Source: a virus
Virus record (IMG/VR): IMGVR_UViG_3300022859_000007
Coordinates: 1-42,718 of that record
DNA: 42,718 nucleotides
Strand: one strand, 5' to 3'
This document shows, in pieces, positions 1 to 42,718 of this stretch. The first letter of the stretch is position 1; each line of letters opens with the position of its first letter. The notes beneath the pieces were generated by a model. The model had not been told where the DNA came from. It was given only the letters and a program-made list of their open reading frames with translations, and ran no database searches. The translations under genes and the position numbers were made by a program.

Positions 1-90
1 GAAGACTACACTGTCGTCGATGCTCATGTCCAGACCGCCTTGGAGACAATCTTCCCGAACGCGATCTTTTTTGACCGCAAAGTTTATTAA
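1..90 (+). CDS. 3' end of a truncated gene
   Basis: The window opens inside a reading frame that runs in frame 1 to a TAA at 88-90 and leaves 29 residues (ending FFDRKVY). It shares direction and spacing with the next gene, which has a ribosome site 16 nt downstream. The family cannot be recognised from this remnant; the start lies outside the window. Confidence 0.6.
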   Translation, partial: EDYTVVDAHVQTALETIFPNAIFFDRKVY

Positions 91-105
91 GAAGAGGAAC
101 TACCA

Positions 106-570
106 ATGATCAAATACAACGAACCGAGTTACATCGTGGTGATTAAGATTGTAGGAGAGCTTAACGCCGAAAAACACCACTACGGCCCGTTCAACTGTTA
201 TGGAGACGCGGACCTTGCGAGGATTGATATTGTCAGCGCGCTTAAACGAGAAGGGCAGGCAATTCATGGGATTGAGGAAAGCTATTGCACTCCAGTCTTC
301 TGTGATGTGCATCAAGAACGCTGCCTCGCGGAAGCCGATGGAGACCAGCCTGCTATAGTCTATTACGAGGATTTAAGCAGTGTCAATCATCGAGAGTGTG
401 TAGTGCAAATCGATGGAGAATACATCGCCCTAGCGGTCGCCGACGCGGTAGATTTAACCGGTCGTTTCTGGGCTTTCTCATTCAAGCATGACGGAGCCGT
501 TAAGATCAACGGAGCCCTTGTTGACCAATTCTTCTGGGCACTTCCCTCAACATCAAACCGGAGTGTTTAA
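106..570 (+). CDS. Hypothetical protein, 154 aa
   Basis: No family was recognised. The ATG follows an AAGAGGAA ribosome site at normal spacing, 15 nt after the preceding stop. The product is a soluble-looking mixed alpha/beta protein with five cysteines, four of them between residues 60 and 110, and no signal peptide or membrane segment. Its third-position base use is less C-rich than that of the replication genes further right. It begins the run of small early-type genes on the plus strand. Function is unknown. Confidence 0.75.
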   Translation: MIKYNEPSYIVVIKIVGELNAEKHHYGPFNCYGDADLARIDIVSALKREGQAIHGIEESYCTPVFCDVHQERCLAEADGDQPAIVYYEDLSSVNHRECVVQIDGEYIALAVADAVDLTGRFWAFSFKHDGAVKINGALVDQFFWALPSTSNRSV

Positions 571-571
571 G

Positions 572-805
572 ATGACCGTTCAGATAAAATCCATCGCGAT
601 TGGCATGAGACAAGTTCACCGCCACAATCCCCGCACGAGACCTACGATTGAAAAACTTAACCCGTATCGTGCTACGCATATGTCAGACCCGGCAAAAGCC
701 AGCCGAGACTACATGCTCACACATGTCCCGCCCGCCTTCGATGATGTTTACGACGACATTCTCAACTTTGAACATGCTCCAGGATACTACGTTAACATGA
801 CCTGA
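572..805 (+). CDS. Hypothetical protein, 77 aa
   Basis: The frame is open from 488, but the ATG at 572 is preferred: it begins directly after the previous stop (TAAG-ATG), and an earlier start would overlap the neighbour by about 80 nt. The ribosome site is weak (GGAG), suggesting translational coupling to the upstream gene. The product has a basic N-terminal half (MRQVHRHNPRTRP) and an acidic, aromatic C-terminal half (FDDVYDDILNFEHAPGYY). No family was recognised. Confidence 0.6.
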   Translation: MTVQIKSIAIGMRQVHRHNPRTRPTIEKLNPYRATHMSDPAKASRDYMLTHVPPAFDDVYDDILNFEHAPGYYVNMT

Positions 806-820
806 GTGTAGCGTAGCGAT

Positions 821-848
821 TGTCCCCGATGAGAGATTGTCGGGGACA
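821..848 (+). terminator. Hairpin, possible terminator
   Basis: TGTCCCCGA (821-829) and TCGGGGACA (840-848) form a perfect 9-bp stem with a 10-nt loop, 15 nt after a stop codon. Only TT and a C-rich stretch follow, so it is not a classical T-tract terminator. It may be a weak terminator or an mRNA-stabilising or processing hairpin. Confidence 0.5.
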
Positions 849-887
849 TTCCCGCCCCCCGCACCATCCTGAGAAAGGAAAACGTCA

Positions 888-1046
888 ATGCCGAAACCTG
901 GAGAATCCCACCACCATATCCTGCAAGACCGAGACATTCTGCGGAAACTTCTCGCGGAAAGCCTCAAACGGCAAGGTGAGTACGTGTCGGAAATAATCCG
1001 CCTTAAGAATGAACTTAGCAAACGCCACAAGGAGACAGAACAATGA
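888..1046 (+). CDS. Small charged hypothetical protein, 52 aa
   Basis: An ATG follows a good ribosome site (GAAAGGAAAA) and opens a 53-codon frame that ends in a TGA overlapping the next ATG (ATGA at 1043-1046), a typical phage coupling. The product is a single charged helix-forming chain with a short HHH run (MPKPGESHHH...) and many Lys, Arg and Glu residues. No family was recognised. The overlap and ribosome site make it a likely real gene despite its length. Confidence 0.65.
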   Translation: MPKPGESHHHILQDRDILRKLLAESLKRQGEYVSEIIRLKNELSKRHKETEQ

Positions 1047-1444
1047 CCAATGAAACACTCATTGCGCTTAAAGCCTCCATCGCCGCTTGGGAACGCAAGA
1101 TCACCGAGACTGGTCCAGAACGGATAAATACAGGGCGCTCAAGTTGTCCCCTTTGCATCCTTCACCTCGACGCCACCATACCCCATTGCACTAACTGCCC
1201 TATTTTCCAAAAAACAGGCCGGAGATATTGCGCGGAAACTCCTTACGTCGAGGCTAGTTGGGCACTAGAGGGCTGGAGAGAAGAACTGAGAAACTTCACC
1301 CTCTACCCCGCTACCGATTTTCCACGCCGAACCTCTGCCGTTGAAGTCGCCGCCAAGCGAGAGCAGTTCCACGCCGCTGCCGAAGAGGAAATCGCTTTCC
1401 TAAAATCACTCCTTCCCGCCAAAAACCCCACACTAACCCCGTAG
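1043..1444 (+). CDS. Putative zinc-binding small protein, 133 aa
   Basis: The start overlaps the previous stop by 4 nt (ATGA). Residues 35-63 carry a C-x2-C ... C-x2-C ... C pattern (C35, C38, C49, C52, C63; CPLC and CTNC), as in small zinc-ribbon-like phage proteins that often end this block with a TPY motif, also present here (ETPY). The C-terminal half (about 95-130) is probably helical and rich in Ala and Glu. The exact role is unknown. A plasmid-like sigma-70 promoter begins just after its stop, so it probably ends its transcription unit. Confidence 0.75.
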   Translation: MTNETLIALKASIAAWERKITETGPERINTGRSSCPLCILHLDATIPHCTNCPIFQKTGRRYCAETPYVEASWALEGWREELRNFTLYPATDFPRRTSAVEVAAKREQFHAAAEEEIAFLKSLLPAKNPTLTP

Positions 1445-1451
1445 AAAGTTC

Positions 1452-1481
1452 TTGACATTCCGGCCTACCTCGACCTATAAT
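1452..1481 (+). promoter_or_regulatory. Strong sigma-70-type promoter
   Basis: A perfect -35 box TTGACA (1452-1457) and a perfect -10 box TATAAT (1476-1481) are separated by 18 nt. The next start codon lies 29 nt further on (1511) behind a ribosome site, so the leader is short. This is the best promoter in the window and would drive the small genes leading to the helicase. Confidence 0.85.
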
Positions 1482-1510
1482 TACCCCAAACCGTGAAAGG
1501 AACCCAGATC

Positions 1511-1900
1511 ATGACCACCGAGTCCACCGAGTCAGTTGAAATAGCCATAACCCTCGACCCCACTGACAATTCCCTTATCCTGCTCATTCCGCAACCATCC
1601 GGAAACCGAACCCGTCTCCGCATTACCCCTTCCCCGAAAGGTCTCGCCGTAATCCAGAACATCCTCATTGCCCGACAATCTGCCCCCGAGCCAGCCCCGA
1701 ACATCGCCGCTCCCGGAAATCCACTTCAGGACGAGGTAGACAGCTGGCTGAAAAACAATTCCCCGAAACGTATACCAACCGGAGAGTCAGCCGCCCAGAA
1801 TACCCATCGCCGCCGCGCCCGCACCTCCAAACCGTCCGTCGAAATCCCCGATTGGCTCGCGGAAGCATTAGACGAACTCTCCGAACCCGTAAACATATAG
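1511..1900 (+). CDS. Hypothetical protein, 129 aa
   Basis: This is the first gene after the TTGACA/TATAAT promoter. The ATG at 1511 sits behind AAAGGAACCC; a GTG at 1493 in the same frame would overlap the ribosome site and is less likely. The N-terminus is rich in Thr, Ser and Glu, a beta-like segment follows (about 8-55), a basic stretch with RRRAR lies near residue 98, and a short helix ends the chain. The basic patch could touch nucleic acid, but no family was recognised. Confidence 0.7.
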   Translation: MTTESTESVEIAITLDPTDNSLILLIPQPSGNRTRLRITPSPKGLAVIQNILIARQSAPEPAPNIAAPGNPLQDEVDSWLKNNSPKRIPTGESAAQNTHRRRARTSKPSVEIPDWLAEALDELSEPVNI

Positions 1901-1909
1901 GAACCCTCC

Positions 1910-2272
1910 ATGTCAGCATCCCAATCTATCGCCTCGTACAAAGATATCCGCACCATCCTTGACGCGGTACTTAGCCGAGACTCCTACCCCGTCCAGAACA
2001 TCTTCGAGACGAAAGGGCGTGCACTTAACTGGAAACAACGTGCAAACACCTTTCGCCTTCTCGACCGCAAAATCAACGCACAAGTACAGGGTCTCCCCGA
2101 ACACCTAGGCGAGTCCCCGTACGATGAACTTGTCTTCCAGAATCCCTCGGCTACCCCAAACATAATCCTCATCGACAAACAAGGAACCGCATCAACCCTC
2201 GTCTTCCCAGACTCCGACTCCGCCACGAACCAAAGTGAGGCACCCGACGACGATGACCTCATTAAAATTTGA
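1910..2272 (+). CDS. Hypothetical protein, 120 aa
   Basis: The ATG follows AGGAACCCTCC, 9 nt after the previous stop. The product has a probable helical N-terminal part with a basic segment (KQRANTFRLLDRKINAQ, about 43-59) and a very acidic tail (DDDD near the end). No signal or membrane segment is visible and no family was recognised. Its end overlaps the next start by 20 nt. Confidence 0.7.
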   Translation: MSASQSIASYKDIRTILDAVLSRDSYPVQNIFETKGRALNWKQRANTFRLLDRKINAQVQGLPEHLGESPYDELVFQNPSATPNIILIDKQGTASTLVFPDSDSATNQSEAPDDDDLIKI

Positions 2273-2570
2273 AACCAGAAGGAAACTTTCCGATGAGGAA
2301 ATTTACGAATTCCAAAAGACGAAATTCTCCAGATCGTTCGGCCTTATTTGTCGCCTTACTTCTGGGAGGTTTGTGGTCTGTAATGGTCTTCGTGATCTTG
2401 TGGCGGTTGTCACTACCTTAGACGAGCTCCACATGGTCACCACCGCTATGGAGACAAACGACATAAGCCTTGAAAAATCTTCCGCGCGACTTAAACGATC
2501 CCTAACTCGCGCGGAAGAAAAAGCCACCGAAGAGGAAGAACTTCGGACCAGCCTACCTGTCAACCTGTAG
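2253..2570 (+). CDS. Hypothetical protein, 105 aa
   Basis: The ATG at 2253 (MTSLKFETRRK) is chosen over a GTG at 2235 because it shortens the overlap with the upstream gene and lies downstream of GTGAGG. The C-terminal half is a long charged helix with likely coiled-coil character (EKSSARLKRSLTRAEEKA). Function is unknown. Confidence 0.65.
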   Translation: MTSLKFETRRKLSDEEIYEFQKTKFSRSFGLICRLTSGRFVVCNGLRDLVAVVTTLDELHMVTTAMETNDISLEKSSARLKRSLTRAEEKATEEEELRTSLPVNL

Positions 2571-2589
2571 CTAAAAAAGGAACCCTCTC

Positions 2590-2880
2590 ATGGGATTTTA
2601 CATCGACCCGAAAAACGAAACAAAAGAGGAATACCTCAACCGCGAAGCGATCCCGATTTCGGAAGACCCCATTCACCCACAAAACCACCTTTCCGAGGAC
2701 AAGCAGAACGTCCTAGTCTGCCTTGTCGAAAATCCCGGCTTCACCGCTGCGGCAATCCTCTACAGCGCCGCAGAACTCGACGCCTTCCTATACCCCGATG
2801 GGAGGTGGAAAGGCTTCTACTTCCTTCCGGTTGAAAAAGCTAAGGACTGGCTCTACGGCCAGCCGATCGAGGGACTTTAA
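2590..2880 (+). CDS. Hypothetical protein, 96 aa
   Basis: The ATG follows a strong ribosome site (AAAAAAGGA) of a kind repeated before several neighbours (2920, 5110, 8155). The N-terminus is acidic, and the C-terminal half is aromatic (YPDGRWKGFYFLPVEKAKDW). No domain was recognised. It is transcribed with the genes before and after it. Confidence 0.7.
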   Translation: MGFYIDPKNETKEEYLNREAIPISEDPIHPQNHLSEDKQNVLVCLVENPGFTAAAILYSAAELDAFLYPDGRWKGFYFLPVEKAKDWLYGQPIEGL

Positions 2881-2930
2881 GACCAGCCCCTGCCTGCCAA
2901 ACTCTACCAACCCCAAAAAGGAACACCCTC

Positions 2931-3371
2931 ATGTATACGAATGAAATTCTCGCATATGGCATTTCCGTTAAACGCACTCTCCCAGACTACATGAAAAGCA
3001 TAACTTTCGAGTTCACTTTATCCCCTAGAGGGCACAATCAGTTCATGGTCTTCTTCCACTACCGAGACACCATAACCGACAAAACACACTCCCACCTCTT
3101 CGATTCTGAAGAGTCCATGGCCGACGCAATTGCTCGCTTCTCTGACTGGCTCCGCATTCAACCAACATCAACTCAAGCGCGTACAATTCATGCCCGTTCC
3201 ACCCTCACCACCGCCATCGAGTCCTGCTATGAGGCTGGGATAGATGTACCCTTCATCAACATCCTCAAAGAGGAAGCCCAGCGTCTTTCAACGAACATAC
3301 TCACCTTCCAGAAAAACGTCGACCTCGAGCGGGAAAACATAAAATCCCGTCAGAACGAAATCCCCTTCTAA
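2931..3371 (+). CDS. Hypothetical protein, 146 aa
   Basis: A good AAAAAGGA ribosome site precedes the ATG. The first 80 residues look beta-rich (FEFTLSPRGHNQFMVFFHYRD), and the second half is helical with a charged C-terminus. No enzymatic motif was seen. It is the last small gene before the helicase, from which it is separated by 93 nt holding no clear promoter. Confidence 0.7.
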   Translation: MYTNEILAYGISVKRTLPDYMKSITFEFTLSPRGHNQFMVFFHYRDTITDKTHSHLFDSEESMADAIARFSDWLRIQPTSTQARTIHARSTLTTAIESCYEAGIDVPFINILKEEAQRLSTNILTFQKNVDLERENIKSRQNEIPF

Positions 3372-3464
3372 CCTCTCCCCGGATTTCAACTAGGGCGAAT
3401 TGGGACCGAACATCCTAATCCGCCTCATGGTGCAATCCTGCCCCAACAGAGAAAGACCCAACTT

Positions 3465-5075
3465 ATGACAAAAGCGAGCCAAGCGACTGTGGCCCCAGCT
3501 ACGTCCGAGTCCATCCCCGCCCACGACCCTCTCGATGATCAACCCATCCTCCAGATCGGTGACTTCCCGCCCACCTCCGAACAGGCCGCCGTTATCCGGG
3601 CCGGAGTCTACACAAAAGACAACCTCCTCATCAACGCCTATGCTGGTGCGGCAAAAACCTCAACTATGGTAATGCTGGCTAACCAGCCCCAGATGAAAAA
3701 GATCACAACCCTAGCCCTCGCGTTCAACAAAAAGATCGCGGAGGAGATGGCACAACGTCTTCCCGACAACTGTGTCTCCATGACCCTTAACGGTCTCGGC
3801 CACCGCACTTGGGCCTCCCACATTGGCAAACGATGCCGACCAAATGCTCGCCGATCCTTCTACATCCTCAAAGACATTCTGGCCAAAGCCTCCCCAGAAA
3901 TGCGTGACTCCGCCTACGAGCACACAAACACAATCCTGAAAACGGTCGGCCTCGCCAAAGCCAACGGCATGGTCCCCGACTCCTTCCTTGCCGACAAACA
4001 ATCTTCTATGGTCTCCGGCGTCCCCAATGCTCGCCGTACCCTCATCGACCAAGAAGAGTTCTTCTCGGCCCTTCCCGAAGTCCTTGACCCTTGGATCGTC
4101 GAACTCATCCTATCCGTCCTCGAACAGGGCATAATCTCCGCCTTCTCCGGCGATATCGATTTCGATGACCAACTCTACATGCCAACCCTCTGGGGCGCTA
4201 GCTTCCCGAACTACCGCCTCACCATCGTGGATGAGGCACAGGACCTTTCCCCGATCAATCACCTCATGGTCAAGAAAATCGCCGGACACCATGGACGCGT
4301 AATCGCGGTCGGAGACACCTTCCAAGCCATCTACGGTTTCCGGGGAGCGGACAGCGACTCCATGACCAACATGAAAACCCTCTTCTCCATGAAGGAAAAA
4401 CGCCTATCCGTCTCCTTCCGCTGTCCGAAAGCGGTAACTAAGCTCGCCCGCTGGCTGGCCCCTGACATGGCTTACCCCGATTGGGCCGAGGAAGGCATCG
4501 TCACCACCCTAGCCGACTGGACCGTTGAAGACCTCGAGTCCAACGCGGTAATCCTCTGCCGGAACAATGCTCCCCTCTACAACCTCGCCATCAAGTGCAT
4601 TGCCGAGGGACGCTTCGCCGAGCTTGTCGGGAATGACCTAGCGAAAAGCCTTATCGCCCGGTTCAAGAAACTTGGCCCCCTTACCATGCCGTTCGATCAC
4701 GTCATCGAGGCACTGGGCATGGCTGAGATCACCCAAATCTCAAAGACCCGCGAACACGGCCAGAGGAATGTTCGTGACCTTTACCAAACCCTCCGTATCC
4801 TAGCCGGTGGCGGAACCACCCTCTCCGAAATCATATCCTACACCGAGCACATCACTACCATGACTGGTTCCATCAAACTCATGACCTGCCACAAATCCAA
4901 AGGGCTTGAGTTTGAAAACGTCTACATTCTCGACAAGGAACTTTTCGCCCTGAAAAAGTACCCGCAAGACAAGAACCTCCTCTACGTCGCCCAGACCCGT
5001 GCCCAGTCCAAACTTGCCTACATTAAATCGGAAGACCTCTACCTAACCAACAGCTTCGGGGAAGACTCTGACTAA
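3465..5075 (+). CDS. UvrD/Rep-family superfamily 1 DNA helicase
   Basis: This is an ATP-driven DNA translocase, probably acting in phage replication or recombination in the cytoplasm. Visible motifs, in order: a Q-motif-like PPTSEQ near 35-40, Walker A AYAGAAKTS (58-66, Lys64), motif II IVDEAQD, motif III GDTFQAIYGFRGA, motif IV SFRCP, motif V TCHKSKGLEFENVYI, and motif VI LLYVAQTRAQ. At 536 residues it is shorter than bacterial UvrD (about 720), with reduced 1B/2B domains, resembling compact phage and Fbh1-like forms. Walker A has Ala instead of the usual Gly before the Lys. The ATG at 3465 follows AGAGAAAGACC. Confidence 0.93.
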   Translation: MTKASQATVAPATSESIPAHDPLDDQPILQIGDFPPTSEQAAVIRAGVYTKDNLLINAYAGAAKTSTMVMLANQPQMKKITTLALAFNKKIAEEMAQRLPDNCVSMTLNGLGHRTWASHIGKRCRPNARRSFYILKDILAKASPEMRDSAYEHTNTILKTVGLAKANGMVPDSFLADKQSSMVSGVPNARRTLIDQEEFFSALPEVLDPWIVELILSVLEQGIISAFSGDIDFDDQLYMPTLWGASFPNYRLTIVDEAQDLSPINHLMVKKIAGHHGRVIAVGDTFQAIYGFRGADSDSMTNMKTLFSMKEKRLSVSFRCPKAVTKLARWLAPDMAYPDWAEEGIVTTLADWTVEDLESNAVILCRNNAPLYNLAIKCIAEGRFAELVGNDLAKSLIARFKKLGPLTMPFDHVIEALGMAEITQISKTREHGQRNVRDLYQTLRILAGGGTTLSEIISYTEHITTMTGSIKLMTCHKSKGLEFENVYILDKELFALKKYPQDKNLLYVAQTRAQSKLAYIKSEDLYLTNSFGEDSD

Positions 5076-5170
5076 ACGCAACAGGTCTGGGTGTATGAGC
5101 CCAGACCGCAACAATTAAAGGAGCCACTCATGACCACACAGACAGAAACACACGACACGAAAGGAACAAG

Positions 5171-5365
5171 ATGATGTCATGCTGGACTAAACCAGAACTT
5201 GAAGACATGCTCTTTGATGTGGTGAACGAGTTGAACCTTTCTGAAGGTATGATTGAAAAGCACGGGCCTTTTGGGACCGCCCCCGCCGAGCTTGTTCGCC
5301 TCGTACTTGAGCAAAAAGACATAGAAATCCAAGCTCTCAAGCAGGGCTTTAAGTTGCTCACATGA
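5171..5365 (+). CDS. Small hypothetical protein, 64 aa
   Basis: The ATG follows AAAGGAACAAG. The chain is acidic and helical (ELEDMLFDVVNELNLSEGMIEKHG) with a repeated hydrophobic pattern suggesting a coiled coil. The stop TGA overlaps the next ATG (ATGA at 5362-5365). Family and function are not known. A 13-codon frame at 5130 lies just upstream and is probably not a gene. Confidence 0.6.
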   Translation: MMSCWTKPELEDMLFDVVNELNLSEGMIEKHGPFGTAPAELVRLVLEQKDIEIQALKQGFKLLT

Positions 5366-5529
5366 CACAGACAGCACCAGACGGTGAAGCAGTACTGAAA
5401 GAACTGGCGAAAGCCGCAAGAAGAACCGGTTGGTGGGTCCAGATGGGTCAAGAATCGGCCTTCGCCCTCGCCGCTTCGCCCCTAACGCCTTTGAGGCAAA
5501 ACGAAACCGTAGACGATAAGGATCAATGA
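5362..5529 (+). CDS. Small hypothetical protein, 55 aa
   Basis: A 56-codon frame is joined by 4-nt ATGA overlaps to both neighbours (5362-5365 and 5526-5529), good evidence for a coupled gene. The N-terminal half (EAVLKELAKAARRTGWWVQMG) is probably helical and basic. No family was recognised. Confidence 0.55.
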   Translation: MTQTAPDGEAVLKELAKAARRTGWWVQMGQESAFALAASPLTPLRQNETVDDKDQ

Positions 5530-5768
5530 CAATGGACTGGCAAGACATAGAAACAGCGCCGAAAGATGGAACCATGGTTGACTTGTGGTGCACCCGGGTC
5601 CATTGCCACGGGGAGGAGCAACAGGTGAGAAAGTGCAATGTGCATTGGGGTGATATGGCGAACGTCTTCACGGGCGAAGTTTATCAGGGATGGGTAGGCT
5701 TGGGTGAAACTTACGCCACCAACGAACCCTCTCACTGGATGCCACAACCAGACCCACCAAAGGAATAG
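5526..5768 (+). CDS. DUF551-like small protein
   Basis: The N-terminus (DWQDIETAPKDGTMVDLW) matches the short W-x2-I-x-T-A-P-K-D-G signature of the DUF551 family of small phage proteins of unknown function. Several Trp, His and Cys residues follow. An alternative ATG at 5532 is possible; the first ATG is chosen for its overlap with the previous stop. Annotation as DUF551-like rests on this signature only. Confidence 0.7.
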   Translation: MTMDWQDIETAPKDGTMVDLWCTRVHCHGEEQQVRKCNVHWGDMANVFTGEVYQGWVGLGETYATNEPSHWMPQPDPPKE

Positions 5769-5814
5769 ACACTTGTCACCTTTCAGCATAATAACTGCCA
5801 CATTCGGGTGCATA

Positions 5815-5825
5815 GGTGGTATACT
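5815..5825 (+). promoter_or_regulatory. Possible extended -10 promoter
   Basis: TATACT (5820-5825) is preceded by TG one base upstream (5817-5818), the extended -10 arrangement. The matching -35 region (GCCACA, 17 nt upstream) is poor. It lies in a 111-nt gene-free gap, 55 nt before the next ATG. Confidence 0.4.
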
Positions 5826-5879
5826 GATCAATGAAGGCTTGGCCCGTAGGTGGCCGGATGGAAAGGAGTGGTGGTGCAG

Positions 5880-6125
5880 ATGAGCGCTCGGATTAAGGCT
5901 GTCCAATATCACCCCGGTTACTGCCCTGAAGCTAAAGCTGACGCCGACGCATACGGGATATATCCGTGGCGTTGGGATTCAAGCCACGACCTGTCAATAA
6001 TAGATGAAAACGGGAAGCGACATTACATCGGCTCATACAAAGGCGCAAATGCGGCGATTGAGGCAGGTCTTGATATTGAGCGCTCCGGCATTATCACAGC
6101 AGCACAGGAGAACGAACAGGAATGA
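5880..6125 (+). CDS. Hypothetical protein, 81 aa
   Basis: The ATG at 5880 follows AAAGGAGTGGTGG; the frame is open further upstream, but that would place the ribosome site inside the gene. The product has an aromatic middle part (YGIYPWRWDSSHDLSIIDENG) and looks like a small beta-rich fold. No family was recognised. Its stop overlaps the next start by 4 nt (ATGA). Confidence 0.65.
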   Translation: MSARIKAVQYHPGYCPEAKADADAYGIYPWRWDSSHDLSIIDENGKRHYIGSYKGANAAIEAGLDIERSGIITAAQENEQE

Positions 6126-6274
6126 CTCCGTACCAGAAAACTATCGGGCTAGGCTGCTTCGGCGTCGGGCTAGCCATCCACCTCACCTTCATCTCAGCTT
6201 TCACACAAGCACTTGGAGGTGTGCTTATTCTACTCGGCCTTTACGTCCTTCTTGATCCAAAAAACCAACCTTAG
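6122..6274 (+). CDS. Small two-helix membrane protein, 50 aa
   Basis: A 51-codon frame starts in an ATGA overlap with the previous stop behind AACGAACAGGA. Nearly the whole chain is hydrophobic: about residues 8-27 and 30-44 could each cross the inner membrane, ending in a short polar tail (DPKNQP). It lies far from the lysis genes. Small membrane proteins in early phage regions are often host-takeover or exclusion factors, but nothing here identifies a role. Confidence 0.6.
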   Translation: MTPYQKTIGLGCFGVGLAIHLTFISAFTQALGGVLILLGLYVLLDPKNQP

Positions 6275-6341
6275 GAGACTGACCTCATCATGGCCAAACC
6301 CAAAACCCTATCCCGCGAACTGGGATAAGGACGGACCGAGC

Positions 6342-6380
6342 TAGGTATGGTTCCAAACCCTTACACCCAAACCATACCTA
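6342..6380 (+). repeat. AGGTATGGTT-type inverted repeat
   Basis: TAGGTATGGTT (6342-6352) and AACCATACCTA (6370-6380) form perfect 11-nt arms around 17 nt. It lies in the gap before the 6482 gene and ends 15 nt upstream of a -35 box. Similar arms recur at 32942-32976 and, changed, at 16931-16973. No T-tract follows, so an operator or RNA-processing hairpin is more likely than a terminator. Confidence 0.75.
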
Positions 6381-6395
6381 CTCCAAATAAAACGC

Positions 6396-6424
6396 TTGAC
6401 TTAAGCCCTACACTCCTTCATAGT
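6396..6424 (+). promoter_or_regulatory. Sigma-70-type promoter
   Basis: TTGACT (6396-6401, 5 of 6) and CATAGT (6419-6424, 4 of 6) are separated by 17 nt. The next gene starts 57 nt downstream. The inverted repeat at 6342-6380 lies immediately upstream, a position suited to an activator or repressor site. Confidence 0.6.
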
Positions 6425-6481
6425 GTATCTTGTAACTACCAAACGCACCAACCCTTTACCAACTAAACGGAGATGCCAAAC

Positions 6482-7048
6482 ATGGCCCGCAATAAAAACA
6501 CCGACACCGACACCGACACCCCAGACGTTCCGGCAACAAAAACAATCATAATCCAAAAAGAACCCTTCGAGGTTTCTTGCCCGTTCACTGCCGACACACC
6601 AATGACCGACATTCTCGCCAAGGTACTCAATCAAAGCCGCGCCGAGAACATTGCGAACAACCAGCGCTCGGCTGTCAAGAAAGCCATCAAGGAAGGCACC
6701 CTTGACGAATACCGCGCCGGAGACTTCGCCGAGTACGATGCCATCTATGAGTTCACAGAAGCCTCCACAGGGTCATCCAAATCTACCATGACTCCAGTGG
6801 AGAAAGAGGCGAAGTCAATTGCAAATGGCTATGTTATCAAGCATCTGAAAGAAAGCAACCGCAATAAGAAAGACGTTGATCCAGACGCTTTCGCTGCTGA
6901 GGTCGCCCGTTTGGCCGCTACTTCAAAAGTACTCGCCATGGCAGAAAAGCGCGTTGCAGAGATGGATGAGTTGGCAGAGGACAAATTCGACCTTCCCGAT
7001 TTGGAATCGTTGTCAACTTCCGAGGGTGATGAAGCCGCCGCCGCTTAA
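6482..7048 (+). CDS. Hypothetical acidic protein, 188 aa
   Basis: The ATG at 6482 is preferred to one at 6473 because the CGGAG ribosome site sits 9 nt before it but touches the earlier ATG. The N-terminus has a short DTDTDTDT run from tandem 6-nt repeats; a basic segment lies in the middle (QRSAVKKAIKEG), and the C-terminus is helical and acidic (DELAEDKFDLPDLESL). It has its own promoter upstream and a terminator-like hairpin downstream, so it is probably a monocistronic, well-expressed early gene. The family is unknown. Confidence 0.75.
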   Translation: MARNKNTDTDTDTPDVPATKTIIIQKEPFEVSCPFTADTPMTDILAKVLNQSRAENIANNQRSAVKKAIKEGTLDEYRAGDFAEYDAIYEFTEASTGSSKSTMTPVEKEAKSIANGYVIKHLKESNRNKKDVDPDAFAAEVARLAATSKVLAMAEKRVAEMDELAEDKFDLPDLESLSTSEGDEAAAA

Positions 7049-7081
7049 CAGCTTGCACGGACTTCTTAACTCTCCATCCTA

Positions 7082-7122
7082 GAAGACGGGGCCAGGTTGG
7101 TCATGCTCCTGTCCCCGTCTTC
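7082..7122 (+). terminator. Hairpin after the 6482 gene, probable terminator
   Basis: GAAGACGGGG (7082-7091) pairs perfectly with CCCCGTCTTC (7113-7122), giving a 10-bp GC-rich stem with a 21-nt loop, 33 nt after a stop. The downstream tract is pyrimidine-rich (ACCTCTACCCTTTCTCTT) rather than pure T, so termination may be partial. Confidence 0.65.
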
Positions 7123-7163
7123 ACCTCTACCCTTTCTCTTACCTTGCCACTAGGAGCTACCAG

Positions 7164-7517
7164 ATGCCAAAAACTCACCCTTTCTCAACTCAAATTGCCG
7201 GTGCCTACTACCGAGACTCCGCTGCCCAAACCGCCCTTGCAGAGGCTGATAGGGACACCGCTGTCCAACTCGTCCCAGAACCCGACAACCCATACGACTC
7301 CAACGCCATCGCGGTCTATGTAGAGCGTTACGTTGAAACATTCGACGAGGACGACGTGTACCAAAATGAACCCATAATCGAAACTCAACTCCATCAAGTC
7401 GGCTACATCCCTCGCAATCATTGCGAAAACGTACTCGTCATGCTCCCTACCCTAACCCGTATGTACATCGAGAACAGCACCCTTCACCTCGTCTACACGG
7501 ACCCCACCAGTGTCTGA
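7164..7517 (+). CDS. Stand-alone HIRAN-domain protein, 117 aa
   Basis: The HIRAN hallmarks are visible in order: a GAYYR-like N-terminal strand (13-17), VQLVPEPDNPYDSNAIAVY (35-53) and QVGYIPRN (about 79-86). HIRAN domains bind DNA ends or 3' termini in SNF2-type helicases such as HLTF; many phages and bacteria carry stand-alone versions of unknown role. Here the domain fills almost the whole protein, so it could recognise damaged or replicating DNA for a partner. An acidic insertion (ETFDEDDVYQNEP) separates the last two blocks. The ATG follows CTAGGAGCTACCAG. Confidence 0.8.
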   Translation: MPKTHPFSTQIAGAYYRDSAAQTALAEADRDTAVQLVPEPDNPYDSNAIAVYVERYVETFDEDDVYQNEPIIETQLHQVGYIPRNHCENVLVMLPTLTRMYIENSTLHLVYTDPTSV

Positions 7518-7740
7518 GCATTCCCTTGAACTAAACACAATGCTCGACACTGCCAACCGGGAGCCGTTCGGCCTACGCATAACCCTCGAAAACTACGATG
7601 CCGCCAACCTGCTCCGCCAAAAACTATACCGGACTCAGAACCCGTTTCTTGCCGACCTTGTAATTTCTGTAAAAGACAACGAACTCTGGTTGATAAAAAA
7701 GAGACCTGAGTCCTCCAACGAATCGGACATAACCCTATGA
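7510..7740 (+). CDS. Hypothetical protein, 76 aa
   Basis: The frame begins with a GTG at 7510 that overlaps the HIRAN gene end by 8 nt; an ATG at 7540 is a possible alternative, and neither has a strong ribosome site. The core (GLRITLENYDAANLLRQKLYRT ... LVISVKDNELWLIKK) suggests a small alpha/beta fold. Its stop overlaps the next ATG (ATGA). No family was recognised. Confidence 0.6.
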   Translation: MSEHSLELNTMLDTANREPFGLRITLENYDAANLLRQKLYRTQNPFLADLVISVKDNELWLIKKRPESSNESDITL

Positions 7741-7940
7741 GCAAAACCCGCCTTAGAAAACATACGCTCAACCTCCGGGACGGTGACTTCGAGTTCCTCA
7801 TAGACCGCTTCCCGAAAAGCGGAGCAGGGGTAGTCATACGCACACTAGTCTCCCGGCTGGTTGACTCCGTGAAAGACGAGCTTACTGACATCCCAACAAC
7901 CTTCGAGCAACTTGACCAACCGGAGATACACCTTGACTAA
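7737..7940 (+). CDS. Putative ribbon-helix-helix DNA-binding protein, 67 aa
   Basis: The short basic N-terminal strand (KTRLRKHTLNLRDGDFEFL) followed by two predicted helices (VVIRTLVSRLVDSV) has the size and pattern of a ribbon-helix-helix transcription factor, which would bind operators as a dimer. The match is by pattern, not a firm family assignment. It starts in an ATGA overlap. If it is a regulator, the paired AGGTATGGTT sites in the window are candidate targets; this link is inference only. Confidence 0.55.
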   Translation: MSKTRLRKHTLNLRDGDFEFLIDRFPKSGAGVVIRTLVSRLVDSVKDELTDIPTTFEQLDQPEIHLD

Positions 7941-8148
7941 TCCTGCCCCCAACATAGACATGGGCGAGCTTTTCGACCGCGACCCCATCAACCACACCTC
8001 CGAAGATATCCGCGCAATCATCGGGGAGTACCGCAAACTTAGAGTACGCTTCAACCAAACCGGCTCGACCAAGCCCAAGAAAGCCCCAGCTACGCCAAAA
8101 GCACTCAAGGGTCTCGACACAAACCTAGGCCTCGACATTAAACTTTAA
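7933..8148 (+). CDS. Hypothetical protein with TTG start, 71 aa
   Basis: A TTG at 7933 lies 7 nt after a GGAG ribosome site and overlaps the previous stop by 8 nt; no ATG is well placed except one at 7963, which would shorten the N-terminus. The product has an N-terminal acidic part and a basic Lys/Pro/Ala-rich C-terminus (KPKKAPATPKALKG). No family was recognised. It directly precedes the nuclease gene. Confidence 0.55.
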   Translation: MTNPAPNIDMGELFDRDPINHTSEDIRAIIGEYRKLRVRFNQTGSTKPKKAPATPKALKGLDTNLGLDIKL

Positions 8149-8204
8149 CACCTAAAAAGGAAACCGCTCATGCCAAGCGTAGCCCCAACCACAGAGACCC
8201 TCCA

Positions 8205-9143
8205 ATGACCACCACCTCCCCCCAACCCTTATCCACCAGCGGTTCATTCAACGAGTCCGGTGTCCAGTTCGTATGGGACAGCACCTCTCTCAAGTACGCC
8301 TTCAAATGCCCTCGCTATTATCAATACAAAATGATCGAGAACTACCGGCCACGGGGCAACTCAGTCCACCTCTGGTTCGGGGGACACTATGCCACCGCCC
8401 TCGAAACCTACCATAAACTTCGGGCCGAGGGCAGTTCCTTTGACGAAGCACTTGAGTCCATCATCCGCACTACCCTCATCGCCACCTGGGACTCCGAGAA
8501 GAACACCCCCGACACATTCTTAGACCCCAAGAAAACACGCCAATCTCTAATTAGAACAATCGTCTGGTACCTCGACGAGTTCCGTGATGACAAATTCTCT
8601 ACCGTCACCCTTGACTCAGGGAAAGCCGCTGTCGAGCTAACCTTCAAACTCCCCGTCGATAACGGCGTCCTATTCTCCGGTCACTTCGATCGCTTCTGCG
8701 AGGATGAGAACGGCGACCAATACGTCCACGATCAGAAAACTACCGGACAAACTCTATCCCCGTACTACTGGAAACAATTCTCCCCGGACGTGCAATTCTC
8801 CATGTATTCCTTCGTCGGCAAAGCTGCCTTCCACCTACCAATCAAGGGAGTCATTATCGATGCCGCACAGGTCGCAGTCGGCTTCACCCGGTTCGGGCGT
8901 GTCGAAGCCCTCCGCAGCGCCGCCATACTTGACGAGTGGTACGATGATTGCATGGATGTGATTGAGAAAACCCAAGCCTATACCAAGGCCAACCGGTTCC
9001 CGAAGAACACCGAGTCTTGCAACAACTTCGGGGGATGCGAGTTCCGATCGATCTGTGCCCGCGAGCCATCCCTACGCAAGAACTTCCTCGAAGCCGAGTT
9101 CCACACATCCGAGCCGCGTTGGGACCCATCCGTAGATCGTTAA
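8205..9143 (+). CDS. PD-(D/E)XK nuclease with Fe-S cysteines (Cas4/AddB-like)
   Basis: The nuclease core is visible as GHFDRF (Asp162) and HDQKTT (Asp176, Lys178), the D ... D-x-K signature of the PD-(D/E)XK superfamily. Cys35 (FKCPRYYQY) plus Cys272, Cys278 and Cys284 form the C ... C-x5-C-x5-C set that holds a 4Fe-4S cluster in Cas4 and AddB-type exonucleases. It probably resects DNA ends to make single strands for the annealing protein encoded next. At 312 residues it has the size of phage RecB-like exonucleases. No Cas1, Cas2 or repeats are nearby, so a CRISPR role is not supported. Confidence 0.85.
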   Translation: MTTTSPQPLSTSGSFNESGVQFVWDSTSLKYAFKCPRYYQYKMIENYRPRGNSVHLWFGGHYATALETYHKLRAEGSSFDEALESIIRTTLIATWDSEKNTPDTFLDPKKTRQSLIRTIVWYLDEFRDDKFSTVTLDSGKAAVELTFKLPVDNGVLFSGHFDRFCEDENGDQYVHDQKTTGQTLSPYYWKQFSPDVQFSMYSFVGKAAFHLPIKGVIIDAAQVAVGFTRFGRVEALRSAAILDEWYDDCMDVIEKTQAYTKANRFPKNTESCNNFGGCEFRSICAREPSLRKNFLEAEFHTSEPRWDPSVDR

Positions 9144-9153
9144 GGAGCCTACC

Positions 9154-9348
9154 ATGTTAAATGCCACCGTCCTATACTGGGACCACGCCAAAGAAATCTA
9201 CAAAATCGAACTCCGATCCGGGGAAACCTACGACTCCACCAACCCTAAAGACTGGGGACTTCCTTTCGAGGACCGTATCATCGCCGTCTTCCAACAAGCC
9301 TCCTTTCTCCAAGCATGGGTCAACGGAGTCCCGTCCCGCAAATACTAA
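9154..9348 (+). CDS. Hypothetical protein, 64 aa
   Basis: The ATG follows AAGGAGCC, 10 nt after the nuclease stop, and the next gene follows by 11 nt. The product looks like a small beta-rich domain (ATVLYWDHAKEIYKIELRSG) with a short helix. It lies between the nuclease and the Sak4-like ATPase, so a role in the same recombination step is possible; no family was recognised. Confidence 0.65.
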   Translation: MLNATVLYWDHAKEIYKIELRSGETYDSTNPKDWGLPFEDRIIAVFQQASFLQAWVNGVPSRKY

Positions 9349-9359
9349 AAGGAAAACCA

Positions 9360-10142
9360 ATGGCCAAATTATCAGAACACCCAGCCGCCAACTTCGCCAA
9401 GCTCCTCTACCTCGGAGACTCCGGCACGGGCAAAACAGGCTCCCTTGTCTCACTTGTCCAAGCCGGGTACAAGCTCCGCATCCTCGACCTCGACAACGGA
9501 CTCGACGCACTCCGCCAACACCTTGCCCAGATCGACCCAAAACTTCTTGACGAGGTGGACTACATAACAGTTTCCGACTTGATCAAATCCTCCCAAGCCG
9601 GACCGATCACCACCGCCCGAGCCTATTCCAAAGGTCTCAGCTTCCTCGACAAATGGGACGATGGCTCCAAGCCCGCCGAGTGGGGGAAAGACACAATCTT
9701 TGTCCTTGACTCTCTCACCATGTTCGGGAAGGCCGCATATGAGTGGGCCAAGTCCATGACCCCTAACGCCCGCGAGCAACGCACATGGTACTTCGCGGCA
9801 CAACAAGGCGTTGAGAAAGCTATCTCCCTTCTATGCGCGGACACCTTCAAGACAAACGTGATCGTAATAACACACGTTAACTACAAGGAAGTAACCGAGG
9901 GCGTTCACAAAGGCTACCCGTCCGCTATCGGCGCGGCACTTGGTCCCACCCTTCCTTCCTACTTCAACACAATGATCCAGTGCGAGGTAAAAGGTTCCGG
10001 GAAAAACGTCGCCCGAACAATCCAAACCCTCCCATCACCGATCATCGACCTGAAAAACCCTGCACCATTCAAGTTGGAGAAATCCTACCCGATCGCCTCC
10101 GGCTTGGCCGACATTTTCAAAGCCCTCAAGGCTTTGAAGTAA
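9360..10142 (+). CDS. Sak4-like RecA-fold ATPase (AAA_24 type)
   Basis: Walker A GDSGTGKT is at 19-26, and a Walker B strand (IFVLDS) is near 113-118, followed by a possible sensor region (NVIVITHVN). The layout and length (260 aa) match phage Sak4/AAA_24 ATPases, which act as single-strand annealing recombinases with RecA-like cores. The ATG at 9360 sits behind AAAAGGAAAACC; the frame is open to 9315, but that start lacks a ribosome site. Placement between a RecB-like nuclease and a probable single-strand-binding protein supports a recombination/repair module. Confidence 0.85.
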   Translation: MAKLSEHPAANFAKLLYLGDSGTGKTGSLVSLVQAGYKLRILDLDNGLDALRQHLAQIDPKLLDEVDYITVSDLIKSSQAGPITTARAYSKGLSFLDKWDDGSKPAEWGKDTIFVLDSLTMFGKAAYEWAKSMTPNAREQRTWYFAAQQGVEKAISLLCADTFKTNVIVITHVNYKEVTEGVHKGYPSAIGAALGPTLPSYFNTMIQCEVKGSGKNVARTIQTLPSPIIDLKNPAPFKLEKSYPIASGLADIFKALKALK

Positions 10143-10203
10143 TTGGCAGACTACGGGCCACCTGTCAATTCCCATCCCTTGCCCACCTATAGGAGAACTA
10201 CCC

Positions 10204-10683
10204 ATGTCCTCACGTTTTACAGACGGACTAAATGCAGCCGTAACTGAAATCGAAGCACCTCCCCGAGCACCTGCCGGAACATACGTCTTCGGAGCCAAGA
10301 AAGTGGACTTCGGTTCTGTCGCACAGGGCCGTTACGATACTGTCGATATTGTCCTCGGAGCGCTTGCCCCGCAAGACGACGTTGATACCGATGCCCTCGC
10401 TGAGGCAGGTGGCGTCAAAGCCATCACCCTCCGCAAACGCTTCATGTTCATCTCGGAAGACTCCGACGAAGCCGAGGTCAACCGCAAACGCACATGGTCC
10501 GATCTTCGGAACTTCCTCGAGAACCACCTCGGTATGGACACAGAAGACCTGTCTATGAAAGAAGCTCTCGAGGGATGCAAAGGTCTGCAATGCCTTGGCA
10601 CTGTCGGCCACCGCCCGGACCCGCAAAACCCTGAGCGTATCTACGTGGAAATCACATCCACCGCTCCGATCCTTGACGACTAA
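10204..10683 (+). CDS. Putative single-strand DNA-binding partner of Sak4
   Basis: The beginning (PAGTYVFGAKKVDFG...) followed by alternating strands and an acidic C-terminus (TSTAPILDD) resembles the OB-fold-type proteins that often follow Sak4-like ATPases in phages. Acidic tails recruit partners in single-strand-binding proteins. The assignment rests on context, size (159 aa) and overall pattern; no diagnostic motif was seen. The ATG follows TAGGAGAACTACCC. Two hairpins directly downstream probably end this transcription unit. Confidence 0.5.
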   Translation: MSSRFTDGLNAAVTEIEAPPRAPAGTYVFGAKKVDFGSVAQGRYDTVDIVLGALAPQDDVDTDALAEAGGVKAITLRKRFMFISEDSDEAEVNRKRTWSDLRNFLENHLGMDTEDLSMKEALEGCKGLQCLGTVGHRPDPQNPERIYVEITSTAPILDD

Positions 10684-10692
10684 CATCGAGTC

Positions 10693-10719
10693 GGTTACTG
10701 TTCTGGTCCCTCAGTAACC
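10693..10719 (+). repeat. Inverted repeat in intergenic gap
   Basis: GGTTACTG (10693-10700) and CAGTAACC (10712-10719) form a perfect 8-bp stem with an 11-nt loop, 10 nt after a stop codon. No T-tract follows. It may be an operator, an attenuator arm or a processing site. It sits 6 nt before a second, terminator-like hairpin. Confidence 0.55.
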
Positions 10720-10724
10720 CGATA

Positions 10725-10760
10725 GGGGGTGCAGGTTTTACTTTCCTTTCCCGCACCCCC
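10725..10760 (+). terminator. Hairpin terminator before the ParB-methylase gene
   Basis: GGGGGTGC (10725-10732) pairs with GCACCCCC (10753-10760), and the next GG/CC pairs beyond one mismatch extend it. GCCTTTTCTCC follows, giving a short T-tract. It probably terminates the recombination-gene transcript. Confidence 0.7.
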
Positions 10761-10787
10761 GCCTTTTCTCCAACCACGAGTCACCCT

Positions 10788-12164
10788 ATGTCCACAAAAT
10801 CAATCGCCTCCATCACCATAAACCGGGACACCCGGCAGCGCCGAGACCTAGGTGACCTCACCGATCTTGCCGCGTCAATAAACTCTATCGGCCTTATCAA
10901 CCCCATCGCCATCACCCGCGAGAACATCCTTATTGCAGGCGAACGCCGACTTACCGCTTGCCGAGATATTCTAAACTGGTCCGATATCCCCGTCACCTAC
11001 ATCGAAGACATGACAGAGGACGATCTGGAAAAGATAGAGCTGGACGAGAACATCCAGCGCAAAGACCTCTCATGGCAGGATCAAGTGCAAGCAGTCTCCC
11101 GGTTCTACGCTCTTTCCCCCTCCCTTGATGACGCCGCCCGTAAACTTAACTTCACCTCCAAGTACGTAACATCCTGCGTTCGCCTTGCCACTGCCATCGA
11201 TGAGGGCAACACCGCCATCGCCAACGCGGAAAGAATCTCCGTCGCCCGTAACCTACTCGAACGCTCCGATGCCCGGAAGCGTGCCGCTGAGTCTGAACAA
11301 CTTGCCCGCCTCACCAAGCCTAAGCCTAAACCTTCCCCCAAGGGCGGACCAATCCCCGTCACCCTCTCCGCTGACCAGATCAAAGCACGCCTTGCCGCTG
11401 GACAAAATGCTTTCGGGGAAGCTATAAAAGATAACAACCCTATACTCCAACCTTGGCAACAGGACGTTATTGACAGTCTCCCAGACCCATCCTCCCCCAT
11501 CCTCAACACCGACTTCCGCGAGTGGGCAACCGACTACACCGGAGACCCTTTCAACTTCATCCACTGCGACTTCCCCTACGGCATCAACGCGGACAAACAC
11601 AACCGTGGAGCCTCGGATAAATTCGGGGGCTACGCCGACACCGAGGACGTTTACTTTTCCCTAATCGATACCCTTCTCCTCAACCAACACACAATCATAT
11701 CCGAGTCCGCCCACATTCTATTCTGGTTTTCCATGGACTACTACGCGCAAACCATCGACCTCTTCCAAGACTTCGGTTGGACTGTCCTCTCCAAACCCCT
11801 AATCTGGTGGCGGTCCGACAACTCCGGCATCCTTCCCGACCCCAAGCGAGGTCCGCGCCAAGTATACGAAACCGCCCTGCTCCTATCCCGCGATGACCGC
11901 CCGATTGTCCGGGCCAAGTCCAACCTTATCGGAGCCCCGCAAGAAAAAACTATCCACATGAGCCAGAAACCTCTCCCCGTCCTCACCCACTTCTTCGAGA
12001 TGCTTGTGGATGAGAACACATCTATCCTCGACCCGACCTGCGGCAGTGCCAACGCCCTCATCGCCGCTGACAAACTCCGGGCTAACCGTTGCCTCGGTCT
12101 TGAGCGTGATCCCATCTTCGCCCAAGACGCAATGACAAATTGGAAAGAGTATGAAAATGAATGA
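10788..12164 (+). CDS. ParB-like / DNA methyltransferase fusion, 458 aa
   Basis: Residues 1 to about 130 are a ParB/Srx-type nuclease-like domain with the GERRLTA motif followed by an ENIQRKDL segment. After a basic Pro/Lys-rich linker, residues from about 215 carry a beta-class amino-methyltransferase: the catalytic DFPYG (DPPY-type motif IV), then near the C-terminus DPTCGSANAL (S-adenosylmethionine-binding motif I). The IV-before-I order marks the beta class (N6-adenine or N4-cytosine). Such fusions occur in many phages and may protect phage DNA from host restriction. The target site cannot be read from sequence, and no cognate restriction gene is seen. Confidence 0.85.
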   Translation: MSTKSIASITINRDTRQRRDLGDLTDLAASINSIGLINPIAITRENILIAGERRLTACRDILNWSDIPVTYIEDMTEDDLEKIELDENIQRKDLSWQDQVQAVSRFYALSPSLDDAARKLNFTSKYVTSCVRLATAIDEGNTAIANAERISVARNLLERSDARKRAAESEQLARLTKPKPKPSPKGGPIPVTLSADQIKARLAAGQNAFGEAIKDNNPILQPWQQDVIDSLPDPSSPILNTDFREWATDYTGDPFNFIHCDFPYGINADKHNRGASDKFGGYADTEDVYFSLIDTLLLNQHTIISESAHILFWFSMDYYAQTIDLFQDFGWTVLSKPLIWWRSDNSGILPDPKRGPRQVYETALLLSRDDRPIVRAKSNLIGAPQEKTIHMSQKPLPVLTHFFEMLVDENTSILDPTCGSANALIAADKLRANRCLGLERDPIFAQDAMTNWKEYENE

Positions 12165-12471
12165 AGCTGAACAAACTATCATCGAGCGTGAAACCACTCA
12201 TGGCCCTTACAGCGACACTTCCATAATAGCCCAAGGGCTCAAAAGAATTGTTCGCAACAAAAGTAGTAGTAAGATCATGCCCATCCAAGCCGAGTCCCTT
12301 GACATGATCTGCTCAAAGATGGCTCGCATCCTTTCCGGCAACCCGGACGAGCCTGACCATTGGAAAGACATTGCAGGCTATGCCTTGCTAGTCCATGACT
12401 CGCTTTGTGGTCTGGGCACGGCTTACCCTACAGCCGGCCCTGTTCCTTTTCCGAAAAGCCCTTCCGCATGA
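12151..12471 (+). CDS. DUF6378-like small protein, 106 aa
   Basis: The C-terminal part (LDMICSKMARILSGNPDEPDHWKDIAGYALLV) resembles the all-helical phage DUF6378 pattern, where a K-x-A-R-x2 ... D-x2-D-I-A-G-Y-A segment is conserved. The function of that family is unknown; the helical D-rich layout recalls MazG-like folds, but that is only a resemblance. The gene overlaps the methylase end by 14 nt and the following gene by 4 nt (ATGA), so it is translated in a coupled chain leading into the polymerase locus. Confidence 0.6.
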   Translation: MKMNEAEQTIIERETTHGPYSDTSIIAQGLKRIVRNKSSSKIMPIQAESLDMICSKMARILSGNPDEPDHWKDIAGYALLVHDSLCGLGTAYPTAGPVPFPKSPSA

Positions 12472-13472
12472 CCAAGCCTATCCTAATCCTCGGTGAGGCA
12501 TGGGGCAACCACGAGCGGCAGACCGGGCAATCATTCTCCGGTCCCGCTGGTGGCTTCCTACGTTCCCAGCTTTCCGCTGTCGGCATAGACTCCCGAGACT
12601 GTTACTTCACATCAGTCTTCCCCTTCCAACCGGATGGCGGGAAAATACTTTCCCTCTGCTCCACCAAACCCAATGCCGTCCCCGGCTATCCTGCCGCAAT
12701 CAAAACCAACTACATCTCCAAGGAATACGCCCCCTACCTCAAAGACCTATACACTACAATTCGCGAGGTCAACCCGAACGTCATCCTTGCCCTAGGCGGC
12801 CTCGCCACATGGGCGATACTTAAAAATGCTAAGATAAAATCTGTCCGGGGAGCGCCTGTCATTGGCGTAACCGGTCACAAAGTCCTGCCATCCTACAACC
12901 CCGGCGCAGTATTCCGGGACTACAAACTTCGCCCGATAGTCTTCTCCGACATAAAGAAACTCAAGCGCGAAATGATCTTCCCGGAAGTCCGCCGACCCCG
13001 CCGGGAGCTTTGGATCGAACCAACCCTTTCCGACCTCGCTGACTTCGAGCCGTACATCCTTGCCTCCAATGAACTAAGCGTAGACATTGAAACCAAAAAC
13101 CTCCAGATGACCTGCATTGGTTTCGCGCCCACTCCCGATCGCGCTATCGTCATCCCCTTCATAATCAACGATCGCGCCAAACAAAACTCCTACTGGCCCA
13201 GCCTTAACACCGAGCTTGCTGCCCTTGCATACGTCCGCAAATGGCTCGCACTTCCCAACACAGTCTTCGGGCAAAACTTTGTATACGACCTCGACTATCT
13301 CTGGACTAAGTACGGAATAACCTCGCCCAACTTCGGCCACGATACCATGCTTACCCATCACGCCATGCAACCCGAGATGGAAAAGGGCCTTGGCTTCCTT
13401 GCGTCGCTATACACCAACGAGCCTAGCTGGAAATTCATGCTGAAAAGTAGGACAATTAAAAAGGACTCCTAA
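12468..13472 (+). CDS. UDG-like domain fused to partial 3'-5' exonuclease (split PolA, part 1)
   Basis: The start at 12468 is set by the ATGA overlap with the previous gene. Residues 1 to about 170 resemble a family-4-type uracil-DNA glycosylase: GEAWG (9-13, where GEAPG is usual), a SGPAG loop and LPSYNPG (where HPS is usual). From about 200 a DnaQ-like exonuclease begins: Exo I DIET (Asp206, Glu208) and Exo II NFVYD (Asn270, Asp274). The chain stops soon after, before Exo III. The missing Exo III motif is at the N-terminus of the gene at 14099. UDG-polymerase fusions are known in phages; whether the altered glycosylase motifs are active is unclear. Confidence 0.85.
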   Translation: MTKPILILGEAWGNHERQTGQSFSGPAGGFLRSQLSAVGIDSRDCYFTSVFPFQPDGGKILSLCSTKPNAVPGYPAAIKTNYISKEYAPYLKDLYTTIREVNPNVILALGGLATWAILKNAKIKSVRGAPVIGVTGHKVLPSYNPGAVFRDYKLRPIVFSDIKKLKREMIFPEVRRPRRELWIEPTLSDLADFEPYILASNELSVDIETKNLQMTCIGFAPTPDRAIVIPFIINDRAKQNSYWPSLNTELAALAYVRKWLALPNTVFGQNFVYDLDYLWTKYGITSPNFGHDTMLTHHAMQPEMEKGLGFLASLYTNEPSWKFMLKSRTIKKDS

Positions 13473-13474
13473 CT

Positions 13475-13675
13475 ATGCTTATCCTACCCCAACACATCCA
13501 ACCCCTCGAAGTAAACCTAACTGAGCGAGACGGTCTTGTCGTCATCCAACTCTCCCGCCCGGCCACTGAGCTAACCTTCAACATCAACGACGCCCAAGAC
13601 TTTATCAGGCAACTTTCCGAGGTCACCCTCGACACGTACAACCGCCACCATCGGGGAGGAGACTACTCATGTTAA
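13475..13675 (+). CDS. Small inserted protein in polymerase locus, 66 aa
   Basis: The ATG follows AAAAAGGACTCCT, a good ribosome site located in the last codons of the exonuclease gene. The product is a small beta-rich protein (PLEVNLTERDGLVVIQLS) with an amphipathic helix (INDAQDFIRQLSEV). No family was recognised. Its stop overlaps the next start. It lies inside the DNA that separates the two polymerase parts. Confidence 0.7.
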   Translation: MLILPQHIQPLEVNLTERDGLVVIQLSRPATELTFNINDAQDFIRQLSEVTLDTYNRHHRGGDYSC

Positions 13676-14160
13676 CCCATCCAAACGTCAAGCACGATCT
13701 AATCTACCACGATCTAATCTACCTCGCCCAAGCCTACACCCACGTCGATCCTAAGGTGCGACAGGACCGATACGAGTACGCTTGCGGGGCAGTCGCTTAC
13801 TACGCGCTCAAAAACATCCCCGTCTTTTCCCCGATCGTCCACTGGCATGAGGTAAGCAAACGTTTCAACCTCCCCCATGACATAGACTTCTGGGAAACCC
13901 AGTGCCTATCCACCCTATCCCGCTGCACCCGGCTCCACCTTCTCCAACGTGACAATTGGCAAGCGTCCAACGGAGTCTTTGTCGAACTTAAACATGCCCT
14001 ATCCCTCTCCATCCCGGTCTACGTAATAACCTGCTTTAATGACTTTGCTAATCCAAAGCTCGTTCATACCCCCAGCATCATAAAGAAGATGAACTCCCAT
14101 GGTAAAGATAATTCAGAACGCGGACCTTACCGAGACTACCTTAAACCAGTTGACGATTGA
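13669..14160 (+). CDS. DUF1937-like protein inserted between polymerase parts, 163 aa
   Basis: IYLAQAYTHVDPKVRQDRYE, followed by VFSPIVHWHEV, DIDFWE and then VFVELKHALSLSIPVYVI, matches the DUF1937 family, related to the nucleoside 2-deoxyribosyltransferase fold (nucleotide or nucleotide-sugar binding). A catalytic role is not proven for the family. The core ends near residue 125; the remaining 38 residues look poorly conserved, and their codons overlap the polymerase start by 62 nt. The ribosome site is strong (GGGGAGGAG). The HDLIYHDLIY repeat near the N-terminus comes from a small direct DNA repeat (13697-13722). Confidence 0.75.
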   Translation: MLTHPNVKHDLIYHDLIYLAQAYTHVDPKVRQDRYEYACGAVAYYALKNIPVFSPIVHWHEVSKRFNLPHDIDFWETQCLSTLSRCTRLHLLQRDNWQASNGVFVELKHALSLSIPVYVITCFNDFANPKLVHTPSIIKKMNSHGKDNSERGPYRDYLKPVDD

Positions 14161-15706
14161 TGAGACTGAATGGGTATACAACGCCCTTGACGTTTGCCTT
14201 ACTCTAGAAATAGGACTCAAGCAAGCGGCGGAAATGGATGAGATCGCCGCCAACACTTCCGCGTTCAGTCACTCGCTAATGGCCCCAACCTTCGAGATGT
14301 CTTTACGCGGAACCCGGATCAACACGGATGCACGCCGGAAAACCCTCGCTAACTTTTCTAAAATCCGGGACAAACTCGCTACTAACCTTAAACTAATAGT
14401 TGAGGAAGGTATCGGCTTCGCCCCGTTCAATTACCGGAGCCCTGTCCAGCTCGCCAAACTATTCTACACCGTCTTCAACATCGTACCGATAAAAGCTCGC
14501 AAACCAAACGGGAGCTACGGCCCAACAACTAACCGGGAAGCCCTTGAAAAACTCCAGAACTATTTCGTGGCTTCCCCGATCTGCCGGTACATCCTAGCTA
14601 TCCGAGACCTTGATAAGAAAATACAATTCCTATCAACCAAGCTAGACAAAGACAACCGGATGCGCACCAACTACAGCGTTGCCGGAACAAAGACTGGCCG
14701 ACTATCTTCCTCCGAGTCCAACTTCGAGACCGGCACCAACAACCAGAATATCGAAAGCGCCCTCCGCGAAGTCTTTATCCCAGACCCAGGTATGAAATTC
14801 TGCAATGTCGATCTTGAGCAAGCCGACTCCCGCAACCTCGGCGCAACCTGCTGGAACCTTTTCCACGACTCACACGGTCCGGAATTTGCCGGAGCATACC
14901 TTGACGCCTGTGAGTCCGGCGACCTTCACACTCAAGTTTGCCGGATGGCTTGGACGGAAGAACCTTGGCCGGAAGACCCCAATCTCTGGCGAGCTGTTGC
15001 TGACCGTATCGTCTACCGAGACCTGTCCTATCGGGACATGTCAAAAAAGCTAGGCCACGGCACGAACTACCTCGGCACCCCCCGCACTATGGCCGGGCAC
15101 ACCAAGGTTGATATAAAAGTCATCGAGGACTTTCAGGCCAAATACTTCCGCGCTTACCCCTGTATCCCCGCATGGCACAAGCACGTCATCGGACTCCTGC
15201 AACACGGCGAAGTAACGTCCGACCTCTACAACCGCCGCCGCTATTTCTTCGGACTCCCTGACGATCCGCGAACCCATCGCGAGGCAATCGCGTTTGGCCC
15301 ACAATCCATGACTGCCGATGCTATTGACGAAGGCATCCTTAACCTCTGGAGAAACCTTAAATCTATCCACTTACTTATCCAAGTCCACGACTCCATCCTC
15401 TTCCAGTACCCGGAAAAACTTGAACACCTCATTGTCCCCAAGGCCCTTGAACTTCTCACCATCAACCACACCCTTGTCGGAGGCCGGCCATTCACCGTCC
15501 CCCTTGAGGCAAAGATTGGTTGGAACTGGGCAAATCGAAAAGAAGACAAAGAGACTAAAGAGGTTACTAATGAGTTCGGACTGTCCGCATGGCGTGGACC
15601 ACACTCAGACCTCCGCAAAACACCGGGATGTATAAAACGCTCCCGGCCACAAACCCTTCAAGAGAAACTGGGCTCATATGGCGCGCAAGCTGATTTCTAT
15701 AATTGA
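14099..15706 (+). CDS. Family A DNA polymerase domain with Exo III motif (split PolA, part 2)
   Basis: This is the polymerase half of the replicative enzyme. Residues 27-31 are YNALD, the Exo III motif of the 3'-5' exonuclease whose other half is encoded at 12468-13472. The polymerase motifs follow: a TGRLSSSESNFE template-binding segment, motif A NVDLEQADSR (Asp238), motif B KKLGHGTNYLG and motif C QVHDSILFQ (Asp431). The usual HDE Glu is Ser432. A stop codon in frame 9 nt before the ATG rules out a longer form. No primase or 5' nuclease domain is present. The start overlaps the DUF1937-like gene by 62 nt. Confidence 0.93.
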   Translation: MVKIIQNADLTETTLNQLTIDETEWVYNALDVCLTLEIGLKQAAEMDEIAANTSAFSHSLMAPTFEMSLRGTRINTDARRKTLANFSKIRDKLATNLKLIVEEGIGFAPFNYRSPVQLAKLFYTVFNIVPIKARKPNGSYGPTTNREALEKLQNYFVASPICRYILAIRDLDKKIQFLSTKLDKDNRMRTNYSVAGTKTGRLSSSESNFETGTNNQNIESALREVFIPDPGMKFCNVDLEQADSRNLGATCWNLFHDSHGPEFAGAYLDACESGDLHTQVCRMAWTEEPWPEDPNLWRAVADRIVYRDLSYRDMSKKLGHGTNYLGTPRTMAGHTKVDIKVIEDFQAKYFRAYPCIPAWHKHVIGLLQHGEVTSDLYNRRRYFFGLPDDPRTHREAIAFGPQSMTADAIDEGILNLWRNLKSIHLLIQVHDSILFQYPEKLEHLIVPKALELLTINHTLVGGRPFTVPLEAKIGWNWANRKEDKETKEVTNEFGLSAWRGPHSDLRKTPGCIKRSRPQTLQEKLGSYGAQADFYN

Positions 15707-16961
15707 AGCCTACAAAGACCTACTCGCTGCCCGTGAAACCTCCGAACACTATCGGGAGTGGTGCGGGCTTTGGGTCCTTAGCGCTGCGATAGAGCGCAAG
15801 CTGTGGGTTATGACCAAGGGAGCCCCGGTCTACCCTAACCTCTACATAATGCTCATCGGTAAATCCGGTTGCGGCAAAGGCATGGCTCTAACTGCTGCCC
15901 GGAAGATCATTAACAAACTCGGCCCCGGTCGCCTATCCGCATCCTCCATGACCGCCGCTTTCCTAGCACAGTCCCTGCAAGCCAACGAGCGCAAATTCAA
16001 AAACCCCATCACTGAGGAATCTGAAATCTTCCACGGCCTCCACGTGTTCTCCCCGGAAGTCCGAGTCCTATTCAACGCCTATGACATTGACATGATCTCC
16101 AAGCTGACCGACCTTTGGGACTGTGACGAATACTCCGAAGGTCGCCGGGAAGCCACTCACACATTCTACGCGGAACGGACCTATACCTCAATGCTTGTCG
16201 GTAGCACCCCGGATGACCTGCACGAGTTCATCCCAGAGGTCGCATGGGGTTCCGGCTTCATGTCACGAGTCATAATTGTCATGGGCGACTCCATCCCCCG
16301 TGTCGATCTATTCGCGGAAGACCGAAGCTCTAAGGAACTAATCAAACTCGAAGCCGACATAGCGCATGACGTTAAGGAAATCTCTAAGCTATCCGGCCAG
16401 CTCGCATTCACTCCGGAAGCCCGCCAACTCCTCAACGACTTCTACCGCTACCCCGGAAATAAAGGTGGCCCACCAGTCCCTAATCACCCCAACTTCATAA
16501 CCTACTGCGAACGTCGCCACATGCAGATTGAAAAGCTCATGATACTATACTGCATAGACGAGGGCGGTGACATGCTTCTAACCGAGGACCACTTCGTCAG
16601 GGCTTACGACCTACTCATGGACGCGGAAGCAAGAATGCCTGACGTCTTCCTCGGCAACAAGCAAGGCAACGACCTAGATAAAGCCGAGCGCTTACTCCAC
16701 GCTATGTACCAAGGCAAGCTCCAGAACGATCCCTACTTCCACGAGTCCCGAATAACCCGATCCCTTCTCGCCATCACAACGGTCTTCCATGCCAAGCAAC
16801 TCTTTTCCGTTCTTATCGAGTCAGGGAAAATCGTACCCGTTGCAAATAAAAAAGTCCCGGAAGCGCTACGCAAAAAGCATCACGATTCCGGGACATTCTA
16901 CGAGGCATTGTCCGCTACATTCGGGGATCAGTTGGGTACGGTTATGAACCGTAAGGACTAG
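15678..16961 (+). CDS. P-loop ATPase, DUF3987-like (candidate replicative helicase)
   Basis: A GKSGCGKG Walker A-like loop (61-68, Lys67) lies in a domain resembling DUF3987-type P-loop proteins found in phage replication modules. The expected Ser or Thr after the Lys is Gly, an atypical form. Later segments (VFSPEVRVLFNAYDID and MLVGSTPDDLHEFIP) fit Walker B and sensor strands. It directly follows the polymerase with a 29-nt overlap and is the last plus-strand gene. No separate primase or DnaB-type helicase was found, so it is the best candidate for helicase loading or unwinding; this is inference from position. Confidence 0.65.
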   Translation: MARKLISIIEAYKDLLAARETSEHYREWCGLWVLSAAIERKLWVMTKGAPVYPNLYIMLIGKSGCGKGMALTAARKIINKLGPGRLSASSMTAAFLAQSLQANERKFKNPITEESEIFHGLHVFSPEVRVLFNAYDIDMISKLTDLWDCDEYSEGRREATHTFYAERTYTSMLVGSTPDDLHEFIPEVAWGSGFMSRVIIVMGDSIPRVDLFAEDRSSKELIKLEADIAHDVKEISKLSGQLAFTPEARQLLNDFYRYPGNKGGPPVPNHPNFITYCERRHMQIEKLMILYCIDEGGDMLLTEDHFVRAYDLLMDAEARMPDVFLGNKQGNDLDKAERLLHAMYQGKLQNDPYFHESRITRSLLAITTVFHAKQLFSVLIESGKIVPVANKKVPEALRKKHHDSGTFYEALSATFGDQLGTVMNRKD

Positions 16962-16973
16962 ACCATACCCAAC
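16931..16973. repeat. Inverted repeat across the convergence point
   Basis: GTTGGGTACGGT (16931-16942) and ACCATACCCAAC (16962-16973) pair over 12 positions with one G-T type mismatch. The loop holds the last codons and the TAG of the plus-strand ATPase gene; the second arm ends one base before the minus-strand stop codon. An inner 6-bp hairpin (TACGGT/ACCGTA) is an alternative fold. A two-way terminator is likely, though T-tracts are absent. Confidence 0.65.
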
Positions 16974-19900
16974 TCACCGCCGATCTTTCGGCAAATCCAA
17001 CCCTTCGATTAGTTCATCGAACAACCGCCTCCCCCACCAAACATTCTGGTAAGGCATGAGCTTCCGCATCATCCGGGCCGTACCCTCTGTCGGATCGCTC
17101 ATCCCGTTTAGCGCCGCGAAGAAAGTCTGAGCCAGATCAACCGATGGACCGAACGTAGAGCTAACCCCGCCCATTCCACCGTACCGAGTAGACTGCTGCC
17201 CGCTAACCATAACATAATCATTCAACCACGGGACAGTCTGCCCGAGCCGCCTAACCTCACTAAACGCCCCGATCAACCCGCTACGATCAATCATCTCATC
17301 CGCCCACTTATCCCAATCATCCTCACTCGTATCGTACCCTGACATGACTCCCCAGAGTTTATAACTAAGCGCACCCAACCCGAGACTAACCGCCGACCCT
17401 AGCGCGAACCGAGAATCGTTCTGCTGCAACCCGGCCATCGTAGTCTTATACGTCGAGCTAAATGTGAACGATCTAAACTGCCCGATTAACTTCCCGGCAA
17501 TCGAGCCGTCCATCCACAACGGACGTTCCAGCCCTGGGGTAACCACGATCATATCAACATCGTGCACGAGAGCCTGCCGGTAAATTCTAACCGCGCTCTC
17601 CACCCGGCGTCTATTCATACCAAGCCCATCCCCGATCTTAACCCAATCGTCAGTATTCGGCAACCAAACATCGCCAACTTTCGACCCGCCACCATTCTCC
17701 ACGAGGCGCCAGATATCAATACTCGTTTGCCCGTCAATGTTCAACCGAGCCAAATGTTCCTGAGCTTTCTTCAAAGGCTTCGCCCCTTTATGACTAGCCT
17801 CCACAACGCTCTGGATCGCATCGAGCGTTTCCGCGTTAAACAGTTGTGACGCGAGAGTCTTCATCGCGGTGTTCCAATAATCAAACCCGCTCACAATCCC
17901 GATCTTGCTGGTCATAGTCTCCAGCCCTCGTTCAAACTTTGTCACAGGTATCGCATCGTCCATCATGTTCATAATCTCATACATCCGAGTATGAAGCACA
18001 ACATCGAGCGCTGTCCCCGCAAGTTGTGCTTCCCGGAGGGAAACCTTCAACGTGCTAAAGTTTGAAACCAAAGGCTTTAGGCCACTTTTATACGCCCGCA
18101 TCGGCCCCATGTACATCACAAGCCGCGCTAGATCGGGGATAGATGAGATAGCCACCATGCCCATCAAGCGCAACGTGTTAACGTTCATAGCTATCCTTGC
18201 ACCCCTAGCAGCCCAACCCGTTGGATTATCCGGCACTCCATGTGTATGCCGCAACCGGCCAATCACACCCGTAAAATCGTCAATCGCCTCCGTCACCGCC
18301 GCATTAATTTCCTTAGTCGTGAGACCTTTCTTAACCGAAAGTAATTGGTTCTTGAGGATGCCCTTTTTACCCTGATCAACCTCACCCGCTAGCGCCTCTT
18401 CCAATTCCTTAATGACTTGCTTTTTCTCACCAACCCCTCTAGCTGCCCGGAGCAACACAGCCGCTTCTTCGTGAATACCACCAAGCAGCTTCTGCATATC
18501 GATCGTGCCAAACTTCCTCATGATTTCAATATCCGGAGCAATCGTCCGCACATATGCCCGCATGAGTTTCTCTATATTATCTTCCAAAAACCCTGCATCG
18601 GAAAAGTCATTCGAGGGAATATCAAGTACCCGTTCCAATTCCGAGCCCCGTTGTTCCTGATCCAACAAGTCCCAGTTAGACAAGCGCCCGGCCTTAGCCC
18701 CGAGTATCTTCTGCGTCATCTTCTCCGCAATTTCCCTTGCGCCAACATCTACCGCCGAGGCCAGCTTCGGATTGAAGAAGTCCATGTCCTCGATTGCCTT
18801 GACGGACAGTGCGCTTTCGGAAAGTTCGTCAGTGATTTCAAGCACACGGCTAAACGCGGTGTACTCATCCCCGGCTTTAATCCCGAACGCCTCTGCGAGT
18901 GCCCCGACAAACTTACTCCAAAGGGTCTGATTTGTTTTAGGCAGCTTAATCGATTTAAGAAACTCTTGAACGAATTGATCGGTCAAAGCAACCGTAAGAG
19001 TCTCAAGTTCAAAATGTGCTACAGGGGAAGTGGCGTCCTTTCCGGCGTTCCAAAAATAGCTAAAGTTGTGCTTGAAAGCCTCTTTTTGTTCCTTCGTCAT
19101 ACCTGCTTGAGAATCTACCCATGTTGTCATATCTTTATCAAGGTTCGGCAACTCATTATGGATATCTGATTTGAGTTGTGCCATCTTCTTCCAGCCGTCA
19201 CCACCGCCTAAATCTTTACTGAGAGTTCTTTTAAGAGTAGTTACATGGATAACCTCGTGCATTAATGTACGTTCAGTAACTCCGTCTTCTAAAACACTAA
19301 TACTAGCACCCAGATAAGTTGCCTTAACACCAGTTGATGTGGCAGTTTCTTTATAGAACGGTGTCGCCCAAGCATCCGCACTTTGGAAATTCCAACCTGC
19401 GAGGCTTACATCACCTGCCTTCAAATGGAGAAGCGGGGCCTTAACTGTGTTCCCAATAAACCTCCTAGCAAGTTCCTTAAACCCCGGTATGGTACTGTTT
19501 ACCATAGCCCACTTGAGGTAATCATCCGCCGTGTCAAATTTCTGCAACTCGTCATGGAAGCCCTCAGAGCTACTTACATCACCCATTACTCTATTAGGAT
19601 CATTCCTGACTAAGTCTTTATTTTTCGCGGGCACAACCTGAATAACGCTTGTGTTGTATGTATCAGTTGACCCAATTTCTTTAATATATTCCTGAAGTCT
19701 CTTAACATTCACCTTCTCAAACGCAGTCCGTTGTAAATCCCCGAAGTCAATATCCTCAAACCCGAGCTTGTGCCATCGCTCAATCAAGGCGTCCTTCTTC
19801 TCCTTCATCGCCACTTCCGCTTGGGCCAGGTTATCCTGAACCAGCTTAGGGTCAAGCTCTTTAATCTTATCCACAAGCACTTGCTGCCGGGCAGTCCGAC

Positions 19901-22115
19901 GCTGATTGAGTTCTTTAATGTCAACCCGGAGCTTTTCGTGACCCTCGGCCAAAAGTTGATTCCGAATAGCCGCATCGTCTCCAGCTTTCTGAACCAAATC
20001 CAACCGTTCCCGGAGTGCTTTGATCCGATGCACCCGCTTATAAACCATCGTCGCTTGCTTGAAATACTTCGCAGTTTCCCCCTTATCGTCGCCCTCCATC
20101 TTCCTCATGTTCGCTTCATTCTTCGTCATGAGGTCTTCTGTCTTCCCGAGCTTCTCGAGAATGTCCTCGTAGGCTTTTTCAATTTCCTCCGGGTTCCATT
20201 TCTTCATACTAAGGTTGCGCTGAAAAACTGACCAAGCTCGCTCCAACCGCATGAGACTTCCCAGTTGCATTTCATCCATCCGCTCATACTTCCGAATAAA
20301 AGCTTGCCGTTTACTTTCAAGCAGGTTTATATTCTGGTTAATCCCATTCAGCCGGGTTCGGATTTTCCCCTTTTCATCCCGCAACACTTGAACATCACGA
20401 CGATGCAGAGCGTTCAGATCGTCCAGTTCCTTCTGCAAGCTCGCGGTAATTTCCGACTCCTTCTCCCCGTTCTTAATCCGTTTCTTCAGGTCGGTAATTT
20501 CATTCAACACTGACTGTACTGGATTGTCACTGTCATTCAACCGAGCCAGTTCTTCCCGCAAAACCTTAATCGACTCTTTCGCGGTCGCCGCGTCAAGTTC
20601 ATTATCGGCGACCCGCTGCTCAAGGTCAAGTTCCTTCAAGCGGAGGCTTTCCGACTCCTTCAAAAACGCTTCTTTCCGTTTCTTGAGGAAGTTCTTTACG
20701 AGGATATCCGTAAACTTATTCGTGTCGTTCCTAATCGCTTCCAGATTATAAACCCGGTTGAGATACTCCACATCAGCCACAGTCTTCACATCTTCCGGCA
20801 AGAGCCCAACAAACTTCATCTGATCAAACATCGGCTCGTAGACTTCTTTACGCAGCAGGTCACCAGCTTCTTTAATCGCCTTGTCCGCGTCAGGGTTAGG
20901 TGACCCCTCCCACTTTTCCCCATCACGCATATACCGAGACACTTGCTTGTTAAAGTCCTCCTGAGAAAACTTCTGTGGGTTCCGTGCGCCTGCTATAAAA
21001 GCTCTTGGCCCGGAGAACACTGCCGGAGGTTTCCCGTCAAAAACATACCGACCGTATATTCCATCCAACTCAGTCAGCCCCTTCGCCAAACCCCTGCTCC
21101 ACCCGGCCCGGAGACTTTCAATAGTACCACCTTGGGCGACAACACGCCCTTCCGATCCTGACTTAATCAACAACCCGCCATCAGCTATATTTCCCATCAC
21201 CCAGCGAGCGTAGCTTATAACACTATTAGCCTGCCGACTTACTGGCCCCAGGCTTTCAAAACTAACCTTGCCGATCCCGAACTTTTTATTCGAGCCGAAT
21301 ATCCCCTTTGTACCTTGTGGGGCAACCTCGGTGACAGCAGCACCAGCTGAGCCAGCCTGTCCTGTCCCCAGACCTGCTGGAGGTTCTGTGACCGTCCCAC
21401 CGCCCTCCGGAGTCCCGTCCTTGTCAGGCACAGTTTTCGGGGTAGAAACGTCCACGCCCATGTCTACGGCAAAATCTTCCAAATCAGCTTTAACAAGCGC
21501 TTCAACTTTTTCCAGACGCCTCCCCGCAAACCTACCCGCTGCGGGTCCGAGCAATGCACCCAAAACCATACCAGCACCAATCCCGGTTATACTTTCCCCG
21601 AATGTCCGAGTCTCTTGGTTTCCTTGAAGCACAGCCTCTTGAAGTGCAGTAGCGAGGCCGACATACGCAGCGCCCTGCCCTGCCGCCTTAAAGCCCCTAG
21701 CGCCAATCCCGATAAGAGGAATATAATTCGTCGGACTAATTAACCCTGCGCCTATCTCAAGCACTACACCAAGTGACCCAGCTTCGTGAAGGGTTTCCCT
21801 ATCTTGAACCTGTTTATCAATTCGTGCCTTCACATACTCTAACTCTTCAAATGAATTGGTCCGGGCAAGAGAATGGTAATTTGGGTTCTGAACGAGCTTG
21901 GGGTATTTTTGCTTTATTACCTCAAATCTATTATCAATAAAATCTTGGTCTTTTTGAAACTCTTTCCGGGTAAGAATCCCGAAAGCATTAACTACGTCAA
22001 TGCCTATTCGGCTCGCCGCCCCGGCTGTGGCGAAAACAGAAGGGCCAGGCGTCTCAGGGGTATACTGTTTAGCGGCGCCAGTACCTGGAAGAAAATCATT
22101 ACTTACAACAGCCAT
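16974..22115 (-). CDS. Giant ejection protein, T7 gp16-like position, with HExxH motif
   Basis: At 1713 residues this is the largest protein, at the end of a T7-like series (gp11 to gp16). Hydrophobic Gly/Ala segments near 110-200 could insert into membrane, a long charged coiled coil spans about 465-700, and a zinc-peptidase-like motif HEVIH is at 953-957, followed by Glu-rich candidates for a third ligand (HFELETLTVALTD). The C-terminal 250 residues have membrane-like and aromatic stretches. It probably forms part of the internal core and the DNA-ejection channel; T7 gp16 instead has an N-terminal transglycosylase, not seen here. The start overlaps the previous stop (TAATG) behind AGAAGAGG. 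Confidence 0.8.
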   Translation of the reverse strand: MAVVSNDFLPGTGAAKQYTPETPGPSVFATAGAASRIGIDVVNAFGILTRKEFQKDQDFIDNRFEVIKQKYPKLVQNPNYHSLARTNSFEELEYVKARIDKQVQDRETLHEAGSLGVVLEIGAGLISPTNYIPLIGIGARGFKAAGQGAAYVGLATALQEAVLQGNQETRTFGESITGIGAGMVLGALLGPAAGRFAGRRLEKVEALVKADLEDFAVDMGVDVSTPKTVPDKDGTPEGGGTVTEPPAGLGTGQAGSAGAAVTEVAPQGTKGIFGSNKKFGIGKVSFESLGPVSRQANSVISYARWVMGNIADGGLLIKSGSEGRVVAQGGTIESLRAGWSRGLAKGLTELDGIYGRYVFDGKPPAVFSGPRAFIAGARNPQKFSQEDFNKQVSRYMRDGEKWEGSPNPDADKAIKEAGDLLRKEVYEPMFDQMKFVGLLPEDVKTVADVEYLNRVYNLEAIRNDTNKFTDILVKNFLKKRKEAFLKESESLRLKELDLEQRVADNELDAATAKESIKVLREELARLNDSDNPVQSVLNEITDLKKRIKNGEKESEITASLQKELDDLNALHRRDVQVLRDEKGKIRTRLNGINQNINLLESKRQAFIRKYERMDEMQLGSLMRLERAWSVFQRNLSMKKWNPEEIEKAYEDILEKLGKTEDLMTKNEANMRKMEGDDKGETAKYFKQATMVYKRVHRIKALRERLDLVQKAGDDAAIRNQLLAEGHEKLRVDIKELNQRRTARQQVLVDKIKELDPKLVQDNLAQAEVAMKEKKDALIERWHKLGFEDIDFGDLQRTAFEKVNVKRLQEYIKEIGSTDTYNTSVIQVVPAKNKDLVRNDPNRVMGDVSSSEGFHDELQKFDTADDYLKWAMVNSTIPGFKELARRFIGNTVKAPLLHLKAGDVSLAGWNFQSADAWATPFYKETATSTGVKATYLGASISVLEDGVTERTLMHEVIHVTTLKRTLSKDLGGGDGWKKMAQLKSDIHNELPNLDKDMTTWVDSQAGMTKEQKEAFKHNFSYFWNAGKDATSPVAHFELETLTVALTDQFVQEFLKSIKLPKTNQTLWSKFVGALAEAFGIKAGDEYTAFSRVLEITDELSESALSVKAIEDMDFFNPKLASAVDVGAREIAEKMTQKILGAKAGRLSNWDLLDQEQRGSELERVLDIPSNDFSDAGFLEDNIEKLMRAYVRTIAPDIEIMRKFGTIDMQKLLGGIHEEAAVLLRAARGVGEKKQVIKELEEALAGEVDQGKKGILKNQLLSVKKGLTTKEINAAVTEAIDDFTGVIGRLRHTHGVPDNPTGWAARGARIAMNVNTLRLMGMVAISSIPDLARLVMYMGPMRAYKSGLKPLVSNFSTLKVSLREAQLAGTALDVVLHTRMYEIMNMMDDAIPVTKFERGLETMTSKIGIVSGFDYWNTAMKTLASQLFNAETLDAIQSVVEASHKGAKPLKKAQEHLARLNIDGQTSIDIWRLVENGGGSKVGDVWLPNTDDWVKIGDGLGMNRRRVESAVRIYRQALVHDVDMIVVTPGLERPLWMDGSIAGKLIGQFRSFTFSSTYKTTMAGLQQNDSRFALGSAVSLGLGALSYKLWGVMSGYDTSEDDWDKWADEMIDRSGLIGAFSEVRRLGQTVPWLNDYVMVSGQQSTRYGGMGGVSSTFGPSVDLAQTFFAALNGMSDPTEGTARMMRKLMPYQNVWWGRRLFDELIEGLDLPKDRR
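16979..16992 (-). terminator. Short hairpin inside the end of the gp16-like gene
   Basis: GCCGA (16979-16983) and TCGGC (16988-16992) form a 5-bp stem with a TCTT loop immediately before the minus-strand stop. Together with the inverted repeat at 16931-16973 it may help end both converging transcripts. Weak on its own. Confidence 0.3.
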
Positions 22116-25100
22116 TATTTTATCGCCTCTTCTTTATTAACTTTTTTCCGCCCACGAGGGGTGTTTTTGTAATACGTACCATCGAGGTATTGATAATGTT
22201 CTTTAAGTGAATTCGGAGGAGCCCTGCGGTAAACATTAGGAAGGGGGAACCTGTCCGGGTCAAGCCCGTTGCGCCACTTCTTATCGTTTTCATCGCCCCA
22301 TTGAGCCGCTTGCCCGGCACGTTTTATGGCATCAGCTTCTTCAAGTTGGTCAGAAAGGATAGCTTTTCTTTCGATGCGTTTTTCCTTATTAAGCTCGCTC
22401 CTTTGCTTTAATGTTAATGAGTCCAGATAAGAACTTTCTTCGAATTCAGCCTCCCGCTCTTCCCCCGCAATCGTAGCATACTCTTTTTCTAATTTCGAGT
22501 AGTCAAGAGCAATAGGTTCACTAGCGGAGTTCTGGGTAATAAACCGATAATCTTCCGCTTCACCGTTTTCATCCAACCTGACAGCCATAACGGTATAAGT
22601 AATCGGCAGGTTCATGTTATTCTGAGCATTCGCATTAACACTCGGCGTCAATATAAATGTTTCACCGGGTCGAAGTGCGAAGGGGCCTGAGGCTTCCCCA
22701 TCTTCTCTATCAATATTTTTTATATCTTCGGTGATAGCAGCCTCAAGTATATCTTTAGGCACCGAGGGGAACTGTTCTTCCGGAGGAAACTTCATAACAC
22801 GACCGCCAGAACCACCGAGGTCTGACCCACCCCAGTTCTTTTTTATCCCCTCATTAGCTGCATCAACAGCGCCTGCATCCGATATGAAAGGGCCGAGCAT
22901 CTTAGACTTTATATAGATATTTTCCCACTCTGATTTCATCTGAATATAATCCGCAGATGTTTCCGACAGCTTATCCGAGCCAAACCACCGATTAGTTATT
23001 GCGGAAACATTTCTCGAAAAGGTCTTATCGTCATCAAGGTGCTCTGTGATAACCTCCCGGAGTTCTTCCCGCGCTTGCTTGGTCCGGGTATCTGTACCCA
23101 GCCCGAGAAGTGTAGCTATTGTTTCTTGGTCGTTATTCTGGCTCAGTTCATCGTAAGTCCCCAACATGGCGATAGCTTCAGTGTTAAGGTTTTTGTAAAA
23201 GTCACCCCCCTCTTGCTGCTGATTTCGCAACGACGCAAGAACCTCTAGTGCATACAAGTTGTCTTTAACACCCCGACCATTTACCATAGCGTTAAGTGTT
23301 TGCATTGCCTCCTGAGGGAATACGTTAGTCCCATTGGAGATACCCCCGATTATCGCAACTGTTCCTGCCACATCGCGATTTTGGATAACCTCTTCCCCAC
23401 CAGAATCAGTGAATACACTATTTATAGCCTTTCGATGATCGGGGTTATTTGGGTTACCAACAATATCTTTATTTATTAAAGAGTGCCCCATCGCAAGGAA
23501 CTTAGCATCTTCCTGATACTTGTCGAGAGCGGAGTCTAGTTTAACAGCATCCGCGTAGGAGGTTATTTGACCACTCTCTACAAGCCCAGCTATATGCCCG
23601 GCCCCATACCGGCCTTCTCGGATACCCATGAGGGTTTCATTCAACATCTTGTCATATTGAGCTGTCTTCCGGCCAACCCGTTCTGTCTGCTCGCCATTGA
23701 ACCGGCTCAACGCATCCTTCTTTTCCTGCTGGCGAGTGTCGTAGTCAAGTGATCTAAAAGTAAACTTATCCTCAACCCCGTCAACGGAGTCCGCCCCTTG
23801 ATCCAGCGCTGTTTGTTCAGCCTCGCCGGTTATATCCGAAACAGTTTTCCCCTCGTAAAATTCGGGGTTTGCCGCTAGATGATCCGGGTCAGCGTAGTCT
23901 TCTGCCCGATCATCTGGAGGGGCTTGAAGGAAACGAATACCAGCCTGCGGACCAACCATCTGTTGCAGTTGGATATTTTTCATACTAACCTGTTCACCGG
24001 CTCTTTGCAGAAGAGTAGTGTTCTTACGAATGCCCCACTTGAGGGCTTCCCGGACAAATCGAGGGTCTTCCCGGAGACCGTCAATAATATCCCGGCTGAC
24101 TCCATTAAGAAGCTCCGGGTGTTTTTCCCGCATAAACGAGGTCCAATTTTTTTCCGCGAAAAAGCTAATATTATCGGAGGCTACAGCCCCCTTCGAGGCA
24201 CGAATAATAGCTGCTTCGTGCAACCTGCGTTTTCGATTAATCCCTTTATTATGTCCTTGCAGTCCCTCAACAGCTGTAGCGATCTTATTAACATCGCCCG
24301 TTTTTGCAGCCGTTACGACACTTTTAGGCAATGCGCCGTAGTTATAAGCAACAGAAACCAGTGCTCCACGAGCAGTTTCTGGAAGAGACTCCCACGTTTC
24401 TTTACCTACCCGAGGAACTTCCGCGTCATAAAAAATCTTAGTTCTTCTGGCAATATCTCGATCTGCATCAGCTCGGGTGACATGAGAATCTTTAGTAACC
24501 CGATGAACTTTCCCATCGGCGGTTGTGTAAGTGTCTGATCCGTAGCCCGCTCTCAGCCTAGTTACATCATAATAAGGTTGTGATCTAAAACCCTCTTTCT
24601 CCATAAGAATCTTTGTTGCAAAAGCAAGCACCCCATTAGGAGCGGTAGGTGTCACAAAAGCATCAACAATACTATCAATATTATCATCAACCCAGCCTTT
24701 ACGCTGATTAAGTTCCTGTTCATACTGCTTGCCGAAAGCGATCTTATTAAGCTCATTTTCAGATGCTTCAAGGAGTTTCGCACGTACTTCTATCCCCAGA
24801 ACGGAGTCCGGGATTTGCGCGATACTATTGAAAACAGTTTCCTTCGCCGCCGCAAGCTGGTCATCTGAGGGGTCTTTGGACAAGGTAAGTTTCCCGGTAT
24901 TCACAAGCTGGTTAACAAGCGAGCCTGCCTGCCGACCTATTCTTTCCTCGTCCTTGTTCAGAACCGCATACTTCAGCTCGTTTTGTTTCTGTGTCAATCG
25001 AGCGGTATACTGACGTTTCAAATCCGGGTCAGCTATTGTGTCCAGAAAAGCCTTTCCACTGTTGTCTATCTGCGCTGCGAGTTGGTCAGAAAGGTTAGCC

Positions 25101-25384
25101 TGAGAAAGCGGTGCTGTTTGGAAAGCATCGTTCAGTCCTACTGACGTTTTATAAGTCCAATCAGAGTACGCCGCTTCCGCAGCAAGCGCATCATTTACTT
25201 TTTTCTTCCCTTTAAGCTCCTCGCTTTTTGCGTAAACCGTTGCTCCTAGTTGAGCAACCTGATCGCCCACCCCGGAAAGTGCTTGCGCACGAATGTCCCC
25301 TGCACGGCCATCAATGCCTTGCTGAGGTACAAATTGATTTGCTTGCTGAGGGGCATACCCTTTCCTTACGCGAAGATCAACCAT
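22115..25384 (-). CDS. Ejection protein, T7 gp15-like position, with GH24-like lysozyme domain
   Basis: Positionally equivalent to T7 gp15 but longer (1089 against about 750 aa). Residues about 250-400 carry a muramidase resembling GH24 phage lysozymes: MEKEGFRSQPYYD gives Glu264 and Asp273 with the usual spacing, then RAGYGSDT and a helical VAYNYG part. The Thr that follows in T4 lysozyme is replaced by Ala279, as in an R-x-G-Y-G-S-D-T subtype I recall from virion lysozymes. It would locally cut peptidoglycan during DNA entry. The rest is mostly helical. The start codon overlaps the previous stop (TAATG). Confidence 0.82.
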   Translation of the reverse strand: MVDLRVRKGYAPQQANQFVPQQGIDGRAGDIRAQALSGVGDQVAQLGATVYAKSEELKGKKKVNDALAAEAAYSDWTYKTSVGLNDAFQTAPLSQANLSDQLAAQIDNSGKAFLDTIADPDLKRQYTARLTQKQNELKYAVLNKDEERIGRQAGSLVNQLVNTGKLTLSKDPSDDQLAAAKETVFNSIAQIPDSVLGIEVRAKLLEASENELNKIAFGKQYEQELNQRKGWVDDNIDSIVDAFVTPTAPNGVLAFATKILMEKEGFRSQPYYDVTRLRAGYGSDTYTTADGKVHRVTKDSHVTRADADRDIARRTKIFYDAEVPRVGKETWESLPETARGALVSVAYNYGALPKSVVTAAKTGDVNKIATAVEGLQGHNKGINRKRRLHEAAIIRASKGAVASDNISFFAEKNWTSFMREKHPELLNGVSRDIIDGLREDPRFVREALKWGIRKNTTLLQRAGEQVSMKNIQLQQMVGPQAGIRFLQAPPDDRAEDYADPDHLAANPEFYEGKTVSDITGEAEQTALDQGADSVDGVEDKFTFRSLDYDTRQQEKKDALSRFNGEQTERVGRKTAQYDKMLNETLMGIREGRYGAGHIAGLVESGQITSYADAVKLDSALDKYQEDAKFLAMGHSLINKDIVGNPNNPDHRKAINSVFTDSGGEEVIQNRDVAGTVAIIGGISNGTNVFPQEAMQTLNAMVNGRGVKDNLYALEVLASLRNQQQEGGDFYKNLNTEAIAMLGTYDELSQNNDQETIATLLGLGTDTRTKQAREELREVITEHLDDDKTFSRNVSAITNRWFGSDKLSETSADYIQMKSEWENIYIKSKMLGPFISDAGAVDAANEGIKKNWGGSDLGGSGGRVMKFPPEEQFPSVPKDILEAAITEDIKNIDREDGEASGPFALRPGETFILTPSVNANAQNNMNLPITYTVMAVRLDENGEAEDYRFITQNSASEPIALDYSKLEKEYATIAGEEREAEFEESSYLDSLTLKQRSELNKEKRIERKAILSDQLEEADAIKRAGQAAQWGDENDKKWRNGLDPDRFPLPNVYRRAPPNSLKEHYQYLDGTYYKNTPRGRKKVNKEEAIK

Positions 25385-25935
25385 TAGTAAATTCCTCCAG
25401 TTCCAAATCCGGTAAAGTAAGTAGGCTTGGGTACAGGTTTGACAGCCATTTGCGCGCTAGGCGAGCCGAATAAACCTCCGACAGACTGTGCCCCACCGAT
25501 GAAGGTGGTGGCCATCTCTAACCCGCCTGAGATAAGTGCAAACGTTCCGGCAGATTTATAAGCACTCGCGTTAGACTTTTCCACATTCGCCTGAGTGTCA
25601 TAATTCGCACCCAACTGCCGGGATGCTGTGATCCGGCGACGAGCATCTTCCACGCCTATATCCCGCGCTCTTGCCCGGCTTTGAATAATCGACGGTGAGC
25701 TAATATCCAGCCCAGAACCAGCCGCCCGAGACATTTGCTCCCCAAGCAAGCCAGCCTGTTCTTCCCCCATATCCTGAATATCTTCATTGCCTCGTTGACG
25801 CGCTTGTTCCGCGTTATTCTTTGCTACCTGAGCGTTAGCCTTGGCAACAGCAGCTTGATACTGAGATTGCTGGAAGCTGGCCATAGCGCCGACCCCAGTT
25901 CCAATCATCGATACAGCTAGACCAACTGCTTGCAT
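25384..25935 (-). CDS. Internal virion protein, T7 gp14-like, 183 aa
   Basis: The N-terminal segment (about 1-18, AVGLAVSMIGTGVGAMA) is hydrophobic and Gly-rich, followed by a helical Gln/Ala-rich region (QQSQYQAAVAKANAQVAKNNA) typical of gp14-type core proteins that form the outer-membrane part of the ejection channel. ATG 25935 is chosen because GGTGG lies 5 nt upstream; GTG 25944 would use that ribosome site as codons. Gene order (gp12, 13, 14, 15, 16) supports the call more strongly than sequence alone. Confidence 0.8.
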   Translation of the reverse strand: MQAVGLAVSMIGTGVGAMASFQQSQYQAAVAKANAQVAKNNAEQARQRGNEDIQDMGEEQAGLLGEQMSRAAGSGLDISSPSIIQSRARARDIGVEDARRRITASRQLGANYDTQANVEKSNASAYKSAGTFALISGGLEMATTFIGGAQSVGGLFGSPSAQMAVKPVPKPTYFTGFGTGGIY

Positions 25936-25937
25936 TA

Positions 25938-26360
25938 TTACCACCTATAGGTTATTATATTACTTTCAACCTCGAACACGGTAAAGCCGAGAAAGGTCAG
26001 GAATTTTTGTGACTTGATGCTAGAAGCTCTAGCGAATAGCGGAACCGTTTGGGCATCTGCCCATTCAGCCAGATTGAGCTTTATCTCCTTCAAATGCCTT
26101 CGGGCAAGCTTGGTAGTTCCAGCCATCCAGAGTTCCCGGTAGCTGCTGAAATAGGAAGGTCGATAGGCCCCACAAACAAGCAATGGATCACCGGTTAGCT
26201 TGTCCTTAACATAAACGTGTTCTGAGGATAATGCAATGACACTCGAGCAGTAGTGAAAAAAGATACTATTTACATGAGCGTTACGGTCGGAGTAGTAGTC
26301 GTAGAAATCCTCATTAACAGTCGGACCTTTTACAATATCAATCTGGTTATTCTCGATCAT
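25938..26360 (-). CDS. T7 gp13-like protein with acetyltransferase-like fold, 140 aa
   Basis: Size (140 aa; T7 gp13 is 138), position between tail tubular protein B and the gp14-like gene, and the C-terminal block (LFARASSIKSQKFLTFLGFTVFEVE), which recalls the C-terminal half of GNAT folds, all fit. In T7, gp13 is needed for core assembly, and family members are thought to keep a GNAT-like shape; enzymatic activity is not established. It overlaps the upstream gene by 14 nt. Confidence 0.7.
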   Translation of the reverse strand: MIENNQIDIVKGPTVNEDFYDYYSDRNAHVNSIFFHYCSSVIALSSEHVYVKDKLTGDPLLVCGAYRPSYFSSYRELWMAGTTKLARRHLKEIKLNLAEWADAQTVPLFARASSIKSQKFLTFLGFTVFEVESNIITYRW

Positions 26361-29163
26361 CGCCTACCTCGGTGTCTTTTATAAAGGATAAGATTGCGGC
26401 AGGGAGAGGCTGGTCTTGCAGGAAACACATCGGGGTGTCATAGTTCCAGTCAGTCCTAACCGGCTCGTATGTCATATAGTCCCGGAGTTTATCATCGCTG
26501 CCGGAAAGCCGTTGGAGGCGATTTGCGATTAAACGGGCCTTATCAAAGTTTGGCCCCATCTTCAACCCGGTAGACTCATGCTGGCGCAAAGCCACCCCTT
26601 TGATATTTTTCCTCCTTCCCTCAATTGCAGTTTCGACCGTAGCGAGGGGAAGGGTCTTCGCCTTACATGTGTAAGCGAGGCCAACGACGATTGAACTAGC
26701 CGGAGTGGCCAGGGATATACTTCCCCCGGAAACCGTTTTTCCTTCAATAACAATTCCATCAGCAACAACCGCAACGGCTTCCCCTTCGAGATGCCAGAGA
26801 CCTGTGACAGAACTTACCGGATCGGTGAGGGTCCAGTCGCCACTATAAAACTCACTTGGAGCGTCCTCATCTTCCGGGAAGAACGTTTCCAAATCCAGCA
26901 CCCATGTCCCGGATATAACTGTCCCGGAGGTGTACGTGGAAATTGTCGCCTTAGCCCCTGCGTAGCGGAGAACTTTTCCAACATCATCGGCGGTGAAGAC
27001 ACTTGCGGAGGCGGTGAAGGTAACAGCCCCTGTGAAGGTGTCCGGGACTACCCGAGCCGCTGGCTTAGCTTGCGCCAACTTCAACCCTGCGTCAACACAA
27101 AAAGTATCCTCGATGCACTTCATAGTCGTCCGGTCAGTTTGTCGCTCGAAAAAGAGTACCCGGTTCCCGTTGATAATCCGTTCAACCGCGATGTAAAGTT
27201 TACTCTGCCGTTCTTCGCTTATTGTCAAACACTCCCGGTAGTATCCCTTCGTGGCTTGAGGGGAGGTTCCGAAAACATCATTCCGGCCATCTACGGTTGA
27301 TGCCAGCATAGCCCCGTTTTCTTGGACAGAGTAAATGATCTTCGACGGGACGGCTGCGTAGGCGATACTTTTAATCGGGTTAGCCGGGGTGAAGAGGTGG
27401 TTGGAGATCAGGCTCAGGTTCTGGCTGAGATAGGACTGTGCCTCGTCGGAGTAAACAGCAAGTCGGATTTCTTGTCCGTCATGGGAGACGTAGGCAAGGT
27501 TGCCATCAACATACTGAGGATCGGTCGTGTAAGCACCTACCCGAGTTTGAAGATCGGCTTTCGCGTTGTTACCGCTTAGACTGGCGTTGCCCCCACCATA
27601 GACTAACCAAACCCCGATCTGGTTCATTACCAAAATCCCACCCTGTACGGGGCGAAGGTGTCGAATATTCGCGACAGTCTCGGAGTCCAGATCGAACTCA
27701 TACGACTCGTCATCCGCCCCAGTAGGGCTGTAACCGAAGTTATTAAAGAGCCCGATACGAGAACCGAACAGCCGCATAGGGAAATTGTCTGTGGCGCCGT
27801 AAACAACTCGTTGCTCAAAGATACAAACACAAGCTGGGTTGTTTCCGGTAGCCGGGCTAAGTACCGCGTCAAGATTTTCACTCGCAGCCGCAGGAACCGA
27901 GACAGTAACGTTAGTATAATCTTTCCCACCCGAGAGAACGTTGACCCCGTGGATGATAGCGGAAGTAGGATTCTCTGTCATGAGCCATCCGTAAGCACCA
28001 GAACCGCCACCGGGCCAAATTATTGTGCTGGAGTAACTCGCGCCTGTGCCTCCGGCAACTACAGTAACGTATCTAATCCGTCCATTCGCAAAAGGATTAT
28101 ATTCTACCGGAGGCTTACGCGAAAAATCCGGCGTAATCCCTTGGTCTATCAAAGACCGGCCAGCTACATTTGCGATAAACCCGACTGGCATCGAGGGGTT
28201 AATATCACTGTTGGCATTAATCTCATTACTTCTATACACGTTATAAGAAACAGCCCCGGCCAGTTGGGACCAATCAATTTTAATCCATCGGCTCGCTACA
28301 GACTCAATCGCCGCTGAATTTATAATAAGGACGATATCAGGTAAACCCTCTTCCCCGTCTTCATTAACCCCGGTCACTTGATAAACACACCCATAGTTGT
28401 CATCATTTGACTTGGAGTCTAGTGACAAACCTGTAACAGGTCCAATGGGTAAAGAGAAGTCCACCGCAGAAAACGCCCATGAAGTAGCGGAGGTTCGGAT
28501 GAGATTTCTTGCCCCGTAGTCAAGGTGGGTTAGACGGAGTTCGTCCCGAATTTGAAGGTAGCTGAGATTAGCAAGGTCTTCCTGACCATAAGGCGAGGCG
28601 ATGGTGTAGATTGCGTTAACCACCCCAGCCTCGGTCGTGACACTAGCCACGTCGATAGCCGCTCCGTCAATGACAGACAAGAGTGTAAAGGTTGTCGCTG
28701 TTTTATTAGCCACCTCGAAAGTCTGGTTATTAAAAAATGTATTTGTGGCGAACCCGCTGAGCTTTATCCAATCCCCGTTAGCGTAACCGTGGGAGCCGGT
28801 TGTGGTAAACTCTACCCGATCTCCTACGTCATTTGCGAGGGATGCTACTGCGATATCCCCCTCAAGCACATATGCGTTATCCTGAGCGAAACGGATTTTA
28901 TCATTGGTGAGGATGAGCAGGTAGGTATTTTCAGTATCCGGGGAGTACTGAAATGGGATGAACTTAACATCTTCCCCCTCAGTCCATTCAATCACATCAC
29001 CGAACTCTTGTCCGGGCCGAGTAAACATACCCCCGCGATAGTCAACCAGCCAGTTTTTCAACATAGCCATAGCCATGTCGTATTTTTGAAAATCAGTCCG
29101 ACCGAGCATATTCGGGGCAAGCTCGCCCGCGATGATAGAGTGCTGGATAAAATCAGAAGTCAT
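26347..29163 (-). CDS. Tail tubular protein B-like (nozzle), 938 aa
   Basis: The N-terminus (SIIAGELAPNMLGRTDFQKYDMAMAMLKNWLVDYRGGMFTRPG) has the typical gp12/stabilisation-protein opening with L-x-G-R-x-D and R-P-G. A fibronectin-III-like segment (WSQLAGAVSYNVYRS) lies near residue 300. The C-terminus is beta-rich. Such proteins form the tail nozzle, bind tubular protein A and contact fibres. The ATG overlaps the upstream stop by 4 nt (29160-29163). At 938 residues it is longer than T7 gp12 (about 790), consistent with inserted Ig-like domains. Confidence 0.88.
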   Translation of the reverse strand: MTSDFIQHSIIAGELAPNMLGRTDFQKYDMAMAMLKNWLVDYRGGMFTRPGQEFGDVIEWTEGEDVKFIPFQYSPDTENTYLLILTNDKIRFAQDNAYVLEGDIAVASLANDVGDRVEFTTTGSHGYANGDWIKLSGFATNTFFNNQTFEVANKTATTFTLLSVIDGAAIDVASVTTEAGVVNAIYTIASPYGQEDLANLSYLQIRDELRLTHLDYGARNLIRTSATSWAFSAVDFSLPIGPVTGLSLDSKSNDDNYGCVYQVTGVNEDGEEGLPDIVLIINSAAIESVASRWIKIDWSQLAGAVSYNVYRSNEINANSDINPSMPVGFIANVAGRSLIDQGITPDFSRKPPVEYNPFANGRIRYVTVVAGGTGASYSSTIIWPGGGSGAYGWLMTENPTSAIIHGVNVLSGGKDYTNVTVSVPAAASENLDAVLSPATGNNPACVCIFEQRVVYGATDNFPMRLFGSRIGLFNNFGYSPTGADDESYEFDLDSETVANIRHLRPVQGGILVMNQIGVWLVYGGGNASLSGNNAKADLQTRVGAYTTDPQYVDGNLAYVSHDGQEIRLAVYSDEAQSYLSQNLSLISNHLFTPANPIKSIAYAAVPSKIIYSVQENGAMLASTVDGRNDVFGTSPQATKGYYRECLTISEERQSKLYIAVERIINGNRVLFFERQTDRTTMKCIEDTFCVDAGLKLAQAKPAARVVPDTFTGAVTFTASASVFTADDVGKVLRYAGAKATISTYTSGTVISGTWVLDLETFFPEDEDAPSEFYSGDWTLTDPVSSVTGLWHLEGEAVAVVADGIVIEGKTVSGGSISLATPASSIVVGLAYTCKAKTLPLATVETAIEGRRKNIKGVALRQHESTGLKMGPNFDKARLIANRLQRLSGSDDKLRDYMTYEPVRTDWNYDTPMCFLQDQPLPAAILSFIKDTEVGDDRE

Positions 29164-29855
29164 GTCGTTGGTGCTCCGGGGGGTGCGAAGAGATTACCAA
29201 AGGGGTAGACGTAGGAGTTTATATTGGACTGGGAATAGCCCCGGAGTTGCAGGGAGGCCGCTTTCTGGGTACGTAGCTCGTGTTGTTCATTTGCGTTATT
29301 CGCCCGAGCGTTTGTGAGGTAGCTATTGGCAAGTTGGAACAAGTCAGCGGATTTGGAGCGTTTTCCGGTAAGCCCTATCGCTACATTCCCGGCAAGCCCG
29401 TAGGCCATAGCGAGGTAGAGGTCGGCCTCCCACTCAGTCACGGTGTCGTTGTCAGTAGTGTAGATGAGTAGCGGAGCGTCAGTTGTCGCGGAACCGCCGA
29501 TATCGCAGACGAGTGTTTTCCCGGTATCGTCATAAGAAATCTTAAACCGGGAAAACGTAGCAAGGTATCTCGCCGCAAGCATATCGGAGGGTAGAGTGTA
29601 GCTGAAAGCGAACCCCGGCGAAGGGTCTCCCGGAACCCAAGCAGCTCCTGAATCTCGTTCAGTATCCTCAACCAACCGGGCTATTCTTTCACAAGAGTTC
29701 CAATGGGCTGCCCGCATGACAAGTTGTCGAGTTGGTTCGTACCAAAGCTCGCACATTTCAGCGGGGACAGATGCCTCAGACACAGCAGCAATAGTATAAT
29801 CACCGCCGCAAAGTGAGATTGCTAGGTTGTAGAGGGCTAATTGAGACTGGGCCAC
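29160..29855 (-). CDS. Tail tubular protein A-like (adaptor), 231 aa
   Basis: The pattern LYNLAISLCGGDYTIAAVSEASVPAEMCELWYEPTRQLVMRAAHWNSC is the usual N-terminal part of T7 gp11-type adaptors, followed by FSYTLPSDMLAARYL. It would form the ring joining portal and nozzle. The start is a GTG at 29855 with GGGAG 7 nt before it; no nearby ATG fits. Length 231 aa is normal (T7 gp11 is 196). Confidence 0.88.
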   Translation of the reverse strand: MAQSQLALYNLAISLCGGDYTIAAVSEASVPAEMCELWYEPTRQLVMRAAHWNSCERIARLVEDTERDSGAAWVPGDPSPGFAFSYTLPSDMLAARYLATFSRFKISYDDTGKTLVCDIGGSATTDAPLLIYTTDNDTVTEWEADLYLAMAYGLAGNVAIGLTGKRSKSADLFQLANSYLTNARANNANEQHELRTQKAASLQLRGYSQSNINSYVYPFGNLFAPPGAPTT

Positions 29856-29867
29856 GGGAGACTCCCT

Positions 29868-30083
29868 TTAGAGTTTGACGGCGGTTGGAGCTTTTCCTTT
29901 TGGTGTCGGTTCCGGGGAAGGTGATTTTTCATCGACTTCATCGACTTCATCGACCACCTTAGGCTCGGCTTGGATTTTTGCACCTGAGGGGAGTGTATCT
30001 TTCCACTCATCCGGCACATCATGGACGACACCTTTCCGGTAACGATTGCCTCGGAAATAAGGTTTCTTGAATATAACTTTCAT
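29868..30083 (-). CDS. Small structural-region protein with DEV repeats, 71 aa
   Basis: A basic N-terminus (MKVIFKKPYFRGNRYRKG) is followed by an acidic, Pro-rich tail with DEVDEVDE, encoded by tandem 9-nt units at 29931-29957. Its start overlaps the previous stop (TGATG). Placement between the cement region and the tail adaptor suggests a minor head or neck component; no family was recognised. Confidence 0.6.
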   Translation of the reverse strand: MKVIFKKPYFRGNRYRKGVVHDVPDEWKDTLPSGAKIQAEPKVVDEVDEVDEKSPSPEPTPKGKAPTAVKL

Positions 30084-30403
30084 CAGATACCACCATACAT
30101 GTTTGCTGCCCGGTTGTCTTCCGGCTCTGCTTTCTCGAGAGCCATGTCTTGGAGCTGGATAGTCATGCTAATCTTAGCCGTCCCACCAACTTCATCGGAG
30201 CTTGTTGATACAATTTTCCCGACAGCAGCTATCATAACACGATCGCCCGTGTTGCAATCGGCTGCCCCGGAAAGTTTACGCACCTCATCATCGGAAAGAT
30301 GAATACGAGTGCCCCACGGAAAATCTTCGAGATGGTCGATATTACCGACTTCCACATCGTCTTTCTTTTCCGTGACAGTTTTTCGTAGCGATACGAGTTT
30401 CAT
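30083..30403 (-). CDS. Hypothetical virion-region protein, 106 aa
   Basis: A strong ribosome site (AAGGAG) lies 7 nt before the ATG. The chain looks beta-rich and acidic, with a C-terminal strand (TAKISMTIQLQDMAL). It follows the cement-protein gene by 49 nt. It may be a head-completion or decoration protein, but no domain was recognised. Confidence 0.65.
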   Translation of the reverse strand: MKLVSLRKTVTEKKDDVEVGNIDHLEDFPWGTRIHLSDDEVRKLSGAADCNTGDRVMIAAVGKIVSTSSDEVGGTAKISMTIQLQDMALEKAEPEDNRAANMYGGI

Positions 30404-30452
30404 TGGGTGTCTCCTTGAGGGAAAGGGGGGACCAGTTACGGCCCCCGCTTAC

Positions 30453-30908
30453 TTAGTTATTACCCTCAGCGAACGCTTTCCAGCGGCGAGGATCACGTGT
30501 CAGGAAGGCGTTAACCGCCCCGGCTGTGAGTGCAGCTGTTCCAACGTTCTGTTGAAGACCGAGGTAACGTTCATAATTCACACCCATCCCAGAGGGGAGA
30601 GGGATGAGAATCTCAAACCCGGCTACAAGAGTCGCCTTGGGGAAAGCGGCTGTTGCAATGTGCATGGTTTCAGATGCGTTAGCCGTCAAGACAGCTTGCG
30701 CGTCCGAACATACCTGGAAGGAAACGGTAGCCGATCCCCCCGAGGTAACTGTTGTGGTGATTTGAAGCACCAACCAAAGCTGCTCGGCAATGGCCGGATC
30801 AGCATCAGTGATACCCAAGTCAATCGAGGTTCCTACGACAGCCAACCCAGTACCAGCGGTACTTAGGGCCGTTGCGTCAGCAAACTCTGTGAGTTCGTCC
30901 ATGATCAT
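30453..30908 (-). CDS. Bbp16-family capsid cement protein, 151 aa
   Basis: The opening MDELTEFADATALSTAGTG, a following IDLG, and late blocks ILIPLPSGMG, NYERYLGL and TAGAVNAFLTRDP match the Bbp16 family, known as the cement protein of Bordetella phage BPP-1 that stabilises the capsid lattice. Size (151 aa) and location directly after the major capsid gene agree. The ATG follows GAAGGAG at 7 nt. Confidence 0.85.
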   Translation of the reverse strand: MIMDELTEFADATALSTAGTGLAVVGTSIDLGITDADPAIAEQLWLVLQITTTVTSGGSATVSFQVCSDAQAVLTANASETMHIATAAFPKATLVAGFEILIPLPSGMGVNYERYLGLQQNVGTAALTAGAVNAFLTRDPRRWKAFAEGNN

Positions 30909-30937
30909 AGTAATACTCCTTCGATCAGGTTAGTTGG

Positions 30938-31939
30938 TTAAGATACCAACGCTTCGTCGCTTGCCAGTGCATCAGTACGGCTGATAGGCACTCCATGGAA
31001 CGCGGTGACCATTGTGCCGCCGAGGTTATCCATTGTCAAGGTTGAGTTAGCAACACCGTTTGTATGCTGCTGGCGAAGTTTGGTGAGGACCGTCCGGTTC
31101 ATATAGAAAGCGGCTCGACCTATGGACAGGTTTGGAATACGCTCCAAAGCCTGGAACATTAGGTCAGGGAGGTTAGCCCCGGTAGCTGCGTCCACGGTGA
31201 GGGCGGATTTGTCAATGTTACAAATACGGACGAAATAGCGCCAATCACGAATACAGAGACCTGCGTCCCAGCGATAGTGGGTCCGGTAAGCCTCCATACG
31301 CCCATTAGAACCATCAGCGTTTTCAAGGGTAACTTGCCCTTTGTCCTGCATTTGCAGACCACCATTGGAGCCTTTGGGAATGATACCGAAGCCAGTCGAG
31401 GGGCCCCAGACAGACAACCAGATGGAGGCGTTGTCGGTACCTGATCCGCCACCGGCGATCACGTTGTCCGAGTTACCTGCACCAGTCAGAGCGTTAAAGC
31501 GCGGGCCAAGGCCGGTAAAAGCTTCAGGCTCAGATGCTTCATTGCCGTAGAAAAGCGTTTCCGCCATTTCCTGACTCATACCTTCGATGTGTGCCGTGTC
31601 CTCAGTGAGACGGAACTCATTTGTGTTGCCGTTCAGATCAGCGAGTGCTTTATCGACTTCGGCGTATGCTTCGAGCATACCGCAAGAGTCAGTGATCTGC
31701 GCGGTGAGTGATTTGGTGGGCTGAACGCCACCATACATTTTACGCCAAGTTGGCGCGGGAAGTCCTACACGAGTTGTGGAAACGTTACCAGTAGGCAGGT
31801 TTCCTTCCACCCAGACCATATGGTCGAGGATTTCGTTTGTCTCGTTAAGGATTTCCGCGACAGAGGCAATCTTCCCTTCCGGGGTAGATCGCTTTACCAA
31901 GTCCACGAGGGTGGGATGGGTTGTTGCAGAAACAGCCAT
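30938..31939 (-). CDS. Major capsid protein (BPP-1-like)
   Basis: A 333-aa protein lies between scaffold and cement genes. The N-terminal segment (ATTHPTLVDLVKRSTPEGKIASVAEILNETNEILD) and the later EMAETLFYGNEA and FGIIPKG-type blocks are characteristic of the HK97-fold capsid family found in BPP-1-like phages. The ATG follows AAGGAG. It would form the icosahedral shell around the scaffold, then be stabilised by the cement protein. No N-terminal delta domain or protease is encoded nearby. Confidence 0.9.
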   Translation of the reverse strand: MAVSATTHPTLVDLVKRSTPEGKIASVAEILNETNEILDHMVWVEGNLPTGNVSTTRVGLPAPTWRKMYGGVQPTKSLTAQITDSCGMLEAYAEVDKALADLNGNTNEFRLTEDTAHIEGMSQEMAETLFYGNEASEPEAFTGLGPRFNALTGAGNSDNVIAGGGSGTDNASIWLSVWGPSTGFGIIPKGSNGGLQMQDKGQVTLENADGSNGRMEAYRTHYRWDAGLCIRDWRYFVRICNIDKSALTVDAATGANLPDLMFQALERIPNLSIGRAAFYMNRTVLTKLRQQHTNGVANSTLTMDNLGGTMVTAFHGVPISRTDALASDEALVS

Positions 31940-31956
31940 GAAAGTTTACTCCTTGT

Positions 31957-32598
31957 TCATGTGCCAAACATTGATTGTGCTCTGGATGTTTCGTTAGAAC
32001 CCGCAGGTGTCCCGCTTAAGGGAGTTCCCTCGCCTAGTTCTTTAGCTTGCCAGATCATAAATTTAACGATCAGCGGGGCATTACCCGCTCCCGTAAGGTC
32101 GAATTGCTCACGCAATTGTGTTTCGACCGCTTCGCCGCCGTGAAGGGAGGCAAATTCTGAAATGCGTTTTGAAACTGCACCGAGGTTGGCTTCCAGTTCC
32201 GGCCCGCCGTATTGAGAATCTTTCGTAAGCTCATCTTGCCAAGCATCGTTCATGGCAATGAAGTCTTGCTGCGCTTGTGTGACAAAGTCCTGCGCGAGGT
32301 TAAGCATGTTCTGTTGCATCACTTTCGGGTCGTCAGTGTTAACGGCCTCGAGAAGTTTCCCGGCAAAGGGGTTGTCCTTGTCGAAATCAACTGGCAGGTC
32401 GAAGTCATCGAAGGACAGGGCTTCAGCAGGGGTAGCTTCTTCCGCGTTAACTTTCCCCTCAGGAGTAGAAGGCTGGCTCGTCTCCGACGGGTTCAGGTTT
32501 AACTGAGTCACTTCTGACCCCGGCTGTGGGTTCTCGCCCGAAGTCGAACTCTGGAGCGGTGTCGATGTTGAGGTTGGGGTTTGGGTTGGATCGTTCAA
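31957..32598 (-). CDS. Scaffold-like protein with TTG start, 213 aa
   Basis: An acidic, Gln/Glu/Ala/Pro-rich helical protein directly before the major capsid gene fits a scaffolding role. The first 60 residues are low-complexity Thr/Ser/Pro, and the C-terminal half is helical (MLNLAQDFVTQAQQDFIAMND). The frame has no usable ATG before residue 90; the best start is a TTG at 32598 with AAGGA 8 nt upstream. This makes the first 140 nt overlap the Bbp19-like gene in another frame. No catalytic motif was seen. Confidence 0.8.
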   Translation of the reverse strand: MNDPTQTPTSTSTPLQSSTSGENPQPGSEVTQLNLNPSETSQPSTPEGKVNAEEATPAEALSFDDFDLPVDFDKDNPFAGKLLEAVNTDDPKVMQQNMLNLAQDFVTQAQQDFIAMNDAWQDELTKDSQYGGPELEANLGAVSKRISEFASLHGGEAVETQLREQFDLTGAGNAPLIVKFMIWQAKELGEGTPLSGTPAGSNETSRAQSMFGT

Positions 32599-32923
32599 GG
32601 GTCATTTCCTTCATCATTTCGGTAAAAAGTACCGGCGATACTTCTATCATTTCAGCCATTAGGCTTTGTCCAACTGCCTGTTGGCCACAGTTGAACGAGG
32701 TTAGATGGGTGTTCTCCCCCTGAAAGGGAGTCTGCCCGTAGGCGGCAGTCTTTTCGAGTAGGGACCATAGAAAGGTTCGGCCCGCCTCGGTTTTGTAAAG
32801 GTCTCCTATGGCTTGTTTTCGGAGACCTTCGCGGTATTTGTTTAGCCCGGTTTTCTTCTTTTGTGCTTTGCGCTCTTCGGCTACGTTGTCTGAGAATATA
32901 GTCATGTTAGTATTGTTCCGCAT
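32459..32923 (-). CDS. Bbp19-family protein, about 154 aa
   Basis: The block GRTFLWSLLEKTAAYGQTPFQG ... TSFNCGQQAVGQSLMAEMIEVSP ... MMKEM is typical of the Bbp19 family, small proteins encoded between portal and scaffold genes in BPP-1-like phages; their role is unknown. The start is uncertain: TTG 32932, ATG 32923 and ATG 32905 are all in frame and none has a strong ribosome site. The C-terminal 46 residues are low-complexity and share DNA with the scaffold N-terminus. Confidence 0.75.
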   Translation of the reverse strand: MRNNTNMTIFSDNVAEERKAQKKKTGLNKYREGLRKQAIGDLYKTEAGRTFLWSLLEKTAAYGQTPFQGENTHLTSFNCGQQAVGQSLMAEMIEVSPVLFTEMMKEMTLERSNPNPNLNIDTAPEFDFGREPTAGVRSDSVKPEPVGDEPAFYS

Positions 32924-32941
32924 TGTTGGCAAGAGGACTCT

Positions 32942-32976
32942 GGTATGGTTCTGGTCTTTATTTCCACAACCATACC
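32942..32976 (-). repeat. AGGTATGGTT-type inverted repeat downstream of portal
   Basis: GGTATGGTT (32942-32950) and AACCATACC (32968-32976) form perfect 9-nt arms around 17 nt, the same arms and loop length as 6342-6380. It fills the gap between the portal stop and the Bbp19-like start. No T-tract follows on either strand. A TTGCCA-17-TAACAT promoter-like pair lies just downstream on the minus strand (32932-32904). Confidence 0.7.
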
Positions 32977-32983
32977 TAACTTA

Positions 32984-34660
32984 TCAACCCCCCATAAGTG
33001 CATTGAGTGCATCACCGCCCCCACCCACGTCAGTCTCGCTAAGGGTCTTTGCTGCCTGAGCCATTCCCGGTGCCTGCTGCATTTGCTCTGAGGCTTGCTG
33101 CGCTTCTTGCCGTGCTTTGCGTATCTCGGCTACCTGCTCGGTCGTGCGGAGTTCGCTTTCCCGAATACCAATATCGCGAGCGTAGTTGATAAGCATACGA
33201 TCAATGTCGGTTATGTCCATCGCGTCAGGGTAGATACCCGCAAGATTTCCGGTAAGCCCGAGCATCCGTTCTGTAGGCGCTGTGCCAACAGCTTTCTGTG
33301 CCACGCTGAGGATGGAGACGTATTGTACGTCAATGGACATATCCTCGTAGCCTTCTGGAAGAGGTGGGATAAGCCCAGCCCGATCACAGATGGAGAAGAT
33401 GCGTTTCATAGCGGGGTCAAGGCCCTCGGTTTCAAAGCGTTCAAGCACGCCACCGAGTAGGATAAGTTTCTCACTTTCACGAGACCTGATCTCTTCCGCG
33501 CTACGAACGGTTGGGAGGTCGGAGATGCCTGTGAAGAGGTAGTTGTAGAAGGTGGTCTTGATCCGTTCCTCGATGCTTTGTTTGTCCTGAACGAGGGTTC
33601 CGAAATCCGGGTTAACCGTGTTAATCGGGCGTGCCCCGGAAGTGTTGTTGAGGTTAGCCACGAACGTCTGACCCCGAGGCATTAATGCGACCGGATTATT
33701 CTGGAGCGCTATATCAACCAACAACGGCGGCATGTGCATTTTTTCCAGCAGTTCCGCTTTGTTCCGGTGAAGGTGTTGGAGTTCGATGGAGTCACCAAGG
33801 GCGTCCATTGCAGGGGAGACACCGTATGCGTCAGTCCCGCTTACTTCCCACCTGGCAAAGATGCCGGGGAGTTCGTTGTATCCGCGAAGTTCGAGAACGG
33901 GTTGCTGTCCGCCCTCGACGGTCTGCCGCTTGCCTTCCCAGTACATTTCGTAGTATTTGAAACGATTGGAGACAAGTCTCTTCGAGTTCGGCGCGATGAA
34001 GTGATGGATTTCTATGTCGTCGTTGAGGGCTCCGCCACCTTTTTCAACGGCCTGTTTGACTCGATCCGACCAGTATTTTTTATCAGGCCATCGCTCGATG
34101 TACTGGTAGATTTTGTAGTTAAGTTTACGGGCGAAGATGTTGACGAGCCCTTTGGAATTTGTCCCAAGATAGTACTCGCCAAGGGGAGGATTGTAACACC
34201 GGATTACGTTGTCGAAGTCTTCGTAAATGAGGTTCGCGGCGGTCCCGAAAACCCCCATGTCGAGGTAGACCACTGCCATTGAATTGTAGAAGTTCGATGC
34301 GGCCATGACCTCGAGTAGGATTACCTCAGTCTGTTCAAGCCAGACAGCTAGGTCAGGGTGCTCGGAAGACTTCAAGCCGGGGACACGGAGTTTAAACCAC
34401 GGGCGAGAGGGAGAAGTGATCCCGTTAATCATCCCGGCTGTGAGGGTTCGGGCTGCAATTGTCCCAGTGTTGTTTATGATGTACTGGCGGCTGGCCCGGT
34501 TCTGGCTGTACGCGGTCGAGGACATAAGCCAACGATAGCGCTGAGGGAGGAAGTTATTGCTAAGGTCTTGCCAAGCACCATGCCATACCTGCCGATCTTT
34601 ATCAAGAGCCGCCACGTAGTTGCGATGGTTTTTGAACTCATCGGCAGATATGTAAGGCAT
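32984..34660 (-). CDS. Portal (head-tail connector) protein, 558 aa
   Basis: The N-terminal YVAALDKDRQVWHGAWQDLSNNFLPQR and the block TLTAGMINGITSPSRPWFKL are typical of T7/BPP-1-type head-tail connector proteins. It would form the dodecameric portal through which DNA is packaged and ejected. Length 558 aa is in the normal range (T7 gp8 is 536). The C-terminus is helical, Gln/Ala-rich, as in the portal barrel. The start overlaps the previous stop (TAATG) behind GGAGG. Confidence 0.92.
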   Translation of the reverse strand: MPYISADEFKNHRNYVAALDKDRQVWHGAWQDLSNNFLPQRYRWLMSSTAYSQNRASRQYIINNTGTIAARTLTAGMINGITSPSRPWFKLRVPGLKSSEHPDLAVWLEQTEVILLEVMAASNFYNSMAVVYLDMGVFGTAANLIYEDFDNVIRCYNPPLGEYYLGTNSKGLVNIFARKLNYKIYQYIERWPDKKYWSDRVKQAVEKGGGALNDDIEIHHFIAPNSKRLVSNRFKYYEMYWEGKRQTVEGGQQPVLELRGYNELPGIFARWEVSGTDAYGVSPAMDALGDSIELQHLHRNKAELLEKMHMPPLLVDIALQNNPVALMPRGQTFVANLNNTSGARPINTVNPDFGTLVQDKQSIEERIKTTFYNYLFTGISDLPTVRSAEEIRSRESEKLILLGGVLERFETEGLDPAMKRIFSICDRAGLIPPLPEGYEDMSIDVQYVSILSVAQKAVGTAPTERMLGLTGNLAGIYPDAMDITDIDRMLINYARDIGIRESELRTTEQVAEIRKARQEAQQASEQMQQAPGMAQAAKTLSETDVGGGGDALNALMGG

Positions 34661-34842
34661 TAGGAACCTCCGAGGAGACTTGACTTGCGCGTATTTGCGC
34701 GGGTTGAAATTTTACCAGCGCTTACTGCGGAGGACCGACCACGATTCCGGGAACGCTCACGGAGTGGTTTGGACTCGTCGTCCTCTTGCGGGTCAATCGG
34801 GGTTTTGGGTTTTTCAACCTTGGGTACTTTAGGTGTTTGCAT
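34660..34842 (-). CDS. Small basic protein between terminase and portal, 60 aa
   Basis: ATG 34842 lies 9 nt after AAAGGA and overlaps the terminase end by 14 nt; an earlier ATG at 34860 is less well placed. The chain is basic, rich in Lys, Arg, Pro and Ser (SRNRGRSSAVSAGKISTRANTRKSS), and probably disordered. Small genes at this point are common in related phages; function unknown. Confidence 0.65.
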   Translation of the reverse strand: MQTPKVPKVEKPKTPIDPQEDDESKPLRERSRNRGRSSAVSAGKISTRANTRKSSLLGGS

Positions 34843-36364
34843 TGCCGTAAATCCTTTCACGGGAATAAGGGTCGTAGAGGGGAGCGATGGTTACATCAGA
34901 CTTAGGAATATGCCCCTGTTTAGGAACGAAATGTGGGTAAGCAAAAGTGCAAGCGAGCGCGTCTGCGATGTTCGGGGAAGGCACACCTCGTGATCTCATA
35001 TCTTTCTTTGACTCGAGGAGGATTGCTTCACGTGAGTTAAGACCATACATCGGCCCCGCCAATTCGTCCACCAGTGAAACCACTTTACCCGTTGTGGTGG
35101 TCATAGTCAATGAGGGGATTGACCCCGTACCAAGCCAATCTCGGACTGCCCCCCAGATTTCAGCTCGTTTGTTTGCGTACTTGATCCCGGACTCAATCTC
35201 GTTAGTCGCGTCCGGTTTGGAGCTGAAGTCTACCTCAACCACGGGTATGCGGAGTTGACGAAGCCGGTCAACTACCCCGCCGCCTACCCCGCCGCTGTCT
35301 ACCATGACGATTGAGGCGTTGAGGGAGTTGAAGACATTAGCTACCTCAGCAGCGAGGAACATCAGGTCGGATTTGTAGATGAGTTTGGGTGGGTACTTGA
35401 GTCCATCCCTGCCTTGGCGCGGGTAGATAACGGAGGGGTCATCCCCGAACCTGCCAACATCGACACCGATGATGATTGGTGCTTCTGTTTGAGGCTCGAC
35501 TGGGCGTTCCACAGCGGCTTGTGCGAGATCTCGGGAGATGAAGGAGTCTGCATCGACCCGGGGGAACTCACCCTTAACACGTACCCGGAAGAAGTCAGAG
35601 TCTTCCCCGTAGTCTCGGCCCCACTCAGCAAGCTTTTCCTTATTCGTGAAGGTGACTGTGCGGGAGTCTACCGCCATAGTTTTCCAGCGATGAGCGAACA
35701 TGCCACCGGGATGACACTCGCGGAACCTGCCGGAGTTCTTTGTCGGGTTGCTGAAGCATACCCAGATGATTTCTGTGTCTTTATCGGTGAGGGCGCCCTC
35801 GGTAACTTCCCAGATCACGTCCTCGATTGCGGAAGCTTCGTCATAGACGACGAGGATACGCTTGCGTTGGTTGTGGAGACCAGCAAAAGCCTCGGTGTTC
35901 TTTTCCGACCACGGAGTCATGTCTATTCGCCAAGTTTTGTCACGCTCTTTGTCGGTGGAGAATAGGGCAGTTGCGGTAAGTTTGAAAAGGTCTCTGGCGA
36001 TGAAGCGGCGGAACCAAGTGGCAAGCTCGACCCATGTCTTTGTTTTCAGCTGAGTTTCTGTGTTGGCAGTTACGACCCCGCGAGTGTCGGGGAAGGTGGA
36101 GATGGCCCAGAGGATGATCCATGCAACGAGGGCGGACTTCCCGATCCCGTGGCCGGAGGTGACGGCAAGGAGGATAGCTTTATCTGGGGTCAAGAGACCT
36201 TGTTTGAGTTGGAGCAAGATTTGTGTCTGCCACTCTTCTGGCCCCTTGAACTCAGCTAACGGTCCACCTTCCTCGCCCCACGGAAAAGACCAATAGACAA
36301 AGCCGAGGGGGTCGTTCGCGTAAAGGCCGAGGTCGTCTATTATTTGGTCGAGGTCTTCTGCCAT
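34829..36364 (-). CDS. terL: Terminase large subunit, 511 aa
   Basis: The packaging motor and nuclease. Walker A SGHGIGKS is at 70-77, Walker B LVVYDEAS (Asp175, Glu176) follows, and the RNase-H-like nuclease has GVDVGRFGDDPS, MVDSGGVGGG and, near the C-terminus, PNIADALACTFAYP, carrying the acidic metal ligands. ATG 36364 begins at the conserved part; a start at 36466 would overlap the upstream gene by about 100 nt. It is separated from terS by the fibre and lysis genes, unlike T7, where the two are close together. Confidence 0.93.
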   Translation of the reverse strand: MAEDLDQIIDDLGLYANDPLGFVYWSFPWGEEGGPLAEFKGPEEWQTQILLQLKQGLLTPDKAILLAVTSGHGIGKSALVAWIILWAISTFPDTRGVVTANTETQLKTKTWVELATWFRRFIARDLFKLTATALFSTDKERDKTWRIDMTPWSEKNTEAFAGLHNQRKRILVVYDEASAIEDVIWEVTEGALTDKDTEIIWVCFSNPTKNSGRFRECHPGGMFAHRWKTMAVDSRTVTFTNKEKLAEWGRDYGEDSDFFRVRVKGEFPRVDADSFISRDLAQAAVERPVEPQTEAPIIIGVDVGRFGDDPSVIYPRQGRDGLKYPPKLIYKSDLMFLAAEVANVFNSLNASIVMVDSGGVGGGVVDRLRQLRIPVVEVDFSSKPDATNEIESGIKYANKRAEIWGAVRDWLGTGSIPSLTMTTTTGKVVSLVDELAGPMYGLNSREAILLESKKDMRSRGVPSPNIADALACTFAYPHFVPKQGHIPKSDVTIAPLYDPYSRERIYGNANT

Positions 36365-36368
36365 GGGG

Positions 36369-36689
36369 TTAAGTCTTTCTCCATAGGGTTTTGCCCGGTG
36401 ACGGAGCTGGGGACGTGTCGTGGAAGATATGAGAACGGAGGATGCAATCGTTCTTATCCACCTCAATAGCTACGCCAATTCCGTTAGGGTAGGAGAGGAT
36501 AACTATGTCGGGAAATTTTGGAGTCCTCACGTAACGCCAAGGGAGTATGTTGGCCTTGTTTGCAATTTCCGCGATAACCTCATCCGGGGTTTTGCAAAGG
36601 AAAGGTTTTGCGACGGGGAGCGGGGGTGATTGTGCGAAAGCGGGGAAAAGGAAAAGGATGCCGGAAAGGGCTAGGATGAAAGTTTTCAT
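36369..36689 (-). CDS. Exported protein with signal peptide, 106 aa
   Basis: Residues 1-19 (MKTFILALSGILFLFPAFA) form a clear Sec signal with an AFA-Q cleavage site; no lipobox Cys is present. The mature part is about 87 residues, Pro-rich at its start, with two Cys that could form a disulfide in the periplasm. It overlaps the neighbour by 4 nt (ATGA). A secreted outer spanin without lipid or a host-modifying periplasmic protein are options; neither is shown. Confidence 0.7.
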   Translation of the reverse strand: MKTFILALSGILFLFPAFAQSPPLPVAKPFLCKTPDEVIAEIANKANILPWRYVRTPKFPDIVILSYPNGIGVAIEVDKNDCILRSHIFHDTSPAPSPGKTLWRKT

Positions 36690-37159
36690 GAGCGGGGTAC
36701 CTCCGGGATGGTTAAGTGATCAAAACGGATTTTGGTAATCCAGAAAGGATGGCAGGTGTAGTTAAGTATAACAAGCCACTCAGTCGCGTCAGGGTAGGGA
36801 AAGAAATCTATTCGGACTAGTTCGCCAAGGTTTGGCCCTTTCGGAAAAGCGGTTGGCGGGGAACTGGCAGGCAGGTCTACCCTTTCATAGTTTACCCTTT
36901 TTTGCACATCGTCTTCAAGAGCGAAAATTAAGACAAAGTTTTCTTTGGCGGGGGTGCAGTCCTCCCTGTCTCGGACAAAGTGAAACCGGCCAAGCACGCC
37001 ATCATCCTCAACTATTCCCTGCGGGACAAACTCAAAGGTGGAGAGGACAGGGAAGAACTGGCGCTCGATAAAAGGGCCCATAAAGAATAAGGTAGTAAGA
37101 CCTAGCAAGCAAATACTTGCCCAAACTGCTCCGTAGTATGAAGATTTTAAGATCGTCAT
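36686..37159 (-). CDS. Membrane-anchored protein with periplasmic domain, 157 aa
   Basis: One hydrophobic segment (about 10-28, AVWASICLLGLTTLFFMGP) anchors the chain, leaving about 125 residues that probably face the periplasm, with Cys pairs. The start overlaps the previous stop (TAATG). It lies between a spanin-like gene and a secreted protein, so a role at lysis or at the envelope is possible. No family was recognised. Confidence 0.7.
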   Translation of the reverse strand: MTILKSSYYGAVWASICLLGLTTLFFMGPFIERQFFPVLSTFEFVPQGIVEDDGVLGRFHFVRDREDCTPAKENFVLIFALEDDVQKRVNYERVDLPASSPPTAFPKGPNLGELVRIDFFPYPDATEWLVILNYTCHPFWITKIRFDHLTIPEVPRS

Positions 37160-37443
37160 TAGTTTGCCTCAAGTTCCCTGATTAACCGGCCCACATTACT
37201 GTCTATGACGAGAACAGTTCTGTTTACTTCATTTATCGTATTGACGAGTCTTTCTATCTGTTGATCCTGCCGTTCATTCTGCGCGACATTTCGGGCAATC
37301 TCAGCCTGCTGGCGTAGGTTTTCCCCCTCGAGAGAAGAGATTATCCGGGCTGACTGCCAGCCTATCCCGGCAATTATTATAAAGGCGGAGACGAAAGCGG
37401 CCACTTTTCCAAATCCGAGTTGGTTTAAATCGTCAATAGACAT
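37159..37443 (-). CDS. Spanin-like membrane/coiled-coil protein, 94 aa
   Basis: ATG 37443 opens a chain with one N-terminal transmembrane helix (about 13-32, KVAAFVSAFIIIAGIGWQ) and a long charged coiled coil (SSLEGENLRQQAEIARNVAQNERQDQQIERLVNTI), the layout of inner-membrane spanins (Rz-type). It follows holin-like and endolysin genes. The start codon lies in the loop of a perfect 15-bp hairpin, which hides the weak GAAAG ribosome site. A TTG at 37509 would add 22 residues and is less likely. Confidence 0.65.
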   Translation of the reverse strand: MSIDDLNQLGFGKVAAFVSAFIIIAGIGWQSARIISSLEGENLRQQAEIARNVAQNERQDQQIERLVNTINEVNRTVLVIDSNVGRLIRELEAN

Positions 37444-37460
37444 ATAGTGGCCGCTTTCGT
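37391..37460 (-). promoter_or_regulatory. 15-bp hairpin enclosing a start codon
   Basis: ACGAAAGCGGCCACT (37391-37405) and AGTGGCCGCTTTCGT (37446-37460) are perfect inverted copies with 40 nt between. On the minus-strand mRNA the first arm covers the ribosome site and the loop begins two bases before the ATG at 37443; the second arm lies in codons 13-17. It would strongly reduce translation unless opened. Confidence 0.7.
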
Positions 37461-37480
37461 GTTTTTGCAGAAAGGAGTTC

Positions 37481-37702
37481 TTACGTTTTCCATCCCCGAC
37501 TGCGGGCAAAGGCGTACCAGACCTCGACCAGTATCCATGCGATAATGCCTGCGGCGACCTGCGCTGTGTTGGTGCCGGGGGTGGAGGTCAGGCCGGTAGC
37601 GGTTTCGATAACCTGTTGAGGGGTGATACCTGTGCCGATGGCGACTCCGGAACCGACCCGGACTATATTACGGACGAGGGGGAGAAGTGCAAGTAAGTTC
37701 AT
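37481..37702 (-). CDS. Holin-like membrane protein, 73 aa
   Basis: ATG 37702 lies behind AGGATTAAATAAC at the end of the endolysin gene; the same frame extends upstream through the Pro-rich endolysin tail, but without a good start. One amphipathic N-terminal segment (MNLLALLPLVRNIVRVGSGVAI) and one strong transmembrane helix (AAGIIAWILVEVWYAFA) with a short basic tail fit a small holin. The call rests on size, topology and position next to the endolysin. Confidence 0.6.
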   Translation of the reverse strand: MNLLALLPLVRNIVRVGSGVAIGTGITPQQVIETATGLTSTPGTNTAQVAAGIIAWILVEVWYAFARSRGWKT

Positions 37703-37703
37703 G

Positions 37704-38354
37704 TTATTTAATCCTGAAGAGTTGTTTAAGGAAAGTGACGAACCAATTGGAGGGGGTTGGAACGGGTGAGGGCGGGGGAAGTGATGGAGCGGGAGGAGCG
37801 ACAGAGGTAACGCCGTAGCCGGAAGTTTTAAGGGCGGTGTCGTACTCACGGGCAATCGCCGCAATCTCTTTCTGTTTGTCGATGCCGTTGATGATACGAC
37901 GAGCGTTGACGAAGCCGGACCGCTGGCGGGTTATGTAGTCGGATAGTTTCTTGCCTGTGAACCAGCCTTCCAACATGCCAATGACAAGGATTTTTACCGC
38001 GTGTTCAGGCTTCAAAACATCTTCCGGCCGGGCAGTGAAATCAACACCGATCTTGTCGGCCGCACGCTTGTAATTTGACCGGCCTGTGATTTGGACATAG
38101 CCCCGGCCGTGATATTTAATGCCATCACCGGGCGACAGGTTCCCTAACTCGCGGGCCTTGCTCGGCCGGTCGCCCTTGATGTCGTACATCTTCTTGAAAT
38201 ACGCATTGCCGCCGAATTCATTAATCGGCCGCATCGTATAACCAGTCTCAAGATTGGTTGTCGCCAGCACATACGCACATTGATTGCGCAATACGCCACG
38301 TGCCTTGCACTCGTCTACAATTAGGGCTGTGTCGCCCTTGATCATGTCGATCAT
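37704..38354 (-). CDS. GH19-type endolysin, 216 aa
   Basis: The domain contains LATTNLETGYTMRPINEFGG (Glu36 and Glu46 as the likely catalytic pair) and GIKYHGRGYVQITGRSNY, hallmarks of glycoside hydrolase family 19 phage endolysins, which cut the peptidoglycan glycan chain. After residue 180 a Pro-rich linker (APPAPSLPPPSPVPTPS) leads to a hydrophobic/basic tail (NWFVTFLKQLFRIK) that could bind membranes. No signal peptide is present, so a holin is needed. Start 38354 overlaps the previous stop by 4 nt. Confidence 0.9.
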   Translation of the reverse strand: MIDMIKGDTALIVDECKARGVLRNQCAYVLATTNLETGYTMRPINEFGGNAYFKKMYDIKGDRPSKARELGNLSPGDGIKYHGRGYVQITGRSNYKRAADKIGVDFTARPEDVLKPEHAVKILVIGMLEGWFTGKKLSDYITRQRSGFVNARRIINGIDKQKEIAAIAREYDTALKTSGYGVTSVAPPAPSLPPPSPVPTPSNWFVTFLKQLFRIK

Positions 38355-38593
38355 AATTTCTTCTTTCGTTTGTAAAACATCCAGCCAAATGCAGAAACTG
38401 CGCTGAAAAACGCACCGGCAATAACTGGATTTGCTGCGGTGTTGAGGCAATAGAAAAAGGCGCTGTCTGCGACGGCTTTAGGAATGCCAGATGCCGCATA
38501 AGCCAGATCATGCCAGTTGCAGCACTCAGTCACCGGATCGCGCCATGGCAACCGGTTGATCAGCCATTGGATGAATGAGCAGCCATTGGCCAT
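38351..38593 (-). CDS. Small PLA2-like motif protein with membrane helix, 80 aa
   Basis: CCNWHDLAY (Cys24, Cys25, His28, Asp29) matches the C-C-x2-H-D active-site signature of phospholipase A2-like proteins, preceded by NGCS and followed by a conserved-looking AD and Cys49. Residues about 55-72 form a transmembrane helix ending in KRKKK. Similar small proteins are common next to phage lysis genes; enzyme activity is not established. The start is set by a TGATG overlap at 38591-38595; an in-frame ATG at 38659 is possible. Confidence 0.65.
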   Translation of the reverse strand: MANGCSFIQWLINRLPWRDPVTECCNWHDLAYAASGIPKAVADSAFFYCLNTAANPVIAGAFFSAVSAFGWMFYKRKKKL

Positions 38594-39072
38594 CAGGATC
38601 GTATCTGCGCTTCTTTTATCCCAACAGTCGAACCACCGTTCATAGCGGTGAAGCTCCATCGGTAGTACCGATACTCAGCACGTTCCGACAAAGAAAAATC
38701 CTGCTCCGCGCTAGACGTACCTATTCCTGATTGCGTATCGAGTGTGGTCCAAGCACTGTCATTGTCTGATCCCTCGAAAGTCCACGCAGCAGGATCGCGG
38801 GTAAGTCCCTCACCCTGCAGCATGTAGCTGTAAGCCACTTGTGAGCTGCCGAAATCCACTTTCAGCCAAGTAGAGACCGCGTGCCGCCATCGGCTGGGTG
38901 AGCTTGTACCCTTGTCGAAAGCCTTCCACGCACGTACGCTTGCTGTGCTCTCTCCAAGAGCACTGACAGTTATCGCCCCAAGAGTATAACCGGACATGGT
39001 TCCAATTAAATCAGCGCCATCTCCTGCCGGGCCTCCCGCACTTCCCACAAGCAGCATATTCTGTGCAAACAT
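38593..39072 (-). CDS. Discoidin-like (F5/8C) receptor-binding candidate, 159 aa
   Basis: The segments TWLKVDFGSSQVAYSYMLQG, TRDPAAWTFEGSDNDSAWTTLD and YRYYRWSFTAMNGG follow the order seen in galactose-binding-like F5/8 type C domains, which bind surface sugars. It lies after the collagen-like fibre, as a fibre tip or receptor-binding subunit would. The N-terminal 50 residues include a Gly-rich stretch. The start overlaps the preceding stop (TAATG). Confidence 0.7.
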   Translation of the reverse strand: MFAQNMLLVGSAGGPAGDGADLIGTMSGYTLGAITVSALGESTASVRAWKAFDKGTSSPSRWRHAVSTWLKVDFGSSQVAYSYMLQGEGLTRDPAAWTFEGSDNDSAWTTLDTQSGIGTSSAEQDFSLSERAEYRYYRWSFTAMNGGSTVGIKEAQIRS

Positions 39073-39557
39073 TAGAGCGACCCCGCTGTAGACCAAGCTG
39101 CATTAATCCCATCATCGTCAATGGGTACATCAGGGTTTGCGGCGATGCTCGCGAATAACGGACTTGATCGGCGGAAGTATCCGTCAACACCGTTCTTGCG
39201 TAGCGATTTTGTGAGTGACTTCTCGATCCCATCCGGCATGGAGTTGATCACGTTGTCGATTGCAGCATCAAGACCAAGGTAATCCACCATTGCATCAAAC
39301 TGATACTTTTGAAGTGGTGGATATTCATCATCTAAAAGCTCGTCAGCTGTGGGAACATACGGCTCAGGAACCGGCTCGACGTGTTCGTAAGATTCAATCC
39401 CAATTGATGTTAGCTGTGCTTTTGTGGCGCTTTCCAAAAACCCTTTCGGAAACGAAATAGTGTCATTTACCGCCGCACCATCAAACTTGACCACATCACG
39501 CTTGAACGCGCCTGATATGTCCTCTTTGGTTGTTTTATCACGATATCTTTTGGCCAT
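39072..39557 (-). CDS. Fibre-associated hypothetical protein, 161 aa
   Basis: This gene is coupled to the tail-fibre gene by a 1-nt overlap (TAATG). The N-terminus is basic and the middle has a Pro/Glu-rich linker (EPVPEPYVPTADELLDDEYPPL), followed by a helical domain with MVDYLGLDAAIDNVINSMPDG. No family was recognised. By position it may be a fibre chaperone or adaptor. Confidence 0.65.
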   Translation of the reverse strand: MAKRYRDKTTKEDISGAFKRDVVKFDGAAVNDTISFPKGFLESATKAQLTSIGIESYEHVEPVPEPYVPTADELLDDEYPPLQKYQFDAMVDYLGLDAAIDNVINSMPDGIEKSLTKSLRKNGVDGYFRRSSPLFASIAANPDVPIDDDGINAAWSTAGSL

Positions 39558-40906
39558 TACTGTGCATCCAGTGCTGAGTTGCAGATGATTTTGGTCGTTG
39601 ACGTTGCAATGCCTGTGATCATGTCAACAGAAGAAGCGGCTGTCGAAAGTGTTGGCTCTGTGCCGCCACCGAACCACTCAAAATATGACCCATATCCGAG
39701 TGCGCGGGAGCCAGTCGCATCCTGTGTGATGATCCATGTGTAGACCTTCCCGGCAACGAGATTCGTCGGGTTAGCCAGTGTGCGGCTGCCAGCCAACGTC
39801 ACTGTGAAGACGTTTGAGAGCGATGCATCTGTTGCGATGCTGGCCCCATCGGTCAAGGCAACAGGAGTGATGCCTTGCGCCTTTGTGAACGTCTGCGCTA
39901 CGTCAGTTTTTGCTGTGTCAACGTCATACGCTTGAACACTTGTTCCAATATCGCCATCAACAATAATGTTTGCAGCGACTTGGCTTCCGTCAACCAAATC
40001 ACCGTCAACATTCCACATCGCAACGTTGCCAGCCGTGCCAGCCGTGCCGGAAACTAATAGCGTATCGGCCCCGGTTATATCTGTGACAGTCGCCCCTGTG
40101 AAAGCAATACCGTTGCCGTTAGGGTCCAGATCACCGCCGAGTTGCGGTGTTATATCGTCTAGAACAGCAGCAAGCCCTGCGCCAGCTGGGCCTACGAGGG
40201 AAGTTGCTGAGCCCCAAGCACCCGAGGCTTTCGGGCCGTAGATAGTGTCAGCGGAGGTATCGATATAGAAATCCCCGTCAGCCCCGGTTCCACCTGAGGG
40301 TACTCCAGCCCCGTTGAGGACGGTTAGACCGTCAGCGCCAGCAGAACCCGTCGTGCCTGTGTCACCTGTGTCACCTGTTGTTCCTGTATCACCCTTATCA
40401 CCCTTTAGGGTTATGTAAACCCCGACCGCCCCGGCATTATCCGGGAGTGCGCCGCTATCGACATGTGTGACGGTGAGGGTGCGGTAGCCCGTGCTGTCCG
40501 CGATAGCTGTGATAGAGTACGCCACCCATTTCGTAGCGTCGTCGAGTTGGGTGAGGACGAGGGTACTCTTGATGGTGGAAGTGGACGTGGCGAGGGCGTC
40601 GAGAAGGGCGGAAACATCTTCACCATCCGAGTTGAGGTTGTCTATGTAGATGGCGGTGACTGAGGCGGGGGTAGCATTGTTGAATCGGAGAATACCCGAG
40701 CCTGGATCGGCATCGGTCGTGGTTGTGGAGAATGCGTACTCAATACCTTTAGCCGGGTACAGGGCGGCGAGGAGATATGTGCGGAGTTCGACAGCGCCAA
40801 TCTTCTTCGTCTCAGCGGCGGACGTATCCACGACTGGGAAGACGTCAGTGTCGGCAAGGGCGGCTCCGGTTATCGCGGTAAGGGCGGAAACTTTTTGATC
40901 GGCCAT
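39557..40906 (-). CDS. Tail fibre with collagen-like repeat, 449 aa
   Basis: The N-terminal part begins MADQKVSALTAITGAALADTDVFPVVD, a common phage fibre opening, and residues about 175-195 have collagen-like G-x-y repeats (GDKGDTGTTGDTGDTG). The later part (LGGDLDPNGNGIAFTGATVTDITG) is beta-rich, as in trimeric fibres. It probably mediates host recognition with the next two genes. ATG 40906 begins a few bases after the preceding gene. Confidence 0.85.
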   Translation of the reverse strand: MADQKVSALTAITGAALADTDVFPVVDTSAAETKKIGAVELRTYLLAALYPAKGIEYAFSTTTTDADPGSGILRFNNATPASVTAIYIDNLNSDGEDVSALLDALATSTSTIKSTLVLTQLDDATKWVAYSITAIADSTGYRTLTVTHVDSGALPDNAGAVGVYITLKGDKGDTGTTGDTGDTGTTGSAGADGLTVLNGAGVPSGGTGADGDFYIDTSADTIYGPKASGAWGSATSLVGPAGAGLAAVLDDITPQLGGDLDPNGNGIAFTGATVTDITGADTLLVSGTAGTAGNVAMWNVDGDLVDGSQVAANIIVDGDIGTSVQAYDVDTAKTDVAQTFTKAQGITPVALTDGASIATDASLSNVFTVTLAGSRTLANPTNLVAGKVYTWIITQDATGSRALGYGSYFEWFGGGTEPTLSTAASSVDMITGIATSTTKIICNSALDAQ

Positions 40907-40909
40907 TTG

Positions 40910-41047
40910 TTACTCCAGTAGTAATCTGTCGGAGGCTTCGGTGAGGAGGACTGAGGCGTCTTCTTTGAGCATGGCGAAAATGGTAGAGGCCCTACCCCCG
41001 GCGGTGCCGAGAAAGAGACCTATCCCGATTTGAAAAAGCGCGGCCAT
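40910..41047 (-). CDS. Small membrane-like protein, 45 aa
   Basis: A 46-codon frame starts at 41047 in a TAATG overlap with the previous stop and ends 3 nt before the fibre start. The first 25 residues (MAALFQIGIGLFLGTAGGRA) are hydrophobic and Gly-rich, followed by a charged helix (KEDASVLLTEASDRLLL). The clean fit between neighbours supports it. Function unknown. Confidence 0.6.
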   Translation of the reverse strand: MAALFQIGIGLFLGTAGGRASTIFAMLKEDASVLLTEASDRLLLE

Positions 41048-41295
41048 TAGTACAGCGCCAAGATTGAGGTAGCATCGGTCCCGGTAGAGTACACTCGGGA
41101 AACGTCGATCGGGAGCAGGGTTCCGGCAGGTACTCCCGCGATTGTTACGTTGGTGCCGGCGAGCCGGAAGTCAACTGTAATGTCACCGGCCCCGCCGACC
41201 CAAAGACCTCGACAACTTTCGATGACGCCGGAGTCGCTCGGGGTGATAGACTCAGCGTTCTTGGCCGGGGTAGTTCTGCTTGCACGATCGCTCAT
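41047..41295 (-). CDS. Spike base protein, RCAP_Rcc01079-like, 82 aa
   Basis: ITPSDSG ... RGLWVGGAGDITVDF ... VTIAGVPAGTLLPIDVSRVYSTGTDATSILALY matches the signature of the small spike-base family named after a gene transfer agent protein of Rhodobacter capsulatus, also found in many phages of Alphaproteobacteria. It would anchor fibres or spikes. The start overlaps the terS stop by 4 nt (ATGA). Confidence 0.75.
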   Translation of the reverse strand: MSDRASRTTPAKNAESITPSDSGVIESCRGLWVGGAGDITVDFRLAGTNVTIAGVPAGTLLPIDVSRVYSTGTDATSILALY

Positions 41296-41864
41296 TCGGC
41301 GGCCTCAATCTGGCTAGGGGTTACGTCACGCATCGTCTTTGCCCGGACTCGAGCGGCTTCGAGGCGGTCTCCGAAATTAACATTGACAGTCTTTTCCTCA
41401 ACCCGCTTCGGGGCAAACCCAGCCCGATCCGCTGCAACCGCGACAATCCGGGTTAGCTCAGTCGCGTCGAGTTCATCCGGGGTTTCTTGGATGCGCTCGG
41501 TGAGGGTGGCGATCGCCTCAAGGGAAAGCATCTCCGCTGCCCCCCGGAAAAGCTCCCCGGCATTATCCACCTGTGTTTCAAAGTACCGGATAAGCCCTTG
41601 GAAGGTTGGGTCGTTTTTGAGGATAGAAACATAGGAGGGTGTCAGGTTCACCGCCGCCGCCGCCTCACCGGTAGAGAGCCCCGACGCAAGGAGAGATGCC
41701 AGCTTCCTGTGTCGAGCGGTAAGTCGGGTAAGTGTCGAATACTTGCTAACACCCTCCGTATTGTGAGTCTCGAAATCGTCCGAGGTGAGGGGCGACTGAG
41801 CCAGCACAATTGGTATTTTCTCTTTCCGGCCCTTCGTGCGGACCGCAGTTAAATTGAGTTCCAT
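41292..41864 (-). CDS. terS: Putative terminase small subunit, 190 aa
   Basis: A helix-turn-helix segment (LASGLSTGEAAAAVNLTPSYVSILKND) is followed by a helical oligomerisation part and an extended C-terminus, as in phage small terminases that bind pac or cos DNA. ATG 41864 has GGAG 8 nt upstream; 41882 would lie almost at the predicted transcription start. It is the first gene after a strong terminator and a TTGACA promoter. Confidence 0.75.
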   Translation of the reverse strand: MELNLTAVRTKGRKEKIPIVLAQSPLTSDDFETHNTEGVSKYSTLTRLTARHRKLASLLASGLSTGEAAAAVNLTPSYVSILKNDPTFQGLIRYFETQVDNAGELFRGAAEMLSLEAIATLTERIQETPDELDATELTRIVAVAADRAGFAPKRVEEKTVNVNFGDRLEAARVRAKTMRDVTPSQIEAAE

Positions 41865-41895
41865 ATGGTTCACTCCAAACACCCTTTACCCGAAC

Positions 41896-41924
41896 ACCCT
41901 ACCACCACCACTCCCTTCTGTCAA
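41896..41924 (-). promoter_or_regulatory. Promoter for the late operon
   Basis: On the minus strand a perfect TTGACA (41924-41919) is followed after 17 nt by TAGGGT (41901-41896), a weak -10. Transcription would start near 41889, just before terS. A half-site GGTATGGTC lies 25 nt upstream (41950-41958). A GGGCC/GGCCC hairpin (41929-41941) precedes the -35. Confidence 0.55.
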
Positions 41925-42040
41925 GAGGGGGCCTTCGGCCCTTGAGCCCGGTATGGTCCTCCTTTTCAAAAATCTCACAAATTGCCGTGAGGGTCTAGTA
42001 GGGGGGGAGAGGGGGGCACCCGCAAAAAGGCAAATAAAAA

Positions 42041-42067
42041 AGGCTACCCTATGTGTAAGGGCAGCCT
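42041..42067 (-). terminator. Strong rho-independent terminator
   Basis: AGGCTACCCT (42041-42050) pairs with AGGGCAGCCT (42058-42067) except for one A-C mismatch, around a 7-nt loop. On the minus strand a TTTTTATTTG tract follows (42040-42031). It ends transcription of the right-edge gene. A second hairpin, CCGGGGA/TCCCCGG (42092-42108), lies 24 nt before it. Confidence 0.88.
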
Positions 42068-42121
42068 AGATTTTTGAAGGGATAAGGTAGACCGGGGATT
42101 TTCCCCGGCCCAGTCTTGGGA

Positions 42122-42718
42122 CTAGTTAGTAGGCTGGTTTAAGTCTGTTTCTGTTTCCAAGGCTGGTTCCACGTCTGCTTCCGCTTTAGCGTCCACGTCC
42201 GCTTTGATGCTTTCAAGCTCGGCAAAATCAAATTCAAGATCGTCAATGATTTTTGCCTTCCTTTCTTCCGCCTCGGCGACAAGCTTTTCTTGCCGTGTCT
42301 CGGAGAGCGTTTCAAAGATAGCCAAGCACTCGGCAACGGTTGGCTGTTTTTTGCCATGCGCTTTGAACTTGTCTTTAAGGATATCATTGATGAACGTGCG
42401 GATTGCGCCGTGGGGATCGCTTGCGACGGTTGACGATACTCTCCGCCATTGGTCGTTAAGTAAGGCTGTGTCGGCATCGTCCATTGCCTTATGTGCAGCT
42501 ACGGGATCGCCCCCGTGACTGGAAGACGTGTCCCCGACTTTTTGAACGTGACCGTGGTATGCAAGTTCGATTATCATGGCGGGTGTATAGTCGGTGAGGC
42601 ACATATGCCGGATAACATTGGCTCGCTTGAAACTTCGGATCGTATCGTCAAAGGTGACTGTTACTGTTTTGCGCGGAACCTTTGCCGCACGGTCGGCCTT
42701 GTCTTGTGCAATTACTTC
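42122..42718 (-). CDS. 5'-truncated hypothetical protein, at least 198 aa
   Basis: The frame is open to the right window edge and ends at 42122. Visible residues include a basic N-terminal stretch (TVTFDDTIRSFKRANVIRHMC), a helical middle, and a long charged helix (LVAEAEERKAKIIDDLEFDFAELESIK) with an acidic tail. An internal ATG at 42604 is an unlikely start, because coding continues upstream without a stop. It is followed by two hairpins, including a strong terminator, so it belongs to a different transcription unit from terS. The family is unknown. Confidence 0.7.
   Translation of the reverse strand, partial: EVIAQDKADRAAKVPRKTVTVTFDDTIRSFKRANVIRHMCLTDYTPAMIIELAYHGHVQKVGDTSSSHGGDPVAAHKAMDDADTALLNDQWRRVSSTVASDPHGAIRTFINDILKDKFKAHGKKQPTVAECLAIFETLSETRQEKLVAEAEERKAKIIDDLEFDFAELESIKADVDAKAEADVEPALETETDLNQPTN

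Follow-up and report, generated by a model that had tools for sequence, protein, structure and literature searches.

A perfect inverted repeat around the start codon of a lysis-cassette membrane protein gene: a candidate start-sequestering hairpin in an uncultivated virus

The window analysed here is the full 42,718-base length of an uncultivated virus record, IMGVR_UViG_3300022859_000007. Its left 17 kb carries genes mostly on the plus strand, and beyond ~17 kb, as far as the right end, the convincing genes are essentially all on the minus strand. The hairpin that is the subject of this report is located in a minus-strand lysis cassette, the features of which are given below in minus-strand order.

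37704–38354, minus strand: GH19 chitinase-type endolysin (phrog_181, E 1e-33; PF00182, above cut-off)
37481–37702, minus strand: upstream 73-aa gene, a small membrane protein and possible holin (weak match to Phage_holin_10 (Pam3 gp28), E 0.001, below the curated cut-off)
37444–37480, minus strand: 37-nt leader, from the stop of the upstream gene to the ATG; Shine-Dalgarno (SD) energy -1.9 kcal/mol
37446–37460, minus strand: 5' arm of the repeat, in the leader, 5'-ACGAAAGCGGCCACT-3'; ends 2 nt before the ATG and is complementary to 37391–37405 at 15 of 15 positions
37406–37445, minus strand: 40-nt loop, holding the ATG start codon (37443–37441) and codons 2–13
37391–37405, minus strand: 3' arm of the repeat, 5'-AGTGGCCGCTTTCGT-3'; running from base 3 of codon 13 to base 2 of codon 18 (..K VAAF V..)
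37159–37443, minus strand: 94-aa hairpin gene, ATG at 37443–37441, stop ending at 37159; N-terminal hydrophobic segment and coiled-coil-like tail
36686–37159, minus strand: downstream 157-aa membrane protein gene, overlapping the end of the hairpin gene by 1 base

Beyond the 157-aa gene the cassette continues with a 106-aa protein that has a signal-peptide-like start, followed by the terminase. Relatives were sought with five queries (the hairpin gene, the holin-like gene, the downstream gene, the lysin and the terminase), the last two of which gave 80 loci each. A small gene resembling the 73-aa holin-like gene is found downstream of the lysin in L117/L118. The 157-aa gene (36686–37159) has a possible distant relative of 139 aa in the lysis cassette of L111 (E 0.079), with a CHPxW motif near the end common to both, and on the basis of this cassette relative it may be a lysis accessory gene. 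Before the endolysin, a 102-aa gene (38351–38659) weakly resembles group XII secretory phospholipase A2 (E 6e-5, short of the cut-off); L086 has a relative of it at the same place.

The 94-aa protein had been described as spanin-like, a fair guess by position and shape that finds little support in family matches or in a search for a partner. It has one hydrophobic segment, at about residues 9–27 (hydropathy 2.1), and a tail judged by eye to be coiled-coil-like, and the charge pattern of the 94-aa form gives no clear preference for an N-in topology. An i-spanin would be a type II inner-membrane protein with an N-terminal TM segment and a helical domain in the periplasm, but one TM segment with a coiled coil would not decide whether the protein is a spanin. 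Rz-like PHROGs match at sub-threshold level (E 0.002–0.02), NCBIfam LysB scores 16.5 bits against a cut-off of 92.75, no match to a curated spanin family was obtained, and the unrelated DivIC family matches equally well. A partner lipoprotein is among the features that define two-component spanins (PMC6139136); scanning the minus strand from 32.5 to 42.7 kb with a simple lipobox pattern gave no plausible candidate for one, the sole match being an out-of-frame stretch overlapping the lysin and the gene upstream of it. In the comparable cassettes of L106 and L133 a spanin-like pair is followed by a further transmembrane (TM) coiled-coil gene, and the 94-aa protein may be of this second sort.

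The repeat itself, 37391–37405 with 37446–37460, was the only one returned by a repeat search of positions 36900–38000, and both this search and the minus-strand fold agree exactly with the original prediction of a start codon at 37443 in a 40-nt loop closed by 15 perfect pairs. The right arm had been assigned to codons 13–17; it does lie in the gene, but its span is slightly longer, as listed above, and its codons are ordinary. Within the window this is the sole perfect inverted repeat with arms of at least 13 nt (loops up to 100 nt), the runner-up being 12 nt, and further copies of it were not found. Among genomes simulated with a second-order Markov model, 1 in 150 contained a repeat of at least 15 nt. 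When the longest complement between leader and coding sequence was determined for 39 gene starts of the genome, it reached 15 at 37443, and at most 7 at all others. A second contig, IMGVR_UViG_3300022834_000072, is 100% identical across 4523 bp, both arms included, and a third is identical to another part of the genome. An assembly artefact is thus an unlikely source of the hairpin, since the same sequence occurs in the second contig, with the proviso that two identical contigs could stem from related samples.

The minus-strand RNA from 37360 to 37490 (131 nt) is predicted to fold into the hairpin, with a minimum free energy of -36.8 kcal/mol (z -3.6) that none of 200 shuffled sequences equalled, and the helix alone, closed with a short artificial loop, contributes -27.5 kcal/mol. 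On these predictions the hairpin very likely forms. The start codon would sit 2 nt inside the loop and the 15-nt stretch preceding the loop would be fully paired, the region masked by the helix being the standby site and the footprint just upstream of the ATG. Start-sequestering structures place the start codon and/or the SD in a stable helix, or close it off by one, and by prediction the start at 37443 is closed off in this way.

Accessibility was expressed as the energy cost of freeing positions -20 to +13 from structure, and was computed for 39 starts of the genome (the entry at 36358 sits at the wrong codon and is to be disregarded). The ATG at 37443 has the highest opening energy of those examined, 22.8 kcal/mol, and this cost depends on how far the RNA extends: with a 3' end at +37 it is 8.3 kcal/mol, at +44 11.7, at +50 19.3 and at +52 24.4. 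The original prediction that the hairpin hides the ribosome site is therefore right in effect, but at just -1.9 kcal/mol of pairing there is hardly any SD to hide. Other weak-SD starts of the genome are mostly open, at about 2 to 7 kcal/mol (38354: 6.8; 10788: 2.5; 8205: 2.4), with 42604 and 15678 both at 11.5; as most of them are unstructured, a weak-SD start beneath the strongest structure stands out. From the modelled energies, the hairpin most likely lowers initiation at 37443; the structure should block it strongly, leaving the start nearly silent on folded RNA, barring co-transcriptional or upstream-ribosome help. Truncating the RNA in silico from the 5' side into the arm restores access, with opening energies of 11.3 kcal/mol for a 5' end at 37452, and 3.2 for one at 37448. 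A promoter scan confined to sigma-70-like sites found none in the 5' arm.

A diverged ortholog of the 94-aa gene was not found in viral contigs, species genomes, phage records or plasmids, where the only other copy is identical; the collections searched for its two neighbours, the identical contig aside, gave no diverged orthologs of these either. The loci retrieved with the terminase and lysin likewise contain no clear diverged ortholog besides that contig, their surroundings carrying other genes, and the best match among them is weak (L117, E 0.0009). Searches with the exact hairpin and with degenerate peptides returned the identical contig and two unrelated reading frames only. A positionally comparable 99-aa gene for a single-TM coiled-coil protein, near-identical in L106, L124 and L126, has a start that becomes occluded (L106:5080, L124:5104 and L126:5104), at 24.9–26.2 kcal/mol compared with 7.6–8.6 when the downstream sequence is cut. 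The start of the L107 homologue is not occluded (13.1 kcal/mol, versus 14.7 with the 3' end cut), which rules out start occlusion as a conserved trait of such TM coiled-coil genes. In L133, a 15-bp repeat lies inside the spanin-like gene, past the start rather than across it. A 14-bp perfect repeat with a 58-nt loop at L025:12170–12255 has a 5' arm into which the GTG start codon of a 220-aa gene appears to fall, and is possibly another start-occluding hairpin.

The explanation that accounts best for these results, put forward tentatively and at a little below even confidence, is that the late minus-strand mRNA folds into the hairpin, so that the start region of the gene for the 94-aa membrane protein is sequestered. 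A 30S subunit meeting the full-length folded message would have to open 15 pairs almost without SD help, and initiation would be very low. It would occur mainly while the 3' arm within the gene has yet to be transcribed, a short span of about 50 nt; alternatively, the stem might be disturbed by ribosomes or scanning 70S from the upstream gene, the stop of which is 37 nt before the ATG. With the last base of this stop at 37481 and 20 nt between it and the stem, a ribosome terminating there probably falls short of it, to judge from the typical ribosome footprint; scanning could reach it, and translational coupling is known at positive spacings of this order (PMC12548453). One membrane protein of the lysis cassette would then be made in step with transcription, and in small amounts compared with its neighbours. 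The repeat, its identity in two contigs, the predicted fold and the standing of its energy among the other starts are shown; folding in vivo, lowered translation, a part in lysis or its timing, and selection are inferences. Counting against the explanation are the identity of the only other copy, the ordinary codons of the 3' arm, the unoccluded start of the L107 homologue, the excess of perfect long-loop repeats in related phages, and a 5' arm in which no promoter-like site for a T4-type switch was found. A stricter version, a promoter-free kinetic gate in which the almost SD-less start is open only until the 3' arm ~50 nt downstream is transcribed, is unlikely, and if true would mean that protein output tracks transcription events and not the amount of mRNA.

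The perfection of the complement had been taken to point to selection, a step that does not hold, as a single template-switch event during replication can produce a perfect reverse-complement hairpin (PMC8794818) and such repeats are over-represented in related phages, mostly off starts. The latter was established across the 157 loci (1.30 Mb) fetched with the terminase and lysin, in which perfect repeats with loops of 15–100 nt were counted and compared with second-order Markov simulation: 19 were observed against 3.7 simulated for arms of 12 nt, 7 against 1.3 for 13 nt and 5 against 0.3 for 14 nt, about 5 to 15 times above simulation, and for arms of 15–19 nt there were 6 against none. Those inspected lie mostly away from start codons. 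A 38-bp perfect inverted repeat ending exactly at a contig end (L059:4814–4922) is outside this count of 6, and is probably an assembly or library fold-back. Against this empirical background the repeat at 37391–37460 is less exceptional than against a random one. It is possible, if somewhat doubtful, that it is a mutational by-product, in which a template switch (quasi-palindrome) copied 15 nt of the gene, as reverse complement, into the intergenic leader; the hairpin would then be a recent, tolerated accident, and the protein either dispensable or made in sufficient amount anyway. The origin of perfect stems in single events, the excess of long-loop perfect repeats at every arm length, and arms without a mismatch or G-U pair, which fits youth, all favour such an origin. 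At the background rate, a window of this size is estimated to contain about 0.2 such repeats, and roughly 0.01 whose loop includes a start codon; a chance coincidence with a start is accordingly unlikely yet not negligible, many windows being scanned. It is nevertheless unusual for such a repeat to lie exactly across a start codon, and if the gene needed high expression, selection should disfavour a stem that costs a real start about 20 kcal/mol. As the genome scan covers many windows, the coincidence of repeat and start codon is suggestive, not conclusive.

The remaining readings concern what else a stem at this place might do, or where the gene begins. Fifteen perfect pairs at an intergenic and start position in a polycistronic late region would suit an mRNA processing or stability element, of RNase III type or as a 5'-protecting stem, setting the downstream genes apart from the holin/endolysin message. 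RNase III substrates usually have roughly 20 or more pairs, a length the stem does not reach, none of the other starts tested in the genome has a stem like it (next longest 7), and Rfam gave no meaningful match; this reading is improbable. Translation could instead begin at an in-frame TTG at 37509 (116 aa), either alone or with the ATG serving as a second start, which would make the hairpin intragenic; at most it would then balance two products that differ at the N-terminus, in the manner of dual-start holins. The frame is open to 37509, SD pairing there is -6.6 kcal/mol versus -1.9 for the ATG, and the extension is rich in positive charge; judged from the sequence, this would suit an i-spanin, for which an N-in topology is expected. 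It is however unremarkable for 22 codons to stay open, TTG is rare among the starts of the genome, the longer gene would overlap the upstream gene by 29 nt, and the 22-codon extension is without coding signal (-0.06 bit/codon versus 0.34 for the gene); this lack supports the ATG at 37443 as the start. The TTG is a very unlikely one. Hardly credible is an intrinsic terminator for plus-strand (antisense) transcription, for which the plus strand at 37446–37466 reads AGTGGCCGCTTTCGT-GTTTTT and folds stably: the loop is 40 nt where 3–8 is usual, the element is not listed by a terminator scan (which was limited to loops of 3–8), and no convincing plus-strand genes lead in, those beyond ~17 kb being essentially all on the minus strand.

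Should the start-sequestering reading be correct, an uncultivated phage would be gating the start of a lysis-cassette gene with a very simple hairpin, which would also offer a clean system for testing co-transcriptional initiation where an SD sequence is lacking. If it is not functional the case is instructive in another way: arm perfection alone is no evidence for selection, because random models greatly underestimate how often perfect long-loop repeats occur in the DNA of these phages.

Among known systems, the hairpins that arise by template switching (PMC8794818) resemble this one in their perfect reverse-complement arms and unrelated spacer, and differ in that the event is read from phylogeny, where here there is no ancestor or relative for comparison. 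Structure-masked lysis genes under translational coupling, such as MS2 coat-lysis, and f1 genes VII/IX (PMC12548453), form a further group for comparison. The MS2 coat and lysis genes overlap, with a spacing of -50 nt (PMC12548453), whereas here 37 nt separate the upstream stop from the start and 20 nt separate it from the stem, which is probably out of reach of a terminating ribosome. The hairpin had also been likened to those at the start sites of holin genes; the nearest precedent found is not a holin but the T4 lysozyme gene e (PMC3014915), in which a local helix keeps the 30S subunit from the start region of a lysis-related phage gene, as is predicted here. T4 also has start-hiding structures in soc, 49 and I-TevI; like that of e, they lower translation, the effect in e being about 100-fold (PMC3014915). 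The 94-aa gene differs from e in not being the endolysin, in having almost no SD and in a 5' arm without a promoter-like site found, and a switch like that of e would require transcripts beginning within this arm, as from an internal late promoter. For T4 e there are relatives with similar leaders, and for the hairpin of the 94-aa gene none to compare. If it acts in regulation, the element would, by analogy, be a candidate to join the known start-sequestering phage hairpins of T4 e, soc, 49 and I-TevI (PMC3014915).
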